Shown here: positions 1 through 64,000 of the stretch, in pieces
Layout: every line of letters starts with the position of its first letter
Numbering within the stretch: the stretch's first letter is position 1
From: Microbulbifer celer
Lineage (GTDB): Bacteria; Pseudomonadota; Gammaproteobacteria; Pseudomonadales; Cellvibrionaceae
NCBI RefSeq assembly: GCF_020991125.1
Contig: NZ_CP087715.1
Coordinates: forward strand, 3,587,001 to 3,651,000
Length of the DNA stretch: 64,000 nt
Reading direction: 5' to 3'
Translations under genes and position numbers: made by a program
Notes under the pieces: model-generated
What the model saw: the letters and a program-made list of their open reading frames with translations, nothing else
Told to the model about the DNA's origin: nothing
The model's database searches: none

Positions 1-3000
1 ACTGCATATCGCCGAGGCCAGCGTCATCCTCGAGCACCGTATGCTCCAGATTGAGCTCTGTACTGTCGACAGTGGGCGCAGCTTCACGATCGCCGGTATT
101 GGCGGATTCTTGCCAGATCCCGTCTTCGTCTGCAGTCCCCGCTGGTTCTACATCGATGGCGTAGTCGCCAAAAGATGCGTCCTGAACCTCGTCTGCCTCT
201 TCCGCCTCTTCGGACAAACCGAACGATTCCGGTGTCAGCGGTGGCAGGTCTTCATCTGCCAACCATTCGGAAACCGCAGGTGCATCGGAAACTGCAGGCA
301 CATCGGAAGCGGCGGCCATATGGGGCGTGAACGCTTGCGCATCATCGTCCGCCCCCGCACCTGCATCCTCCACCCTATCAACCGGGAACGGCGATTCGGG
401 CGTTTCTTCCACGGGTTTCTCTGCCGCCAGCAGATCGTCAAAACTGAGGTCATCGAGGTGACTGGTGTCAGCAACGCTTTCTTCTACCGCTTCTGAAGCA
501 GGTTCCGCGAATCCCTCGACGGCTTCGGTATCCACCGTATCGGCTTCGCCGTCACCCGGGAATGTCAATTCGCTGCTGTCGATGCCGTAATCGGCAAAGT
601 CGAAATCCTCTTCTTCGCCGCTATCGTCACCCTGGGCCAGATAGCGCAGCGCTTCGCCCACCACATCGCTGACCTGGGGCAGGTCCTGGGCCGCAGCCAC
701 CGCGTCCACCAGATCCAGAAGCTCGTTGTGCCCCTGCTCAAGGGCGGCCCACAGTGCGGGCTCCTCCTCCAGGTGTCCATCGATGACCTGTCGGTAAACT
801 GCCAGTAGCAGTTGCGACAATTCCTGCAGAGTGGGTAACTGTGCCTGCCCGGCTGCGTGCTGCAATACATCCAACTCTTCCGCCACCGGCAGCAGAATGG
901 ATTTATCCCCCGGATGGGCACGCCAGGCATTCAGCATCTCATCGGCATCCAGCAGTACTTTCATGCCGTCAGCCATAATGACTGCCAGCAACTGAGGATC
1001 TACCGCTTTCGGTTCGTTGGCTTCGCGCTCGCGAATCAGGTGGCCGACCGCACGCTCCTGCAGCTCTGCCACCCGCGCCAGAAATTGTTCGCCGCGCTCA
1101 ATATGTAGCGCTTCGCTGTTGTAAATCTGTTGCAGCACGCCGTGCACATAGTCATTGGCATCGCTGATCAGCTCAAAGATGTCGGCGTCGATGGCCACCT
1201 GGTAGGTGCGTAGCTCTTTGACAAACCGCTCCAAAGGCGCCACCAGTTCCGCCACCGGCGTGACCTCTGCCATATGCGCAGAGCCCTTCAGCGTGTGCAG
1301 CGCTCGGTGCATGGGATCGGAGGGAATACCGTACAAGGGCGCGGCCTGCGCCATTTCCTGTAGGAATTCAGAAACCGTGGCCAGGTGGGTTTCCGCTTCC
1401 TGGGCGAAAATTTCCCACAGCTGTGTATTGTCGTCGTCGCTGTCGGCACTACTTTCATCAACACTTGCCGGGGCTTGTTCCGGCACGGCTGACGGCTTCG
1501 CCTGATCAGATTCCGCAAGCGCTGCCGGCACTTCCCCCTGGGAAAGCTGCTTTGCCCAGCCCTCCAGTTCGGCAGTGCGCGCGGCATCCGGATCGCCTTT
1601 TCCGGTACGGAAGCCATCGATCATCGGAGGCAGCTTTTCCAGTACCAGTTCGATCAGGCGAACATGTGCACGGGTGGGCGCGACGGTTTCGTCCAGCACC
1701 CGGTTGAGCATGTTCTCCACCGCCCAGGCAAGCTCACCTACATCCAGCGCTTCCACCATGCGGCCGGAGCCTTTGAGGGTGTGGAAACCGCGGCGGAACT
1801 CCACCAGGGCATCGTGATCATCAAAGTTTGCAGCCCATTGCGGGAAGTACAGATGGATGGCCTCCATCACCTCACCGGCTTCCTCGAGGAAGATCTCGAC
1901 AATTTCGTCGTCGATAATACTGGCATCGTCATCCGCGTCCGCGGGGATATCGGACACCGCTACTTCAGTTACCTCGGATTCAGGCTGACTTTCGGGTGCC
2001 GGGTCTGCCGCAGCGGCGAGGCCGGCCAGGGGATCGGCGTCCTCAACGTTCTGGTAACCGTCAACCTCAAAGCCGCTGTACTGGCTTTCCGTCATTTGTT
2101 CGACTGCACCAGTTTCCGTCGGAGCTTCTATCAGGGCACCGGAATCGGCTTCAGAATGGCTTGTAACGGTTGTTTCAGGCTCGGAAGCCTGTTCATTTGC
2201 GTCGCCGGCAAACCAGCTGTCTTCCAGGAGGGAAGGCGCGTCTTCAGCGCTCGCGGTTTGCGGCTTATCTTCCGCTTCCGAATCCGCGGTCGGCGTTTCC
2301 CGACCGGCCTCCTCGCTGGCGTCCCAGCTGTCGAAACCGGCCGGAGCATCAGAAGCTTCGCTAGCACTGTGGTCGGCCGCGGGTAAATCCAGCTCGCCGC
2401 CCTCAGTAGCAAAATCGTCTTCGGCCTGGCTCACAGACTCGACTGCCAGCTCCCCATCCGTACCGGTTACGGCGTACCCCAGGGTTGCGACACTGTCTTC
2501 CGCCAGCGCCAGCAGCATGTCAGCGTCCTCAATGCCATCCGCACGGCGTTCGAGGTAGTACTCCACACTGGTGACCGCATCTGCGAGCGTGTCGAGCAGC
2601 TTCCAGTCGGGCTGCTCCCCGGCATTGATCAGGCGCTGTTCGATATAGGTTTTGCACGCACCGACAATCTCACCCGCACGCTGGTACCCCACCATTTCCA
2701 GCCCGCCGCACACTTCCTGCAGTCGCTTGGGCACCGCGGAAAGATGGCCGGTGTCCCAGTGGCTGGCGATGTACTCGACGACGGCTTCTTTAACGGTCTC
2801 GAGCCCGATACGCGCCTCTTTCAAGACGCGATCGGTGGCCTCGCCCATCAGCGGTGAGGCGTCATCCACCTTGCGGTCACGCTCTGCCGCGGCGGAGAGC
2901 CCGGCGTCCAGCTCCACCAGCTCGGAGGCAGCCTGCATCAACAGATCGTCGGGATTATCGCTGCGAGAGGCATCGCGCAGGTATTCGTAGACATTGCGGG

Positions 3001-4135
3001 CGCGGCCGCGCAGGCGGTCGAGACCCAGCACGCCCAGCGTATCGGCAACGCGCTTGCTCACCATCGACGTGTCGGAGAGGGGCGGGCGCTCGCTATTGGC
3101 GATACTGGGGTCGAGTGCCTCGCGCACCGTCGCCAGTTCTTCGCGCAGCGCAACCAGGGCGGTACCCATGGCTTCTGGCCCCATGGCCAGCGCGTCTTCG
3201 GTATCCGGACGCGGTGTGCCCGGCACCGCTTTATCCAGGCCGTACTGACGGTACAGGGCCTGCGTACGTGCCCCATTGGGGCCACACAGATAGACATAAA
3301 ACAGCAGGTTGCGGATCAGGTCCCGATCTGGCGCCAGGTCGAGTACCCGTGCGCCCTGTCCCGCCAGCAGACGAAACTCCACGTCAATACGACGCAGTAG
3401 CTGGCGCAGGGCGGGCATGACGGTAATGCGGTGGTCGCTGATCCCCTCGAGGAGGCCGAGCAGAATTTCCCACAACTGGCGCCGGGGACTGCCACTGTAG
3501 AGCAACGCCATTTTTTCACTCACCTTGGTGAGGTAGGCGATGCTCTCGCGGCTGTTGACTTCGCGGATAAGGGAGGCAGCCGCGACGTGATACATTTTGC
3601 GCAGCTTGCCCACCAGTTCCTGAAGCTTGGCGGGATTACTCAACAACGGCTGGCGGTTACCGCTGCTCAGTTCCAGCGCAGTCAGATCCGGGCCGAACAG
3701 CGCCCCTTCTGTAATCAGTCGCTCGCGGCGCACAGCACGTAAATCGTTGAGTAGCGGCAACAACAGAACCGGGTTGTCGCGGCGCTGGAAGGCAATCTTT
3801 TCCAGATATAGCGGCAGCTCCAACAGCGCGCGCATCAGGAACTCGCGCGTCTCATCACTGTTTTCTACATCACCACTGGCCAGCGCGTGTACCAGCTGCT
3901 CCATTTCTTCGGCGAGCATGGCGGCGCCGGTCAGTTCTGCCATATGCAGACTGCCGTGTACCTGGTGAATCAGGTTGAGGCAGTTTTTCAGCAACCCACC
4001 CGCATCCTCGGCGGTCTCAGGCACAGAGGAATCCGAGGCAAACGTCTCAAGCTGCTGACGGGCCTGGGTCAACGTCTCGTTGATTTCACCTATCAGCCAA
4101 TCCAGGGCGATAAAGTTGGGATTGTCGCGACTCAC
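1..4135 (-). CDS. chpA: ChpA-type hybrid chemotaxis kinase (Hpt-rich N-terminal part; 3' end outside window)
   Basis: Signal-transduction kinase of the type IV pilus Chp system, related to CheA. About 1378 codons lie in the window and the gene continues past the left edge, so the kinase, CheW-like and receiver domains expected at the C-terminus are not visible. Start chosen at a GTG preceded by GAGGA. The first ~500 residues resemble FimL/ChpA phosphotransfer-like domains (QVHGSLHMAE near residue 60; HLSAVPKRLQEVCGGLEM near residue 460). Two canonical Hpt motifs follow: FHTLKGSGRM (His about 785) and LHTLKGSAHM (His about 947). They are joined by long acidic Ala/Glu/Asp/Ser linkers, which continue to the window edge. 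It follows pilJ in the same direction, as in Pseudomonas. Confidence 0.93.
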   Translation of the reverse strand, partial: MSRDNPNFIALDWLIGEINETLTQARQQLETFASDSSVPETAEDAGGLLKNCLNLIHQVHGSLHMAELTGAAMLAEEMEQLVHALASGDVENSDETREFLMRALLELPLYLEKIAFQRRDNPVLLLPLLNDLRAVRRERLITEGALFGPDLTALELSSGNRQPLLSNPAKLQELVGKLRKMYHVAAASLIREVNSRESIAYLTKVSEKMALLYSGSPRRQLWEILLGLLEGISDHRITVMPALRQLLRRIDVEFRLLAGQGARVLDLAPDRDLIRNLLFYVYLCGPNGARTQALYRQYGLDKAVPGTPRPDTEDALAMGPEAMGTALVALREELATVREALDPSIANSERPPLSDTSMVSKRVADTLGVLGLDRLRGRARNVYEYLRDASRSDNPDDLLMQAASELVELDAGLSAAAERDRKVDDASPLMGEATDRVLKEARIGLETVKEAVVEYIASHWDTGHLSAVPKRLQEVCGGLEMVGYQRAGEIVGACKTYIEQRLINAGEQPDWKLLDTLADAVTSVEYYLERRADGIEDADMLLALAEDSVATLGYAVTGTDGELAVESVSQAEDDFATEGGELDLPAADHSASEASDAPAGFDSWDASEEAGRETPTADSEAEDKPQTASAEDAPSLLEDSWFAGDANEQASEPETTVTSHSEADSGALIEAPTETGAVEQMTESQYSGFEVDGYQNVEDADPLAGLAAAADPAPESQPESEVTEVAVSDIPADADDDASIIDDEIVEIFLEEAGEVMEAIHLYFPQWAANFDDHDALVEFRRGFHTLKGSGRMVEALDVGELAWAVENMLNRVLDETVAPTRAHVRLIELVLEKLPPMIDGFRTGKGDPDAARTAELEGWAKQLSQGEVPAALAESDQAKPSAVPEQAPASVDESSADSDDDNTQLWEIFAQEAETHLATVSEFLQEMAQAAPLYGIPSDPMHRALHTLKGSAHMAEVTPVAELVAPLERFVKELRTYQVAIDADIFELISDANDYVHGVLQQIYNSEALHIERGEQFLARVAELQERAVGHLIREREANEPKAVDPQLLAVIMADGMKVLLDADEMLNAWRAHPGDKSILLPVAEELDVLQHAAGQAQLPTLQELSQLLLAVYRQVIDGHLEEEPALWAALEQGHNELLDLVDAVAAAQDLPQVSDVVGEALRYLAQGDDSGEEEDFDFADYGIDSSELTFPGDGEADTVDTEAVEGFAEPASEAVEESVADTSHLDDLSFDDLLAAEKPVEETPESPFPVDRVEDAGAGADDDAQAFTPHMAAASDVPAVSDAPAVSEWLADEDLPPLTPESFGLSEEAEEADEVQDASFGDYAIDVEPAGTADEDGIWQESANTGDREAAPTVDSTELNLEHTVLEDDAGLGDMQ

Positions 4136-4274
4136 GGCCAGTCCTCGGTAATTCTGTTCGCTGCCGGCGGTGGCATTACTTCCCTACCGCCGCTTTTCAC
4201 ACCGTTGCAAAATGCCTTTAACAATGCTTTCTGTAACGGTGTGCCGCATTATCGTTATCGGTATTCGCGGTCAA

Positions 4275-6440
4275 TCAGGCCAGCGCCTGTTCCTCGCGCT
4301 TGCGCTCTTCATCGGTTGGCGCTTCGTCAAAGGATTCCGCGGGCTCTTCGTCGAGCATCGGGAACTCGTCAGAGAGATCGGTCAAGTCGCCATCGTACAG
4401 CTCCGCTTCACTTTCCACGTCGTCGCTCTCCGGCAGTTTGAAGCCGGCAACGGAATCGCGCAGGGAGGAAGCGGTCTGGGCCAGGTTACCAATGGACTGG
4501 GCAGTGGCCTGGGTACCGGCGGAGGTCTGCGAGGTAATCTCCTGAATCACGTTCATCGTGTTGGAGATGTGGCCTGCAGAGGAGGCCTGCTGACGTGCCG
4601 CGTTGGAGATGTTCTGAATCAGGGACGCGAGGTTGGTGGATACACTCTCAATTTCTTCCAGAGCAACACCCGCATCCTGTGCCAGGCGAGCCCCGCGCAC
4701 CACTTCGGTGGTGGTGGACTCCATCGAAACAACCGCCTCGTTGGTATCCGACTGAATCGCTTTTACCAGGCCTTCAATCTGCTTGGTTGCCGCAGCGGAG
4801 CGTTCTGCGAGGCGCTGTACCTCATCCGCAACCACCGCGAAGCCTCGACCGGCATCACCGGCCATGCTCGCCTGAATGGCGGCGTTGAGTGCCAGGATGT
4901 TGGTCTGGTCGGCAATGTCGTTAATCAGACTAACGATGTCACCAATCTCCTGGGAAGATTCACCCAGACGCTTGATCCGCTTGGAAGTGTCCTGAATCTG
5001 CTCGCGGATGGTATCCATGCCCTTGATGGTGTTCTGTACCACCTTGGCGCCGTTGCCCGCGATCTGTACCGAACGCTCCGCCACCTGGGCAGACTCGGCG
5101 GCGTTGGCAGATACCTGGTCAATGGTCACGGCCATTTCGTTCACCGCCGCGGAGGCGCCGGCAATTTCCTGCGCCTGGTGCTCGGAGGCCTCGGCCAGAT
5201 GCAGGGCAGTCTGCTGGGTATCCTGTGACAGGTTGGATACTTCCTGGGTCGCAGTGTTAATCCGGCTTACCAGCACCCGCAGCTGGTCAATGGTGTAGTT
5301 GATGGAGTCTGCGATCGCACCGGTAAAGGCCTCGGTTACCGTCGCCGAGGTCGTGAGGTCACCGTCAGCGAGGTCGGCCAGTTCGTCCAGCAGCTGCATA
5401 ATCGCCTGCTGGTTACGCTCATTGGTATCGGACTCTTCACGCAGACTGCGGCGGGTACCGGAGAATGCGGTGATCATCATGCCGAAGATCAACAGCACAA
5501 ACACACCGGCAATAATGGCGATGGTCTGGTTGTTGGGCTGGCGCTCACCAGACAGACTCACAATGCGGTCGTTAAGGCTGGACAGTGACTCCAGCAGCTG
5601 CGGCGAAGAGGTCGCAATACCGTCGGCGGCCTGGCGGGTCGCAAACAGGGCCGGGGTGGATTCAAAAATCTCACGCACCGAAGAACTCACAAACTGGAAC
5701 AGCTCGGTAATTTCATCCAGCGATTCGCGGGCCTCGGGGTCGGTCACGCGGGAAATTCCCATCACCACGTCGCCGCCTTTCATACCTTCAACCACTTTAC
5801 CGAACAGGCTGGCATCGGTGTTGAACTGGTCGGCAGCGGATTCCGCATTTTCGCCACCCTGCAGCATCTTATCGATGTTCCGGCCGATACGTTCCGCACG
5901 CCAGACCTGCAGCTGCGCCTGCTCTACCTGGTTTGCCGGTGCATTGTTGGCCAGCAGGATTTCCACAATGTTGTTGTGCTCTGCCTGCAGTTCCGGCAGT
6001 GAGTCGTTCAGGGTACTCGCCACATCGTTCAGGAAGATGATCGAGTCTTTGTTGCCGATAATGGTGTCGGCCTGCTCACGCATCTGCCGCCAGACCTGAC
6101 CGTAATTGGCCAGCTCACCATCCAGCGCTCTGCGGCTGCTGGCCTCCATTCCCTGCAGATCACCCCAGGTGGTATTCATCTGATTGACGACCCGCTCCAG
6201 CTCGGTGAATGCCTCTTCGTCACCGGCCGTCGCTGCCGGCGCTGCCGATACCAGCTGGTAGGACAGTGCGCGCAACTCCGCAACGTCCTGCAGATACTCT
6301 TTATCCTGGTCTGCCTGACTCTGTACCAGGTAGATGCTGACGATCAGCCCCGCCAGTGTGGCGAGTACCAGCAAACCCATAAACAGCGCGGCAGGGTTAC
6401 TGCGCAACGCGGAAAATGAACTCTGGGAGCCTGTTTTCAT
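4275..6440 (-). CDS. pilJ: PilJ, methyl-accepting chemoreceptor of the type IV pilus Chp system
   Basis: Membrane chemoreceptor that feeds the Chp kinase and so affects pilus function and surface sensing. The 721-residue protein has a short cytoplasmic N-terminus, TM1 at about residues 18-40, a long periplasmic helical region, TM2 at about 302-323, a HAMP-like stretch and a long cytoplasmic signalling coiled coil. The highly conserved hairpin tip ([20 protein letters not shown]) lies near residues 535-555, with the [11 protein letters not shown] motif just before it. The tail is acidic. Start ATG is preceded by AGGAG. It lies between pilI and chpA, matching the Pseudomonas order pilG-pilH-pilI-pilJ. 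Confidence 0.95.
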
Positions 6441-6728
6441 AATTTACTCCTGGCGGACCTGCGATCCAGACCAATTCTTGTTATCACCTCTGCGGGCCGA
6501 CAATCTACATTGGCCCAGATTTACCCCACGCCCGAACAGTGGCCAAGCCACCAGTCTACGGGCGCCCCCAAAACCGGCTTTAAACCGGTAACGGACATTG
6601 CTGCGACCGCCATCCCGAGCGGCCTTACAGCCCCACAACAAAGTGGAGCCCTGAATACGAGACGCGCAATCGGCGCCTCACCTCAGAATCGGTTTCCTTG
6701 CGACCCTCTGCCCACAGGGTACCGGCAC

Positions 6729-7271
6729 TCAGTGCGCGGCGGCATCTGCAAACTGGAAATCGCCAATCAGCGCCTGCAGGTCAAACACCAGCCAGCGCCC
6801 CTGCTGGAGCACAAACTGACCATTGACCATGGGCGCGTAAGCTTCTGACAGGTCTGCCGGCGGCAACTGACCGTATTCGAGTGCAAGGTGCTGCATCCCG
6901 TGCAACTCATCCACAATCAAACCTGCGTAAATTTTGTCGTATTCCAGCACCAGTACCCGGCGGTTCTGACGCGGGCTGGTGAGGTGGCCGCCGAAAAACG
7001 CGGCGAGATCGAAGAGCGGCAACAGGCGACCACGCACATTGGCCACGCCGCGCACCCAGGGCTTAGCTCCGGGTATGAAGGTATATTGGGGCACCTCCAG
7101 CAGCTCCACCACGTCATCCATGGCGGCCACGAAGCGTTGCCCTAGAAGAGAAAAGCCGATGCCCGTCCAGTAGGGTTTGACTTCCTGGCGGGCAGGCAGC
7201 CCCTGTGCCTGCGCTTTTGCGCGGTTGGCAATCTCTACCAGCGCGAGATAAGGGGTATCAGTTGCATCCAC
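6729..7271 (-). CDS. pilI: PilI, CheW-like adaptor
   Basis: CheW-family adaptor expected to couple PilJ to the ChpA kinase. It has the CheW fold signature: a GIGFSLLGQRFVAAMDDVVE segment, then PGAKPWVRGVANVRGRLLPL, typical of PilI. Start is uncertain. I chose a GTG that leaves ten residues before the conserved LVEI, as in Pseudomonas PilI. A TTG 36 nt further upstream would overlap pilH and sits inside the likely ribosome-binding region (GAGGAGG). The end of pilH lies 16 nt upstream, so the two are probably one transcript. A 288-nt gap without an obvious gene separates it from pilJ. Confidence 0.88.
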   Translation of the reverse strand: MDATDTPYLALVEIANRAKAQAQGLPARQEVKPYWTGIGFSLLGQRFVAAMDDVVELLEVPQYTFIPGAKPWVRGVANVRGRLLPLFDLAAFFGGHLTSPRQNRRVLVLEYDKIYAGLIVDELHGMQHLALEYGQLPPADLSEAYAPMVNGQFVLQQGRWLVFDLQALIGDFQFADAAAH

Positions 7272-7287
7272 GGAGAGTACGCCGGCC

Positions 7288-7650
7288 TCAGGCCAACACC
7301 TCCTCAATCGTGCCGAGCAACTTGCTCTCGTCTACCGGCTTGGTCAGGTAGGCGCGAGCGCCCTGGCGCATGCCCCAGACCCGGTCGGTGTCCTGATCTT
7401 TGGTAGTGACGATAACGATGGGGATCGCCTTGGTGCCGTCACCCTTGCTCAGCTGACGGGTAGCCTGGAAGCCGTTCAGGCCCGGCATCACGATATCCAT
7501 CAGGATAACGTCGGGGCGGTGTTCACGAGCCACATCCACACCATTTTCGCCATTGGCAGCGGTCAGCACCGCGTGGCCGTTCTTTTCCAGAATGGTGGTG
7601 AGTTTGTGCGTTTCAGTAGGCGAGTCATCGACGATTAGCACTCTGGCCAT
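7288..7650 (-). CDS. pilH: PilH, single-domain response regulator
   Basis: CheY-like receiver of the Chp system. The 120-residue protein is a lone REC domain: acidic pair DD at 8-9, phospho-acceptor Asp52 (ILMDIVMPG), and the switch lysine at about 104 (YLTKP). An in-frame open extension upstream is not coding; the true ATG has a GGGGGA ribosome-binding site just before it. In Pseudomonas PilH opposes PilG in controlling retraction; that role is inferred here from family and position. It lies immediately upstream of pilI. Confidence 0.93.
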   Translation of the reverse strand: MARVLIVDDSPTETHKLTTILEKNGHAVLTAANGENGVDVAREHRPDVILMDIVMPGLNGFQATRQLSKGDGTKAIPIVIVTTKDQDTDRVWGMRQGARAYLTKPVDESKLLGTIEEVLA

Positions 7651-7963
7651 CTTTATCCCCCGAGATAGTATTTCCGCCGAGCCAGATTGGTTTGCACGAC
7701 ACCGGCGGTTGTTGTTGGTACCGGCCGCTTCTTTTGCCGCCTTCCGTACGACAAGCGCGACCACACACTTTGTTATTCAATGCTGGCGAATTCCGAATCT
7801 GCTCACCTTGAGCGCCTGATTCAGGCATCGCGGCTGCCCGCCATGATATGACGGGCGCTTGACGGCGTAGTCTACGCCATTTTTGCCAAGAATTTCACAC
7901 CCCTGACGTGATGGAGCCTTCAGCCAGGTAAAACAAAGCCTTCAGCGCGATAAATCAACGCCC
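7651..7963. other. Intergenic gap between pilG and pilH
   Basis: About 313 nt separate pilG from pilH. No ORF with a credible start or codon usage stands out. A pilH promoter could lie here because the gap is long for an operon, but I see no promoter hexamers I would defend. Confidence 0.4.
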
Positions 7964-8359
7964 TCAGGCAGCGTGATGCGGCTTCGCATGCGCCGAAATA
8001 GCACCGAGCAGCTCACTTTTACTGAAAGGCTTGGTCAAATATTGATCGCAACCAACCACGCGCCCCTTGGCTTTATCGAACAGCCCATCCTTACTCGACA
8101 GCATCACCACCGGCGTACTGCGGAATTCACTGTTGTTTTTGATCAACGCGCAGGTCTGGTAGCCATCCAGACGCGGCATCATGATATCGACAAAAATGAT
8201 GTCCGGACGCGAATCTGCAATTTTCGCCAGTGCATCGAAGCCATCGGTAGCGGTCACCACCGCACAGCCGGCCTTTTGCAGCAGCGTCTCGGCGGTGCGA
8301 CGAATGGTTTTACTATCGTCGATCACCATCACGGTGAGACTTTCCCAGTTCAGCTCCAT
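7964..8359 (-). CDS. pilG: PilG, single-domain response regulator
   Basis: CheY-like receiver of the Chp system, 131 residues. REC landmarks: DD at 14-15 (MVIDDSKTIRR), phospho-acceptor Asp58 (IIFVDIMMPRLDGYQTC) and Lys110 (YLTKPFSK). The TIRRTAE and FDALAKI stretches are typical of PilG rather than PilH. It is the first gene of the minus-strand cluster and diverges from gshB, as in Pseudomonas. In that genus PilG promotes pilus extension and cAMP signalling; function here is by homology. Confidence 0.94.
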   Translation of the reverse strand: MELNWESLTVMVIDDSKTIRRTAETLLQKAGCAVVTATDGFDALAKIADSRPDIIFVDIMMPRLDGYQTCALIKNNSEFRSTPVVMLSSKDGLFDKAKGRVVGCDQYLTKPFSKSELLGAISAHAKPHHAA

Positions 8360-8755
8360 AGTGTTCCAAAATCCCCAGATTACTTATTTTTTAAGCGCCG
8401 TTTTGCGAGACAGGGCGTAACTACAGACAAACGTCATAGATAGTCCAGGTCCCGCACCTGTCACAGCGCTTTTTGTACAACCGCATGACGGGGTCCGATC
8501 ATCGCAAAGTGGCCGCGGCCAGCGGGCGCAGATCAGATGGAAACTTTTAACACAGAAGACACAGTGAATCTAGCGACGACACTGGGCAGCAAAGAGCATC
8601 GATCGTTATGTGAACAGTGCCGCATTTCGTCCCCGGAGCCGCCATTCAGCCGGGCCATCGCTCAACACAACCGGATTGGCACCAACCCAGGCTTGCAGCA
8701 GGCGCAGTCTACTCTTATTTTATTCCGCCCCCTGCCCAGCAATGGATACCGATTT
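8360..8755. other. Divergent pilG/gshB intergenic region
   Basis: About 396 nt between the divergent starts of pilG and gshB must hold promoters for both. The gshB frame stays open upstream to 8537, but that extension lacks family similarity and was not used. No operator or promoter could be assigned with confidence. Confidence 0.5.
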
Positions 8756-9712
8756 ATGGCCCGCACCCTCGGCGTAGTGATGGACCCCATCACCAATATC
8801 ACATTCAAGAAAGACACCTCTCTTGCCCTGCTCCTCGCCGCCGCCAAGCGCGGATTCGAGCTGGTATATTTCGAACAGGGTGACCTTTATCTCGACGGCA
8901 GCAAGCCCATGGGTAGCGCCCGCCCACTGAAAGTGTTCGACAACCCGGATAACTGGTTCGAACTGGGCGATGCCACCCCCATGCACCTCGGCGAATTGGA
9001 CGTGATGTTGATGCGCGTCGACCCGCCCTTTGACAACGAGTACATCTACTCCACCTACATTCTGGAAGCAGCGGAACGCGCCGGTACCCTGGTGGTCAAC
9101 AAACCCCAGTCCCTGCGCGACTGCAATGAAAAAATCTTCGCCACCCACTTCGCCGATTGTTGCCCACCGTTGATTGTCAGCCGCGATATGCAGCGCCTGC
9201 GGGAATTCCACAGCACCCACAGCGATGTCATCTTCAAACCGCTCGACGGCATGGGCGGCAGTGGAATCTTTCACGTGCGCGCCGACGGTGCCAACATTGG
9301 CGCCATTCTCGAAACCCTCACCGACGACGGCCAGCGCCAGATCATGGGCCAGCGCTATATCCCCGAGATCAAACAGGGCGACAAGCGCATCCTGATGATC
9401 GACGGCGAACCGGTGCCCTACTGCTTGGCACGCATACCCCAGGGCGGAGAAACCCGCGGCAATCTCGCCGCCGGCGGCAAAGGCGAAGCGCGTCCACTGA
9501 GTGAACGCGACCAGTGGATTGCGGCACAGGTAGGCCCGACGCTGAAAGAAAAAGGACTGCTGTTTGTGGGCCTGGATGTGATCGGCGATTACCTCACCGA
9601 AGTCAATGTCACCAGCCCCACCTGCGTGCGTGAAATCGATGCCGCCTACGACACCGATATCGGCGGACTCTTGATGCGCGCGATCACAGACCGGCTGGCG
9701 CAAAAAGGGTAA
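8756..9712 (+). CDS. gshB: Glutathione synthetase
   Basis: ATP-dependent ligase joining gamma-glutamylcysteine and glycine to make glutathione in the cytoplasm. 318 residues, close to the 316 of E. coli GshB. Start chosen at MARTLGVVMD because GshB begins with the strand leading into xGxVMDPI. ATP-grasp features include DVIFKPLDGMGGSGIF and, near the C-terminus, the metal-binding LTEVNVTSPT. The next gene is a TonB-family protein, as in the Pseudomonas gshB-tonB3-algH-ruvX neighbourhood. Confidence 0.96.
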   Translation: MARTLGVVMDPITNITFKKDTSLALLLAAAKRGFELVYFEQGDLYLDGSKPMGSARPLKVFDNPDNWFELGDATPMHLGELDVMLMRVDPPFDNEYIYSTYILEAAERAGTLVVNKPQSLRDCNEKIFATHFADCCPPLIVSRDMQRLREFHSTHSDVIFKPLDGMGGSGIFHVRADGANIGAILETLTDDGQRQIMGQRYIPEIKQGDKRILMIDGEPVPYCLARIPQGGETRGNLAAGGKGEARPLSERDQWIAAQVGPTLKEKGLLFVGLDVIGDYLTEVNVTSPTCVREIDAAYDTDIGGLLMRAITDRLAQKG

Positions 9713-9770
9713 ACTGGCGCATTATTAAGTTTTGGCAGTCCGCCAACCGCAGTAAAAAGCAATAATCAGA

Positions 9771-10709
9771 ATGACCGCAGCAGCCAGCCAATCGCCATCA
9801 AAAGCAGGTGCCGCCCCCGTGTCGGGAAACGCCCACAGCGCGTCGCCCGCCCAGGGCGACCGTATTACATTTGCGCTGTTTCTGGCCTGCGCACTGCACG
9901 CGCTGCTGATTTTCGGCATTGCCTTTACCGCACCGGAAGCGAGCCAGGCACCTCCCACGCTCGAGGTCACCCTGGCTCAACACCGCGCTGCAAACGCGCC
10001 CGAAAATGCAGACTATCTCGCCCAACACAACCAACAGGCGAGTGGCAGCGCCGACACACCCCGGGAACTGTCCACAGACCGCCGTGCAGAAATTGCAGAT
10101 ACCCGAATTCGCAAGGTAAACCCCTTGCCACAACAACAGGCCGCGCGCCCCGCAGACCAACGCCGCCAACTGATCACCACCATTGGTGACAGCCCGCAAC
10201 AGGCCCCGGAACTGCCAGCAGAAGACCAGCGTTCAAAACAGAAGCGCGGCGACGCCCCCAGTGATCTGCCGCCGTCCAATCCCGAAATCGCCAGCCTGCA
10301 GGCACGACTGGACAAAATCCGCCAGACCATTGCCCAGCGCCCGCGGGTGCGTCGCTTGACCTCCGTCGCCACCAAAGCCTCTGCCGATGCCGCCTATCTA
10401 CACGACTGGCGTCAGAAGGTGGAAGCCATCGGCAACGAGAACTTTCCACAGGAAGCCCTGCAGCGACAGATCACCGGTGACCTGCGCATGATGGTGCGAC
10501 TGCTGCCCACGGGCGCCGTCGAAGAAGTGGTGATTCTGAAATCTTCGGGCGAGCGTATTCTGGATGATGCCGCCCAGCAGATCGTGCGACTCGCCGCGCC
10601 CTTTGCCCCTTTCCCGGCGGAAATCCGCAAGCAGGCGGACCGACTGGAAATCATCCGCACCTGGCGCTTCGAGATGACCGGTTTCTCCACCGACGCCGGA
10701 CGCGGCTGA
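9771..10709 (+). CDS. TonB-family energy transducer (TonB3-like)
   Basis: Predicted inner-membrane protein of 312 residues that would transmit ion-gradient energy to the outer membrane. It has a cytoplasmic lead of about 28 residues, one TM helix (about 29-50), a long Gln/Ala/Pro/Arg-rich periplasmic linker, and a C-terminal TonB domain (DLRMMVRLLPTGAVEEVVIL, then ILDDAAQQIVRLAAPFAPFP). Position between gshB and algH, beside the Chp genes, matches Pseudomonas tonB3, which is linked to twitching motility. A pilus-assembly role is therefore plausible but inferred. Confidence 0.88.
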   Translation: MTAAASQSPSKAGAAPVSGNAHSASPAQGDRITFALFLACALHALLIFGIAFTAPEASQAPPTLEVTLAQHRAANAPENADYLAQHNQQASGSADTPRELSTDRRAEIADTRIRKVNPLPQQQAARPADQRRQLITTIGDSPQQAPELPAEDQRSKQKRGDAPSDLPPSNPEIASLQARLDKIRQTIAQRPRVRRLTSVATKASADAAYLHDWRQKVEAIGNENFPQEALQRQITGDLRMMVRLLPTGAVEEVVILKSSGERILDDAAQQIVRLAAPFAPFPAEIRKQADRLEIIRTWRFEMTGFSTDAGRG

Positions 10710-10777
10710 TCAAAACCAGAACAGATCGGCCCGACTGACCATGACGTACAACCGGGTTTCCCGCTAAACTAACCCCC

Positions 10778-11362
10778 ATGCATAACCCCAATCTCGACAG
10801 CGATCTCACCCACGGCAGCCTGCGCGGCCAGTTCCTGCTCGCCATGCCCGCCATGGAAGATCCCCGCTTCCAGAAAACCGTGACGTTCATCTGTGAGCAC
10901 CGCGCCGACGGCGCCATGGGCATTGTGGTCAACGCCCCAAGCAATGTGTCCTGGCGGGAAGTGTTCGAGCAACTGTCCCTGAAAGACGTCAGTCAGCGGG
11001 GCGAAGAACCGGTACTGATGGGCGGCCCCGTCTCCCAGGAACAGGGATTCGTGCTGCACGGCCGCGGCATGCAGTTTGCCTCCACCGCTGAAGTCACCGA
11101 CGAAATCAGCCTTACCGCGTCCAAAGACATCCTCGAATCCCTCGCCGCCGGACGCGGCCCCGACGACGTCCTGCTGGCCCTCGGCTATGCGGGCTGGGGC
11201 CCCGGCCAACTGGAGGAAGAACTCACCGACAACGCCTGGCTGACCCTGCCGGCGGAACCGGAAATCCTGTTCGCCACCCCGTGCGAAAAACGCTGGCAGA
11301 CCGCCGCCGCCCGCCACGGTATCGATCTCAGCGGGATCAGCTCCCAGTCCGGCCACGCCTGA
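10778..11362 (+). CDS. algH: YqgE/AlgH family protein
   Basis: Conserved cytoplasmic protein of unclear biochemical role (DUF179), 194 residues, near the 187 typical of the family. Family landmarks: SLRGQFLLAMPAMEDPRFQK at the start, the HRADGAMGIVVN segment, VLMGGPVSQEQGFVLH, and YAGWGPGQLEEEL in the middle. The stop overlaps the ruvX start (TGATG), so the two are translationally linked. AlgH was first named as an alginate regulator in Pseudomonas. Confidence 0.95.
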   Translation: MHNPNLDSDLTHGSLRGQFLLAMPAMEDPRFQKTVTFICEHRADGAMGIVVNAPSNVSWREVFEQLSLKDVSQRGEEPVLMGGPVSQEQGFVLHGRGMQFASTAEVTDEISLTASKDILESLAAGRGPDDVLLALGYAGWGPGQLEEELTDNAWLTLPAEPEILFATPCEKRWQTAAARHGIDLSGISSQSGHA

Positions 11363-11781
11363 TGAGTGCCACGACCGCCCTCGCCTTCGACTTCGGCACC
11401 GGCTCCATCGGCCTCGCCTACGGCCAGAGCCTCACCGGCAGCGCCCGCGAGCTGGCGCCACTGCCGGCAAAAGACGGCAAGCCGGACTGGGTTCAGGTGG
11501 AAAAAATCCTCCAGGAATGGCGCCCCAACGTCCTGCTGGTGGGCCTGCCCCTGAATATGGATGGCACAGAAAGTGACTTTTGCGCCCGTGCGCGCAAGTT
11601 CGGCAACCGCTTACACGGCCGTTTCGGCCTGCCGGTGGAATACGCCGATGAACGCCTCAGCACCCGCGCCGCCAAAGACGAAGCTCGCGAGCGCGGCCAC
11701 CGCGGCGATTACGCCGACAACCCCATCGACTCCATCGCCGCGCGCATCTTTCTCGAGGACTGGTTGCGGCAGCAGCCCTGA
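11362..11781 (+). CDS. ruvX: RuvX/YqgF, Holliday junction resolvase-like nuclease
   Basis: RNase H-fold protein of 139 residues, implicated in pre-16S rRNA 5' end processing and resembling Holliday junction resolvases. It shows the family pattern: LAFDFGTGSIGLAYG at the N-terminus, LLVGLPLNMDGTESDF in the middle, and EYADERLSTRAA with acidic active-site residues. The longer open frame upstream overlaps algH; the ATG overlapping the algH stop was chosen because it puts the catalytic Asp close to the N-terminus as usual. Confidence 0.95.
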   Translation: MSATTALAFDFGTGSIGLAYGQSLTGSARELAPLPAKDGKPDWVQVEKILQEWRPNVLLVGLPLNMDGTESDFCARARKFGNRLHGRFGLPVEYADERLSTRAAKDEARERGHRGDYADNPIDSIAARIFLEDWLRQQP

Positions 11782-11868
11782 GCGCAAAGTCGCACCGCAT
11801 TTCCCTGCCCCCAGTCTCTCTCAAACTGTTAGACTTGCCGCCGAATTTTCAATCGACTTTTCAACCGC

Positions 11869-12831
11869 ATGTCTGACAACGCCGTTTCACAATCCGCCCT
11901 CTCCCGCATCGTCATCGCCACCCGCCAGAGCGCCCTCGCCCTGTGGCAGGCCAATTTCGTCAAACAACAGCTGGAGTTGCACCACCCGCAACTGGAAGTG
12001 GAACTGCTGCCCCTGACCAGCCGTGGCGACCAGCTGCTGGACATTCCTCTCAGCAAAGTGGGCGGCAAAGGCCTGTTCGTGAAAGAGCTGGAAAGAGCAA
12101 TGCTGGACGGGGAAGCGGATATCGCCGTGCACTCCATGAAAGACGTACCAATGGAGTTCCCCGAAGGCCTGCACCTGCCGGTGATCTGCGAGCGCGAAGA
12201 CCCGCGCGACGCCTTTGTGAGCAATCACTACAAAACCCTCGACGACCTGCCCAAGGGTGCCGTAGTCGGCACATCGAGCCTGCGCCGCCAGTGCCAGGTA
12301 CTGGCCCGCCGTCCGGATCTGGAAGTGAAGTTCCTGCGCGGCAACGTCAACACCCGTCTCGCCAAAATGGACGCCGGTGAGTACGACGCCATCATCCTCG
12401 CCGCCGCCGGTCTGCTGCGCCTGGAGATGCACGACCGCATCGCCGACTTCATCGCCCCGGAAATCCTGCTGCCCGCCGGCGGCCAGGGCGCCGTGGGTAT
12501 CGAATCCCGCCGCGACCCGGCGCTGGATGCACTGCTCGCCCCCCTGCACCACACCGAAACCAGCCACCGTCTGATCGCCGAGCGCGCACTGGTACGCCGC
12601 CTCAACGGCAGCTGCCAGGTGCCCATCGGCTGCTATGCCACCCTGCAAAGTGGAGAGGGTGGAGAGGGCGAAGACCAGCTACATGTACGCGGCCTGGTAG
12701 GCAGCCCGGATGGCGAAACCATGCTGCACTCTGAAGTGCACGGCCCGGTCAGCGAAGCCGACGCCCTCGGCGTGCGCCTCGCGGAGCAACTGCTGCAGGC
12801 AGGGGCCGACAAGGTCCTCGCCGCGCTGTAA
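11869..12831 (+). CDS. hemC: Porphobilinogen deaminase (hydroxymethylbilane synthase)
   Basis: Condenses four porphobilinogen molecules into hydroxymethylbilane, the third step from aminolaevulinate in tetrapyrrole synthesis. 320 residues. Landmarks: [16 protein letters not shown] at the start, [11 protein letters not shown], and [10 protein letters not shown] with the dipyrromethane cofactor cysteine at about residue 249. First gene of a hemC-hemD-hemX-hemY cluster on the plus strand. In Pseudomonas hemC lies beside algR; here the algZ/algR pair is over 40 kb away. Confidence 0.97.
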
Positions 12832-12877
12832 ACAAAACAACCAATCTAAAACGACATTGTCAGCCAGCCCAGCCAAT

Positions 12878-13669
12878 ATGAGCCAGTCACTGCAGGGAAA
12901 GCACATCCTGATCACCCGCCCGGCACACCAGAGTGCCGGCTGGCAACAGGTGCTCGCCGCGGAAGGTGCCATCAGCCACAGCATCCCCCTGCTCGCCATT
13001 GTGCCCATCACCGCAGACAGTGACCCGGAGGGCGCGCAGGCGATCAAAAATCGCATTCTGGATTTTGATCAGTACGACCACGCGATTTTCGTATCTATAA
13101 ATGCCGTGCAGTACGGCTTCGACTGGCTCGACGACTACTGGCCGCAACTGCCCCAGGGCCCCCGCTATTACGCCATTGGCGCCGCCACCGCCCGCGCTAT
13201 TCAAGACCGCGGTGCCGAGCCCAGGGCAGACAGCGAACACAACACCATGGATTCCGAGGCACTGCTGGCCCTGCCCTCGCTGCAACAGTCAGCGGATCAG
13301 CGCGTGATCATCTTCCGCGGTCGCGGCGGCCGCACCCTGATGGGCGACACCCTGCGACAGCGCGGCGCCCGGGTGGACTACTGCGAGTTGTATCAGCGCC
13401 AGTTACCCGCAGAAGCCGAGTCGGCACTGCGCGACTACAACCAGCCCGTCGACGCCATTACCGTGCACAGCGGCGAAACCCTCGACAACCTGCATCATTG
13501 CCTGCAGGCCACAAAGCGCGAAGACCTGCGCACCCTGCCCCTGATCTGCCCCAGCGTACGTGTCGCCACCCGCGCCCACGATCTCGGTTTTGCCCGCGCC
13601 GAGGCCGCGATCAATGCCGGAGACAGCGCCATGCTCGCCGCCCTGCGAGAGGCTCTCGCCGCCGGATAA
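12878..13669 (+). CDS. hemD: Uroporphyrinogen-III synthase
   Basis: Closes and inverts ring D of hydroxymethylbilane to give uroporphyrinogen III. 263 residues. HemD is poorly conserved, but the pattern is clear: GKHILITRPAHQSAGW at the start, a middle YAIGAATARAI, and DAITVHSGETLDNLHHCL before the C-terminal VRVATRAHDLGF. Start placed at MSQSLQGK, just before the first strand, rather than the longer frame that overlaps hemC. Confidence 0.93.
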   Translation: MSQSLQGKHILITRPAHQSAGWQQVLAAEGAISHSIPLLAIVPITADSDPEGAQAIKNRILDFDQYDHAIFVSINAVQYGFDWLDDYWPQLPQGPRYYAIGAATARAIQDRGAEPRADSEHNTMDSEALLALPSLQQSADQRVIIFRGRGGRTLMGDTLRQRGARVDYCELYQRQLPAEAESALRDYNQPVDAITVHSGETLDNLHHCLQATKREDLRTLPLICPSVRVATRAHDLGFARAEAAINAGDSAMLAALREALAAG

Positions 13670-13844
13670 CTCAGACATAACGCACAAGGCGGTAAAATAT
13701 TTCATTTGCGCGCCAGACTCCGTATAAACAACCGCATCAGTCGCTATAATTTGGCGACAAAATTCTTTCGGCACCCGGGTCTACAAGGCGCCCGACCGCG
13801 CAACGGCGCCTCCCGCGAGCAAACGAATCCCTGAGCGACACATC

Positions 13845-15404
13845 ATGAGCGATAAAAAAACCCCGACGCCCGGCAGCCAGAGTAAACCCGAGAAGCAGGT
13901 GCCGCCGACGAAGGACGTCCCGCTGGTGACAGAGAAGGTTGAGCCGGACCAGGCTGCCGGCGAAAAAGCCGGATCGAAGAGCAATTTCGCCAAAGCGGAT
14001 CAGGCGCGGGGGAAAGACAGTAACGGAGACAAGGGCGGAAATGGCGGCGGCAAGCAGGGTAAAGCCGCCAAAGCCCCCCGCAAAGGCCATGGCTGGCTCT
14101 GGTTCTGGCTGTTTATCCTATTGCTGATCGCGGCCGCCGTCGCCGCCTGGTACTTCCTTCCCGCGGTACGCCAGCAGGTCGACCCACACCTGCGGGAGGT
14201 CCCGGTTGTGGGCAAGTTTTTTGACAGCCACACCGCCCTTGCCGGCGACACATCGCGCAACAATGCAAGCGCCGCGGACACTGCGGATACCCGCGTCACG
14301 GACAGACAATCCAGCTCCGACACCGCGACGCCCACCGCCGACAGCGGTTCCGACACTACCCGCTCCGCGGAATCCGGCACTGACACATCGGGCAACGACC
14401 GCGAAACAGGCACAGATCAAAATACAGACCAAAGAACTGCGCAGCCCGATCAATCCGCACGTCAGGCCAGCCCGCCGACACAACAACCAGGCGCTACATC
14501 GCCGACACCACCACCGGCGGTCGACCACACCAAGGAGTTGCGCCAACAGCTGGAGCAACAGGCGCAGACCATCGCCCGCCTGCAACAGCAACTCGCCGGG
14601 CTGCAGCGCAATGTCACCGCCCAGGGCAATCGCCTCAGCCAGCTCGGTAATGCCAGCCGCGAAGACTGGCAACTGGCGGAAGCAGACTACCTGCTGCGCC
14701 TTGCCGGCCAGCGCCTGAAGCTGGAACAGAACAGCCGCGCGGCCCTCGGCCTGGTACAGGAAGTGGACAAGATCCTGCGCAACCTGGACCTGCCGGACCT
14801 GTACGGCGTACGCCAACAACTGGCCGGGGATCTCACCGCCCTCAAGCTGGTGGAAAATGTCGATCGTGAAGGGTTATACCTGCGCCTGCGGGCGCTGGAA
14901 GAGCAGATGGTCAAACTCAACATCCAACCCCAGTTCGACCTCGCCAAACAGGCAGACATCGCCGCCGGTGAAAACGCCGCCCCCGGCAAAGACAACGTCG
15001 AGTCCAGCTGGAACAATTTTGTCAATTTCCTCAAGGGCTCCATCCGCATCCGCGACGCCGAGGTGGACCCGGTGCTGCTCTCCCCCCAGAGTGAAAGCCG
15101 TTTCCGCCAGGGACTCCAGCTCAGTATGGAACAGGCGGAACTGGCGCTGCTACGCGCGGATGAAACCGTTTATCAGGACGCGCTGCAACGCGCCACCAAA
15201 CTGCTGCAGGAATATGGCGTCGACAACCGTCAACGTCAGGTCATCCTGAAAGAACTGCAGGAACTGTCCGGAGTGACGGTGGCCACAGAGCTGCCAGACC
15301 TCAGCGCATCCCAGACCGCCCTGCGCAATTACATCGACCGCATGCACAAAATGTCCTCCGGCCAGGATGACAGCAGCAGTCGCATTCCGGGGGGCAGCCA
15401 GTGA
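13845..15404 (+). CDS. hemX: HemX family membrane protein
   Basis: 519-residue protein of the HemX family, often misannotated as uroporphyrinogen-III C-methyltransferase; its biochemical role is unsettled. Highly charged cytoplasmic N-terminus rich in Lys/Gly, one TM helix (about residues 84-108), a low-complexity Thr/Asp/Ser region, then a coiled coil (LRQQLEQQAQTIARLQQQLA) and the conserved WQLAEADYLLRLAGQRL motif. Its TGA overlaps the GTG start of hemY by 4 nt, indicating coupled translation. Confidence 0.93.
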   Translation: MSDKKTPTPGSQSKPEKQVPPTKDVPLVTEKVEPDQAAGEKAGSKSNFAKADQARGKDSNGDKGGNGGGKQGKAAKAPRKGHGWLWFWLFILLLIAAAVAAWYFLPAVRQQVDPHLREVPVVGKFFDSHTALAGDTSRNNASAADTADTRVTDRQSSSDTATPTADSGSDTTRSAESGTDTSGNDRETGTDQNTDQRTAQPDQSARQASPPTQQPGATSPTPPPAVDHTKELRQQLEQQAQTIARLQQQLAGLQRNVTAQGNRLSQLGNASREDWQLAEADYLLRLAGQRLKLEQNSRAALGLVQEVDKILRNLDLPDLYGVRQQLAGDLTALKLVENVDREGLYLRLRALEEQMVKLNIQPQFDLAKQADIAAGENAAPGKDNVESSWNNFVNFLKGSIRIRDAEVDPVLLSPQSESRFRQGLQLSMEQAELALLRADETVYQDALQRATKLLQEYGVDNRQRQVILKELQELSGVTVATELPDLSASQTALRNYIDRMHKMSSGQDDSSSRIPGGSQ

Positions 15405-16654
15405 AACGTTTCCTCTTTTTTGCCCTGGTACTGCTCCTCGGCGGCGCCGCCCTCACCGAAGCAATCCGCTCCTACCCCGGCTACCTGATGCTGATGATCG
15501 GTGGCGACGCCGGTAAACAGATCGAAATGAACCTGTGGGTGGCGGTCGGCGCTCTGGCTCTGGGCATTCTCGCCCTGTTCCTGTTCTTCTGGCTCCTGCG
15601 CAGTATCGCCCGCGCCATCGAAGGCGGGTTCAGTCGCATCCGCTTTGGCCGCAGCCGCATGGCCCGGCGCAGGCTTACTAACGGGCTGGTGGAATACATG
15701 GAAGGCAACTGGGCCCGCGCCCGTCGCCTGCTGCTGAAAAGTGCCGCGCGCTCCGATGCGCCCATCATCAACTACCTCGCCGCCGCCCGCAGTGCTTTTG
15801 AACTGGGCTACCGGGATGAAGCCAACGAACTGCTGGCGAAAGCGGAAGCCACCGGTGACGACACCCAGCTCGCCGTCGCCATCAGCCAGGCGCGTATGCA
15901 GCTGCTGGATCAGCACTACGAACAGTGCATTGCCAGCCTGCGTCGCGCCATGCAGGAAGAACCCAACCACCCTGCACTCCTGCAGCTGTTGCGCCAGGCC
16001 TACCACCACATCGGCGAATGGAACGGACTGCGGGAGCTGCTGCCGCGGTTGGAAAAGCACGCCAACATGCCCGAGTCGCAACTTCAGCAGCTGGAACTCG
16101 AGGTATACCAGCATCTGCTGAAAGATGCCGCCGATCACAAAGACCGGGAAAAGCTGCGGGAGATCTGGCAGAGCCTGAACGGCCGCTGGCAACGCAATAT
16201 CGAACTGCGCAATCAATACGGCGCCATGTTGCACAAAGTTGGGGACGATGTAGAAGCAGAAAAACATCTGCGCTGGATTCTCAACCGGGAGTGGCGTGCA
16301 GACACGGTGCGCCTGTATGGGCACCTCAGCGGTGCCGACGCGAGCCACCAGCTGGGCGTCGCCGATGGCTGGCAGAAAGAGTACGGTGAAAATGCCGACC
16401 TGCTCACCTGCCTTGGCCGGTTGTGCCTGCGCAATGAAATCTGGGGTAAAGCCCGCCAGTACTTTGAGAAAAGTCTGCTTTTGCGCTCAGATCCCGCCAC
16501 CTCGGCGGAACTGGCACGGTTACTGTTTGCCTTAGGAGAGAAAGAGCAGGCCGCACGACTGTATGAGCAGGGGCTGTTACAAGCGGTATCCGACCTACCC
16601 GAGCTCCCCCTGCCGGGCCAGGGTTCCAAGCTCCTGAATGCCCGGGCGTCATAA
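15401..16654 (+). CDS. hemY: HemY family protein (TPR membrane protein)
   Basis: 417-residue inner-membrane protein of the proteobacterial HemY family (not the Bacillus protoporphyrinogen oxidase). Two TM helices at about residues 3-22 and 43-67, then a cytoplasmic tetratricopeptide-like helical domain; the family motif RSYPGYLMLMIGG lies between the helices. GTG start within the hemX stop. Known to be co-transcribed with hemCDX in gammaproteobacteria; exact role in haem synthesis is not established. Confidence 0.94.
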   Translation: MKRFLFFALVLLLGGAALTEAIRSYPGYLMLMIGGDAGKQIEMNLWVAVGALALGILALFLFFWLLRSIARAIEGGFSRIRFGRSRMARRRLTNGLVEYMEGNWARARRLLLKSAARSDAPIINYLAAARSAFELGYRDEANELLAKAEATGDDTQLAVAISQARMQLLDQHYEQCIASLRRAMQEEPNHPALLQLLRQAYHHIGEWNGLRELLPRLEKHANMPESQLQQLELEVYQHLLKDAADHKDREKLREIWQSLNGRWQRNIELRNQYGAMLHKVGDDVEAEKHLRWILNREWRADTVRLYGHLSGADASHQLGVADGWQKEYGENADLLTCLGRLCLRNEIWGKARQYFEKSLLLRSDPATSAELARLLFALGEKEQAARLYEQGLLQAVSDLPELPLPGQGSKLLNARAS

Positions 16655-16700
16655 CCCGGGCACAACCGCATATAAACCATAACGGAGACACAATCGCTTT

Positions 16701-17789
16701 ATGTGGTACAACAAACGAAGTTATCCGAATCCAGTCCATCAGGCCTCCCATAAATTTACAAATCCTTTGCTCAATCTCTCCCTCGCTTTTGCACTACTCG
16801 CCGCCACTCTCCTCACTACGCCCGCAACCGTCGCACAAGCAATAACACTCAAACCCCAGGACGCCCTGCTCAGCCACTACGACTATCCATACCCGGTTAA
16901 AACGTTCGAAGTGACCGCACAGCAGCGCCCACTGCGTATGGCGTATATGGATGTAGCACCAGAGAAAGACGCCAATGGAGAGACCGTCCTGCTACTGCAC
17001 GGCAAGAACTTCTCTGGCGCCTACTGGGCGCGCACCATCAAGAACCTCACAAACCAGGGATACCGGGTGATTGCGCCCGATCAGATCGGCTTCGGCAAGT
17101 CCAGCAAACCGGAAGGGTTTCAGTTTTCCTTCCAGGCACTGGCAGATAACAGCAAGGCTCTACTGGATGCGCTGGGCGTAGAACGTGTGATGGTAGCCGG
17201 GCACTCCATGGGCGGCATGCTCGCCACCCGGTTCGCACTGATGTTTCCGGATACGGTGGAAAAACTGGTCCTGATCAACCCCATCGGCCTGGAGGACTGG
17301 AAACGCACCACACCCTATCAACCCATCGATCAGGCCATCGCCCAGGAAAAGCAGCAAACCCCGGCAACGGTCAAAAACTATATGACCGCCGCCTATTTCG
17401 ATGGCAAATGGAAGGCGGAGTACAACCCGCTACTGGCAATTCAGGCCGGATGGACCATCGGCCCCGATGCGGACCGCATCGCAGAGATCGACGCCCTCAC
17501 TTCCGATATGGTGTTCACTCAGCCGGTGCTGTATGAATTTGGTGATCTCAACGCGCCCACGCTATTGATTATTGGCACCCGCGACCGCACCGCGATTGGC
17601 CGCAATCGCGCCCCGGATTCCATCCGCCCGCAACTGGGCCGCTATGATCGCCTGGGGAAACTGACTGCAGACGCCATTCCCAATGCACAGCTCGTGGAAC
17701 TGGACAACATCGGTCATGTACCGCAGTTTGAAGATTTTGATCGCTATATGATGGCGTTTAGTGAATTTCTGAAAAACGATAGGGAATGA
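16701..17789 (+). CDS. Secreted alpha/beta hydrolase
   Basis: Predicted exported hydrolase of 362 residues with a long N-terminal signal (hydrophobic core at about residues 23-45, ending VAQA). Alpha/beta-hydrolase signatures: [13 protein letters not shown] oxyanion region, nucleophile elbow GHSMGG with Ser at about 169, and a late [10 protein letters not shown] containing the catalytic His. Substrate unknown. A perfect 8-bp hairpin follows the stop. It is the last gene before the accessory block. Confidence 0.88.
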
Positions 17790-17810
17790 ACCATCCCCGA
17801 GGAAATTCAA

Positions 17811-17832
17811 CCCGGTACAAGGAAGTACCGGG
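17811..17832 (+). terminator. Hairpin after the hydrolase gene
   Basis: Perfect 8-bp stem (CCCGGTAC / GTACCGGG) with a 6-nt loop, 22 nt after the hydrolase stop. There is no clear T tract, so it may be a weak terminator or a transcript-stabilising hairpin. Confidence 0.4.
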
Positions 17833-17867
17833 CTCCAACCGTATGGGGAAAATCAGCGACTCAAAAA

Positions 17868-18191
17868 CTACAGGCGACTTTCTTGTGTCGCCGCTACTGA
17901 AACGACCGTGTTGTTCTCTACCGTCACCACCACCAGGAACATACCGCCAATATCTCCTCGTAGCTTATAAGTGAGGACTTCGCGCTTGACAGGGTCATTC
18001 CCAACCCCCTCGTCCACCGCAATGGTCTCCACCTCCTGATACATCGGCGCCCCCGCAATTGCGATCACCTCAGACTTACTCTTGCCAGTAGAGATCAGTT
18101 TTCCACTGGCCAGCCGAAAACTACCCGCCGCATTGACACTCAACGCATACAAGATTGCAGTCAATAAAACCAAGAGATTCAATTTTTTCAT
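17868..18191 (-). CDS. Small secreted protein, DUF2845-like
   Basis: 107 residues with a cleavable-looking signal (MKKLNLLVLLTAILYALSVNA). The mature part begins FRLASGKLISTGKSKSEVI and continues AGAPMYQEVE, resembling the DUF2845 / SmpA-like pattern of small periplasmic proteins; the C-terminus has hydrophobic beta strands. Start placed at MKKLNLL, the beginning of the signal. It faces the upstream hydrolase (convergent). No attC site is visible around it, so it need not be a cassette. Confidence 0.65.
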   Translation of the reverse strand: MKKLNLLVLLTAILYALSVNAAGSFRLASGKLISTGKSKSEVIAIAGAPMYQEVETIAVDEGVGNDPVKREVLTYKLRGDIGGMFLVVVTVENNTVVSVAATQESRL

Positions 18192-18236
18192 GTCATCTAC
18201 CCTCGCCGTTAAACCGCTCGAACACAACTGGAAGCA

Positions 18237-18470
18237 TCATTCTGTCCCCTGTTCGCTAATGCGCACCACCTCCTGGTGCTTCTCAGTTGCCCACTCGTGA
18301 CACAAGTCCGATAAAAACTGAGTAAGATCCGCCTCCGATATATCAGGTGGTATAAAAATCCCCGCACGTCTTCGCTTTCCTTCCGGCCCCACATAAAATG
18401 TCGACCAGTTACCCCGGATTTTTTCTATCAGTACTTCTCTACCGAAAACATTGTATCTGTATATACTCAT
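18237..18470 (-). CDS. Small conserved protein, DUF7661-like
   Basis: 77 residues without signal or membrane segment. The pattern YRYNVFGREVLIEK, then FYVGPEGKRR and LSDLCHEWAT, resembles a family of small uncharacterised bacterial proteins that I believe is catalogued as DUF7661; the name is from memory. Function unknown. No attC site flanks it. Confidence 0.6.
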   Translation of the reverse strand: MSIYRYNVFGREVLIEKIRGNWSTFYVGPEGKRRRAGIFIPPDISEADLTQFLSDLCHEWATEKHQEVVRISEQGTE

Positions 18471-18576
18471 AGTGAACCCCCATTATCGCGCCCCGTTGTG
18501 AGCAACGCACTGCTGTAGCTGACGCCAGTAGTAACCACACAATACGCACCAGAATGGAATCAACTAATGCCCTGCA

Positions 18577-18978
18577 TCAGGATAAAGAGAACTCATACGC
18601 CTCTTTTATTAGTGGTTCAATCTTCCTTAGCTCATTAAGAGTTCCAACTTTAGCCACATGTGTGACCTGTTTTCCATCATCAACGATTTTAATAAAAATA
18701 GGACTATTAATCTCTCTTCCAAGATGAATAGCAACACGAACCGCGTCTTTCATTACTGAAAGATCGACAAATATCCGGGAACTCCGAAACAGGACATACC
18801 TATCCCTGGCAACAGTCTCAACTTTTCCCAGCTGATTAACTAATTTTTCTATAGCACCATAAACTTCGACGACTGATTCCGGCCTACCTCTTATCACATC
18901 CTCGCGATTTCCAGTGCCACAAGCATGCCTCTGGTTTTTACGCGTAAACTCTCTGTCGCATTTAGGGCATCGCCACAT
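18577..18978 (-). CDS. DUF5655 domain protein with N-terminal zinc-ribbon
   Basis: 133-residue cytoplasmic protein. The N-terminus has a short zinc-binding pattern (CPKC at 4-7, then HAC at about 18-20), followed by the DUF5655 region (RDRYVLFRSSRIFVDL, then VRVAIHLGR). DUF5655 proteins are uncharacterised and occur alone or fused to nuclease-like domains. Codon use is more AT-rich than in the core genes, consistent with acquisition. No attC is seen beside it. Confidence 0.75.
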   Translation of the reverse strand: MWRCPKCDREFTRKNQRHACGTGNREDVIRGRPESVVEVYGAIEKLVNQLGKVETVARDRYVLFRSSRIFVDLSVMKDAVRVAIHLGREINSPIFIKIVDDGKQVTHVAKVGTLNELRKIEPLIKEAYEFSLS

Positions 18979-19114
18979 TTTTTATTCCTATTCGTGTATT
19001 TTCGCGCTGATACCGAGAAAACTAGTTTCTCTACGATGCGGCACTTATCCCAATGCTCTACCATTCCGCGCGTTCACGCGAATCATCGCCACTTTTACTA
19101 AAATAATCTTATGA

Positions 19115-19648
19115 TTAAGAGAAGATTCTGAGCATAAGAACTAAGCCACAGTAACCTAAACCGGCCAAAGCAGGCAATGTGGACAAAGCAAAACCTGGTG
19201 CTCGCCACAAAACATTATTATGATATGCCAACCAAAATATCATACGGCCTACTACAAACACCCCTGAATAAATTGGCAGCAAGCTAAGGTACTGGTAAGG
19301 AAGAAGAACAGACAAGGCAAGAGTATTAATGGCGAAGACCACAATCTGCTCATGAGTATTGGATAATACTCTCAGATCAACTGCCATACCCTTAGAGTTC
19401 GCTATTACTTTTGTTGGGTCTTCAGATGGGTTTCCATAACGTTGAGAGCCGACTCGCAAAATTGTTGCCAAAAAAAGGATCGATGGAAAAACAAGACATT
19501 CTATTCCGAGCCTGACGCGCTCAATCAACACCACTTCCTGGGTGATTTTAGGGAACATATAATAGAGCGCAGAGAACAAAAACAGTGTTCCCAGAAGTCC
19601 AACGGCCATCCCCCGCTTTACGGTTTTATTATTTGACTCCTGGCTCAA
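19115..19648 (-). CDS. MAPEG family integral membrane protein
   Basis: 177 residues with about four TM helices. The pattern SNTHEQIVVFAINTLAL, then GRMIFWLAYH and RAPGFALSTLP, fits the MAPEG family, which includes membrane glutathione transferases and leukotriene-synthase-like proteins; bacterial members are mostly uncharacterised. It lies directly before the first attC site of the array at 19737 and shares the minus orientation, but no matching attC core lies at its own 3' end. Confidence 0.8.
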   Translation of the reverse strand: MSQESNNKTVKRGMAVGLLGTLFLFSALYYMFPKITQEVVLIERVRLGIECLVFPSILFLATILRVGSQRYGNPSEDPTKVIANSKGMAVDLRVLSNTHEQIVVFAINTLALSVLLPYQYLSLLPIYSGVFVVGRMIFWLAYHNNVLWRAPGFALSTLPALAGLGYCGLVLMLRIFS

Positions 19649-19736
19649 ATTACAAATTCCTTATATAGCGAAAAGTATTTCAAGGTACTCTCAGCATGAA
19701 AATTTATCGACTATTGCCTGTACTATTTCTCCATTG

Positions 19737-19823
19737 ATTTAACGCCGATCAACACACGCGGTTTTTAAGTGAAGGTAAAACGCAACGGAAAATCCATCGC
19801 CGTGAGGACTGGCTTTGTTATAC
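19737..19823 (-). repeat. attC site (short, 87 bp)
   Basis: Outer cores ATTTAAC and GTTATAC bound a short palindromic GCCG...CGGC-type element. The GTTATAC core is complementary to GTATAAC at 20167, the other end of the cupin cassette, as expected of a cassette that once circularised. The cupin gene's TAA stop lies in the core. Resembles the sites at 23712 and 35549. Confidence 0.75.
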
Positions 19824-20129
19824 GCTGCCCTCACTCTCAACGACGAGTACTCGCACCTCACCTCTTGGATGGGCCACGTGCTCCGTACCGACCGAAGCAA
19901 AGAATATGTCTCCTACCTCCATCACGGCTACTTCTTCAGCACCATTTAACCGGTAGTACATATCTACTACACCATCTAAAACGACGAAGACTTCTTCTCC
20001 GTCGTTTACGTGCCATTTGTATGGCTTATCTGTCCAATGTAGCTTTGTGGTGATTCCCTGCATGTTTGCAATATGCTTTGATCCCCAAGCACGATCGGCG
20101 GTGAAATCCTTACTTCTTACAATTTCCAT
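19818..20129 (-). CDS. Cupin-domain protein (integron cassette)
   Basis: 103-residue single cupin barrel. Motif 1 is KWHVNDGEEVFVVLDG and motif 2 GDIFFASVGTEHVAHP, supplying the His/Glu residues that usually bind a metal. No second domain; possibly a small sugar- or metabolite-binding enzyme, but the substrate is unknown. The TAA stop is part of the attC core that follows, and the matching core sits about 38 nt upstream of the ATG. Confidence 0.82.
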   Translation of the reverse strand: MEIVRSKDFTADRAWGSKHIANMQGITTKLHWTDKPYKWHVNDGEEVFVVLDGVVDMYYRLNGAEEVAVMEVGDIFFASVGTEHVAHPRGEVRVLVVESEGSV

Positions 20130-20166
20130 ATTTAAATACTTGCTAATTTCTCAGAGTTTAGGTTGT

Positions 20167-20213
20167 GTATAACGCCGCAATTACGCGCTTGTCGCGTGCA
20201 TTGCATTCTTAGC
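20167..20213 (-). repeat. Degenerate short attC-like element
   Basis: Begins with a good core (GTATAACGCCG) matching the cupin cassette but the remaining ~40 nt are shortened and end in CTTAGC instead of GTTAGR. A near-copy of the inner part (CGCTTGTCGCGTGC) occurs at 21908. Probably a decayed attC. Confidence 0.5.
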
Positions 20214-20319
20214 AAAGACCACTAAGCCTACCTTTTCGGGTAGCAGTAATGGTTGGTCTGGATAGACCCTTTGCATTAATGAATGAAAAAAACCGGAAAA
20301 ATCAGTACTAAACAAACCT

Positions 20320-20673
20320 TCATTCTTGCTCAATTTCGTGAAGGAAACGCTCTAGAATGTTCCGGCTTTGAGCCAACTTTTCCGCTTTCTGATCGGAAAG
20401 GTGGATTTGCTCGTGCAAGACATTGCGCAGCTCATCACACGGCTCGAAAACTGAACCCTCCCCTCTCACACAGGGTAAAAATTTATGGATTGTCGCTAGG
20501 GTCATACCTGCCGATCCCAGCAGCTTTATGCGCTCAACCGTCTGCACCTCATCTTGCGCGTAATCACGATACCCACTGCTCGTACGCTTCGGCTTCAGCA
20601 GCCCCTCAGCTTCATAGTAACGAAGCATTCGAAGGCTCACACCCGTACGTTTTGATAGCTCCCCTATCCGCAT
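20320..20673 (-). CDS. MerR-family transcriptional regulator
   Basis: 117 residues: an N-terminal winged helix (MRIGELSKRTGVSLRMLRYY) with the EGLLKP and YRDYAQDEV segments of MerR proteins, then a dimerising helix with 'ERFLHEIE' at the end. Start placed at MRIGELS, where MerR proteins begin, rather than ten codons upstream. It diverges from an aminotransferase class IV gene, and a MerR-type operator lies between them, so it most likely controls that gene and itself. No cysteine pattern of a metal sensor is obvious, so the inducer is unknown. Confidence 0.88.
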   Translation of the reverse strand: MRIGELSKRTGVSLRMLRYYEAEGLLKPKRTSSGYRDYAQDEVQTVERIKLLGSAGMTLATIHKFLPCVRGEGSVFEPCDELRNVLHEQIHLSDQKAEKLAQSRNILERFLHEIEQE

Positions 20674-20687
20674 CTCATTTTCCCTTC

Positions 20688-20719
20688 TTGACTCTAACAG
20701 CACTGTCAGGGTTTAGGAT
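20688..20719 (+). promoter_or_regulatory. MerR-type promoter with operator dyad
   Basis: TTGACT (20688-20693) and TAGGAT (20714-20719) are separated by 20 bp, the overlong spacing typical of MerR-activated promoters. The spacer holds an inverted repeat, ACTCTAACAG-CA-CTGTCAGGGT (20691-20712), with 8 of 10 positions paired. It points toward the aminotransferase gene and lies 15 bp upstream of the MerR start. Confidence 0.75.
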
Positions 20720-20747
20720 AGCCAGAATTCAATCAGGAGCCAATGAC

Positions 20748-21563
20748 ATGCCAACCAAATCCAGTGATTACCAACCCCGTATCAATGGGCATCCAGTCAC
20801 CCTTTCCGAAATGAGCCCCTTGGCGTTTGCCGGGTTTGCACACTTCACCGCCATGCAGGTGCGTGACGGAAAAATCAAAGGGCTGGATCTTCACCTGGAA
20901 CGCCTACGAGAAGCTTCTATGGCGTTTTTTGGAAGAGCGCTGCCCGATGAAAAACTGCAGTCCCATATCAGAACAGTCGTTGATGAAGGAGAAAAAGATC
21001 TGTCACTAACCGTTACCATCTTCTCTCACCATGGCGAGTTCAACGCCAATAGCATGGATGTAGAGCCTTCAGTCCTTGTCCGCACAGGCGCGCAGTCCGA
21101 TGGACCCACAGGCCCCTTGAGACTGAGTGCTGTGGAGCATGAACGACCTCTAGCAGCCATTAAGCATGTGGGAGAAGCCGGCAAGACCTACTATCTGCAT
21201 CAAGCCATACGCCAGGGCTTCGATGATGCGGCCTTCGTGGATAGGCATGGATGCCTAAGCGAAGCGACAATATGGAACCTGGTTTTTTGGGATGGTGAAA
21301 CCGTGATCTGGCCCAAGGCTGACATACTGAAAGGCACCATGATGGGCATAATTCAGCGTCAACTTGAACGCCTTAATATTCCACAGCGTCACGAAGCCAT
21401 CACATTTAAACGTCTAGGAGAACTGTCTGGCGCTGCCGTGATGAATTCATGGACACCCGGAATTCCAGTAACCGCCATAGCTTCTAATGTCCTCGAGGAA
21501 AAAAAGCCGTTCATCAACCTGCTCCACAAGGCCTACGAGGCTGAGCCCGCCAATTTACCTTAA
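20748..21563 (+). CDS. Aminotransferase class IV family protein
   Basis: 271-residue PLP-dependent enzyme of fold type IV (branched-chain aminotransferase / aminodeoxychorismate lyase group). Landmarks: a catalytic-type lysine in LAAIKHVGEAG and the cofactor-binding GCLSEATIWNLVFWDGE. Start ATG has CAGGAG 8 nt upstream; the longer open frame overlaps the MerR gene and is not coding. It is one of the very few plus-strand genes in the accessory block, opposite to the cassette direction, with its own MerR-type promoter and a strong hairpin downstream. The substrate cannot be named. Confidence 0.85.
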   Translation: MPTKSSDYQPRINGHPVTLSEMSPLAFAGFAHFTAMQVRDGKIKGLDLHLERLREASMAFFGRALPDEKLQSHIRTVVDEGEKDLSLTVTIFSHHGEFNANSMDVEPSVLVRTGAQSDGPTGPLRLSAVEHERPLAAIKHVGEAGKTYYLHQAIRQGFDDAAFVDRHGCLSEATIWNLVFWDGETVIWPKADILKGTMMGIIQRQLERLNIPQRHEAITFKRLGELSGAAVMNSWTPGIPVTAIASNVLEEKKPFINLLHKAYEAEPANLP

Positions 21564-21618
21564 GGATAGCTCGCTTGCTGACAATTCACAGGTGAGAGAA
21601 ATTTCGACATGGCTGGAT

Positions 21619-21648
21619 GGAAAGTTGGGGTGCGCGCCCCAACTTTCC
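21619..21648 (+). terminator. Hairpin terminator after the aminotransferase
   Basis: Perfect 12-bp stem (GGAAAGTTGGGG / CCCCAACTTTCC) with a 6-nt loop, 55 nt after the stop codon, followed by a weak T-rich run. Probably an intrinsic terminator that insulates this unit from the opposing array transcription. Confidence 0.65.
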
Positions 21649-21727
21649 TTGCTTGAAGGCCGCCTATAGTCAGTAGAAACATATGTTCTAGTTCTTGCAA
21701 GACTACTCAACCTCTGCACCAAACAAT

Positions 21728-21805
21728 TTCTAACGTTCGGCTCACGCGCCGGCTTGTAGCCGCGAAGCGGCGGGAAATTGGTCTCTGTGCAACCGATTGT
21801 TAAGT
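21728..21805 (-). repeat. attC site (short, 78 bp)
   Basis: Cores TTCTAAC and GTTAAGT with an inner pair of complementary arms (CGCCGGCTTG...CGGCGGG). The stretch from here to about 22113 has no gene; it holds this site, a decayed attC-like piece near 21890 and another near 22040. Confidence 0.65.
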
Positions 21806-21889
21806 GTCTTGGATTCATATTGCGGCTCGCTCGTCACAACGGCCCAGTTCAAAGTTACCGATTTTGAACTCCACTATCCTCTCCCTGAA

Positions 21890-21935
21890 CATTTAACGCC
21901 GCAGACACACGCTTGTCGCGTGCTCTGCCTTATAT
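21890..21935 (-). repeat. Degenerate attC-like fragment
   Basis: TTTAACGCCGCAGACACACGC followed by TTGTCGCGTGCTCTGC, closely like the decayed element at 20167. Only the left core is readable. The core differs by one base from the GTTAAGT core at 21799, so these two could be the ends of a tiny gene-less cassette of about 90 bp. Confidence 0.4.
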
Positions 21936-22039
21936 GGTATTTACCACTAATCTCGGCCAGATTTCCAACGATCTTTTGATGAAAACGCGTGTAGCTTATC
22001 CCAGACCAAGTTTTTAACAAATCCCGCAGCAAGACACCA

Positions 22040-22113
22040 ATCCGACAATTCCGGCGCATCAGGCAAATTGGAGCGAGGGACGCGCGGAAATTTGGTCCGC
22101 CTGCCGCCGCTCG
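22040..22113 (-). repeat. Degenerate attC-like element
   Basis: Contains CAAATTGGAGCGAGGGACG and CGGAAATTTGGTCCG, like the intact short attC at 30123 (AAAATTGGAGCGCAGCGG, AAATTTTGTCC). The outer cores are lost. It sits directly after the GNAT remnant in the cassette direction, as an attC should. Confidence 0.45.
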
Positions 22114-22190
22114 TTACGAGTGATACGCTATGATGAGCTCAGGGTGCCCGGTGTGCTCATCGAATTGCTCTCGAAGTAAAGTAAATCCTG
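22114..22190 (-). pseudogene. C-terminal remnant of a second GNAT acetyltransferase gene
   Basis: In one frame this 77-nt stretch reads GFTLLREQFDEHTGHPELII then AYHS and a stop, nearly the same as the last 25 residues of the intact GNAT protein at 22742-23167 (DEQIDEHTGHPELIMEYHS). The rest of the gene is missing; the GFA gene begins about 50 nt away. It is therefore a leftover of a duplicated or recombined cassette. Confidence 0.8.
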
Positions 22191-22238
22191 TAGCGCAGAA
22201 AGATGGGCGTCCGATGTAGGGCCGAAGGCTAGAACGAA

Positions 22239-22658
22239 CTACAACAATTTGTTGAGTGATTCCAGGCTATCAGGCCCACCATCGAACCGAATACAATCGA
22301 CAGATTCATCCTCCCAAAGGGCCGCGGATGTTGTGTGGAGGTGAACAGAAACCCTTGAAGTGGTCAGTCCATTAAGCAAACCGGCTGGCACCCAAACCAT
22401 GCCGGTGCTCCTCAGAATATTGGGAACCGGACTCCCACACACTGAACAAAAGTCAGTCTGATAACCGCTTGGCTTTTGATAAGACCTGATCTCATCTTGA
22501 CCAGACACCCAACGAAAACTGTTGCCCGGCACAAAAGTAGCAGCATTAGCGGCCGCCCCTGTAGCTTTTCGGCACAGCGAACAATGACATTGATAGAGGT
22601 TCGGTATCTCCCCATCGATTTCGAACTGCACGTTTCCGCAGAGACATTCACCTTGCAT
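22239..22658 (-). CDS. GFA family protein (glutathione-dependent formaldehyde-activating-like)
   Basis: 139-residue zinc protein of the GFA/CENP-V fold. Cysteine motifs in order: CLCGNVQF at 5-12, CHCSLCRKATG near 24-34 and FCSVCGSPVPN near residue 70, the usual ligands. Family members are often annotated as glutathione-dependent formaldehyde-activating enzymes, but that activity is proven for few. Located between the GNAT remnant and a decayed attC. Confidence 0.88.
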   Translation of the reverse strand: MQGECLCGNVQFEIDGEIPNLYQCHCSLCRKATGAAANAATFVPGNSFRWVSGQDEIRSYQKPSGYQTDFCSVCGSPVPNILRSTGMVWVPAGLLNGLTTSRVSVHLHTTSAALWEDESVDCIRFDGGPDSLESLNKLL

Positions 22659-22674
22659 CGATCAACCCTTTGAT

Positions 22675-22746
22675 ATTTAGCACCGCGCTTAGCGGAAAAT
22701 ATGGACGCGCAGCGGATTACTTGTCCGACCGCAGAACATTTTTACG
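22675..22746 (-). repeat. Degenerate attC-like element
   Basis: TTTAGCACCGCGCTTAGCGG...GGACGCGCAGCGG...GTCCGACCGC follows the arm layout of the array's attC sites, but both cores are altered (TTTAGC, TTTACG). It follows the GNAT stop in the cassette direction. Confidence 0.45.
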
Positions 22747-23167
22747 AGTGATACTCCATGATCAGTTCAGGGTGGCCAGTATGCTCGTCGATTTGCTCAT
22801 CAAGGAAAATAAACCCATGTTTTTCATAGAAATTGATGCTAGGAACATTCTCTTTGTAAACGGAGAGTTGCAAGCTCTCTCGCCTGTTTTTAGCGTCATT
22901 AAGCAAGGCTGTTCCAATTCCCTTGCCTTGTGATTCTGGAGTCACAAAGATCGCAGCCAAAGTGTTTCCGTATAGGCTATAGAATCCGTTAATTTTCTCC
23001 TCATATTCCAGTACAAATGTCTCCGATGCAGGAATGTATACATCCCGCATCTCACTGACCTTTGACTCCCAAAAATTAGGTTCGATGAAGTTATGAGCTT
23101 CGATCGACGCAGCAAGCCAAATCGCTAAGACTTGATCAACATCGGCTTGCCTATACTCGCGAATCAT
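22742..23167 (-). CDS. GNAT family N-acetyltransferase (cassette)
   Basis: 141-residue GNAT fold enzyme using acetyl-CoA. Motif A is FVTPESQGKGIGTALLNDAK, with the QGKGIG acetyl-CoA loop at about residues 79-84; the C-terminal NFYEKHGF strand-helix is typical. The substrate is unknown. A second, broken copy of its C-terminus lies at 22114-22190, so the gene or its cassette was duplicated here. Confidence 0.9.
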   Translation of the reverse strand: MIREYRQADVDQVLAIWLAASIEAHNFIEPNFWESKVSEMRDVYIPASETFVLEYEEKINGFYSLYGNTLAAIFVTPESQGKGIGTALLNDAKNRRESLQLSVYKENVPSINFYEKHGFIFLDEQIDEHTGHPELIMEYHS

Positions 23168-23236
23168 TTGACTATTTCCTATTACTCATACCATCTGGCT
23201 CATTTGCGCCACTTTACGCTCAAATGGAGCTACTTG

Positions 23237-23683
23237 TTAATCGCTTTCACATAGCACGGAATGAAGTAAATCAGGAATCCAGTCTGGCTTGAACTGAGAA
23301 GCTTTTTCTTCGCGCATTTCAGCTAAACTCCACCATCTCCATTCTTGAATAGTACACTTTTCCTCATCCGTCCATTTCGCTGGAGATACCTCTGCACCTG
23401 AAGGCCATTTAACCAAGAAGTATTTTTCGAGCCAGCGAGCTGGTACCGACCTCGCTACTGCGTATACTTCATCACGATCTCTTAGCACCTCTCCAACTTC
23501 CTGTATTAGCCCCGTTTCCTCATACAGCTCACGCTTCGCAGCATCGACATAGCCTTCACCAGGCTTCAGCTCTCCTCCCACTGTTGCCCAAAACGGTGGC
23601 TGGTGCTCGTCATTGTAAAAAAACAGCAATAACCGTCCTGATTCGTCAACGATTATGAGCCGTGATGATTTTCTTGTTTCCAT
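23237..23683 (-). CDS. NUDIX hydrolase (cassette)
   Basis: 148-residue NUDIX protein that would hydrolyse a nucleoside-diphosphate-linked compound. The Nudix box is complete: GGELKPGEGYVDAAKREL then YEETGL. A NUDIX protein is a common type of integron cassette product. Its 3' end meets CTTGTTAATC, which may be the remains of an attC core; the site at 23712 lies upstream. Confidence 0.9.
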   Translation of the reverse strand: METRKSSRLIIVDESGRLLLFFYNDEHQPPFWATVGGELKPGEGYVDAAKRELYEETGLIQEVGEVLRDRDEVYAVARSVPARWLEKYFLVKWPSGAEVSPAKWTDEEKCTIQEWRWWSLAEMREEKASQFKPDWIPDLLHSVLCESD

Positions 23684-23711
23684 TGTCTAAAACTCCATGA
23701 CCGCTTCGAAC

Positions 23712-23796
23712 TCTTAGCGCCGCTCAACACGCGCGGTTTTGGAATGGAGGCGTAGCCGCAATGTAAAAACCGTCGCCGTGACTGGCATGATTAGGC
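23712..23796 (-). repeat. attC-like site, both cores mutated (85 bp)
   Basis: Same element type as 35549-35633: GCCGCTCAACACGCGCGG...GGAATGGAGGCG...CCGTCGCCGTGACTGGCAT. The cores are TCTTAGC and ATTAGGC instead of YYYAAC and GTTRRR, so it is likely inactive. The HAD gene ends inside it. Confidence 0.65.
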
Positions 23797-24462
23797 CTCA
23801 CTACCGCTAAGGGCTTTACTCACGTACTCGATTGCCTCCGGCATGCCGTCGAGAACCGCAACTGCCAAACTAAAGTCTTGGTGCTTAGACATTTCTGTAG
23901 GCACTGCCACACAATCGATACCAGCCCGGAACGCAGCTTCAAGCCCATGCTGAGTATCTTCAATTGCCAGACACTCAGCAGCGGAGACACCGAGCTGCTG
24001 GAGCGCCAGCAAATAGCAGTCAGGCGCAGGCTTACTTGCTCGGACGTCATCTCCTGAGACGACAGCAGAGAAATAGTCCTTAAACTCGTTGACCCGTAGC
24101 GTTGTTTGAACACCACGCGCGCTGGCGCCCGTCACAACAGCTAGCTTCAACCCTGCGCTGTGAAAGCAAGATATGGCCTCTTCTGCTCCTGGCATCAAAG
24201 GAAACGCTTGCCGATCAAGATACTCTCGTGTTGCGGCGTTCTTCGCCTCCGCGAGCTGTTCCGGTGGATCATCGATACTTAACCTCTGTACCAAGTCTAC
24301 GGCATTGGCAGGTGTTGGTACGCCTGCATAGCGCGCCTTGTACTGCTGCTCCGTTAAAGTAAAACCGTAGCGTTGAAGAACTCGCGCCCACATGCTGTAG
24401 TGGATGGGCTCGGAGTTGACGAGCGTGCCGTCGTGGTCAAATAGAACTGCGCGAAGTTGCAT
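23791..24462 (-). CDS. HAD-IA family hydrolase (beta-phosphoglucomutase-like)
   Basis: 223-residue haloacid dehalogenase-fold phosphatase or mutase. Motif I is LFDHDGTLVNSEP (nucleophile Asp), the SK of motif III lies in DVRASKPAPD, and motif IV is IEDTQHG. The helical cap follows motif I, as in subfamily IA. Start placed at MQLRAVLF, next to the first strand; an ATG six codons upstream is possible. The tail of a group II intron lies directly upstream, so its original cassette boundary is lost. Confidence 0.9.
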   Translation of the reverse strand: MQLRAVLFDHDGTLVNSEPIHYSMWARVLQRYGFTLTEQQYKARYAGVPTPANAVDLVQRLSIDDPPEQLAEAKNAATREYLDRQAFPLMPGAEEAISCFHSAGLKLAVVTGASARGVQTTLRVNEFKDYFSAVVSGDDVRASKPAPDCYLLALQQLGVSAAECLAIEDTQHGLEAAFRAGIDCVAVPTEMSKHQDFSLAVAVLDGMPEAIEYVSKALSGSEA

Positions 24463-24492
24463 ATGGTTTCCGAGAGACATAATTTGTGAAGC

Positions 24493-24743
24493 ACCGAGTA
24501 GCCGGGAGCCGTTACCGGCCCCAGGCCTCTAAGAACCGTACGTGCGGGTTTCCTCGCATACGGCTCAAGCCCCTCAAAGGTTCAGGCTGAACCCGGTGAT
24601 TTGACTCATTATCAATTCTGTCCTGCACCTTACGATGCCAAGATGCATCCTGCAATATGGTGAGCCGCAGCTGTGCCTGGACATAATTGCAACGCTCTAG
24701 CCAAACCACCTTCGCAATACGTCGCTAAGGCGGGGGAAGATCA
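24493..24743 (-). mobile_element. 5'-truncated group II intron remnant (domains V and VI)
   Basis: The minus strand at 24533-24566 is a 34-nt hairpin with the domain V hallmarks: GAGCCGTATGCG, GAAA loop, and CGTACGGTTC. A domain VI-like hairpin follows and ends GGCTACTCGG at 24493, a typical intron 3' end. No reverse transcriptase reading frame remains; about 170 nt upstream of domain V is unassigned and runs into half an attC site. Intron class cannot be fixed from this piece. It replaced the far half of the attC. Confidence 0.7.
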
Positions 24744-24769
24744 ACGTCGGCTGCATTGCTTGGTTATAA
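24744..24769 (-). repeat. Half attC site truncated at the intron remnant
   Basis: ACGTCGGCTGCATTGCTTGGTTATAAC is identical in layout to the right half of intact sites such as 33479-33595. Its GTTATAAC core matches the core at 25202, the start of the same cassette. The other half is missing. Confidence 0.75.
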
Positions 24770-25195
24770 CTAGTCCTTGGTGTCACCACCCTTGTCCCTC
24801 CTGTATTGCTCATCAGCCTTAATTAGAAGATGCCCAATAAATCCTACGAATAAAACGGTTACAAAATAGAAAAGCATTGGGTTATCTTCAAAAGAAACTT
24901 CATACGTTCTTGTGACTAACTTCCCCGAGAAAATTGAAGCAACTAAAGCAATGAAAATTGTGACTGCAAATACTAAGCTACCCTTCCAGTCTTTGGACTG
25001 TTTTTCTTTTTGATGTGCTACTTCTTTAAGCCTATTTAAAAGCTCTTCATCTTCTTCTCTAGGGTTTTCAATCCTAAGTTGAATTTTATCTCTAATTTCC
25101 TTGGCCCTTTCAGGATACAGGTTTGTATCCACACTTTCTGCGGCTTCATAAAGTTCCTGTAGGCTGTACTTTTCGTAATCAGGTTTTCTGTTCAT
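24770..25195 (-). CDS. Unknown membrane protein with N-terminal YSLQEL...YPERAKEI module (cassette)
   Basis: 141 residues, not a family I can name. The N-terminal ~40 residues (YEKYSLQELYEAAESVD, then YPERAKEIRDKI) form a short helical module also found in the RDD-family cassette at 31897. A charged helix follows, then two TM helices (about residues 73-91 and 106-126) and a basic/acidic C-terminal tail. Both cassette cores match (GTTATAAC), but its attC is cut by a group II intron remnant. Confidence 0.75.
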   Translation of the reverse strand: MNRKPDYEKYSLQELYEAAESVDTNLYPERAKEIRDKIQLRIENPREEDEELLNRLKEVAHQKEKQSKDWKGSLVFAVTIFIALVASIFSGKLVTRTYEVSFEDNPMLFYFVTVLFVGFIGHLLIKADEQYRRDKGGDTKD

Positions 25196-25201
25196 TGCAG
25201 G

Positions 25202-25320
25202 TTATAACGCCGAGCTCTAGGGCAGACCACGCTATGTGCCTTTTATGCGAAAATGCGAGCGTATCGAGTCGCATAAAAGGTGCATAGCGTGGGATGTCCC
25301 TCAGGAGCGAATTGTTAGAG
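25202..25320 (-). repeat. attC site (119 bp)
   Basis: Cores TTATAAC and GTTAGAG, inner arms CTATGTGCCTTTTATGCG / CGCATAAAAGGTGCATAG, centre GAAAATGCGAGCG. Same type as the site at 32497-32615. Confidence 0.85.
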
Positions 25321-25599
25321 CTAGACCTCGCCGCGGCTGAAATCTTTGATTTGATCTCCGAAAATAGAGGCCGCCTCCGTTTCTAGGCGCTCTTTCAAGC
25401 CGACAACCTCCAAGCAATCATTGCCAGCATCAGCAGCTTCATCTTCATCTTCATCTTCATCTTCATCTTCATCTTCATCTTCATCAGTAGAGTTCTCTGC
25501 TATATCCTTTAAGCGCTGAATTTCTCTTGAAAGAGACTCTAAAACGACCCTGGTTTCCCAGTCTAAAAGTGAAGTTTTAAGCTCTCGTAGAACACTCAT
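25321..25599 (-). CDS. Small acidic protein with (Glu-Asp)n repeat (cassette)
   Basis: 92 residues, unrecognised. N-terminal amphipathic helix (LDWETRVVLESLSREIQRLK), an acidic run of alternating Glu and Asp encoded by eight perfect TTCATC repeats (25438-25485), then LEVVGLKERLETEAASIFGD. No signal or TM segment. Its attC core (GTTAGAG) should recur upstream of the start but does not; an IS3-family element lies 61 nt upstream instead, so the cassette's 5' end was deleted. Confidence 0.7.
   Translation of the reverse strand: MSVLRELKTSLLDWETRVVLESLSREIQRLKDIAENSTDEDEDEDEDEDEDEDEAADAGNDCLEVVGLKERLETEAASIFGDQIKDFSRGEV
25438..25485. repeat. Hexanucleotide microsatellite (TTCATC)8
   Basis: Eight perfect tandem copies inside the 92-residue gene, giving alternating acidic residues. 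Unit length is a multiple of three, so slippage would change protein length without shifting the frame. Confidence 0.95.
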
Positions 25600-25668
25600 T
25601 ATGAAACCTGCTTCTTAAATACCTTTTGACACTTCATGGCCAATTTAGAAAGAAGCCCCTTGTAGTGG

Positions 25669-26846
<1,178 letters not shown>

Positions 26847-26918
26847 TAATTCACCTGATCTCGTTGAGCATGATAATATCACTCAAAGTCAGGTGGCCAA
26901 ATTCAGTGTGCCACTACA

Positions 26919-27024
26919 GCGCTCACCGGCGGACAATGCTAAGCACCTTTGTGCGAAAATGGGAGCGCAGCGACCAGCACAAAGGTGCTTAGCGTTGGCC
27001 GTCCGGTGCAGCGCTTGGTTAGCC
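26919..27024 (-). repeat. attC site truncated by the IS
   Basis: Lacks the left core (TAACGCC is missing) and begins at GCGCTCACCGGCGG directly after the IS end; the rest, with arms GCTAAGCACCTTTGTGCG / CAGCACAAAGGTGCTTAGC and core GTTAGCC, is intact. The core matches GGCTAAC at 27357. Confidence 0.85.
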
Positions 27025-27027
27025 ACG

Positions 27028-27327
27028 CTACTTGAACCAGCGCTCATACAGAACCGTATGGCAGCGCGCTGCTATGCAGCCGAACACCCATATTAAAACA
27101 CCGAAGAAACCAATTAGAGTCCAAACACCCAGCGCCACAAGGGAGAACCCATCCTTGTTTGTCGCGTCTATAGCTTGCGGCAAAACATCCTTAATCATTA
27201 GACCCCAGTAACCCGCGACCATGAAAGATGCGGCGCCAATTATTACTGCCCATACACTTTTCAGGCTCGAAAACGACTTTCTTTCTTTTTCCTTGGTGCC
27301 GCCAATTGCTGAATTTTCAAAACTCAT
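27028..27327 (-). CDS. Unknown two-TM membrane protein (cassette)
   Basis: 99 residues, not recognised. Charged N-terminus (GGTKEKERKSFSSLK), then two TM helices (about residues 25-45 and 62-84) and a short cytoplasmic tail. Start at MSFENS, with GGAG upstream; the longer open frame is a translation of the attC site and was rejected. Cassette cores GTTAGCC match at both ends. Confidence 0.65.
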   Translation of the reverse strand: MSFENSAIGGTKEKERKSFSSLKSVWAVIIGAASFMVAGYWGLMIKDVLPQAIDATNKDGFSLVALGVWTLIGFFGVLIWVFGCIAARCHTVLYERWFK

Positions 27328-27356
27328 AATCAATCTCCATATTTTGGCTTTTGGGT

Positions 27357-27475
27357 GGCTAACGCCGCGCTCAGGGGCGGCTAAATTTGTGTGCTTGATT
27401 GCGCAAAAATGGGAGCGGAGCGACCGCGCAATAAAGTGCGCAAAGTTAGCCGTCCGCTGCAGCGCTTGGTTAGTT
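27357..27475 (-). repeat. attC site (119 bp)
   Basis: Cores GGCTAAC and GTTAGTT; central block GCGCAAAAATGGGAGCGGAG and arms CTAAATTTGTG / CAAAGTTAG. Boundary between the 27028 and 27470 cassettes. Confidence 0.88.
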
Positions 27476-27946
27476 GCGATCAAGGCCTAGTGGTATGCTG
27501 TTTACTTGATCAGCATACGCGTTTCTAAAACTAAACTGCCCCAGAAGACCAGATCCGCCGTTTATCAGCTTGAGGAACATGGCAGCATGGGAGTACAACC
27601 TTCTGTCTTTGCTTCTGCATGATAAATTTAGATAACCCTCCCAATACTCCCCGACGAGATTGTAATCAATATTCAACTTGCGCTCTGAAGATACAAAATT
27701 AAACTGCATGGACCCCGTTATCTTGTGGGCATTTTGACTCAATACAACTGAAAACGTACTTACGCTTTCAGAATCTTCATCTCGATACTCCGCGTACCAA
27801 CTTCCAGAAATGTCAGCTCCTTGATACCGAAACCCTTGATACCAAGGAATGATTATTTTCACCCAAAATTCTTTAACCAGAAAGATAAGGCATGCGGTAA
27901 GCACACCAGATAAGACACCGATCAGAATCGTCTCTTGAATGCTCAT
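27470..27946 (-). CDS. Unknown membrane-anchored beta-rich protein (cassette)
   Basis: 158 residues. One N-terminal TM helix (about residues 5-27, IGVLSGVLTACLIFLVKEF) followed by a beta-strand-rich domain that starts ADISGSWYAEYRDED. The layout, TM helix plus an 'ISGxW' beta domain, recalls several bacterial membrane effectors of the S-2TM-beta type, but this is a loose resemblance from memory and only one TM helix is seen. Start at the ATG with GAGAG upstream. Its TAA stop is the attC core. Confidence 0.65.
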   Translation of the reverse strand: MSIQETILIGVLSGVLTACLIFLVKEFWVKIIIPWYQGFRYQGADISGSWYAEYRDEDSESVSTFSVVLSQNAHKITGSMQFNFVSSERKLNIDYNLVGEYWEGYLNLSCRSKDRRLYSHAAMFLKLINGGSGLLGQFSFRNAYADQVNSIPLGLDRN

Positions 27947-27959
27947 ATAACTCTCATGC

Positions 27960-28079
27960 AACTAACGCCCAGCGCAGGCGCAGCCAGCGCGGAGCGCATT
28001 TTGTGTTAATGTTTGAGCGACAGCGAGTAACACAAAAGGTGCGTAGCGTTGGCTGTCGCTCTGCCGCTGTTTGTTATGC
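27960..28079 (-). repeat. attC site (120 bp, CAGCGCAGGC type)
   Basis: Cores AACTAAC and GTTATGC. The interior (CCCAGCGCAGGCGCAGCCAGC...) is nearly identical to the sites at 28541 and 31783, differing at a few bases. Confidence 0.9.
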
Positions 28080-28523
28080 ATTTGCGATACCCGAGAGCTC
28101 AGACAGAGCATCTTCAAGTGCTGCAACAAGTGCTCTATAGGTCTCAATTTTTAATGTTGTTGATTTTTGAACGGAATTATCTAAACGGGCTTTAACTGTT
28201 GCCATATTTACTTTGTATTTATGAAAAAAGAGTGTTGATTTCTCCACATCTTTGGCACTAGAAAAGCAATCAATATTTGAAGTAATTAGATCATAAAGAA
28301 AATCACCAACAACAACTTCACAATATTGTGTTTCTCCGAAAGTTGCATTATTTTTATCGAGAACAACATGATCAATAAGATCGCTCTTGATCAATTCTAG
28401 GTGTTTTACAGCCATGGATGCTATCAACTTGGATTTAGCTCTCCGCTTAAGGCAATCAATGAATTCCTTGATCGCGAGAGCAATAATGGCACCTATAAAA
28501 CCTATTAAAATTTTTTCCCACAT
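28074..28523 (-). CDS. Unknown membrane-anchored helical protein (cassette)
   Basis: 149 residues, unrecognised. One N-terminal TM helix (about 4-19, ILIGFIGAIIALAIKEF), a basic stretch (CLKRRAKSKL), then a mostly helical cytoplasmic domain. The N-terminal anchor resembles those of other small cassette proteins here, but the soluble parts differ. Its TAA stop lies in the attC core, and cores at both ends match (GTTATGC). Confidence 0.68.
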   Translation of the reverse strand: MWEKILIGFIGAIIALAIKEFIDCLKRRAKSKLIASMAVKHLELIKSDLIDHVVLDKNNATFGETQYCEVVVGDFLYDLITSNIDCFSSAKDVEKSTLFFHKYKVNMATVKARLDNSVQKSTTLKIETYRALVAALEDALSELSGIANA

Positions 28524-28540
28524 TACTTTCTATTGCCTAT

Positions 28541-28660
28541 GCATAACGCCCAGCGCAGGCGCAGCCAGCGCGGAGCATATTTTGTGTTAATGTTTGAGCG
28601 CCAGCGAGTAACACAAAAGGTGCGTAGCGTTGGCTGTCGCTCTGCCGCTGATTGTTAAGT
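28541..28660 (-). repeat. attC site (120 bp, CAGCGCAGGC type)
   Basis: Cores GCATAAC and GTTAAGT. Interior nearly identical to 27960-28079. Confidence 0.9.
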
Positions 28661-28665
28661 GGGGG

Positions 28666-28917
28666 CTAGCACCCACCATCTCCCCCACCTCCACAGTCTC
28701 CGCCACTACCATGTCCGCCGCTATCGCCGCCAAAATACACTCCGCCATTGGTACGTTGGTTCACACCAAATTTCACAATAACCCAAAGAATGCTAGATAT
28801 GAGAAAGCCAGTAAAGATGATTGGGGCGAAAACTGAATTGAGTGAATCATTTGAGGACAGCTCTATAAACTGCCAAGAACCTAGAAGACCCGCCAGGTTA
28901 AATATAAATGACTTCAT
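28666..28917 (-). CDS. Small membrane protein with Gly/Cys-rich tail (cassette)
   Basis: 83 residues. Two hydrophobic segments (about 2-17 and 31-51), then a tail rich in Gly with Asp, Ser, His and Cys (GGDSGGHGSGGDCGGGG and a final GC). Comparable glycine/cysteine tails occur in uncharacterised bacterial membrane proteins. ATG chosen with AAAGGAG upstream; an ATG six codons earlier overlaps the core. Cores match (GTTAAGT). Confidence 0.65.
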   Translation of the reverse strand: MKSFIFNLAGLLGSWQFIELSSNDSLNSVFAPIIFTGFLISSILWVIVKFGVNQRTNGGVYFGGDSGGHGSGGDCGGGGDGGC

Positions 28918-28933
28918 CGGTACTCCTTTACTC

Positions 28934-29050
28934 ACTTAACGCCTTGCTCAGCGGCGGCTTACTTTATGCACTTTTTGCGCAACAGTGGACGCGTAGCGGC
29001 CGCGCAAAAAGTGCATAAAGTAAGACGTCGGCTGCAGCAAATTGTTAGGC
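28934..29050 (-). repeat. attC site (117 bp)
   Basis: Cores ACTTAAC and GTTAGGC; arms CTTACTTTATGCACTTTTTGCG / CGCAAAAAGTGCATAAAGTAAG; centre ACAGTGGACGCGTAGCGG. Confidence 0.9.
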
Positions 29051-29605
29051 TTATTTTTCACTATGCGCCCGCTGCTCTAGCAATTTTTGCAAAGTTCGAC
29101 TAACTATCTTAGATGTAAGTTGATGATCTATTTGACAAGTTGTAAAGCTTGCGCTCATTAATTCAGCAGGATAGCCAATTTCAGAAGTAACTTCTTTACC
29201 TGCTTCTATAAATTCTGAAAGTAAAATATAAGAACGGCCAGAAACTACAGAATCTGCAGACTCAATATTCCTAAAATAAGGAATTTCCTGAATAGTTTTT
29301 GTCTTATCCGCATACTCCATACCTGCTTCAGCGAGATGCTTCAACTCAGACTCACTTAAGTTTTCTATTGAGACTTTATTTAAAAGAAACTCTCCGCGCT
29401 CTTGAATAGCAACTTCTCGCGCTTGGTTTTTCTGCCTCATAAAATTTTTAACATACTCGTAATCCAAAATTTCTACCACTTCTTGACTCTCGATTAAACC
29501 AAAAGGGAAGGCATAAAGTCTCTTGGTACAGTCTCGCCAAATGGTTGTTGTCGCATTCGAGGCGATCGAAACGAGTAATGTAATCGTAAAAACTAAGACT
29601 TTCAT
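29051..29605 (-). CDS. Unknown exported protein (cassette)
   Basis: 184 residues with a signal peptide (MKVLVFTITLLVSIASNA). The mature part is mixed charged and mostly helical, with two cysteines (WRDCTKRLY early, TTCQIDH late) that could form a disulphide. No family recognised. Stop codon lies directly next to the attC core; both cores are GTTAGGC. Confidence 0.7.
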   Translation of the reverse strand: MKVLVFTITLLVSIASNATTTIWRDCTKRLYAFPFGLIESQEVVEILDYEYVKNFMRQKNQAREVAIQERGEFLLNKVSIENLSESELKHLAEAGMEYADKTKTIQEIPYFRNIESADSVVSGRSYILLSEFIEAGKEVTSEIGYPAELMSASFTTCQIDHQLTSKIVSRTLQKLLEQRAHSEK

Positions 29606-29612
29606 CGATAGA

Positions 29613-29731
29613 GCCTAACGCCGCGCACAGGGGCGGCTTACTTTATGCGCGTTTTGCGCGAAAATGGGAGCGCAGCGACCAGCGCAAGACGTGCATAAAG
29701 TAAGCCGTCCCTTTGCTGCGCTTTGTTAGGC
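29613..29731 (-). repeat. attC site (119 bp)
   Basis: Cores GCCTAAC and GTTAGGC, the best match in the array to the RYYYAAC/GTTRRRY consensus. Arms CTTACTTTATGCGCG / CGTGCATAAAGTAAG; centre GAAAATGGGAGCGCAGCGACC. Confidence 0.93.
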
Positions 29732-30103
29732 AGCGGTGCCAGAGTGCGCTGCTATAACCTGCCATTGCCCAGTATCCTTTGACCAAACGCGAGTAAATGT
29801 AAAGTTCCCGCCAGCTGGCTTACCTGAATATGTACCTTCTATATTTGCTTTAACGGATACAACAGCTGTATTTTGGCCACTTAGCAATATCTTTTGATCG
29901 CTTAATTCTATCGATGTTATCTTAAGTGAGCCACTTTCATGCGCCTCTAGATCCATACTTTTATTCAAGCGTTGGCCGAAGTGATTAGTGAAAATTAGGT
30001 TTTCAGCCAAATATTTATTGAGGCTATTTACATCTGAAGAAAGCATTGCTACGCGAAGATTTTCCTCTTCCTTCATTACTTCCGCTTCTAGAATTTCGCT
30101 CAT
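29726..30103 (-). CDS. NTF2-like / DUF4440 protein (cassette)
   Basis: 125 residues of the NTF2-like (DUF4440, SnoaL-like) fold: LRVAMLSSDVNSLNKYLAENLIF helix-strand at the N-terminus and TFTRVWSKDTGQWQVIAAHS at the C-terminus, typical of the family. Such proteins bind small molecules or isomerise them; the substrate cannot be inferred. Stop TAA is in the attC core; both cores are GTTAGGC. Confidence 0.85.
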   Translation of the reverse strand: MSEILEAEVMKEEENLRVAMLSSDVNSLNKYLAENLIFTNHFGQRLNKSMDLEAHESGSLKITSIELSDQKILLSGQNTAVVSVKANIEGTYSGKPAGGNFTFTRVWSKDTGQWQVIAAHSGTAA

Positions 30104-30122
30104 AAAATCATTCCTTGATTCT

Positions 30123-30194
30123 GCCTAACGCCCGCAGCACGGGCAAAATTGGAGCGCAGCGGAAATTTTGTCCCAGTGCCTGCGATTGTTATGC
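30123..30194 (-). repeat. attC site (short, 72 bp)
   Basis: Cores GCCTAAC and GTTATGC with compact arms GGGCAAAATTGGAGCGCAGCGG / AAATTTTGTCCC. Much shorter than its neighbours. Confidence 0.85.
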
Positions 30195-30659
30195 ATCATC
30201 TGCCTCGTGCTTGGCCTGCCAGAAAGATATCTGATAGTCCATCAGGTCATCTTCATTGTCTGGTACGTAGAACTCCACTATGCACGGCTTTTCAGGAAAG
30301 AGCGCTCTGAGTTTCAGCTCATAGATTTCCTTGAGAGTCTTGCCGATGACGAGCAGCTTGTCCTTCGCAATGTCGGTGCAGCCGTAGTGCTGGATATCTG
30401 CTATATGCAGATGGTTGATCACCCACTCTACGGACTTTGGCGTACTACCTTTCTGCGACTCGAACCCTCGGACAGAGTCTTTGGAGAATCCCTCCGTGAA
30501 TATGTAGTCCTCGAACTCGACGAAATTTGGCCAAAATATGGATGCGTAACCTACAGCGAGCTTAAAGTTGCCTTCACAGCCTACCCATGACTCAAGGTCA
30601 ATTCCTTTCCCACTATTCCATGCCGCCAATTCGTCTTTCATGCTTTCTGGTATTTCCAT
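30189..30659 (-). CDS. Unknown soluble protein (cassette)
   Basis: 156 residues, no signal or TM. Contains a conserved-looking block LESWVGCEGNFKLAVGYASI followed by FWPNFVEFEDYIF, and later IADIQHYGCTDI. This reads like a family found in environmental cassettes but I cannot name it or give a function. Stop TAA is in the attC core; both cores are GTTATGC. Confidence 0.68.
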   Translation of the reverse strand: MEIPESMKDELAAWNSGKGIDLESWVGCEGNFKLAVGYASIFWPNFVEFEDYIFTEGFSKDSVRGFESQKGSTPKSVEWVINHLHIADIQHYGCTDIAKDKLLVIGKTLKEIYELKLRALFPEKPCIVEFYVPDNEDDLMDYQISFWQAKHEADDA

Positions 30660-30669
30660 GATCCCTCAT

Positions 30670-30813
30670 GCATAACGCCCGCAACAGGGGCGACCAATGC
30701 TATGCACGTTTTGTGCGAAACTGGGAGCGCAGCGACCCGCACAAAATGTGCATAGCGTTGGGCGTCCCGCGGAGGCCCGAAGGGCCGGAGCTTACTGCTT
30801 GCGCTTGTTAAGT
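30670..30813 (-). repeat. attC site (144 bp, long type)
   Basis: Cores GCATAAC and GTTAAGT. Long type with CAATGCTATGCACGTTTTGTG / CACAAAATGTGCATAGCGTTG arms and an extra CGCGGAGGCCCGAAGGGCCGGAGC hairpin. Nearly identical to 32973-33116. Confidence 0.9.
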
Positions 30814-31187
30814 TTTGGGTGTACCTGGGACTCATCATACTGCCTGTTGAAGCAATCCTGAAACTGGCTGTACTCAATCCCCTCTGTTTTAAGAAGCTCC
30901 ATCATTGAACACTGTGTATATAGAGTGGCAGCCTTCTCAATCTCATTTGCTGATGATTTGCTTGATAGATTAGAAAGCTCGTTTTCAACACAAGATTTAG
31001 AGCTTCTTACCACGTAATCTATACACTGCTTAGACTCAAACTCAATTCCTGGCTTTATACATGCCAAGAAATTTTTATTTCCTTCGCAGAAGTAACTTGC
31101 AGATTTCTCAGTTACTACATTTATCTCTACTGCCGTAGAGGTTAAGGGAATTGCTATCATGAGAATCAGTATATTTACGAACTTCAT
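30792..31187 (-). CDS. Unknown exported cysteine-containing protein (cassette)
   Basis: 131 residues. Signal peptide MKFVNILILMIAIPLTSTA, then a mature helical part with six cysteines (FCEGN, ACIKPG, QCIDYV, SCVENE, QCSMME, DCFNRQ) at spacings that could form three disulphides. The C-terminus is basic and extends into the attC interior (stop at 30792), unlike the other cassettes where the stop is in the core. Confidence 0.7.
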   Translation of the reverse strand: MKFVNILILMIAIPLTSTAVEINVVTEKSASYFCEGNKNFLACIKPGIEFESKQCIDYVVRSSKSCVENELSNLSSKSSANEIEKAATLYTQCSMMELLKTEGIEYSQFQDCFNRQYDESQVHPKLNKRKQ

Positions 31188-31202
31188 ATTTACCTCGTGG
31201 AA

Positions 31203-31319
31203 ACTTAACGCCGCAATCAGTCGCGGCTTACTTTGTGCGCTTTTTGCACGAAAATGGGAGCGCAGCGACCGTGCAAAAAGTGCACAAAGTAAGCCGTCGG
31301 CTGCATTGCTTTGTTAGCA
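31203..31319 (-). repeat. attC site (117 bp)
   Basis: Cores ACTTAAC and GTTAGCA; arms CTTACTTTGTGCGCTTTTTGCACG / CGTGCAAAAAGTGCACAAAGTAAG. Confidence 0.9.
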
Positions 31320-31769
31320 CTGACGCTGCCTATTTTCTTTGTTTAAGTCTTTGATGCCCGGAGCATTAGCCACAAGCTTTTTTCCTAAAGCATTGGGTAA
31401 TCCGATGAATAGGGTTGCACTACTATCCCAGCATACAATTTCAAACTGGGAATCTTGAAGCTGTTTTTCTGGCTCCCCTTCCCAGAACTCGGGATTTCCA
31501 TCTGCAAATGGTTTGTCTGTGGTAAATGGCTCAGTTCCTTTTGGAAATGCTGAAAGTACAGACCAAACAAACTGATAGTCAAATTCTTTAAGCTTTGCGG
31601 TTAGCTCTTCACCAAGCACCCATGAGGGATCATCCAGCTCTGGCCAAGCTCCTTCTATATCGGAGATATGCCAATCATAATTTTTTAGATCGATTTCAAG
31701 CCAACGAGCCACATCAGTCATGCTCGTATAGAAATCAACTTCCGATGTGTTTTCCTGTATGTAGTTCAT
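31314..31769 (-). CDS. Unknown soluble acidic protein (cassette)
   Basis: 151 residues, acidic and aromatic-rich, no signal or TM. Contains VARWLEIDLKNYDWHISDIEG, DDPSWVLGEEL and FADGNPEFWEGEPEKQLQDS. The mix of Trp and acidic residues suggests a protein-binding role such as immunity proteins have, but that is a guess; no family is recognised. Stop TAA is in the attC core; both cores are GTTAGCA. Confidence 0.68.
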   Translation of the reverse strand: MNYIQENTSEVDFYTSMTDVARWLEIDLKNYDWHISDIEGAWPELDDPSWVLGEELTAKLKEFDYQFVWSVLSAFPKGTEPFTTDKPFADGNPEFWEGEPEKQLQDSQFEIVCWDSSATLFIGLPNALGKKLVANAPGIKDLNKENRQRQC

Positions 31770-31782
31770 GGTTCGTTTTGAG

Positions 31783-31902
31783 TGCTAACGCCCAGCGCAG
31801 GCGCAGCCAGCGCGGAGCGCATTTTGTGTTAATGTTTGAGCGCCAGCGAGTAACACAAAAGGTGCGTAGCGTTGACTGTCGCTCTGCCGCTGTTTGTTAA
31901 GC
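31783..31902 (-). repeat. attC site (120 bp, CAGCGCAGGC type)
   Basis: Cores TGCTAAC and GTTAAGC. Interior nearly identical to 27960 and 28541 although these sites are not neighbours. Confidence 0.9.
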
Positions 31903-32478
31903 ACGGTGACGGTACTCCACCTTGGTCCCCACAATGTGGTCATGGGCGCATCGCTTATCTTTTCTAAAAATTAACAACTTATTGATTAAGTCCAATGGGG
32001 AAAGGATTGCAAAAATTATTTTTACCACTGGCCGATATAGGATTAGTGTATTGAACTTGGGGATTTCTCCCTCTGAATCTCTGATTGAAATTCCGACTAA
32101 TTTTTTTCCAATCGTTTGGCCATAATCGATCAAAAGATAGCCGTTAAGAACTAAAAATACTAAATAGCTATAAATTAACGCAAAGACAGGGTATAGAATT
32201 GGGTTGCTCTCTGCATATTGTGGTCCGAAAAAAATTGCAACAGGAATAAATGAGAGCGCAATAATGGTTCCATCAATAATTGCCGCCAGCAATCGTTCAC
32301 CTCTACCCGCAACTCCAACTTTTGGAACAGGAATCTCTTCTGGGTGGGATAACTTTCTTTGATTTATACAATCTAGAATGAATTTGGCTCTGTCGGGGTA
32401 AGACTTTTTATTTACACCAAAGTACGCTTCATTCAGTTCTTGCAAATTGTAACTTTTAAAATCTGGACAATTGTTCAT
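31897..32478 (-). CDS. RDD family membrane protein with N-terminal YNLQEL...YPDRAK module (cassette)
   Basis: 193 residues. The first ~40 (FKSYNLQELNEAYFGVN, YPDRAKFILDCI) repeat the module of the 24770 gene. An RDD domain follows: VAGRGERLLAAIIDGTIIAL, a second TM pair, and DYGQTIGKKLVGISI, typical of the family. About four TM segments. RDD proteins are poorly characterised; some act in sodium/proton exchange. Stop TAA is in the attC core; both cores are GTTAAGC. Confidence 0.85.
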   Translation of the reverse strand: MNNCPDFKSYNLQELNEAYFGVNKKSYPDRAKFILDCINQRKLSHPEEIPVPKVGVAGRGERLLAAIIDGTIIALSFIPVAIFFGPQYAESNPILYPVFALIYSYLVFLVLNGYLLIDYGQTIGKKLVGISIRDSEGEIPKFNTLILYRPVVKIIFAILSPLDLINKLLIFRKDKRCAHDHIVGTKVEYRHRA

Positions 32479-32496
32479 TGCTACCTACTAATTATT

Positions 32497-32615
32497 GCTT
32501 AACGCCGAGCTCTGGGGCAGCCTGCTTTATGCGGCTTTTATGCGAAAATGCGAGCGTAGCGAGCCGCATAAAAGGTGCATAAAGTAGGCTGTCCCTCAGC
32601 AGCGAATTGTTAGTT
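32497..32615 (-). repeat. attC site (119 bp)
   Basis: Cores GCTTAAC and GTTAGTT; same type as 25202-25320 (GAGCTCTGGGGCAG, GAAAATGCGAGCG, TCCCTCAGCAGCGAATT). Both sites serve cassettes neighbouring the YxLQEL-module genes. Confidence 0.9.
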
Positions 32616-32620
32616 GCTGG

Positions 32621-32968
32621 CTACCTGAACTGTGCTTCGTAGGCAGCAACATGTGCAGGAAACAATTGATTGTATACCGAGCTATCTATGCCGAGAACAT
32701 TGACATATATGGATAACTCGCCCATATCTTTGGAGTAATCTTCAATCCCTATACCGCCGCTCGGCTCGAGAGTTACCCCAGATTCTGAAATCACAGTTAA
32801 CTTCAGCTCCGAAATTCTTTGGAAATCTTGGGTACAGAAGAGCTCTTGATATTTAAAGTAGTGTTCATTGGGGATTAACTCACCGAAAGCTACCCCCATC
32901 GGAGGATCTCCATTCTCCAAAAGAGTTTCTCCTAATAATTCATTTCTTGCGAATAGCTTAAATTTCAT
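32621..32968 (-). CDS. Unknown beta-rich soluble protein (cassette)
   Basis: 115 residues, no signal or TM. MKFKLFARNELLGETLLENG, then PPMGVAFGELIP and LEPSGGIGIEDYS suggest a small beta-sandwich-like protein; not recognised. The start codon lies only a few nucleotides after the cassette core (GTTAGTTGC), so ribosome binding would depend on the attC-proximal sequence. Both cores are GTTAGTT. Confidence 0.68.
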   Translation of the reverse strand: MKFKLFARNELLGETLLENGDPPMGVAFGELIPNEHYFKYQELFCTQDFQRISELKLTVISESGVTLEPSGGIGIEDYSKDMGELSIYVNVLGIDSSVYNQLFPAHVAAYEAQFR

Positions 32969-32972
32969 GTGC

Positions 32973-33116
32973 AACTAACGCCCGCAACAGGGGCGACCAA
33001 TGCTATGCACATTTTGTGCGAAATTGGGAGCGCAGCGACCCGCACAAAATGTGCATAGCGTTGGGCGTCCCGCGGAGGCCCGAAGGGCCGGAGCATCCTG
33101 CTTGCGTTTGTTAAGC
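32973..33116 (-). repeat. attC site (144 bp, long type)
   Basis: Cores AACTAAC and GTTAAGC; nearly identical interior to 30670-30813, including the extra CGGAGGCCCGAAGGGCCGGAG hairpin. Confidence 0.9.
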
Positions 33117-33121
33117 ATTTA

Positions 33122-33460
33122 CTAGGTGCCAGGGTCGATAGCAGTTATGTTTTCAGCACTTTTTAGAATTTTTTCCAGCTGCTTTGAATCTAAGCCTTTT
33201 GCGTGAATCACTTTTTTGTCTTTTGTTTGGATGATAATTTCACGGCTATTTTTAACCTTTAAGAACGCAATTATGACAGATGCCAACGATACCCACATGG
33301 ACGCGTTTACGATTACATCGATTGCTCCCGAGGACGCCATAACTGCGCCAGAGCGATTCTCTGTAATTCTGTATTTGACATTATTCTCGTTGAGCAGAGT
33401 AAGGATTGGACCAAAGCTCTTTTTGAATACATTTATTGGCACACATTCAATGGTTTCCAT
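33122..33460 (-). CDS. Small membrane protein resembling EACC1-type conflict-system components (cassette)
   Basis: 112 residues: a soluble N-terminal half (FGPILTLLNENNVKYRI), a TM helix (about residues 49-68, IVNASMWVSLASVIIAFLK), and a small beta-helix tail (REIIIQTKDKKVIHAKGLD, then QLEKILKS). The order short N-domain, TM, basic residue, two strands and a helix is like effector-associated constant component 1 (EACC1) proteins of predicted conflict systems, but no partner genes are present. Family assignment is tentative. Both cores are GTTAAGC. Confidence 0.6.
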   Translation of the reverse strand: METIECVPINVFKKSFGPILTLLNENNVKYRITENRSGAVMASSGAIDVIVNASMWVSLASVIIAFLKVKNSREIIIQTKDKKVIHAKGLDSKQLEKILKSAENITAIDPGT

Positions 33461-33478
33461 CAGTACTCTCCTTCAGAT

Positions 33479-33595
33479 GCTTAACGCCGCAATCAGCCGC
33501 GGCTTACTTTGTGTGCTTTTTGCACGATAATGGGAGCGCAGCGACCGTGCAAAAGGTGCACAAAGTAAGACGTCGGCTGCATTGCTTGGTTATGC
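33479..33595 (-). repeat. attC site (117 bp)
   Basis: Cores GCTTAAC and GTTATGC; arms CTTACTTTGTGTGCTTTTTGCACG / CGTGCAAAAGGTGCACAAAGTAAG. Confidence 0.9.
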
Positions 33596-34093
33596 CGGAC
33601 CAGGGCTACTGAGGTCCACCGGATAACCCGAGAGTATTTCAACATACTCGCTCTCTGCGCCTAATTTTACGAAAATTGAAATGCGAGCCTCTTTTACACC
33701 CGGACCCGGCTTTTCAAACTTGCTGCTTATATTTAGATCAAAGTTTCTAGAATGAGGATTTCTTTCAAGATAGCTCTTAAACAACGCGTAATCCCGCAAG
33801 CCTTGATCGGACAACTTTAATTCATAGATATTAGTATTTCCGATTTTCTCTTTTTCCTCATAAATTAGAGGAAACGAGAAAGCTCCATCTGGAAACGATA
33901 ATTCAAGGCTGTTACCTATTTCAGACAACTCAAGTCCACCATCAACCTTAGCCCGAGCTTTAATTTCCACAGCATCGACATAGCGCAACTCTTCAATACT
34001 AAAGGAACGATACTCCAAAATTGTAGACAGGGGAACGTGTGCGCACGCTCCCAGAAATACAGTGATTGCCGCAACCAATATAATTTTTTTCAT
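33590..34093 (-). CDS. Unknown lipoprotein (cassette)
   Basis: 167 residues with a lipoprotein signal: MKKIILVAAITVFLGAC, lipobox LGAC, cysteine at 17, followed by AHVPLS. The mature part is beta-rich (LELSFPDGAFSFPLIYEE, FDLNISSKFEKPGPGVKEA). Residues after the cysteine do not include the Asp that signals inner-membrane retention, so an outer-membrane location is likely. Stop TAA is in the attC core; both cores are GTTATGC. Confidence 0.78.
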   Translation of the reverse strand: MKKIILVAAITVFLGACAHVPLSTILEYRSFSIEELRYVDAVEIKARAKVDGGLELSEIGNSLELSFPDGAFSFPLIYEEKEKIGNTNIYELKLSDQGLRDYALFKSYLERNPHSRNFDLNISSKFEKPGPGVKEARISIFVKLGAESEYVEILSGYPVDLSSPGPA

Positions 34094-34103
34094 AACTCTC
34101 TTG

Positions 34104-34222
34104 GCATAACGCCGCGCTCAGCCGCAGCTTACTTTGGGCGCTTTGTTGCGCGAAAATAGGAGCGTAGCGACTGCGCAACAAAGTGCCCAAAGTAAGATGT
34201 CGGTTGCAGCGCCTGGTTATGG
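34104..34222 (-). repeat. attC site (119 bp)
   Basis: Cores GCATAAC and GTTATGG; arms CTTACTTTGGGCGCTTTGTTGCGCG / CGCAACAAAGTGCCCAAAGTAAG. Confidence 0.9.
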
Positions 34223-34487
34223 CTGACGCGCTCCGAGGTACCTACGGGCACCGAATGCGCCGAAGCTCCTTAAAATGAGGAAAGAACTTCCAGCTTCCCC
34301 CAACCAATTATTCTCTTACTGGCACTCCACGTTACTGCAGCGGAGTTGCCGCGGTTCCTACGGACTTAAACGAAAGCACTAGGAACGAAACTGCTTGATT
34401 TTATCATGACAAATAGCCAAATACTGCGAGCCAAAGCAGTGCTCATAATTACACGCTGGTACAGACAACCATTTTTACGGGCCGGCA
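34223..34487 (-). other. Gene-less integron cassette 1 (about 265 bp body)
   Basis: Bounded by matching cores: GTTATGG at 34216 and CCATAAC at 34488. No reading frame of useful length with a start and ribosome-binding site is found on either strand. It may hold a promoter, a small RNA, or a decayed gene. Contains CGAGGTACCTACGGGCACCG and GCGGTTCCTACGGACTTAAACG, which share a short CCTACGG motif. Confidence 0.7.
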
Positions 34488-34604
34488 CCATAACGCCGCG
34501 CTCAGGGGCGGCTTACGCTGTGCGCATTTTGCGCGAAAATGGGAGCGTAGCGACCGCGCAAAAGGTGCACAGCGTAAGACGTCCCCTGCAGCGCTTTGTT
34601 AGCG
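34488..34604 (-). repeat. attC site (117 bp)
   Basis: Cores CCATAAC and GTTAGCG; arms CTTACGCTGTGCGCATTTTGCGCG / CGCGCAAAAGGTGCACAGCGTAAG. Confidence 0.9.
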
Positions 34605-34897
34605 CGATGACGCAATGACAAACTTCGCTACATGTGCGAACTGGCCGCAACCACTTAACCCAACCGAATTACGCAGCGGGCCCAGCTTGGAATGCAAGCT
34701 TTCCGCAACCGCCGCACCGAACCTGGCAATGACTCTCAGAGCCGCTTCCAGAAAATGCTTTTAGAATCTATACCACCGAATTCTAAACGAACACATTTTG
34801 TACCAGCGTTTCAGCGATTTTACTTTGAAGCGCTGAACTTTCTGATCATTGCCGACCGCTCATTTTCTTTTTTAAAAGCGGCGACACTCATAAAAAA
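34605..34897 (-). other. Gene-less integron cassette 2 (about 293 bp body)
   Basis: Bounded by matching cores GTTAGCG (34598) and CGCTAAC (34898). The only open frame of note is on the plus strand (34692-34949) and runs into the next attC, so I do not accept it. On the cassette strand the 5' part is AT-rich (AAAAAAGAAAATGAGCGG), which could suit a promoter, but no hexamers are convincing. Confidence 0.65.
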
Positions 34898-35014
34898 CGC
34901 TAACGCCGCAATCAGCCGCGGCCAAGTTTGGGCGCTTTTTGCGCAATAATGGGAGCGCAGCGACCGCGCAAAAAGTGCGCAAAGTTGGCCGTCGGCTGCA
35001 TTGCCTGGTTAACA
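34898..35014 (-). repeat. attC site (117 bp)
   Basis: Cores CGCTAAC and GTTAACA; arms CCAAGTTTGGGCGCTTTTTGCGC / GCGCAAAAAGTGCGCAAAGTTGG. Confidence 0.9.
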
Positions 35015-35533
35015 AGCTTCCTCAAGCTGCGGACTTTCAGAACCCCACTGATAGATCTTTTTACCATTGTCTAGCGTCATATAAAATGGTGGAAATACTA
35101 CGAAGCTTAGCATGAATATGTAGAAATGATTGCCATCGAATATCTGAGAAGCTAATACCAAACCGATTCCGATTAATGCGGCCGATAAACATAGACGGAT
35201 TAAAAAATTTGCAACAATGATGCATGGATACTTAGACACGGCTAATGCGATATCTCTATCTTCTATAGTGGATAGTATTTCCACAGCTTTGTGAGAGAAG
35301 TTCCATGCAGCTATCCCCATTCCCATGTATAACACAAGTAAAAACGCCCTCAGAGACTCGACCGTATTAAACTCGAGGTTGAGTATTGGCAATTGGGGGA
35401 GTTTTTCAGGGTCAGCTGTACCAGATAGGTAGTAGAAAACTCCGGAAATTATTAATCCAGTAAAAACGGCTCTCTGACAGAGCTTCAATGATTCCCTGAA
35501 ATTCAAAATTTTTATTTCTACTAACGGAGTCAA
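35009..35533 (-). CDS. Unknown polytopic membrane protein (cassette)
   Basis: 174 residues with about four TM helices (near residues 22-38, 64-82, 105-130 and 138-160 by eye). Not recognised. Start is uncertain: I chose a TTG with AGGA upstream, inside the cassette and before LTPLVEIKIL; the longer open frame is a translation of the neighbouring attC. The TAA stop is in the attC core; both cores are GTTAACA. Confidence 0.62.
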   Translation of the reverse strand: MTPLVEIKILNFRESLKLCQRAVFTGLIISGVFYYLSGTADPEKLPQLPILNLEFNTVESLRAFLLVLYMGMGIAAWNFSHKAVEILSTIEDRDIALAVSKYPCIIVANFLIRLCLSAALIGIGLVLASQIFDGNHFYIFMLSFVVFPPFYMTLDNGKKIYQWGSESPQLEEAC

Positions 35534-35548
35534 TTCTGCGATCCTGAT

Positions 35549-35633
35549 TGTTAACGCCGCTAAGCACGCGCGGCTGCGAAATGGAGGCGAAGCCGCAATG
35601 TAGTAGACGTCGCCGTGACTGGCATGGTTAGGG
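35549..35633 (-). repeat. attC site (short, 85 bp)
   Basis: Cores TGTTAAC and GTTAGGG; interior GCCGCTAAGCACGCGCGGC...ATGGAGGCGAAGCCG...GTCGCCGTGACTGGCATG. The GTTAGGG core is repeated at 36273-36280 in front of the first cassette gene. Confidence 0.85.
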
Positions 35634-35644
35634 CTTTTCAGCAT

Positions 35645-36259
35645 CTAATATTTCTCATGGGTTGCCAGCGATGCTATATGCCTCACTTCATTTGCATTGC
35701 TCTTGATACGGCGAGCTTCTGACTCAAATGTTTCGATGTTGGACACACCATTTTCCTCACCAAGCTTAGTGACAGCAATGACTATGCGGAATAGCACCCA
35801 CGCTGCATCAATTGCTAGATCGACGATATTTTCTTCAATCTGAGCATCACCTGCCTCTCGATTCCTGACCTCGCCATCCCACCGAGGATTGCGAATAAAC
35901 ATTGCGGTACCTCCAAGTGGAACAAGGTATCCATGAAACAACGAGTGACGATAACTCATAAGGTCTTTTGCTGCCCCGGCCGCAACGGCGAGCACTTCAT
36001 TTGCTTTCGCGCTAAGATCCTCGCTTCCGCTGGAGAGAACACCCACCCATTTATAAGCCGACGTTTTGTCTGTTGAAGGCCTATTGCCTGCAACCTGCTC
36101 CTTTTCAAGCGCCCATACAGCACGCTCCAGATGAGATTCAAACATTCCCCATGCTACAGCGAATACACCAATTTTGTGCTGTATCTCAACAGGAATGCCA
36201 AGCTCCTGAATTTTCACGCTAACCAGTAGGGCGTTACGTGTATGCTTCGGTAGTTCCAT
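35645..36259 (-). CDS. Unknown protein with HEPN-like R-x4-H motif (first cassette)
   Basis: 204 residues, helical, no signal. N-terminal LPKHTRNALLVSVKIQELG, then FAVAWGMFESHLERAVWALEKE and LMSYRHSLFHGYLVPLG. RHSLFH fits the R-x4-6-H motif of HEPN ribonuclease-type domains, and the preceding helix pattern is compatible; this is a motif-level observation only. Start ATG follows AGGAGG. The cassette opens with TTAGGGC at 36279, matching its own attC core, so it is the cassette nearest the integration end. Confidence 0.7.
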   Translation of the reverse strand: MELPKHTRNALLVSVKIQELGIPVEIQHKIGVFAVAWGMFESHLERAVWALEKEQVAGNRPSTDKTSAYKWVGVLSSGSEDLSAKANEVLAVAAGAAKDLMSYRHSLFHGYLVPLGGTAMFIRNPRWDGEVRNREAGDAQIEENIVDLAIDAAWVLFRIVIAVTKLGEENGVSNIETFESEARRIKSNANEVRHIASLATHEKY

Positions 36260-36272
36260 TGGCCCTCCTGGT

Positions 36273-36280
36273 GCCCTAAC
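36273..36280 (-). other. attI-like recombination core at the array's leading end
   Basis: GCCCTAAC on the plus strand (minus GTTAGGGC) matches the core of the cassette's own attC (35627). No attC structure lies on the far side, as expected of attI, yet no integrase gene is found beside it. It is followed outward by an AT-rich region with three boxes. Confidence 0.55.
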
Positions 36281-36297
36281 ATTTATATCGTGATGAT

Positions 36298-36360
36298 GCC
36301 TATATATAGGCACAATATCTATATATAGGAATAAATGTCTATATCTAGCCATTTATTCCT
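36298..36360. promoter_or_regulatory. AT-rich region with three CTATATATAG boxes and an 11-bp inverted repeat
   Basis: CTATATATAG occurs at 36300 and 36319, and CTATATCTAG at 36339, about 19-20 bp apart. The first is inside a perfect 14-bp palindrome (36298-36311). AGGAATAAATG (36327-36337) and CATTTATTCCT (36350-36360) form an 11-bp inverted repeat. It lies just upstream of the first cassette gene, so it may be a promoter or operator region, possibly the relic of Pc/attI. Confidence 0.55.
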
Positions 36361-36372
36361 ATGTGTAACCAT

Positions 36373-36774
36373 CTAAACTTCAATACTGAAATCAACATCT
36401 TGGCACTCGTCCACCAGTCCCTCCTTGATCCTGTGTCCAAGTCCCAGCCCAACAGCTATCGCTCTCGTGGTTATCCAGGACCGTGTACCAGGGCTGTATC
36501 TGGCACCGGCAGATTTCAGCAATTGTTGATATTCCAGCTCTCGCATAAATACTTTTACCGCAACCGCGTCGACTCGCCTTCTCGCACTGCGGCTTCTTTC
36601 ACTACTGCCCGGTGCGGCTTTGGGGCGCTCATCTACGATCAGTTCGACGGTGGTATAAATTTTTGATCCGCAATCGGACTGTCGGTAACGCACTGCGCAG
36701 AGTCTTTCCCCGTAGCGCCGTTGATACGCCTTGGATCCCCTGTCGCCAGGTTTTATTGTTTTGGTAACTTCCAT
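36373..36774 (-). CDS. Conserved protein of mobile-element type
   Basis: 133 residues. The N-terminal half (KTIKPGDRGSKAYQRRYGER, then LCAVRYRQS and YTTVELIVDERP) resembles small proteins often found in integrative elements and plasmids, function unknown. The C-terminal half is Arg/Ser-rich, then VAVKVFMRELEYQQLLKSAG. ATG with GGAGG upstream; the leader GGAGGGCAAATGGAAG is almost the same as that of the 35645 gene (GGAGGGCCAATGGAAC). No attC beside it, so probably outside the array. Confidence 0.72.
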   Translation of the reverse strand: MEVTKTIKPGDRGSKAYQRRYGERLCAVRYRQSDCGSKIYTTVELIVDERPKAAPGSSERSRSARRRVDAVAVKVFMRELEYQQLLKSAGARYSPGTRSWITTRAIAVGLGLGHRIKEGLVDECQDVDFSIEV

Positions 36775-36800
36775 TTGCCCTCCATGGCATGAACGCATTA

Positions 36801-38264
36801 TTAGATCCCGAGCTTGTCCCAGATTTCATCTATCCGCTGTGTCACTTCCGGATCCTTGACGATGGGCCGGCCCCATTCACGGGTGGTTTCCCCCTCCCAT
36901 TTATTGGTGGCATCAAATCCGATTTTTGATCCCAGGCCGGAAACCGGTGAGGCGAAGTCGAGATAGTCGATCGGGGTGTTTTCCACCATCACAGTGTCCC
37001 TTGCCGGGTCCATGCGGGTGGTCATGGCCCAGATGACGTCGTTCCAGTCTCTGGCGTTTACATCGTCGTCGGTAACGATCACGAATTTGGTGTACATAAA
37101 CTGACGCAGGAAGGACCAGACCCCCATCATCACGCGCTTGGCGTGGCCGGCGTACTGCTTCTTCATGGTGACCACCGCCAGCCGGTAGGAGCAGCCTTCT
37201 GGCGGCAGGTAGAAGTCGATGATTTCCGGGAACTGCTTGCGTAGGATGGGTACAAAGACTTCGTTCAGTGCCTCCCCCAGTACCGCGGGCTCATCCGGTG
37301 GGCGGCCGGTGTAGGTGCTGTGGTAGATGGGGTCTTTGCGGTGGGTGATTTTTTCCACGGTGAATACCGGGAAGCGGTCTACTTCGTTGTAGTAGCCGGT
37401 ATGGTCGCCGTAGGGGCCTTCGTCAGCCATGTCTTCGGGGTAGATGTAGCCTTCCAGCACATATTCCGCGCTGGCGGGTACCTGCAGGTTGCTCAGTCTG
37501 GCTTCGGCCACCTCGGTCTTGCCACCGCGCAGGAGGCCGGCGAAGGCGTATTCGGACAGGGTATCCGGCACTGGGGTGACGGCGCCGAGAATGGTGGCGG
37601 GATCGGCGCCGAGGGCGACGGCAACCGGGAAGGGTTCACCGGGGTACTGCTGCTGCCATTCCCGGAAATCCAGCGCGCCGCCGCGGTGGGAGAGCCAGCG
37701 CATGATCAGGCGATTCTTGCCGATCAACTGCATACGGTAGATGCCCAGGTTCTGGCGTTTCTTTTCCGGGCCGCGGGTGATTACCAGGGGCCAGGTGACC
37801 AGGGGCGCGGCGTCGCCGGGCCAGCAGGTCTGTATGGGCAGTTTGGTGAGGTCCACTTCATCAGCATCCAGCTCCACCTTCTGGCAGTCCGCTTTGCTGA
37901 CCACTTTGGGGCCCATGTTCATCACCTGTTTGAAGATGGGCAGTTTTTCCCAGGCGTCGCGGATGCCCTCCGGCGGCTGCGGCTCTTTCAGGAAGGCCAG
38001 CAGCTCGCCCACTTCGCGCAGCTCGGAGACGGATTCGCGCCCCATGCCGAGGGCAACCCGCTCGGGGGTGCCAAACAGATTGGCCAGTACCGGGGTGTCG
38101 TAACCGGTGGGGTTTTCAAACAGGAGCGCGGGGCCGCCGGCGCGCAGTACGCGGTCGGCAATTTCTGTCATTTCCAGGTAGGGGCTGACGGGGTGTTTGA
38201 TACGCTTCAGGAGGCCGCGCTTTTCCAGTAGCTGGATAAAGTCGCGCAGATCTTTGTATTTCAT
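36801..38264 (-). CDS. ubiD: 4-hydroxy-3-polyprenylbenzoate decarboxylase
   Basis: Prenylated-FMN-dependent decarboxylase of ubiquinone synthesis, 487 residues. Clear UbiD pattern: [20 protein letters not shown] at the start, the [25 protein letters not shown] type central block, the [12 protein letters not shown] metal/cofactor region, and WDLVMVEN-type C-terminal [16 protein letters not shown]. Needs a UbiX partner, not in this window. It borders the accessory block, so the array was inserted next to a core gene. Confidence 0.96.
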
Positions 38265-38474
38265 GCTTTCCCGGTCGGTGACTAATGTGCAGCGGCCAGT
38301 GTAAAGCAGACGGAGCGAAATGGGGAATTCGCACTAATGGTGTGCACAGCGAAGGGGAAAGAGCCGTGAGGCAAGCAGGGAAGGTTTTGAGAACAACCCG
38401 CAGCGGCTGCTGCGGGTTGTGGAATTCTCAGGCTTGAATGACCAGGCCCGGAATTAATGCTTCGAAGCGGTTGC

Positions 38475-38744
38475 TTAGAAGCGGGGGCGACGCGGACGGT
38501 CTTCGCGCGGACGGGCTTCGTTTACACGAATATTGCGCCCGGACAGCGGCTGGTCATTCATTTCTTCGATTGCCTTACGCGCTTCGTCGTCGTTCGGCAT
38601 TTCTACGAAACCAAAACCTTTAGAACGGCCAGTTTCCCGGTCGGTGATAACAGTAGCCCGGGAGATTTCACCGAATGCACCAAACGCTTCGTGCAGTTCG
38701 TCAGAGGTTACGCCGTAGGCCAGATTTCCGATATAGATATTCAC
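38475..38744 (-). CDS. Small RNA-binding protein (single RRM)
   Basis: 89 residues: one RNA recognition motif with RNP2 (IYIGNL at 3-8) and RNP1 (KGFGFVEM, about 43-50), followed by a basic Arg/Pro tail. Such bacterial glycine/arginine-tailed RRM proteins bind single-stranded RNA and are often cold-induced. The long upstream region (to the rho terminator) fits a regulated 5' leader, but no motif is certain. Confidence 0.92.
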   Translation of the reverse strand: MNIYIGNLAYGVTSDELHEAFGAFGEISRATVITDRETGRSKGFGFVEMPNDDEARKAIEEMNDQPLSGRNIRVNEARPREDRPRRPRF

Positions 38745-38999
38745 AAAAAAGTCTCACATGAGTTCAGTGGGCTGTCGAGCATTCACAAATGAGTAACCAG
38801 CGCCACCACGTTACTCACTTGAGATTGGTCCTTATTCAGCCGGCTTCACAGCCACCTGAGACCAATTCGGTTAGTGTTGAAAGTATGATCAACACTGTAA
38901 TGATGGCCTTTATATGCCTATCGCGAGGCCATTTCAACTGAATTCGGCGCAATTTCACGCCTTATTCGTCCTATTGCAATTTTTGTTCAGCCCATACAA

Positions 39000-39030
39000 A
39001 TAAGGGCCGGCAAATCGTGCCAGCCCTTAT
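39000..39030 (-). terminator. Intrinsic terminator after rho
   Basis: ATAAGGGCTGGCA / TGCCGGCCCTTAT stem (13 bp, one mismatch) with a 5-nt loop, 12 nt after the rho stop on the minus strand, followed by TTTGTAT. Confidence 0.75.
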
Positions 39031-39042
39031 CTTGTCAGCGAA

Positions 39043-40302
39043 TTATTTCCGTTTCATGGACAGGAAGAATTCGTCGTTGGTTTTGAAGTCTTTGAGTTTG
39101 TCGATCAAAAACTCCGTAGCCGCCATATCTTCCATATCGTGCAACAATTTGCGCAGGATCCACACCCGCTGCAGCTCGCCTTCCGGCATCAGCAGCTCTT
39201 CACGGCGGGTGCCCGAGCGGCGCACATTGATCGCGGGGTAGATACGCTTCTCAGCGATCTTGCGATCCAGCTGCAGCTCCATGTTACCGGTACCTTTGAA
39301 CTCCTCGAAGATGACTTCATCCATCTTCGAACCGGTGTCCACCAGGGCGGTGGCGATAATGGAAAGGCTGCCACCTTCCTCGATATTACGCGCCGCACCG
39401 AAGAAGCGTTTCGGGCGCTCCAGGGCGTGGGCATCCACACCACCGGTCAGCACCTTGCCGGAGCTCGGCACGGTGGTGTTGTACGCGCGTGCCAGACGGG
39501 TGATGGAGTCCAGCAGGATCACGACGTCTTTCTTGTGTTCTACCAGGCGCTTGGCCTTCTCGATCACCATCTCTGCCACCTGTACGTGACGGGCCGGCGG
39601 CTCGTCGAAGGTGGAGGCAACCACTTCACCGCGCACGGAGCGCTGCATTTCGGTCACTTCTTCCGGGCGCTCATCGATCAGCAGTACGATCAGGTGGCAC
39701 TCCGGATTGTTGCGGGTGATGGCCTGCGCGATGTTCTGCAGCATGATGGTCTTACCCGCCTTGGGCGGCGCAACAATCAGGCCACGCTGGCCTTTGCCGA
39801 TGGGGGCAACCAGGTCGATGATGCGGCCGATCAGGTCCTCAGACGAGCCGTTGCCACACTCGAGGCCGAGGCGGTCGTTGGGGAACAGCGGGGTGAGGTT
39901 TTCAAACAGGATCTTGCTGCGGGCGTTTTCCGGCTTGTCGAAGTTGATCTCGCTGACCTTCAACAGGGCGAAGTAGCGTTCACCTTCTTTGGGGGGGCGG
40001 ATCTTTCCGGAAATGGTGTCGCCGGTGCGGAGGTTGAAGCGGCGAATCTGACTGGGAGAAACATAAATGTCATCGGGGCCGGCGAGGTAGGAGGAGTCGG
40101 CCGAACGTAAAAAACCGAAGCCATCCTGAAGAATCTCCAACACCCCGTCGCCGTAGATGTCTTCACCGCTTTTGGCGTGGCGCTTGAGGATATTGAAAAT
40201 GATGTCCTGTTTGCGCGAGCGGGCGAGGTTTTCGAGCCCCATGCCTTTGGCAATTTCGATCAGGTCTTCAATGGGTTTGGTTTTTAATTCAGAAAGGTTC
40301 AT
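39043..40302 (-). CDS. rho: Transcription termination factor Rho
   Basis: Hexameric RNA-dependent ATPase that ends transcription. 419 residues, exactly the E. coli length. Landmarks: [17 protein letters not shown]-binding DGFGFLRS, Walker A APPKAGKT, Walker [17 protein letters not shown], and the Q-loop [11 protein letters not shown]. The frame remains open for 68 codons upstream, but that stretch has no similarity and was excluded. Confidence 0.98.
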
Positions 40303-40734
40303 ACCAATTGCTTTATTAAGGTTTCTTCTATCAGTTGGCGCGGACGCACCGGAACGTTTAGCGGAGGGAGTTGAAGTATTGATAAGTACAGCCCGTAATG
40401 GATTGCCGACGGTTAGACTGACCGCACGCACCTCTTCGAAAACGAAGCATCTCAAAAAAGAGCACTCCCGGAAAACGAAGCACCGCTCGCATTGGCACAC
40501 ATTCACTGCGGCAAAGGTGCCTGGGAGATAGTTCGATTTGAGGAGTTGGCGCGCCGGAATGGCTGTGTCGACAGCGGGGTTGGCGACTTGATTCAGTTCT
40601 GAACTGAACAGTTACTTTGATTACTAGGCAGTATAACGGTAGTTCGGCATCCTGCAAGGCTTAATTTGATTTACCCGGCGAATGGTACACCGCGCGGAAG
40701 CCGGGAACACCAGTAGTGCCCCCGGCCCACTGGA
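40303..40734 (-). promoter_or_regulatory. rho leader and promoter
   Basis: 432 nt between trxA and rho. A sigma70-type promoter on the minus strand has TTGCAG (40652-40657) and TATACT (40630-40635), 16 bp apart. Transcription from it would give a leader of about 330 nt before the rho ATG; long rho leaders serve autogenous attenuation in other bacteria. No leader peptide could be confirmed. Confidence 0.55.
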
Positions 40735-41064
40735 TCAGCCGATCTGGCTGTCGATGAACTCGGTCAACTGGGCGCGGGACAGCGCACCGACCTTGGTGCC
40801 TTCCACGTTGCCACCCTTGAACAGCAGCAGAGTCGGAATACCGCGCACATTGTACTTGGCCGGGGACTCCTTGTTGGCGTCTACATCGACCTTGACGATC
40901 TTCAGCTGGTCGCCGTAGTGGCCCGCCAGATCTTCCAGTACCGGGGCGATCATCTTGCAGGGGCCGCACCACTGGGCCCAGAAGTCCACCAGTACCGGAC
41001 CTTCGGCTTTCAGTACTTCGGCTTCAAATTCTGCATCGGTAACGTTGACGATGTTCGCGCTCAT
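40735..41064 (-). CDS. trxA: Thioredoxin
   Basis: 109-residue cytoplasmic disulphide reductase with active site WCGPC (VDFWAQWCGPCKM, about residues 29-41) and the cis-proline in RGIPTLLLF. Start chosen at MSANIVNV, with AGGAAA upstream; the longer upstream frame lacks similarity. It lies upstream of rho in the same direction, as in E. coli and Pseudomonas. Confidence 0.97.
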   Translation of the reverse strand: MSANIVNVTDAEFEAEVLKAEGPVLVDFWAQWCGPCKMIAPVLEDLAGHYGDQLKIVKVDVDANKESPAKYNVRGIPTLLLFKGGNVEGTKVGALSRAQLTEFIDSQIG

Positions 41065-41267
41065 AATGGTTTCCTGTCGTTCTGTTGCTTCTGGCCCACA
41101 GGCCATGCCGGCAGACATGATAAGTATGGCCAGCTGACCCCGCAAGGCTATTGATTCTCGGGCTTTCGCCATTCCCCCCTTTATGGGGTCAGGCCGGGTA
41201 CTTTCAAGGGCTTTTGCGCAAGGGCCTTCACGCCGGGCTCTCACGCAAGGGTCCAGGTGGCCGGTAT

Positions 41268-42554
41268 TTACCCCGACACCAGAAAGCGCTGCAGGATTTC
41301 GTCCACATAGTCATATCCAAATGGGGTGGTGACAATGCGGGTCTCCAGTGGCGCTACCAGCTCCATCTGCTGTAACCGCTGCCACTCCGCCGCGATCACC
41401 GCCAGGGGTAACCCGGTCAGGGATTCAAAGCTCTCCGCCGGCACCCCCGCCTCCAGGCGCAGGGTGTTCATCAGGAACTCCAGTGGCCGGTCCTCCGGCG
41501 CGATAGCGGAAGCTTTTGGCAGCGGGAAATCCGACGCGCTATCGGTGGTCGATTCGTCTGCTGCGGCCCCATGCCCCAGAGACAGGTAGTCCCGCGGTGT
41601 GCGGGTGCGACGGGTGCGGATGATGCGCCCCTCTTCCGGCAACGTGAACTTGCCATGGGCGCCGGCCCCAATGCCGATATAGTCGGCAAAGGCCCAGTAG
41701 TTGAGGTTGTGGCGCGACGCCAGCCCACCACGGGCGTAGGCGGAAACCTCGTAGCGGTCATAGCCGACACTGGCGAGATACGCTCTGCCCGACTGCTGGA
41801 TTGCGGCGATGGCTTCAGAGCCCGGTGTCACCGGGGGTGCGGAGTAAAATGCGGTATTGGGCTCGATGGTGAGCTGATACCAGGAGATATGCTCGGCCCC
41901 CAGTTCCACCGCCCGCGCCAGATCCTTCAGCGCATCGATTTCCGACTGCCCGGGCAGCCCGTGCATCAGGTCCAGGTTGATATTGTCGAAGCCGGCTTTT
42001 CTGGCGCTACTGGCGGCTATCTCGGCTTCCGGCCCGGAGTGGATCCGGCCCAGGTTCTGTAGCTGCAGCGGATCGAAGCTCTGCACACCGATGGACAGCC
42101 GGTTGACCCCGGCCTCCCGGTAGCCGGCGAACTTGGCCTGCTCGAAGGTGCCCGGATTGGCCTCCAGCGTAATCTCGATATCCGGCTCGAAGCCCACCAG
42201 TTTTTCGGCCATCGACAGAATCCTGCCGATGGCACGGGCGGAGAACAGGCTCGGGGTGCCGCCGCCGAAAAAGATCGACCCCAACCTGCGCCCCTGTATC
42301 CAGGGCAGCTGGCTGCGGAGATCCCGCTCCAGCTGATCGACGTATTCCACTTCCGGCAGCGAACCGCTGCTGGGCTCGGCACCGGCGGCATGATTGGGTA
42401 TGTGAGCGCCCGCGGCGACCTGATGAGCGCCCGCGGCGACCTGATGAGAGTTAAAATCACAGTAGGGACATTTGCGCACACACCAGGGAATATGCACATA
42501 CAGGCTCAGCGGGGGCAGTTTCAGTTCACTGCCTGTCTGGGTCAGATCACGCAC
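41268..42554 (-). CDS. hemW: HemW, radical SAM haem chaperone
   Basis: Radical SAM protein of the coproporphyrinogen III oxidase-like group that transfers haem; 428 residues. Fe-S motif CVRKCPYC (C-x3-C-x2-C) is near the N-terminus, and GGGTPSLF is the SAM-binding glycine motif. GTG start overlaps the end of rdgB by 8 nt. Odd: just after the Fe-S motif it has an insertion of two identical seven-residue copies of QVAAGAH, encoded by a perfect 21-bp tandem repeat. Confidence 0.92.
42404..42445 (-). repeat. Perfect 21-bp tandem duplication inside hemW
   Basis: Two copies of GAGCGCCCGCGGCGACCTGA+T, in frame, adding seven residues. Confidence 0.95.
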
Positions 42555-43152
42555 CAAGCATCTGCTCCCGCCACAGCTGTTCAAACTTTTCTACCGCCCG
42601 GGCGCGGTGGCTGAGGCGGTTTTTCACCTCGCGTTCCAGTTGCGCAGAAGTCATATTCTCGGACTCCACGAAGAACAGCGGATCATAGCCAAAGCCGTGG
42701 CTGCCCTCCGGGTGGAGCAGAATCCGACCACGCCAGGCGGCGGTACAGACCAGGGGGGTGGGGTCATCCGCACTGCGCACAAATGCCAGCGCACAATGAA
42801 AACTCGCGGTCCGGTCTTTTTCTTCCACACCTTCCAGCGCCGCGAGCAACTTGCGGTTGTTGTCTTCATCACTGGCGCCCGTGCCGGCGTAGCGCGCGGA
42901 GTAAATGCCCGGCGCCCCGCCAAGGGCATCGACGGCCAGCCCGGAATCGTCTGCCAGCGCCGGCAGGTTGCTGGCGCGGCTGGCGTGGCGGGCCTTGATC
43001 AGCGCATTTTCGATAAAGCTGAGACCGGTTTCTTCCGCTTCCTGATCGATAAAGTCCGACTGCGGATAAACCGCTATCTGCCAACCGGAAAATAGCTGTG
43101 AAAATTCTTTCAATTTGCCGGCGTTACCGCTGGCAAGCACGATCTTGTCCAT
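42547..43152 (-). CDS. rdgB: XTP/dITP pyrophosphatase
   Basis: Removes non-canonical purine nucleotides (dITP, XTP) from the pool. 201 residues, Ham1/RdgB family: [37 protein letters not shown], and the late HRARAVEKF. The same order metW-(DUF4426)-rdgB-hemW occurs in Pseudomonas. Confidence 0.97.
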
Positions 43153-43255
43153 GGGGCTGGGGCTCAGAAATTCGGGAGTGAAAAATAAAAACAGCGAGCA
43201 TCCGACTTACGGAGGCCCGCCGTGCAATAGACTGCTTGCTTCCGCAAAAATACTG

Positions 43256-43705
43256 TCAGTTTTTGTGTAGCTGACGGCGGAAGGTCACCTGGTGGTCACT
43301 GCCATCAGGCAGTGTCAGGTCGACTTTGAAAGTCAGTGTTTCTTCGTGCTCGAAGCGCAGCGGAGCGAGGTAATACACCGCTTTATTATCGCGGATCTCT
43401 TTGAAGTCCAGCTGGCGCGACTGCTGTATCAGGTTGGTGGCGGTACCGGAAACCGCGGCACTGGTACCCTGAATTTCCCCGATCTTGGCAACGGAAATAT
43501 TGACGAAGGCGCGATCCCGGGCACGAACCAGATTGTATTTGCGTGCGATCTCCGGCGGGATGAAATCACTATTGAACACCGAGTAGGTTACCCGGTAGTC
43601 ACCAAAGTCCTGATGACTGGTGATGACCTTGGCATCCTGCGCCGCAGCCGCCGCTGCCCACAACAACAGGGCTATGGAAATAAATGCAGCAAACACCTTT
43701 TTCAC
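43256..43705 (-). CDS. Exported DUF4426 protein
   Basis: 149 residues with a signal peptide (hydrophobic core then AAAAAAQDAK). Mature part is beta-rich; HQDFGDYRVTYSVFNSDFIP is the DUF4426 signature, and YYLAPLRFEHEETLTF is near the end. Function unknown. Its place between metW and rdgB is conserved in gammaproteobacteria. Confidence 0.9.
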   Translation of the reverse strand: MKKVFAAFISIALLLWAAAAAAQDAKVITSHQDFGDYRVTYSVFNSDFIPPEIARKYNLVRARDRAFVNISVAKIGEIQGTSAAVSGTATNLIQQSRQLDFKEIRDNKAVYYLAPLRFEHEETLTFKVDLTLPDGSDHQVTFRRQLHKN

Positions 43706-43785
43706 GGCGTCCTCCTTTTATATTGAACCGAGAGCGCGACGGCCTCATTTACGGACGGCGCGTAAAACAACTAATTACAACCATT

Positions 43786-44379
43786 CTAGCGAGTCAGATG
43801 GTAAATCGCCGTTTCTCCGAACAGATTTGGTAAAAAATCTTTGAAAAGTCCGGCTACCGGGGACTCTGATACCACCTGGCGATGGAGTATCTGCCAGTTG
43901 TGTTGCTGGCAGAGCACTTCAAAGTCTTTGAAAGTACAAAAGTGAATATTGGGCGTGTCGTACCATTCATAGGGTAATAAGTCGGACACCGGCATACGCC
44001 CGGAAACCGCTAGGTGCCAGCGCGCCTTCCATTGCCCGAAATTGGGGAAGGTAATAATGCATTCGCGCCCTACCCGCAGCATCTCCTCCACTACAAGATG
44101 CGGGAAACGCAGTGTCTGCAGCGCCTGGGTCATCACCACGGTATCAAAACTGTGGTCGGCAAAATTGCCGAGACCGGTATCCAGGTTCTGCTCCACGACA
44201 TTCACGCCGCGTTCGACACACTTCTGAATCTGTGCCGGATCGATTTCCAGTCCGTAGCCGGATACCTGCTTTTCCTGCGACAGCCGCTCCAGCAACACGC
44301 CGTCGCCACACCCCAGGTCCAGCACCCGGGAGCCGGAGGCAACCCAGTCGTGAATGATATCGAGATCACGACGCAACAT
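43786..44379 (-). CDS. metW: MetW, methionine biosynthesis methyltransferase-like protein
   Basis: 197-residue SAM-dependent methyltransferase fold ([17 protein letters not shown]). MetW works with MetX in homoserine acylation, exact role unsettled. Start [13 protein letters not shown] with GGGAGG upstream; it overlaps the metX stop by 14 nt, so the two are coupled. Confidence 0.95.
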
Positions 44380-45643
44380 CGGTCGCCTCCCTGTCACGGT
44401 TCTTTGATGACATTTCTTTGGCCACGTTGTTCATATAGGCGGAAAACACCTGTTCGTAGCGGGCGTTGGGCAGCAGGAAGGCGTCGTGTCCCATGGGGGA
44501 ATCCACTTCGGCGTAGCTTACCGGTTTGTTTGCGTGGATCAGCGCATCGGCAATTTCCCGCGAGCGTTCCGGCGCAAAACGCCAGTCGGAGGTAAATGAC
44601 ACCAGGAAGAATTTGCACTGTGCGTGTGAGAAGGCCTTTACCGGGTCGTCGTCGTACTCCCGCGCCAGGTCGAAATAATCCAGCGCGCGGGTCATCAGGA
44701 TATAGGTATTGGGATCGAAGCTGCCGGAGAAACTGTCCCCCTGGTAGCGCAGGTAACTCTGCACCTGAAATTCCACCAGTTCTTCCACACCCTGCTCGAA
44801 GGTTCCGGAGCGCAGTTCGCGGCCGAATTTTTTCCCCAGACCGTCATCAGACAAATAGGTGATGTGGCCGATCATGCGCGCTACCGCGAGGCCGTGACGC
44901 GGCAGGGTCTCCTGTTCCTGATAACGCCCGTCGCGGAAATCCGGGTCCGAGGTGATCGCCTGACGGGCGGTTTCGTTAAAGGCAATATTCTGCGCGGTCA
45001 GCTTCATTGCCGACGCGATCACTACGCAGTGGCGCAGCCGCTGGGGATATTCCAGCGCCCAGCGCATTGCCTGCATACCACCGAGGCTGCCGCCCACCAC
45101 CGCGGCCCAGGTTTCAATCCCCAGGTGATCGGCAAGCAGCGCCTGGCTGTGCACCCAGTCCCGCGCGCGCAGTGGCGGGAAGTCCGGCCCCCAGGGTTTA
45201 CCGGTTTCAGGGTTGATGGACGACGGCCCGGTAGAGCCGTGACAACCGCCGAGGTTGTTCACTCCCACCACAAAAAACTTATTAGTGTCGATGGGCTTGC
45301 CCGGGCCGATATAGTGATCCCACCAGCCGGGCCGTTTGTCTGTCGCGCTGTGGTAACCGGCAACATGGTGGTGGCCGGAGAGTGCATGGCAGATCAGTAT
45401 CGCGTTGCTCTTGTCCTCGTTCAGGGTGCCGTAGGTTTCGTACACCAGCTTGAAGCCGTCCAGCACCCGGCCACAGGCCAGCTTGAAGGGCCCATCGAAG
45501 GCGTAACTCTGCGGTTTAACGATGCCCACAGAGTTGGCCGGCAGCGAAGCCGGTTTGGGGGAATCTGAAGGTTGCGCTTCCTTGGTCAAAATCTTTCGCG
45601 TGTCGTTGGTTGGCGGGGCGCCAAGTTTACGAAAGGTAAGCAT
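44366..45643 (-). CDS. metX: Homoserine O-acyltransferase
   Basis: Acylates homoserine at the first committed step of methionine synthesis, feeding direct sulphhydrylation. 425 residues as drawn. Alpha/beta-hydrolase fold: nucleophile in [29 protein letters not shown] near the N-terminus, and catalytic His in [10 protein letters not shown]. Start is uncertain: the N-terminus is about 35-40 residues longer than typical, and no strong ribosome-binding site precedes MLTFRKL. Whether acetyl- or succinyl-CoA is used cannot be told here. Confidence 0.93.
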
Positions 45644-45722
45644 GGGAAGATAGAGGGAGGGAAAGACGGAGGGCAGGCTGCCCGAGTACAAGGGTGAAAG
45701 TCCGGGTAGAAGGGTAAAAGTC

Positions 45723-45745
45723 CGGGGCGGCAAGATACCGCCCCG
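45723..45745 (-). terminator. Hairpin terminator after the dynamin-like gene
   Basis: CGGGGCGG / CCGCCCCG stem with a 7-nt loop, 10 nt after the stop of the 45756 gene on the minus strand, followed by GGACTTTTAC. Confidence 0.6.
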
Positions 45746-45755
45746 CATTCAGACC

Positions 45756-47735
45756 TTATGGCGTCGCGGGCGCCTTCAGCGGCGTCACGTTGTTGGAAAC
45801 AGTGCTGGCCACGGGCGCCGGGGCGATACTTTCGGGCGCCGAACCGGTCTGTTTGAGCAGGTCTTCCAGCGCGCCCAGCGCGTTGTGATTGCGTACCAGC
45901 TCCTCTTCCAGTGCGCGCAGGTCGGTGCGCTTGCTCTGGGTTTTCTGCTTCAGCTCCGTCAGCTTGATCAGGTGGCGGTTCAGCAGGAGTTTCTGATACT
46001 GCACATGCTGCTTCAAGGGCTCCAGCACCTGATCCAGCCAGCCATCGGCAGCCGAAATCATCTGGCTGTAAAGACGACCGACTTCATTGGCCAGGGTGGC
46101 AACAAAACGCTCGGTCAGCCGATTGCGGCGCGCCAGCAGCAGTTGTGGTGAACGGCGCAACTGCGCGGCCTGGCGGTGCAACCCCCGCAACGCCGCGCGG
46201 AATACGTCAATTTCAAAATGATGCTCGGCAGAAACCACGTTGTTGAGGCTGGAACGACCGTAGACCGCGTCGACGAGTCGATTGGCCTGATCGACCTCCC
46301 GCTCCAGATTACCCAGCTGCTGCTCCACTCCCCCCATAAAGCTGTCAATTGCTCGCGCCAGCCCCAGCGGAGACCAGCGCTCATTGAGGGCGTAGCGGGT
46401 TTCTTCGACCAGCTGTTGCAGTTGCTGGCTGGAAACCGGAGCCAACAAGGAGGCACGCTGACGGGCGAGCATCCGCTGGCTGGATTTCAGGGTCAGCAAC
46501 TCCTGATGACAGTACTTGTGCTGCTCTTTGGCGGTCTTATGTAACTGCTTCAGTTCATCCAGCTGCTCCTGGGTGGTGACGCCCTGTCGCTGCAGATGAT
46601 CCAGGGTTGCACGGCCACTGTTGAGACGGCGCTTGAGCAGATCGCGGGTATCTGCCATCAACGTCAGTGCCTGATGCAGTGAACGGTGGTTGGCCACTTT
46701 CTGGCGGTGTTCCAGCAGGCGCTGCACCAACAGTGATTCAAAATCCCCGAACCGACTCTGCTGCAGTATCAGCGGATCGCTTTGGGCTCGGGCCAGCAGC
46801 GCTTTCTTGGCCGACACGCCCACGACATTTTCCTGCGGCAGGTCCAGCAATTTGCTGACCTCTGCCCGCATCTTGCGCAGCATCTGATCGGCGTCTTCAT
46901 CCGGATCATCCCACAGCACGTCGATCTTGTTCAGCAGCGCCATCACTGCGGTGCCGCGATGCTGGCGCAGGGGTACCAAGTGGGTTTCCCACATGTTCAG
47001 GTCGGTACCACTGACACCGGCATCCGCCGACAACAGGAAAGCAACGGCCTGGGCACCCGGCAGTGTGGACAGGGTCAGCTCCGGCTCGTTACCCAGCGCA
47101 TTCAATCCGGGGGTATCGATGATGCGCAGCCCCTGTGCCAGCAGTGGGTGCGGCAGGGAGATCAGCGCATAGCGCCAGGCCGGGATCTGCACCATGTTGC
47201 CGTTGCCATCGAGGTGGCGGCGATCGAATCCGTAGCGGGCAGCCTCTTCCGGGGTCACCGCCTTGCTCGCCGCGACCTTCATCAACGCCTCGCGGGTGGC
47301 ATCCGCATCGTCCGGGTCAAAATTGAAATTCACCCACTTCTGCGGAATACGGCGGAAACTTTCCAGGCTGGTATTAGTGGCCAGGGTTTCGATGGGCAGC
47401 AAGCGGACAGAAGCACCTTGCCCCCCATCGGAGAAAATCTCCGTGGGGCACATGGTGGTGCGACCGGGGCGCGAGGGCAGCAGACGCTTGCCGTAGGTGT
47501 GCGACAACAGCGCATTGATCAGCTCGGTTTTCCCGCGGGAGAACTCCCCCACCAGCGCCACCGTGAACTGATCATCAATCAACAGTTGGCGCGCCTGCTG
47601 CACCACCTGACGGGCGCCGGCAGAATTGGGGAAGTGTTCCTCCAGCCAGTGACTGAAGGTATCGAGCTGGCTGTCCAGAGCCTTCTTCCAGCGGTCATAA
47701 TCGGCAATGTGCTGGCGCAATGTCGCATCTTCCAT
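45756..47735 (-). CDS. Dynamin-like GTPase
   Basis: 659-residue bacterial dynamin-family protein, predicted cytoplasmic and membrane-associated. P-loop GEFSRGKTELIN near residues 63-74; the switch region GRTTMCPTEI; DTPGLNAL (G3) and NKID (G4, in LLNKIDVLWDD). Long helical stalk follows, with heptads suggesting coiled coils (KQLHKTAKEQHKYCHQEL; LKQKTQSKRTDLRALEEELV). No TM helix obvious. Function in membrane remodelling is by family only. Confidence 0.9.
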   Translation of the reverse strand: MEDATLRQHIADYDRWKKALDSQLDTFSHWLEEHFPNSAGARQVVQQARQLLIDDQFTVALVGEFSRGKTELINALLSHTYGKRLLPSRPGRTTMCPTEIFSDGGQGASVRLLPIETLATNTSLESFRRIPQKWVNFNFDPDDADATREALMKVAASKAVTPEEAARYGFDRRHLDGNGNMVQIPAWRYALISLPHPLLAQGLRIIDTPGLNALGNEPELTLSTLPGAQAVAFLLSADAGVSGTDLNMWETHLVPLRQHRGTAVMALLNKIDVLWDDPDEDADQMLRKMRAEVSKLLDLPQENVVGVSAKKALLARAQSDPLILQQSRFGDFESLLVQRLLEHRQKVANHRSLHQALTLMADTRDLLKRRLNSGRATLDHLQRQGVTTQEQLDELKQLHKTAKEQHKYCHQELLTLKSSQRMLARQRASLLAPVSSQQLQQLVEETRYALNERWSPLGLARAIDSFMGGVEQQLGNLEREVDQANRLVDAVYGRSSLNNVVSAEHHFEIDVFRAALRGLHRQAAQLRRSPQLLLARRNRLTERFVATLANEVGRLYSQMISAADGWLDQVLEPLKQHVQYQKLLLNRHLIKLTELKQKTQSKRTDLRALEEELVRNHNALGALEDLLKQTGSAPESIAPAPVASTVSNNVTPLKAPATP

Positions 47736-47982
47736 GTTGGGTGTTCTTGTTATTACTGCTTGGATTTAAAAGTCCCACCCATTTTCGGGTATGGGACCGA
47801 CAAGTTAAAGACCGTTGATGTCTTTTCGTGCGCCGTTGGGCGCTATCGCTGAGAAAGGCACAGAAAATGGCAGGATAGTCAGGATGCGAGAAGGTGAGGA
47901 GGCCCGGAAGGCAGAGGGTAAAGGTGACGCTCCGAGGCGGGGCCGAGCAAGCAGCCCCGTTGATCCGGCGGAAGAAACCCTG

Positions 47983-48588
47983 TCAGAACGGAATATGCCA
48001 GAACAGGTTGTAAACGATCTGAGGCATATGCGCACTCTGCGCAAAACCTACCAGCAGCTTGTCCACCACGGTAAGCAGGATAAAGACAAAGATCGGACTG
48101 ATATCAATCACCCCCAGTGGTGGAATGATTTTACGCACCGGGGCATAGACCGGCTCCAGCAGCTGCTGCAGCAACATCAACGCCGGATGGCTGCTCTGTG
48201 GCGCCACCCAGCTGACCACGATGGAGATCAGCATGCCCACAAACAGAACGGCGATCAGTGTCATCAGACACCCGAGCAGAGACCACAGCAGTGCTGATAG
48301 CGGGTTGAGGATGGCGCCACCGGCAAGGAAGCCTGCGCCCATGATCATGACCCACCCCACCAGCAGCGCCAGCACAATGGAAGCCATATCCAGCCCGAAC
48401 AGGCCCGGCACCACCTTGCGCAGGGGGCGCAGCAGGGGATTGGTGATTTTTACAATGCCCTGGGAGATGGGATTGTAAAAATCCGCCCGCGCCAGCTGCA
48501 GCATAAAGCGCAGGATGACGGTAAACAGAAACAGAATGCCGATTGTGGCGAGAATGAAAACGCCGATATTGCTGAAGGTGTTGACCAT
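47983..48588 (-). CDS. YggT family membrane protein
   Basis: 201 residues with two YGGT repeats, each with about two TM helices: FTVILRFMLQLARADFYNPI followed by TNPLLRPLRKVVPG, then WVAPQSSHPALMLLQQLLEP followed by VYAPVRKIIPP. YggT proteins are linked to osmotic or ion stress and to cell shape; function is uncertain. Lies next to proC, as in most gammaproteobacteria. Confidence 0.93.
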   Translation of the reverse strand: MVNTFSNIGVFILATIGILFLFTVILRFMLQLARADFYNPISQGIVKITNPLLRPLRKVVPGLFGLDMASIVLALLVGWVMIMGAGFLAGGAILNPLSALLWSLLGCLMTLIAVLFVGMLISIVVSWVAPQSSHPALMLLQQLLEPVYAPVRKIIPPLGVIDISPIFVFILLTVVDKLLVGFAQSAHMPQIVYNLFWHIPF

Positions 48589-48692
48589 CGAAAGTCCCTG
48601 TTACGTCTTGAATAAAGTGCGTGGTAAACCCGGCACAGGGTTATTCTGTTTTCCCGCCGGGTTTTTGATGCGTGTTAGGCTGATGCCAGGAC

Positions 48693-49520
48693 TCATTTAT
48701 CCAGCTCTTTTGCCATCTCCGCCGCTCTGGCTGCGCAATCGCGCATGGCGTGCTCTACCAATTCCGGCAATCCACCCTCCTGGAAGCGCTTCACCGCGCG
48801 TTCGGTGGTGCCATTGGGCGACATGACGTTCTGTTTAAGCTGTGCCACATCGACATCCGCAGCCACCGCAAGTTTCGCTGCGCCCAGGGCGGTTTGCAAG
48901 GTGAGGCGTTCCGCGTCGGCGCGGCTCATGCCCGCCTTCTCTGCCGCATCAATCATGGATTCCATAAACTGAAAGTAGTACGCCGGACCGGAACCGGACA
49001 CCGCAATCACCTGATCGATGCCGGATTCTTCTTCCACCCAGATCGCGATGCCGACGGCGTCTGCCATCTGCGTGGCAACGGACTTCTGCTCATCCGTCAC
49101 CCCCTCACCCGCGTACAGGCCAGTAACCCCGGTGCCGACGAGCGCCGGCGTATTGGGCATCGCGCGGATAATCGGCACGCCGGCACCCAGCCAACGCTGG
49201 TAGGCGGCCAGTGGAATACCAGCGGCGAGCGTAATCACCAACGGTTTGCGAGTACTCACCTCATCGGCAATGGTGTCACACAGTTCCTTCATCATCTGCG
49301 GCTTTACCGACAACACCACCACATCCGCATCCCGGATTGCAGCGAGATTATCGGTGCTGCCGCGTACGCCAGTCTTGCCGGTAAATTCCTTGAGCTTTTC
49401 CGCGTTGCGGCCGGTCGCGACAATGCTGTCTGCCGGGTAGCCACTGGCCACCATGCCACCGATCACCGCGCCCGCCATATTGCCGGCGCCGCCGATAAAG
49501 ACCATTTTGTGCTGAGACAT
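48693..49520 (-). CDS. proC: Pyrroline-5-carboxylate reductase
   Basis: NADPH-dependent last step of proline synthesis. 275 residues: Rossmann motif FIGGAGNMAGAVIGG at the start, VLSVKPQMMKEL, and the family signature region SGSGPAYYFQFMESMIDAAEKAG. Adjacent to yggT and yggS. Confidence 0.97.
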   Translation of the reverse strand: MSQHKMVFIGGAGNMAGAVIGGMVASGYPADSIVATGRNAEKLKEFTGKTGVRGSTDNLAAIRDADVVVLSVKPQMMKELCDTIADEVSTRKPLVITLAAGIPLAAYQRWLGAGVPIIRAMPNTPALVGTGVTGLYAGEGVTDEQKSVATQMADAVGIAIWVEEESGIDQVIAVSGSGPAYYFQFMESMIDAAEKAGMSRADAERLTLQTALGAAKLAVAADVDVAQLKQNVMSPNGTTERAVKRFQEGGLPELVEHAMRDCAARAAEMAKELDK

Positions 49521-49545
49521 GTATACCTCTGAATACTGAATAGGT

Positions 49546-50241
49546 TTATGTGCGCGCGCCGAAGATATCGGTACCGATTCTTACGATAGTCGCACCGCTG
49601 AAGATCGCCGCTTCCATATCCCCGGACATCCCCATGGACAGTGTATCCAGTTCGGCATCCGGCAACTGTTCGCGCAGTTGATCCAGCAACGCCGCCAACT
49701 GCCTGAACGGTGTGCGCTGATCCTCGTCACCGATGCGACGGGCGGGGATCGCCATCAGGCCGCGCAAGCGCAGATTGGGCAGTGCCACCACCGCTTCGGC
49801 AAGCGCCGGCAGCTTCTCTGGCGCAACTCCGGACTTGCTGTCTTCGTCATCGATATTGACCTGCAGGCAGATATTCAGCGGCGGCATGCCCGCAGCGCGT
49901 TGCTCCGACAGTCGCCGCGCGATTTTTAACCGATCGACACTGTGCATCCAGTGGAAGTGCTCCGCCACATCGCGACTTTTGTTGGACTGCAGCGGGCCGA
50001 TGAAATGCCAGGTGATGTCGCAATCCGTCAGCGCTGACTGTTTTTCCAGCGCCTCCTGCAGATAGTTCTCGCCAAAATGGCGCTGACCCGCGTCATAGGC
50101 GGCTCTCAGATCCGCCGCCGGACGGGTTTTCGACACTGCCAGCAGGGTGACAGAATCGTCCGCTCGGTCACAGCTGCGACAGGCTGTGACAATTCGCTCA
50201 GAGACAGCATTGAGGTTTTCGGCGATCGACCCTTTGCGCAT
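49546..50241 (-). CDS. yggS: YggS family PLP homeostasis protein
   Basis: 231-residue PLP-binding TIM-barrel protein. LLAVSKTRPAADLRAAYDAG carries the PLP lysine (in VSKT); HFGENYLQEAL and WHFIGPLQSNK are family hallmarks; LSMGMSGDMEAAI near the end binds phosphate. Start at MRKGSIAENL. Diverges from pilT. Confidence 0.96.
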   Translation of the reverse strand: MRKGSIAENLNAVSERIVTACRSCDRADDSVTLLAVSKTRPAADLRAAYDAGQRHFGENYLQEALEKQSALTDCDITWHFIGPLQSNKSRDVAEHFHWMHSVDRLKIARRLSEQRAAGMPPLNICLQVNIDDEDSKSGVAPEKLPALAEAVVALPNLRLRGLMAIPARRIGDEDQRTPFRQLAALLDQLREQLPDAELDTLSMGMSGDMEAAIFSGATIVRIGTDIFGART

Positions 50242-50344
50242 ATACTGGGACCCTTCTCCGCTCCGGCCAGATAGTGCCAGTGTTTGAAAACCGCGCATTC
50301 TACGCGACTGCCCGGAAGCACCCCAAGAACAATAAGGTAGCAGT

Positions 50345-51379
50345 ATGGACATTACAGAACTCCTCGCCTTCAGTGCCAAGCAAAACGCCTCTGACCTGCA
50401 CCTCTCCGCCGGCCTCCCCCCCATGATCCGGGTAGACGGCGACGTGCGCCGTATCAACCTGCCGCCCATGGAGCACAAGCAGGTGCACTCCCTGATCTAC
50501 GAGATCATGAACGACAAGCAGCGCAAGGATTACGAAGAGTTCCTCGAGACCGACTTCTCCTTCGAAGTCCCGGGCGTCGCCCGCTTCCGTGTCAACGCCT
50601 TCAACCACAACCGCGGCGCCGGCGCGGTATTCCGGACCATTCCCTCCGAGGTACTCACCATGGAAGACCTGGGGATGGGCCAGGTGTTCAAACAGATCTC
50701 CGATACTCCACGCGGCCTAGTCCTGGTCACCGGCCCCACCGGCTCCGGTAAGTCCACCACCCTCGCCGCGATGATGGACTACATCAACGACAACAAATAC
50801 GAGCACGTCCTCACCATCGAGGACCCGATCGAATTCGTGCACGAATCCAAAAAGTGCCTGGTCAACCAGCGGGAAGTCCACCGCGACACCCACGGCTTCG
50901 CCGAAGCCCTGCGCTCCGCCCTGCGTGAAGACCCCGACATCATCCTCGTGGGTGAGATGCGCGACCTCGAAACCATCCGCCTCGCACTCACCGCCGCAGA
51001 AACCGGCCACCTGGTATTCGGCACCCTGCACACCACCTCCGCCGCCAAAACCATCGACCGGGTGGTGGACGTATTCCCCGCACAGGAGAAAGCCATGGTG
51101 CGCTCCATGCTCTCGGAATCCCTGCAGGCAGTAATCTCCCAGACCCTGCTCAAACGCAACGGCGGCGGCCGTGTCGCCGCCCACGAAATCATGCGCGGCA
51201 CCTCCGCTATCCGTAACCTCATCCGCGAAGACAAAATCGCCCAGATGTACTCCGCCATCCAGACCGGCGCCAGCGTCGGCATGCAGACCATGGACCAGTG
51301 CCTGCAGGATCTGGTGGAAAAACGCATCATCAGCCGCGAAGTTGCGCGCGAGAAAGCGAAGATGCCGGAGAACTTCTAA
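50345..51379 (+). CDS. pilT: PilT, type IV pilus retraction ATPase
   Basis: Hexameric cytoplasmic ATPase that retracts pili. 344 residues. MDITELLAFSAKQNASDLHL at the N-terminus, Walker A TGPTGSGKST near residue 132, Asp and His boxes, and the C-terminal AIRNLIRE motif needed for retraction. Followed by pilU. Confidence 0.98.
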   Translation: MDITELLAFSAKQNASDLHLSAGLPPMIRVDGDVRRINLPPMEHKQVHSLIYEIMNDKQRKDYEEFLETDFSFEVPGVARFRVNAFNHNRGAGAVFRTIPSEVLTMEDLGMGQVFKQISDTPRGLVLVTGPTGSGKSTTLAAMMDYINDNKYEHVLTIEDPIEFVHESKKCLVNQREVHRDTHGFAEALRSALREDPDIILVGEMRDLETIRLALTAAETGHLVFGTLHTTSAAKTIDRVVDVFPAQEKAMVRSMLSESLQAVISQTLLKRNGGGRVAAHEIMRGTSAIRNLIREDKIAQMYSAIQTGASVGMQTMDQCLQDLVEKRIISREVAREKAKMPENF

Positions 51380-51385
51380 GGCTCA

Positions 51386-51452
51386 TCAACTGGATCCCGG
51401 CTCAGGGCCGGGATGACGAAACAGAGTCATTCCGGACCAGATCCGGAATCTA
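51386..51452. repeat. REP-like palindromic pair after pilT
   Basis: GGATCCCGGC...GCCGGGATGAC then GTCATTCCGG...TCCGGAATC, two paired arms, 10-65 nt after pilT. A similar CCCCGGC-TTTC-GCCGGGG-TGAC element lies at 63580-63606. Confidence 0.6.
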
Positions 51453-51492
51453 GAAGCTACAAAGTACAAAACTACAAATCGAAGGCCGGGCG

Positions 51493-51585
51493 CCGGGTGC
51501 GGGTTTTCAGGATCGTCGCAAACAGGATGTTTGCGCCGAAGCGCCCAGGGATGGGTTCACAGCGGTCCTGAAAACCCGCACCCGG
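51493..51585. repeat. Compound palindromic element, copy 1
   Basis: Perfect 20-bp outer arms (CCGGGTGCGGGTTTTCAGGA, 51493-51512, paired with 51566-51585), an inner 7-bp hairpin (CGCAAAC / GTTTGCG, 51517-51535), and a loop with CCCAGGGATGGGTT. The loop motif recurs in copy 2 at 58353-58463. Confidence 0.8.
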
Positions 51586-51656
51586 TGACCGGCCGCCACC
51601 GGACTGCAAAAAACCTCCGGGGCCAATAAAGAACACGCAAAAAAGCGGTAACAACA

Positions 51657-52805
51657 ATGGAAATCGAACGCCTCCTGCAACTCGTCACCGAAAAAGGTGC
51701 CTCCGACCTCTTCATCACCGCTGGGGTCCCGCCGTCCATCAAACTGAACGGCAAAGTCCTCCCCGCCAGCAGCAGCGCCCTCACCCCCGAAAAAGCACGG
51801 GAAATGGTCGTCGGCATCATGAACGAAAAGCAGCGGCGCGAATTTGCCGAGAACAAAGAACTCAACTTCGCCATCTCCGTACGCAACGTCGGCCGTTTCC
51901 GGGTCTCCGCCTTCTTCCAGCGCAACCTCGTCGGCATGGTGCTGCGCCGGATCGAAACCCGCATCCCCACCATCGACGGCCTCGGCCTGCCCGAACAGCT
52001 CAAAGAGCTCGCCATGACCAAACGCGGCCTGATCATTTTTGTCGGCGCCACCGGTACCGGTAAATCCACCTCGCTCGCCTCCATGATCGGCCACCGCAAC
52101 GAAAACTCGAAAGGGCACATCATCTCCATCGAAGACCCAATCGAATTCGTGCACCAGCACCGCGGCTGTATCGTCACCCAGCGCGAAGTCGGCCTTGATA
52201 CCGAATCCTTCGAGACCGCCCTCAAAAATACCCTGCGTCAGGCCCCCGACGTCATCCTGATTGGCGAGGTGCGTTCGCGGGAAACCATGGACCACGCCAT
52301 CGCCTTCGCCGAAACCGGCCACCTGTGCCTGTGTACCCTGCACGCCAACAACGCCAACCAGGCGCTGGACCGGATCATTCACTTCTTCCCGGCGGACCGG
52401 CACCAACAACTGTGGATGGACCTGTCCCTCAACCTGCAGGCCATGGTCGCCCAGCAGCTGGTACCAACGCCGGATGGCGACGGCCGCCGCGCCTGTCTCG
52501 AGATCATGATCAACACCCCGCTGATGTCAGACCTGATCCGCAAAGGCGAAGTCCACAAAATGAAGGAGCTGATGAAGCGTTCCAACGAACAGGGCATGCA
52601 GACCTTCGACCAGGCCCTGTACGAACTCTACGACCGCGGCGAAATCACCTACGAAGACGCCCTCGCCCACGCCGACTCCGCCAACGACCTGCGCCTGATG
52701 ATCAAGCTCAAATCCGAATCGGATGCCGAGTACCTCAACAGCGCCGCCGACGAACTGAGCCTCGCCGGCGACACCGACACCAGCGGTGGCCCACAAATCT
52801 ACTAA
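51657..52805 (+). CDS. pilU: PilU, type IV pilus retraction ATPase partner
   Basis: 382-residue PilT paralogue that supports PilT-driven retraction. MEIERLLQLVTEKGASDLF at the start, Walker A GATGTGKSTSLAS near residue 134, and a C-terminal extension beyond PilT, as is usual. It lacks the AIRNLIRE motif at the matching site (has MSDLIRKGE), as PilU proteins do. Confidence 0.97.
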   Translation: MEIERLLQLVTEKGASDLFITAGVPPSIKLNGKVLPASSSALTPEKAREMVVGIMNEKQRREFAENKELNFAISVRNVGRFRVSAFFQRNLVGMVLRRIETRIPTIDGLGLPEQLKELAMTKRGLIIFVGATGTGKSTSLASMIGHRNENSKGHIISIEDPIEFVHQHRGCIVTQREVGLDTESFETALKNTLRQAPDVILIGEVRSRETMDHAIAFAETGHLCLCTLHANNANQALDRIIHFFPADRHQQLWMDLSLNLQAMVAQQLVPTPDGDGRRACLEIMINTPLMSDLIRKGEVHKMKELMKRSNEQGMQTFDQALYELYDRGEITYEDALAHADSANDLRLMIKLKSESDAEYLNSAADELSLAGDTDTSGGPQIY

Positions 52806-52891
52806 TACAACCCACCCCGGGGCCGCGGGGCTCCAGCTCCGCAAGCGGGCCACCGGCCCACCCCACTCACTGAATACTGGTGCATGCTGCC

Positions 52892-53638
52892 ATGAGTAAG
52901 AAAGTTTTGATCACCGGCGGCAGTCGCGGCATTGGCGCCGCCACCGCCAAACTACTCGCCAGCCGCGGCTACGATATCTGTATCAGTTATCGCGAGCGCA
53001 CATCTGCCGCTGATTCTGTGCTGGAATCGATCCGCTCCCACGGCGTGAAAGCCATTGCGGTACAGGCAGATATTTCCCATGAAAGCGACGTGGTCAATCT
53101 GTTTCGCAATGTGGATGAACAGCTCGGGCCGCTCACGGCGCTGGTCAACAATGCCGGTATGCTGTTGCAACAGACCCGCGTCGAGCAAATGACCGCCGAG
53201 CGTATCAACCGCATACTGCAAACCAACGTCACCGGCACCCTGCTCTGTTGTCGCGAAGCGATTAAACGCATGTCTACCAGACATGGCGGCAATGGCGGTT
53301 CAATCGTGAACGTCTCGTCAGGCGCAGCCCGCAGCGGTTCGCCCAATGAATATATCGATTACGCCGCCAGCAAAGGTGCGGTAGATACCCTGACAATCGG
53401 ACTCAGCAAAGAAATTGCGCGGGAGGGTATTCGGGTCAATAGTGTGCGCCCGGGGCTTATCGATACCGAGATGCACAGTGACGGGGGGGAGCCCGGCCGT
53501 ATCGCTCGACTGAAACCGGCGATACCACTGGGACGCGGTGGAAAAGATACCGAGGTAGCCGCGGCAATTGCCTGGTTACTCAGTGATGAAGCGAGTTTCA
53601 CCACCGGGTCCTTTATCGACACGACGGGCGGGCTTTGA
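52892..53638 (+). CDS. Short-chain dehydrogenase/reductase (glucose 1-dehydrogenase-like)
   Basis: 248-residue SDR enzyme. Cofactor loop TGGSRGIG near residues 8-15, NNAG, catalytic SerTyrLys in NVSSGAAR and YIDYAASKG (Tyr-x3-Lys), RVNSVRPGLIDT, and TGSFIDTTGG at the C-terminus. Substrate unknown. Start ATG chosen at MSKKVLITGG; a GTG four codons upstream is possible. Confidence 0.93.
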   Translation: MSKKVLITGGSRGIGAATAKLLASRGYDICISYRERTSAADSVLESIRSHGVKAIAVQADISHESDVVNLFRNVDEQLGPLTALVNNAGMLLQQTRVEQMTAERINRILQTNVTGTLLCCREAIKRMSTRHGGNGGSIVNVSSGAARSGSPNEYIDYAASKGAVDTLTIGLSKEIAREGIRVNSVRPGLIDTEMHSDGGEPGRIARLKPAIPLGRGGKDTEVAAAIAWLLSDEASFTTGSFIDTTGGL

Positions 53639-53676
53639 CCGGCGGACTTTAACGAGCGCGTTTTGATACGTCCGTA

Positions 53677-54450
53677 TCAGGCCAGTTCAGACAGCAGCGT
53701 CTTGATACTACCCAGCAACCGGCGTGAAACCGGTGGTGCCAACTCAATACCACTCAGCGTCACTTCGTGCCCGCCCGTGGTTTTACGCAAACCGGTGATG
53801 TAATCCACCGCCACAATGGCGCTGCGGTGTACCCGCACAAAGCGCTCGCCAAATTCCGCTTCCAGTTCTTTCAGGGATTCATCCAGCACCGTCTCGCCGC
53901 TACTGTGATGGGCAATGACGTATTTGTCTTCGGCCACAAAGCAGCGGATATCGTCTACATCCAGCAACTGGACGCCGCGACGGCTTACCGCCTTGATCTG
54001 GCGGCGGCCGCTTGCGGAGGTTGAGCGGACGGAATCGGTTTGCAGTAGCTGCGGTTTGCTCAGTCTTCGCGCCTGGGCAATCGCCTGTGCCAGTTGCTCC
54101 ACATTGACGGGCTTGAGCAGGTAACCGGATGGAGCAACCGCAAAGGCAGGGAGCGCAAACTGGTCGTGGGCGGTGCAGAATATGATCGCGGGCGGGTTCG
54201 GACGTTTGCAGATTTGTTCGGCGAGTTGGAGCCCGTTTTGTCCGGGCATTTCGATATCCAGTAACAACAGGTCCGGGTCGAGTGAATCCAGCTGTTGTAA
54301 CGCGCTTTCACCATCGGCAGCTTCTCCCAGCAGTTGGCAACCATCAATAGCCTGCAACTGGCGGGCCAGCCTGGCCCGCGCCAGCGGTTCATCGTCGACA
54401 ATCAGCACCCCCAGGTCATTCAGACCCGAAGCCGTGGAAGCGTCACTCAC
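53677..54450 (-). CDS. algR: AlgR-like LytTR response regulator
   Basis: 257 residues: REC domain with phospho-acceptor Asp about 65 (LLLLDIEMPGQNG), then a LytTR DNA-binding domain (VQLLDVDDIRCFVAEDKYV, FVRVHRSAIVAVDYI). In Pseudomonas AlgR controls alginate, pilus and other genes. Its ATG overlaps the algZ stop by 4 nt. Exact orthology to AlgR is likely but not proved. Confidence 0.88.
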   Translation of the reverse strand: MSDASTASGLNDLGVLIVDDEPLARARLARQLQAIDGCQLLGEAADGESALQQLDSLDPDLLLLDIEMPGQNGLQLAEQICKRPNPPAIIFCTAHDQFALPAFAVAPSGYLLKPVNVEQLAQAIAQARRLSKPQLLQTDSVRSTSASGRRQIKAVSRRGVQLLDVDDIRCFVAEDKYVIAHHSSGETVLDESLKELEAEFGERFVRVHRSAIVAVDYITGLRKTTGGHEVTLSGIELAPPVSRRLLGSIKTLLSELA

Positions 54451-55697
54451 AGGACAGCCTCCTCGCTGACCGCCGCGGTTTGCGCCGGTTGCTTTTTTGA
54501 TCCGGTTTCTACTGTCACGTTCACTGGCAAGCGCAATTCCACGCGGTATTTTCCGTCGTGAACACCGGCACTGAACCGGTAGCGATTGCCGTAAAACGCA
54601 TTGAGACGTTGGCGAATATTTTCCATCGCCATACCGTTGCCCTGCTGAATGTTACTGGTATTACCTGCATCAGCGAGCGCACTTTCTGTCTCGGAAACTG
54701 CAATAGGGTTTTGTATCGACAATAGCAGTTCACCAGGCGCGTCGCCAATGACATTTTTGCGAATAACGATTTGAATCGTGCCACCCGTGCGCAGTCGTGC
54801 CACACCATGCAAAACTGCATTTTCCAGCAGTGGTTGCAGCAGCATGGCGGGGATTGCTAATTGCGCGGGCAATTCATCGACCTGCCACTCCTGTTGCAGG
54901 CGATCCCCCAGTCGAAGCGACTCGATTTCCAGGTAGCGTTTTGCCAGCACAATTTCCTCGGTGAGTGGTGCCAGCTTGGTATCGGACAGAGATGCGCGAA
55001 ACAGGGCGCAGAGATCTTCCACCAGTTTTTCTGCCCGCTCCGCATCCACGGCAATCAGGCTGGCGAGACTGTTCATACTGTTGAACAGAAAGTGTGGCCG
55101 GATGCGGGACTGCAACGCTTCGATCCGCGCGCCCAGTTCCGCCTGCTGCTGATTATGCAGCTGCTGCTGAACGTAGGCGTAACGGAGCACCACACCGGCG
55201 CAGATGGCACCGACGAGGAAGTTGGCCAGCAGTGCCCAGTAGTCGATCCTGCTACCAGTCATATCCGCCATCCACCAGTGCTGGGCCACCAGCACGCTCG
55301 CCACGACCACCAGCACGGTGGTAAAACTGAGCGCAGCGGCGAGTTTGTGCGACAGACGGGCGAGGTGCGGACGCAGGCGACAGAGGATGGCGGCGGAAGG
55401 GAGGATCACCCACTGGATTGTCAGAGAGATCAGCCCCAGGCGCTGCCAGTTGAAGGGATGCAGACCATCGGTGGCCAGCACCAGTACCAGAGCCAGCAGT
55501 TCGCCCATCAGAACCAGGGCGGCGATGGCGGTCACACTGCACAGATCGGGCAGGAACGGGATATCATCCCGATCTACACCCTCACCCGTCGCGCGGTCCA
55601 TTTGTACGGCGCGCGCAGAATCTTTGCCCGAGGGGGCAATTTCGCGAATTTGCTGCGTTATAATGCCCGCCGCTTGCGTGGACCGGGAAGACGTCAT
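54447..55697 (-). CDS. algZ: AlgZ/FimS-like sensor histidine kinase
   Basis: 416-residue LytS/YehU-type kinase. A hydrophobic N-terminal region with about four TM helices (residues ~50-200), then the His_kinase domain ([18 protein letters not shown]) and an ATPase end (ENAVLHGV and [13 protein letters not shown]). Some such kinases lack usual autophosphorylation residues; here the HFLFN motif is present. Diverges from argH, as in Pseudomonas. Confidence 0.9.
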
Positions 55698-55796
55698 ACC
55701 ACGTTATCTTTATTCTGGTTCCGCTCTCAAGACAGTGAAGATACCGCCATCCCGGATCGACTTCCATATCACAACCCACATTCAACCAGAGGCAGC

Positions 55797-57209
55797 ATGA
55801 GCAACGATAACTCCTCCGCAAATAATCCCGCAGCCAAGCTCTGGGGCGGCCGCTTCAGCGAAGCCACCGATGCGTTCGTGGAGCGCTTTACCGCCTCGGT
55901 GATGTTTGACCAGCGCATGGCCTTAGAGGATATCCAGGGCTCCCTGGCGCACGCGCAGATGCTGTCGGAAGTGGGCGTACTGACTGAGGACGAGTTCACC
56001 CAGATCGCCGGCGGTCTCAAGGATATCGCCGGGGAAATCGAGGCCGGCGAGTTCCCCTGGTCGGTGGAACTGGAAGACGTGCACATGAATATCGAGGCGC
56101 GCCTGACCCAACGGATCGGCGCCACTGGTAAAAAGCTGCACACCGGCCGTTCGCGCAACGACCAGGTGGCCACCGATATCCGCCTGTGGCTACGCAACCG
56201 TATCGACCTGATCGGCGCCGAGCTGACCCGTCTGCAAACCGGCCTCGTTGACCTGGCCGAGCAGGAAGCGGACACCATCATGCCCGGCTTTACCCATCTG
56301 CAGAGCGCGCAACCGGTCACCTTCGGTCATCACCTGCTGGCCTGGAACGAGATGCTGACCCGGGATTACGAGCGCCTGATGGACTGCCGCAAGCGCGTCA
56401 ACCGCTCGCCGCTCGGCGCCGCCGCCCTGGCCGGTACCAGCTATCCGATCAACCGCGCGCGCACCGCCGAGCTGCTGGGCTTTGACGCCCCCACCGAGAA
56501 TTCCCTGGATTCCGTGAGCGACCGCGATTTCGCGATCGAATTCTGTGCCTTCTCCGCGCTGCTGCTGACGCACCTCAGCCGCGCCAGTGAAGAGCTGGTG
56601 CTATGGACCTCCAGCCAGTTCGACTTTATCGACCTGCCGGATCGTTTCTGCACCGGTTCCTCCATCATGCCACAGAAGAAAAACCCGGATGTACCGGAAC
56701 TGGTGCGCGGCAAGACCGGTCGCGTCAACGGCCACCTGATCGCCCTGCTGACCCTGATGAAGAGCCAGCCGCTGGCCTACAACAAGGACAACCAGGAAGA
56801 CAAAGAGCCGCTCTTTGATGCCGCCGATACCGCGCTCGACTGCCTGCGCGCCTTCGCCGACATGGCCCCGGCACTGAAGCCGAAGAAAGAAAACATGCTC
56901 GCCGCTGCCGGCAAAGGCTTCTCCACCGCCACCGACCTCGCCGATTACCTGGTGCGCAAGGGCGTTACCTTCCGCGATGCCCATGAAATCGTCGGCCAGT
57001 CGGTGGCGTTCGCGATCGAGAAGGAGTGCGACCTCGCCGACCTCAGCCTGGCGGAACTGCAGAAATTCTCCGACACCATTGGCGATGACGTGTTCGACGT
57101 GCTCACCCTGGAAGGCTCCGTCGCCGCCCGCGACCATATCGGCGGCACCGCGCCGAATCAGGTGCGCGCCGCCTGTGCGCGTGCGCGCAAGTTGATCGGC
57201 GCCCGATAA
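55797..57209 (+). CDS. argH: Argininosuccinate lyase
   Basis: Cleaves argininosuccinate to arginine and fumarate. 470 residues. [20 protein letters not shown] at the start, [13 protein letters not shown], and the fumarase-superfamily signature [12 protein letters not shown] near residue 285. Start after GAGGCAGC; the much longer upstream frame runs antisense through algZ and is not coding. Confidence 0.98.
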
Positions 57210-57216
57210 ACCCCGT

Positions 57217-57243
57217 TGGCAGCGGGCCGCCCGGCTCGCTGCC
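57217..57243 (+). terminator. Hairpin after argH
   Basis: GGCAGCG / CGCTGCC stem with a 12-nt GC-rich loop, about 8 nt after the stop. No T tract. Confidence 0.4.
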
Positions 57244-57332
57244 ACAATTCGCCATAATTCATCCCGTCACCGCCACCTTCTCTGGAAAATGACCCGCTAG
57301 ACTTCTCCCGATAAAAAAGGGAGAGCCTACCA

Positions 57333-58319
57333 ATGCGCAAATACCTGTTTCTCGGCATCAGCGCGTTCGCCATTGCCATCTACCTCACCAATGCCTCGTG
57401 GCTCGCAGGCACTCGCTCCGGTAAACCGACACTGATAGCCCACCGCGGGGTCTACCAGACCTACAACCGGGAAAACCTCGGCCGCGACGACTGCACCGCG
57501 ATCCGCGTATTTCAGCCCGAACACCAGTACCTGGAGAACACCCTCGCCTCCATGCAGGCGGCATTCGATGCCGGTGCGGACATTGTCGAAATCGATGTAC
57601 ACCCCACCACCGACGGCGAATTTGCCGTATTCCACGACTGGACCCTGGACTGTCGCACCGAGGGCAAAGGCACCACCCGCGAGCACACAATGGAATATCT
57701 GAAAACCCTGGATATTGGCTACGGCTACACCCCGGATGGCGGCAAGACGTTTCCGTTTCGCGGCAAAGGGGTTGGGCTGATGCCAACACTGGAAGAGGTC
57801 TACCGCGCATTCCCCGACAGGGAATTTCTGATCAACATCAAAAGCGGGCGCCCGCAAGAAGCCGTGCAGTTGGACAACTACCTGCGTGAAAGGAACCTGC
57901 CGACCCGGGGCAAGTTAAGAGTTTACGGCAGCGAAAAGGTCATGGAGAAAATCCGCAAGCTGCGGCCGGACGCCTGGGTATTCAGCCGCGACAGCGTCAA
58001 GCAATGCACCTACCGCTACCTGATGCTGGGCTGGAGCGGCTATGTACCGGAAGCCTGTCGCAACGGCGCCGTAGTCGCACCCAATACCTGGCACTGGGCA
58101 CTATGGGGCTGGCCGAATCGATTTTTACAGCGTATGGAAGATGCGGGCAGCCTGGTGATGGTCTTGGACTTTAAGCACCGAAGTCCCGGCGGTGTGCACG
58201 GTATCTACACCCCGGAACAAATTGATTTTCTATCGACCGATTACCGCGGCGCGCTGTGGGTGGAAAAGATCGAAGTGATCGGTCCGTATGCAAAAACTAA
58301 GTTCGGGCTCGAAAATTAG
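57333..58319 (+). CDS. Membrane-anchored glycerophosphodiester phosphodiesterase family protein
   Basis: 328 residues with an N-terminal signal or anchor (about 4-20). GDPD core: LIAHRGVYQ (catalytic His), LENTLASM, IVEIDVHPTTDGEFAVFHDW (acidic metal ligands and second His). Substrate unknown; exported location suggests phospholipid-derived diesters. Confidence 0.92.
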   Translation: MRKYLFLGISAFAIAIYLTNASWLAGTRSGKPTLIAHRGVYQTYNRENLGRDDCTAIRVFQPEHQYLENTLASMQAAFDAGADIVEIDVHPTTDGEFAVFHDWTLDCRTEGKGTTREHTMEYLKTLDIGYGYTPDGGKTFPFRGKGVGLMPTLEEVYRAFPDREFLINIKSGRPQEAVQLDNYLRERNLPTRGKLRVYGSEKVMEKIRKLRPDAWVFSRDSVKQCTYRYLMLGWSGYVPEACRNGAVVAPNTWHWALWGWPNRFLQRMEDAGSLVMVLDFKHRSPGGVHGIYTPEQIDFLSTDYRGALWVEKIEVIGPYAKTKFGLEN

Positions 58320-58352
58320 ACAGTGCGCCGAAAGCTGAAGCGAAGGCGACGA

Positions 58353-58463
58353 TGCCGGGGAAGCCTTTGTGAGACCTTCACCGCCATGAATGGCGGTACA
58401 GAGCCCCCAGGGACGGGTTAAGGGGGGGCTCCTAGCTCGTGTCTCACAAAGGTTTCCCCGGCA
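58353..58463. repeat. Compound palindromic element, copy 2
   Basis: Outer arms of 23 bp with one mismatch (TGCCGGGGAAGCCTTTGTGA+GAC, 58353-58375, against 58441-58463), inner hairpins CCGCCATGAATGGCGG (58381-58396) and GAGCCCCC/GGGGGCTC (58401-58431), and the loop motif CCCAGGGACGGGTT. Confidence 0.8.
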
Positions 58464-58533
58464 GCGGCGCCGCCACGGAGGGATCTACGAAGCTCATTGG
58501 ATCCCTGCTTAGATGATCTCAAACCTTAACATT

Positions 58534-58740
58534 TCAGGTTTCGTCCGAACCTTCGTCCTGCTCCTGAATTTCCGTCACCACCTTCTGCACCAGTTTCACC
58601 CGCCCGGACTGCACCAGTGCATCGCGCAACACATACTCGATCTGCGCGTTCAGGCTGCGCAGATCGTCGTCCGCCCAGCGCTGCATTGCGGCTAGCACCT
58701 GCTCATTGATACGTAGTGGAAAGGCTTTCTTTTTTGCCAT
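58534..58740 (-). CDS. Small ribbon-helix-helix protein
   Basis: 68 residues with an Arc-like RHH pattern (KKAFPLRINEQVLAAMQRWA, DDLRSLNAQIEYVLRDAL) and an acidic tail. Probably DNA-binding. It lies 6 nt from the SPFH gene start, on the same strand and downstream of it, so it is the second gene of that transcript; no toxin partner is seen. Confidence 0.85.
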   Translation of the reverse strand: MAKKKAFPLRINEQVLAAMQRWADDDLRSLNAQIEYVLRDALVQSGRVKLVQKVVTEIQEQDEGSDET

Positions 58741-58746
58741 GACCGA

Positions 58747-59616
58747 TCAGTACAGGCTGCCGCTGTTGATCACCGGCTGCGCCTGCTGTTCTCCGCAGAT
58801 CACGACCATCAGGTTGTTCACCATATTCGCCTTGCGCTCCTCATCCAGCTCCAACTCGTGAGATTCCGCCAGGGTGGAAATCGCATCGGTCACCATCTCC
58901 ACCGCGCCCTGCACAATCAGTTTACGTGCCGCCAATACCGCACCCGCCTGCTGTTTGCGCAACATCGCCTGGGCGATTTCCGGTGCGTAAGCCAGGTGGC
59001 TGATGCGCGCTTCAATGACCTGAATGCCCGCACGGCCGAGACGCTCCTGCACCTGATCGCGAATCTTTTCCGCGATGCTGACGGGATCGCCGCGCAGGGA
59101 AATGGCTTCATCGCTGTGATTATCGTAGGGATATTCATTGGCCACGTTGCGCAGCGCCGCCTCGCTCTGGATGGTGACAAAGCTCTCGTAGTCATCCACC
59201 TCGAAATAGGCTTCAGCGGAGTCCACCACCTTCCATACCACCACCGTGGCGATCTCGATCGGATTGCCGTTGGCATCGTTGACCTTGAGTTTGCCACTTT
59301 CGAAATTGCGCACCCGCAGGGAAATCGGCGTGCGTTTGAAAATCAGTGGATTGGCCCAGCGCAGGCCGGTGATATGTTCGGTACCCACATATTTACCGAA
59401 CAGCTGCAGGATCTTGCCCTGATTGGGGGCCACCATAAACAGGCCGTGCCAGCAGAAGGCGACAATCAACGTCGCCAGCCCCCATCCTGCCACCCCGGCA
59501 AATTCCGCCGCCACCAGGCTCCGTCCCAGCATGCCGATGGCGAATACCTGCAGTGCCAGCAGCACCGCCAACATGCCGTAGCCGTTCACTGTAAAGGCGC
59601 GTTTTTCCTTGATCAT
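58747..59616 (-). CDS. SPFH (band 7/stomatin-like) membrane protein
   Basis: 289 residues. Two N-terminal hydrophobic segments (about 11-32 and 40-62), the band 7 domain (WANPLIFKRTPISLRVRNFE, ALRNVANEYPYDN, ERLGRAGIQVIEARISHLAY), and a helical end with ALAARKLIVQGAVEMV. SPFH proteins form oligomeric membrane microdomain scaffolds. No NfeD partner gene is next to it; the RHH gene follows. Confidence 0.9.
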   Translation of the reverse strand: MIKEKRAFTVNGYGMLAVLLALQVFAIGMLGRSLVAAEFAGVAGWGLATLIVAFCWHGLFMVAPNQGKILQLFGKYVGTEHITGLRWANPLIFKRTPISLRVRNFESGKLKVNDANGNPIEIATVVVWKVVDSAEAYFEVDDYESFVTIQSEAALRNVANEYPYDNHSDEAISLRGDPVSIAEKIRDQVQERLGRAGIQVIEARISHLAYAPEIAQAMLRKQQAGAVLAARKLIVQGAVEMVTDAISTLAESHELELDEERKANMVNNLMVVICGEQQAQPVINSGSLY

Positions 59617-59867
59617 TCGGAACTCCTTGTGCGTTATCTCAGTTTGCTTGTGCGCTATATCAGCTTGAAATCTCTTTCAAGTGACATCATTTTGATATCA
59701 ATCTAGCATCAGAAGAACGGATTGGCCAGACTTTCGCGCACACAGCCAGGTACGGATGCAGGCGCACCCATCTACAGAAGCGGTGAAATCAGCGGGAGGT
59801 TTTCAGGGGCAACGGGCCTGCCGGGAGCCGGCAGGGCCCGTGAAATCGGGGCGGACAGGTCCGGCGT

Positions 59868-60212
59868 TTATAGCCCCAGCGCAACAGGTGCGCCCTGCTG
59901 TTCAGTCAGCACGCGATCCAACAGGGTCGGCAGGTCTTCGCCGGTGGTGGAGCATTTCCAGCCGGCTTTGCTTCCGGAATTGTCAAAGCTCAGGTGAAAA
60001 CCACCGGAGCGCGCCGCCACCCACAGTTCCTGCACCGCACTCTGGCGCGACAGGATCACCTGGGTGCCGTTGTCTTCCAGGGTGATGGTCAGCACCGCGT
60101 CCGCGCGCTCGTAATCCATATCCACGTCACAATTGTCGAGCGCGTCTTCGATGGCGATCAGGGTTTCTTCAATGGCGGCATTGTAGGCAGCGTTGGAGGC
60201 TGTCTGAGTCAT
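59868..60212 (-). CDS. cyaY: CyaY, iron-binding frataxin
   Basis: 114-residue frataxin homologue that modulates Fe-S cluster assembly. ALDNCDVDMDYERAD carries the acidic ridge; then ILSRQSAVQELWVAARSGGF, the frataxin signature. Diverges from lptM, as in many gammaproteobacteria (cyaY-lptM-lysA-dapF). Confidence 0.95.
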   Translation of the reverse strand: MTQTASNAAYNAAIEETLIAIEDALDNCDVDMDYERADAVLTITLEDNGTQVILSRQSAVQELWVAARSGGFHLSFDNSGSKAGWKCSTTGEDLPTLLDRVLTEQQGAPVALGL

Positions 60213-60303
60213 AATCTGGTTACTACTGTTACTGTGTTGCTGGGGGGCGAGGGTCGTTATACTAGCAGGCTTTTCCAGTCATTATCGCCGCAGACGGGTT
60301 CCT

Positions 60304-60588
60304 ATGAAAATGCGCTCACTGATTGTCCTCTCGACGCTGCTGCTCGCCGCCTGTGGCCAGAAAGGCCCGCTGTACCTGCCCCAGCAACCGGCGCAACCGG
60401 GAACCGGCAGCAGCGCCACGGCGCCTGCATCGACAGCCCCCACAAAGACGGCCCCTACAACAACAGCCCCCGCAGCGGCTGCGCCTGCCGGATCGGGCGC
60501 CAGCGTCGCGCCCGATGAGAAAACCGGCGAGCAGGGCAGGCAAGAAGAAACACAGCAACACACGGAAGCAGAAGCAGTATCCAAATGA
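60304..60588 (+). CDS. lptM: LptM (YifL) small lipoprotein
   Basis: 94 residues with lipobox LAAC (cysteine at 17) followed by the conserved GQKGPLYLP motif; the rest is low-complexity Ala/Thr/Pro. LptM assists LPS transport assembly by helping LptD oxidative folding. Longer tail than the usual 60-70 residues. Overlaps lysA by 4 nt. Confidence 0.93.
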   Translation: MKMRSLIVLSTLLLAACGQKGPLYLPQQPAQPGTGSSATAPASTAPTKTAPTTTAPAAAAPAGSGASVAPDEKTGEQGRQEETQQHTEAEAVSK

Positions 60589-61838
60589 GTGAATTCCACT
60601 ACCAGCAGGGAAGCCTGTGGGCCGAAGGCGTCAGCCTGGAACAGATTGCCGAACAGTTCGGCACCCCCACCTATGTCTACAGCCGCGCGCACTACGAGCG
60701 CCAGTACCAGGCCTACGCCGATGCCCTCGGCGATCATCCGGGGCTGATCTGCTATGCCATCAAGGCCAACAGCAATCTCGGCATCCTGTCGGTACTCGCA
60801 CAATTGGGGGCGGGTTTCGACATCGTCTCCGCAGGCGAGCTGGAACGGGTACTGATGGCCGGCGGCGATCCGGCCAAGGTCGTGTTCTCCGGTGTGGGTA
60901 AGACGGCGGAAGAAATGCGCCGCGCCCTGCAAGTGGGTGTGCACTGCTTCAATGTGGAATCCGAGGCGGAGCTGGAACGACTGGACGCGGTGGCCGCCGA
61001 GATGGGCGTGGTCGCCCCGGTTTCGCTGCGGGTGAATCCGGATGTGGATGCCAAGACCCACCCGTATATTTCCACCGGCCTGAAAGAAAACAAATTCGGT
61101 ATCGCCATTGACCGGGCGCGCGACGCCTACCGCAAGGTGGCTGCCTCGACCAACCTGGATGCGGTGGGTGTGGATTGTCATATCGGCTCACAACTGACCG
61201 AAATTGCCCCCTTCCTCGACGCCCTCGATCGCCTGCTGATGCTGATCGATGAGCTTGCTGAAGACGGCACGCAACTGAAACATCTCGACCTCGGCGGCGG
61301 CCTGGGCGTGCGCTATCGCGGTGAAGAGCCCCCCGAAGTGAGCGACTACCTGGGCGCTGTCAAAGAGAAGCTCGCCGGAAGAGATCTGGCACTGGTGCTG
61401 GAGCCCGGCCGCTCCATTGCCGCCAACGGCGGCGCCCTGCTGACCCGGGTGGAATACCTGAAACGTACCGACGAGCACAACTTCGCCATCGTCGACGCCG
61501 CCATGAACGACAATCTGCGCCCGGCGCTGTACCAAGCGTGGCAGGATATCGTTGCGGTGACACCAGACAACAGTGCCAGCGAGAGCTGGGATATTGTCGG
61601 CCCGGTATGTGAAACCGGCGACTTTCTCGGCAAGCACCGCGCACTGTCCCTGCAACCGGGACAGCTGCTGGCCATGCTGTCCGCCGGTGCCTACGGCTTT
61701 ACCATGAGTTCCAATTACAATTCCCGCACCCGTGCCGCCGAAGTCCTGGTAGACGGCGACAAGACCTACCTGGTGCGTGCGCGGGAAAGCCTGGCGGATC
61801 TGGTGCGCGGAGAATCCACCGTACCCGGCAAAGCCTGA
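60585..61838 (+). CDS. lysA: Diaminopimelate decarboxylase
   Basis: PLP enzyme converting meso-diaminopimelate to lysine. 417 residues: PLP lysine in ICYAIKANSN, DVDAKTHPYISTGLKENKFG, and the glycine loop HLDLGGGLGVRY. ATG overlaps the lptM stop. Confidence 0.98.
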   Translation: MSEFHYQQGSLWAEGVSLEQIAEQFGTPTYVYSRAHYERQYQAYADALGDHPGLICYAIKANSNLGILSVLAQLGAGFDIVSAGELERVLMAGGDPAKVVFSGVGKTAEEMRRALQVGVHCFNVESEAELERLDAVAAEMGVVAPVSLRVNPDVDAKTHPYISTGLKENKFGIAIDRARDAYRKVAASTNLDAVGVDCHIGSQLTEIAPFLDALDRLLMLIDELAEDGTQLKHLDLGGGLGVRYRGEEPPEVSDYLGAVKEKLAGRDLALVLEPGRSIAANGGALLTRVEYLKRTDEHNFAIVDAAMNDNLRPALYQAWQDIVAVTPDNSASESWDIVGPVCETGDFLGKHRALSLQPGQLLAMLSAGAYGFTMSSNYNSRTRAAEVLVDGDKTYLVRARESLADLVRGESTVPGKA

Positions 61839-61853
61839 GGGAAGAGAAACAGC

Positions 61854-62684
61854 ATGCGGCTCAAATTCACCAAAATGCACGGACTGGGCAATGACTTTGT
61901 GATGGTCGACGCCATCACCCAGCGGGTCAAACTGTCCCCGGAGAAAATCCGTGCCCTCGGCGACCGCCACACCGGCATCGGTTGCGACCAGATTCTGGTG
62001 GTGGAGGCGCCGCGCAATCCGGACGTGGATTTCCGCTACCGCATCTACAATGCCGACGGCAGTGAAGTGGAAAACTGTGGTAACGGCGCGCGCTGTTTTG
62101 CCCGTTTTGTACGCGACCGCCGCCTGACCAGTAAAGACAGCATTCTGGTGGAAACCGCCGCCGGCATCCTGCAACTGAATGTGCAGGACAGGGATCAGGT
62201 CAGTGTGGATATGGGCGCGCCGATTCTGGAACCGCAGGAAATTCCCTTCGACGCCGACATCCAGGCGGAAACCTATCCGCTGGATGTGGGCGGTGAGGTG
62301 TACAACGTCGGCGCCGTGTCCATGGGCAATCCCCACGCGGTGCTGCTGGTAGAGGACGTCGACACCGCACCGGTGGACGCCCTGGGGGCCGCCATCGAGT
62401 GTCACCCGCGCTTCCCGCAGAAGGTCAATGTAGGCTTTCTTCAGATCGAAGATCGCACCAGGGCACGTCTGCGGGTGTTCGAACGCGGTGTCGGTGAAAC
62501 CCGTGCCTGTGGCACCGGCGCCTGTGCGGCGATGGTTTCCGCGCGGTTGCGGGATCTGGTGGACGAGGAAGTACAGATCCAGCTCCCCGGCGGCACCCTG
62601 ACGATTCACTGGCCGGGCCCCGGCGAGCCGGTTACCATGACCGGGCCCGCCACCGCGGTATATCACGGACAGATAGTGCTCTGA
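61854..62684 (+). CDS. dapF: Diaminopimelate epimerase
   Basis: Epimerises LL- to meso-diaminopimelate. 276 residues with both catalytic cysteines: [17 protein letters not shown] and [13 protein letters not shown]. Fifteen nt after lysA. Confidence 0.98.
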
Positions 62685-62712
62685 AAACCAATCCGGAATC
62701 AGCGAAAACAGC

Positions 62713-63474
62713 ATGACCGATCACAGCGACGCCCCCCTGATCGACGGCGACGTCGAAGCCAACCTGGAAAAACAGCAGGCCGCCGACAACGAGAGCCAGC
62801 GCAACAAGAAAGTGCTGGCGCGACAGGTGGCCCGCTACCTGATCCAGAACCCCACCTTCTTTGCCGAAAATATCGAGTTGCTGGAAACCATCCAGTTCCC
62901 GCGTGAATCCGGCAAGACCGTGTCGCTGATGACCCATCAGACCAACCTGCTGCGGGAACGCAATATCGAGATGCGCCAGCGTCTCGATCAGCTGCTACAG
63001 AATGCCCGTCACAACGACGAGATGTTCAGCCATAGCCGGCGCCTGGTACTGGAGCTGCTGGAGGCCCGCACCGTGGCCGAGGCCGGAGACGCCCTGCTGA
63101 AGAGCTTTCGCGAGGACTTTGGGGTTGAGGTCACTGCGCTGACCCTGTTCGGCCCCCTGCCCGGCTCCGCCGGCAAGCTCGGGCAGGTACGCACCAGCGC
63201 CCGCGCCAACGCAGAGGGCTCCATCGGCTCCATCCTGCGCAATGGTCGCACCGTGTGCGGTACCCTGCGCCCGTCGGAAAACGCCTATCTGTTCGGCAAA
63301 CAGGCGGATCAGGTGGCCTCTGCGGCAGTAGTGCCGCTGGCGGACCAGCTGGGTATTCTCGCGGTGGGCTCCAGCGACCCCAACCACTACCGCTCCAGCC
63401 TCGGCACCCTGTTCCTGTCGTATATCGGAGAAGTGCTGGAACGCCTGCTGCCACGGTTGCTGGAAAAGAGCTGA
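62713..63474 (+). CDS. DUF484 family protein
   Basis: 253 residues, a conserved GAF-like protein of unknown function that usually lies between dapF and xerC. LIQNPTFFAENIELLETI, then a coiled-coil, then a GAF-like region (VPLADQLGILAVGSSD). No xerC follows in this window; the next gene is on the other strand. Confidence 0.93.
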   Translation: MTDHSDAPLIDGDVEANLEKQQAADNESQRNKKVLARQVARYLIQNPTFFAENIELLETIQFPRESGKTVSLMTHQTNLLRERNIEMRQRLDQLLQNARHNDEMFSHSRRLVLELLEARTVAEAGDALLKSFREDFGVEVTALTLFGPLPGSAGKLGQVRTSARANAEGSIGSILRNGRTVCGTLRPSENAYLFGKQADQVASAAVVPLADQLGILAVGSSDPNHYRSSLGTLFLSYIGEVLERLLPRLLEKS

Positions 63475-63579
63475 GCCGGAAGGATCGCTAATCTTTCGCG
63501 GAAAATCGAGATGGCGAATCGAGAGATGGGACAGGTTGAATTCGTCTTTGACGAGACCGGGGATTGAATAAGCTGAAAA

Positions 63580-63606
63580 CTGGACCCCGGCTTTCGCCGG
63601 GGTGAC
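63580..63606. repeat. REP-like hairpin near the right end
   Basis: CTGGACCCCGGC-TTTC-GCCGGGGTGAC palindrome in the 204-nt gap between DUF484 and the SutA-like gene. Similar core to the pair at 51386. Confidence 0.6.
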
Positions 63607-63678
63607 TTATCCTCGGACCCAATCATCGATCTGAGGACCTTTCGCCCTACCGACGGATGTCGGTATCCAGACTCCCGC

Positions 63679-63891
63679 TCAGATCGGCCGACTGCCGTAC
63701 TTCGGCTGCGGCTTGCGGGGCGGGTCTGCGGTCACATCTGGCTCGACCTCACTGATCGCACCACCTCTGGCGAGGAAGGCCTCCACTTCGGCACTGAGCT
63801 GACTGCGAGCCCGCTTGCGGGATGATAAGGAGCGCTCTTCAGAAAACTCCTCGCTCTCTTTGGAACGCGCACTGGCTTGATTGTCTTTCAT
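63679..63891 (-). CDS. SutA-like transcriptional regulator
   Basis: 70 residues. The C-terminal part (VEAFLARGGAISEVEPDVTA, then DPPRKPQPKYGSRPI) closely follows Pseudomonas SutA, a small acidic protein that binds RNA polymerase in slow-growing cells. The N-terminus is shorter and less acidic than in SutA. Function by homology. Confidence 0.8.
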   Translation of the reverse strand: MKDNQASARSKESEEFSEERSLSSRKRARSQLSAEVEAFLARGGAISEVEPDVTADPPRKPQPKYGSRPI

Positions 63892-64000
63892 ATCACTAAC
63901 CCTGTAACTTGATACACCTTGTTACAGAGGAAATACCCCTGTTGCCGCCGGCTGGCGTGCGAGCACATACCAACCTGCAGCGAGAGTATTTATAGGTAGT

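Follow-up and report, generated by a model that had tools for sequence, protein, structure and literature searches.

The segment at positions 36262-36372 of the DNA analysed here is very probably, judging from sequence comparisons, a stand-alone attI-type docking site without an intI gene, which would receive gene cassettes through an IntI integrase encoded elsewhere. The window, i.e., the whole stretch of DNA that was analysed (64 kb), corresponds to C1:3587001-3651000 of a marine bacterium's 4.35-Mb genome, which consists of a single contig. In our best reading, the docking site would be a primary attachment site of a second kind, dedicated and secondary to the intI-linked attI. The features on which this is based, as shown by comparing the nucleotide sequences, are a cognate core, a conserved position, an architecture of four to five boxes, turnover at G|TTA, cassette exchange and linkage to a 133-aa gene.

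On the minus strand, the locus consists of ubiD (36801-38264), the 133-aa gene (36373-36774), a TATA-rich stretch, the core ATG|TTAGGGC, the first cassette and 17 more attC. The ubiD gene is a conserved host gene which fixes the position of the docking site in the genus. The end of the 133-aa gene and the crossover are about 95 nt apart, and the mechanical ORF (36373-36798) comprises 141 aa. The attI-type core GTTAGGGC is located at 36273-36280 on the minus strand, with the crossover between 36280 (G, site) and 36279 (T, cassette), and the minus-strand sequence across the junction is ...GGCATCATCACGATATAAATG|TTAGGGCACCAGGAGGGCCAATGG. When this core was compared with those of the sister species and of other arrays, sequence identity was seen to break at G|TTA. 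An initial annotation had proposed that this boundary is a real recombination point, which was confirmed: the cassette start, GTTAGGGC, and arm GCCCTAAC of its own attC (35627-35634) are exactly complementary, as expected for an inserted circular cassette. The first cassette (35555-36279, minus strand) contains an ORF running from 36258 to 35645 (204 aa from MELPKHTRN) without any Pfam or NCBIfam match at E ≤ 0.001, and a search of 48 genomes of the genus did not find this cassette elsewhere. Its attC was read from the sequence at 35549-35634 (minus strand), with arms GCCCTAAC ... GTTAAC. The attC model located the 17 further attC of this satellite array, which has no integrase, at 25202-35014 on the minus strand and, in agreement with the initial annotation, none to the right of the boundary.

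Upstream of the core, the core-proximal spacer ...CATCACGATATAAAT (36281-36298, minus strand) is followed by the box array. Box 1 (CTATATATAG, 36300-36309, with the palindrome GCCTATATATAGGC) and box 2 (CTATATATAG, 36319-36328) are exact and have their centres at -25 and -44 from the crossover, respectively. Box 3 (CTATATCTAG, 36339-36348) is centred at -64, and a weak fourth box (CTATGTGTAA, 36359-36368) is centred at -84 and is intact in the sister species G021 as CCACATATAGG. The TATA-rich boxes at 36300, 36319 and 36339, 19-20 bp apart, had already been pointed out and their positions were correct, but the third one has one mismatch. The 11-bp inverted repeat described with them is present (AGGAATAAATG / CATTTATTCCT), and the suggestion of an array of putative protein-binding boxes two helical turns apart was borne out as well. 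With at most one mismatch, CTATATATAG has three matches in the 64 kb, all of them at this site (expected 0.42, sd 0.73).

The same arrangement was observed at the other Microbulbifer docking sites, where ten-base boxes lie at about -23, -42, -62 and -81 from the crossover, frequently accompanied by an extra box near -107 or -117. The box centres ranged across sites from -22 to -26, -41 to -45, -61 to -64 and -80 to -85. Over 28 sites, 73 of the 97 gaps between boxes were of 19 bp (49 gaps), 20 bp (13) or 21 bp (11), and each docking site had 3-5 boxes compared with approximately 0.2 in shuffled sites. The palindrome nearest to the core showed a covariation of 0.225 versus 0.139 when shuffled, and none of 500 shuffles reached the observed value; given that kin sequences may exceed such shuffles, more weight is placed on the spacing, which remains fixed between independent loci and also in other families. 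This array differs from the boxes of the intI-linked attIs, 24 out of 26 of which had no TATA box of the docking-site type.

A scan of the docking site for the sigma-70 consensus revealed no good promoter, the best match being 9/12 and lying inside the boxes, and the TTGACG..CATTCT-type promoter of the intI-linked attI was absent. The Pc-like promoter suggested by the initial annotation is thus not supported by this consensus scan. Alternatively, the box array could be an operator or boundary element governing transcription between the host operon and the cassettes, the attI-type core being a separate element. Palindromic boxes two helical turns apart do resemble a regulator array, the genes upstream of the docking sites are mostly co-directional with the cassettes, and the 133-aa gene could encode a regulator. 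However, the distance of the boxes from G|TTA is fixed at every locus, which ties them to the recombination site, and no terminator was found at the docking site. An operator is considered possible but rather unlikely, and it is compatible with the docking-site explanation.

With respect to the integrase, the genome contains only one integron integrase (C1:1001080-1002057; TIGR02249, 418 bits), which has its own attI and array. The window docking site, at 3623277, is 2.6 Mb from it, so that the earlier statement that no integrase is near was right. In the other genomes checked, docking sites were likewise far from intI or on other contigs. The docking core and the intI-linked attI core of the same genome agree at 15 of 16 nt and both end in ACGATATAAATGTTA, which is the identical part of the core-proximal spacer. 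The genus holds two integrase classes and two kinds of attI core, and the docking cores are of one kind or the other. In the five genomes in which both cores were readable, to which this comparison over 16 positions is limited, the docking core matched its own attI at 15, 13, 16, 15 and 12 positions; these include 15/16 in the genome studied here (G000) and 16/16 and 15/16 in G570 and G309, both from other families. Matches between genomes were of 7-11/16, except for the G000 core against the attI of G001 (13) and the G280 core against that of G570 (15), the G280 docking core thus being closer to the attI of G570 than to its own (15 vs 12).

Similar boxes and cores elsewhere were first detected by DNA searches, and a sequence-only model was subsequently built from 16 sites. 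The window site, which is one of these 16, matches the model (R1) at 36277-36333 on the minus strand with 37.3 bits. The model had matches in 37 of the 48 genus genomes at E ≤ 0.1 and in 25 of them at E ≤ 1e-5; at the latter threshold, matches were found in 4 of 195 genomes of the order, the genome studied here among them. Several loci recur across species: besides that of ubiD and the 133-aa gene, they include the 3' ends of a hipA-like gene and of parE, along with a few more. These genes were named from ORF reading, and ubiD alone was confirmed by a family search. According to the attC model, each of the 21 sites examined first, i.e., that of the window and 20 more fetched with their flanks, opens onto a same-strand attC array (21/21), and 12 of the 13 loci with 133-aa homologs in named genomes open onto model-detected attC. 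In a second batch, the attC model found no attC at the weaker site matches L155 and L150, the latter from another genus.

In the sister species G021, the site is 89% identical over 92 bp and stands beside the same two genes. The similarity ends at G|TTA, beyond which every cassette differs from those of the window array. The same was seen in six pairs of orthologous sites, in which the sequence on the gene side retains 82-97% identity as far as G|TTA, only the attC repeats matching on the cassette side. Since the flanks are kept and the cassette side is unmatched, the cassettes at the window spot have been replaced completely while the site stays. It was also observed that G029, a near-complete genome, has three docking sites (L020, L113 and L114), two of which were seen with the attC model to have arrays within the stretch that was fetched, and no integron integrase over the cutoff; a docking site can therefore persist without one.

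These results bear on the possibility, raised by the initial annotation, that the segment is a decayed attI, i.e., that a complete integron lost its intI and the boxes are leftover attI accessory sequence. Loss of intI is a standard proposed origin of CALINs (PMC8618304), and it is probably real in the genome studied here, in which three arrays (A, C and D) have attI-like leaders without intI. Nevertheless, the intact intI-linked attIs of the genus mostly lack TATA boxes, as indicated above, and the boxes are kept at unrelated loci and across families with no intI beside them. Moreover, the cassettes turned over fully where the flanks are up to 97% identical, and the core still matches the resident attI. 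The proposal was thus correct as to an attI-type site but not as to its decay, because the core, the box positions and the use of the site are conserved and the cassettes were fully replaced; we consider decay improbable.

The chance placement of cassettes by IntI at a genomic sequence (attG) seems highly improbable. IntI is reported to insert cassettes at genomic sites that are neither attI nor attC (Loot et al., 2024, as cited in PMC12901181 and PMC12444791) and, like the docking site, attG sites are used away from intI. However, attG sites are described in the citing papers as non-classical, the insertions showing little specificity and being spread over many loci (PMC12444791), whereas the docking site keeps its sequence, architecture and position, and the position, core and box array of the window type are maintained over the genus and beyond, by which this alternative is largely refuted. 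The least credible alternative is a general interspersed repeat standing beside cassettes by chance, since, although each genome has the boxes at several unrelated loci and beside unrelated host genes, which the initial annotation had named as the sign of such a repeat, the sites checked with the attC model nearly always head a same-strand cassette array (21/21 and 12/13, with L155 and L150 lacking attC) and few copies of boxes plus core without attC were seen; a repeat of a general kind would not show this association.

Stand-alone docking is also consistent with the cassette content of the genome, which comprises six arrays: A, B (adjoining intI), C, D, F (at the hipA docking site) and G (the window array). 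Near-identical cassettes that end at G|TTA are common to them. A 397-bp cassette (99.5% identity) occupies the first position at the hipA docking site ('ttgaataaaact|GTTAAGTGAG') and an internal one in the window array, and a 577-bp cassette (100%) opens the array at the intI-linked attI and recurs within array D. Arrays C and G have stretches of 1153 bp (99.8%) and 602 bp (99.2%) in common.

Segments of 1.20-1.30 kb that are also common to arrays proved to be insertion sequences (IS3-like and IS110-like from ORF reading) and were excluded as cassette evidence. One of them, an IS3-like element at 25658-26918 of the window with ends TGTAGTG/CACTACA, is identical to the copy in array C, and arrays A, B, D and F have other IS3- and IS110-like elements within or next to their attCs.

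Arrays A and D (L144 and L146; near 871722 and 2538521 of G000:C1) start at class-2-type attI leaders without intI, and no class-2 integrase was found in the genome despite these leaders. They probably represent a true loss of intI or copied leaders. Array C (L145, G000:C1:2346700-2350700, core near 2347480) starts at a near-complete copy of a class-1 attI leader, also without intI, which retains the accessory boxes, a TTGACC..CATTCT promoter and the core. The leaders of arrays A, C and D are like the docking site in that an attI core without intI opens the array, but they resemble intI-linked leaders (with a Pc in array C) and have no TATA boxes.

The 133-aa protein did not belong to any Pfam or NCBIfam family at E ≤ 0.001, a weak DUF5710 match (E 0.0027) being obtained for some members of its family. 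Sequence and fold searches of the PDB with a model of the protein (pLDDT 79, pTM 0.45) gave no match, and the family was not found on the plasmids or phages searched. It is present in 25 of the 48 genus genomes, and the named genomes with homologs are almost all Microbulbifer, to which genus the genome studied here was therefore assigned. Boxes and core were found within about 100 nt after the homolog in 13/13 named genomes. In Mangrovimicrobium sediminis, the homolog is away from ubiD, yet it is followed by boxes (-64, -44 and -25) and core; the attC model found no attC at this site. In a sample of 369 genomes of the class, a homolog was present in 12 genomes from other genera. In these gammaproteobacterial genera, a recognizable core followed 8 of the 12 homologs, most of them with boxes, and the spacing of about 20 bp was clearest in G570 (-84, -64 and -44) and G463 (-86, -66, -46 and -26); in G362, G407, G262 and G317, the site was partial or not recognizable. 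Hairpins similar to attC followed the homolog in G570, G309, G493, G546 and G407. In addition, an integron integrase scoring over the curated cutoff is encoded elsewhere in 11 of the 12 genomes, and that of the twelfth is broken; complete integrons occur in around 20% of gammaproteobacterial genomes (PMC8618304), a figure from a sample that differs from these 12 genomes. Docking sites without the 133-aa gene were found in five genomes (G011, G016, G026, G033 and G059), and the hipA and parE docking sites have no adjoining copy. Therefore, the protein is dispensable in cis and may be dispensable altogether.

As regards the mechanism, the distant IntI would recombine attC cassettes into the docking core in trans. 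With less confidence, we infer that a dimeric protein, which may be the 133-aa protein or IntI itself, could occupy the array of 19-21 bp along one face of the helix and, once bound to the boxes, might mark the docking site or recruit IntI to it. The 133-aa protein is the first candidate binder because its gene travels with the boxes. Also with less confidence, the cassettes would be read from the co-directional host operon and not from a Pc promoter, given that their orientation agrees with that of the upstream gene at most loci and host transcription may thus read them. There is an even chance that a putative DNA-binding protein of the 133-aa type, phased palindromic boxes and an attI-type core form a gammaproteobacterial integron module which sets up secondary, dedicated docking sites at fixed loci and brings IntI there in trans. 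If so, one integrase would run several cassette arrays.

In comparison with known attachment sites (attI1 and chromosomal attIs), the docking site shares entry at G|TTA, a fixed orientation and repeated sites upstream of the core, and its core is identical or near-identical to that of the intI-linked attI of the same genome. In contrast, it has neither an adjacent divergent intI nor any Pc-type promoter that we could find, it carries TATA-rich boxes at 19-21 bp, and it follows the 3' end of either a host gene or the 133-aa gene. As adjacency to intI is missing, it is not filed as an ordinary attI. With 17 attC plus one and no integrase nearby, the window array is a CALIN by definition (at least two attC and no integrase nearby), but not of the degraded kind, as there is no intI beside the site and cassettes were replaced between orthologous sites. 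Integrase-less arrays have been reported as "satellite sites" beside the core integron in Saccharophagus degradans (PMC2386152) and as CALINs at conserved positions in Xanthomonas, for which the available text gives no mechanism (PMC12444791). CALINs are usually accounted for as degraded integrons or off-target, stray insertions. The window array resembles those arrays in being integrase-less at a conserved chromosomal position; unlike them, it is headed by a box-bearing attI-type site, the portions available of those accounts describing no attachment site. No report on docking sites with box arrays or on the linked gene was found in the open-access library searched.

It must be noted that CALINs (2961) and complete integrons (2760) are similarly frequent among sequenced bacteria and that current integron software detects attachment sites of class 1 only (PMC9024848). 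A conserved docking layout without intI could explain why "orphan" cassette arrays exist. That CALINs can be active satellites of a single integrase, placed at fixed loci, is now a testable question, and the site model together with the 133-aa family provides a search key for attachment sites.

Finally, some traits of related sites were recorded. At ubiD-locus sites (e.g., L007, L010 and L015), the 133-aa gene overlaps at its 3' end with the farthest box, GCCTAGATGTAGACATATAG, which codes for the C-terminus of the protein (CLDVDI*). The intI-linked attIs (L022-L051, located 0-420 nt upstream of intI) have several copies each of palindromic boxes, which vary between integrons and match within one attI (GGTC..GACC, GCCAGTGGC, GCAGCTGC). 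In G061, G006, G068, G014 and G003, which lack docking sites with TATA boxes, class-1-type attI sequences were found at other loci, away from intI (L057 and L067-L070), and these are a second type of orphan attI.
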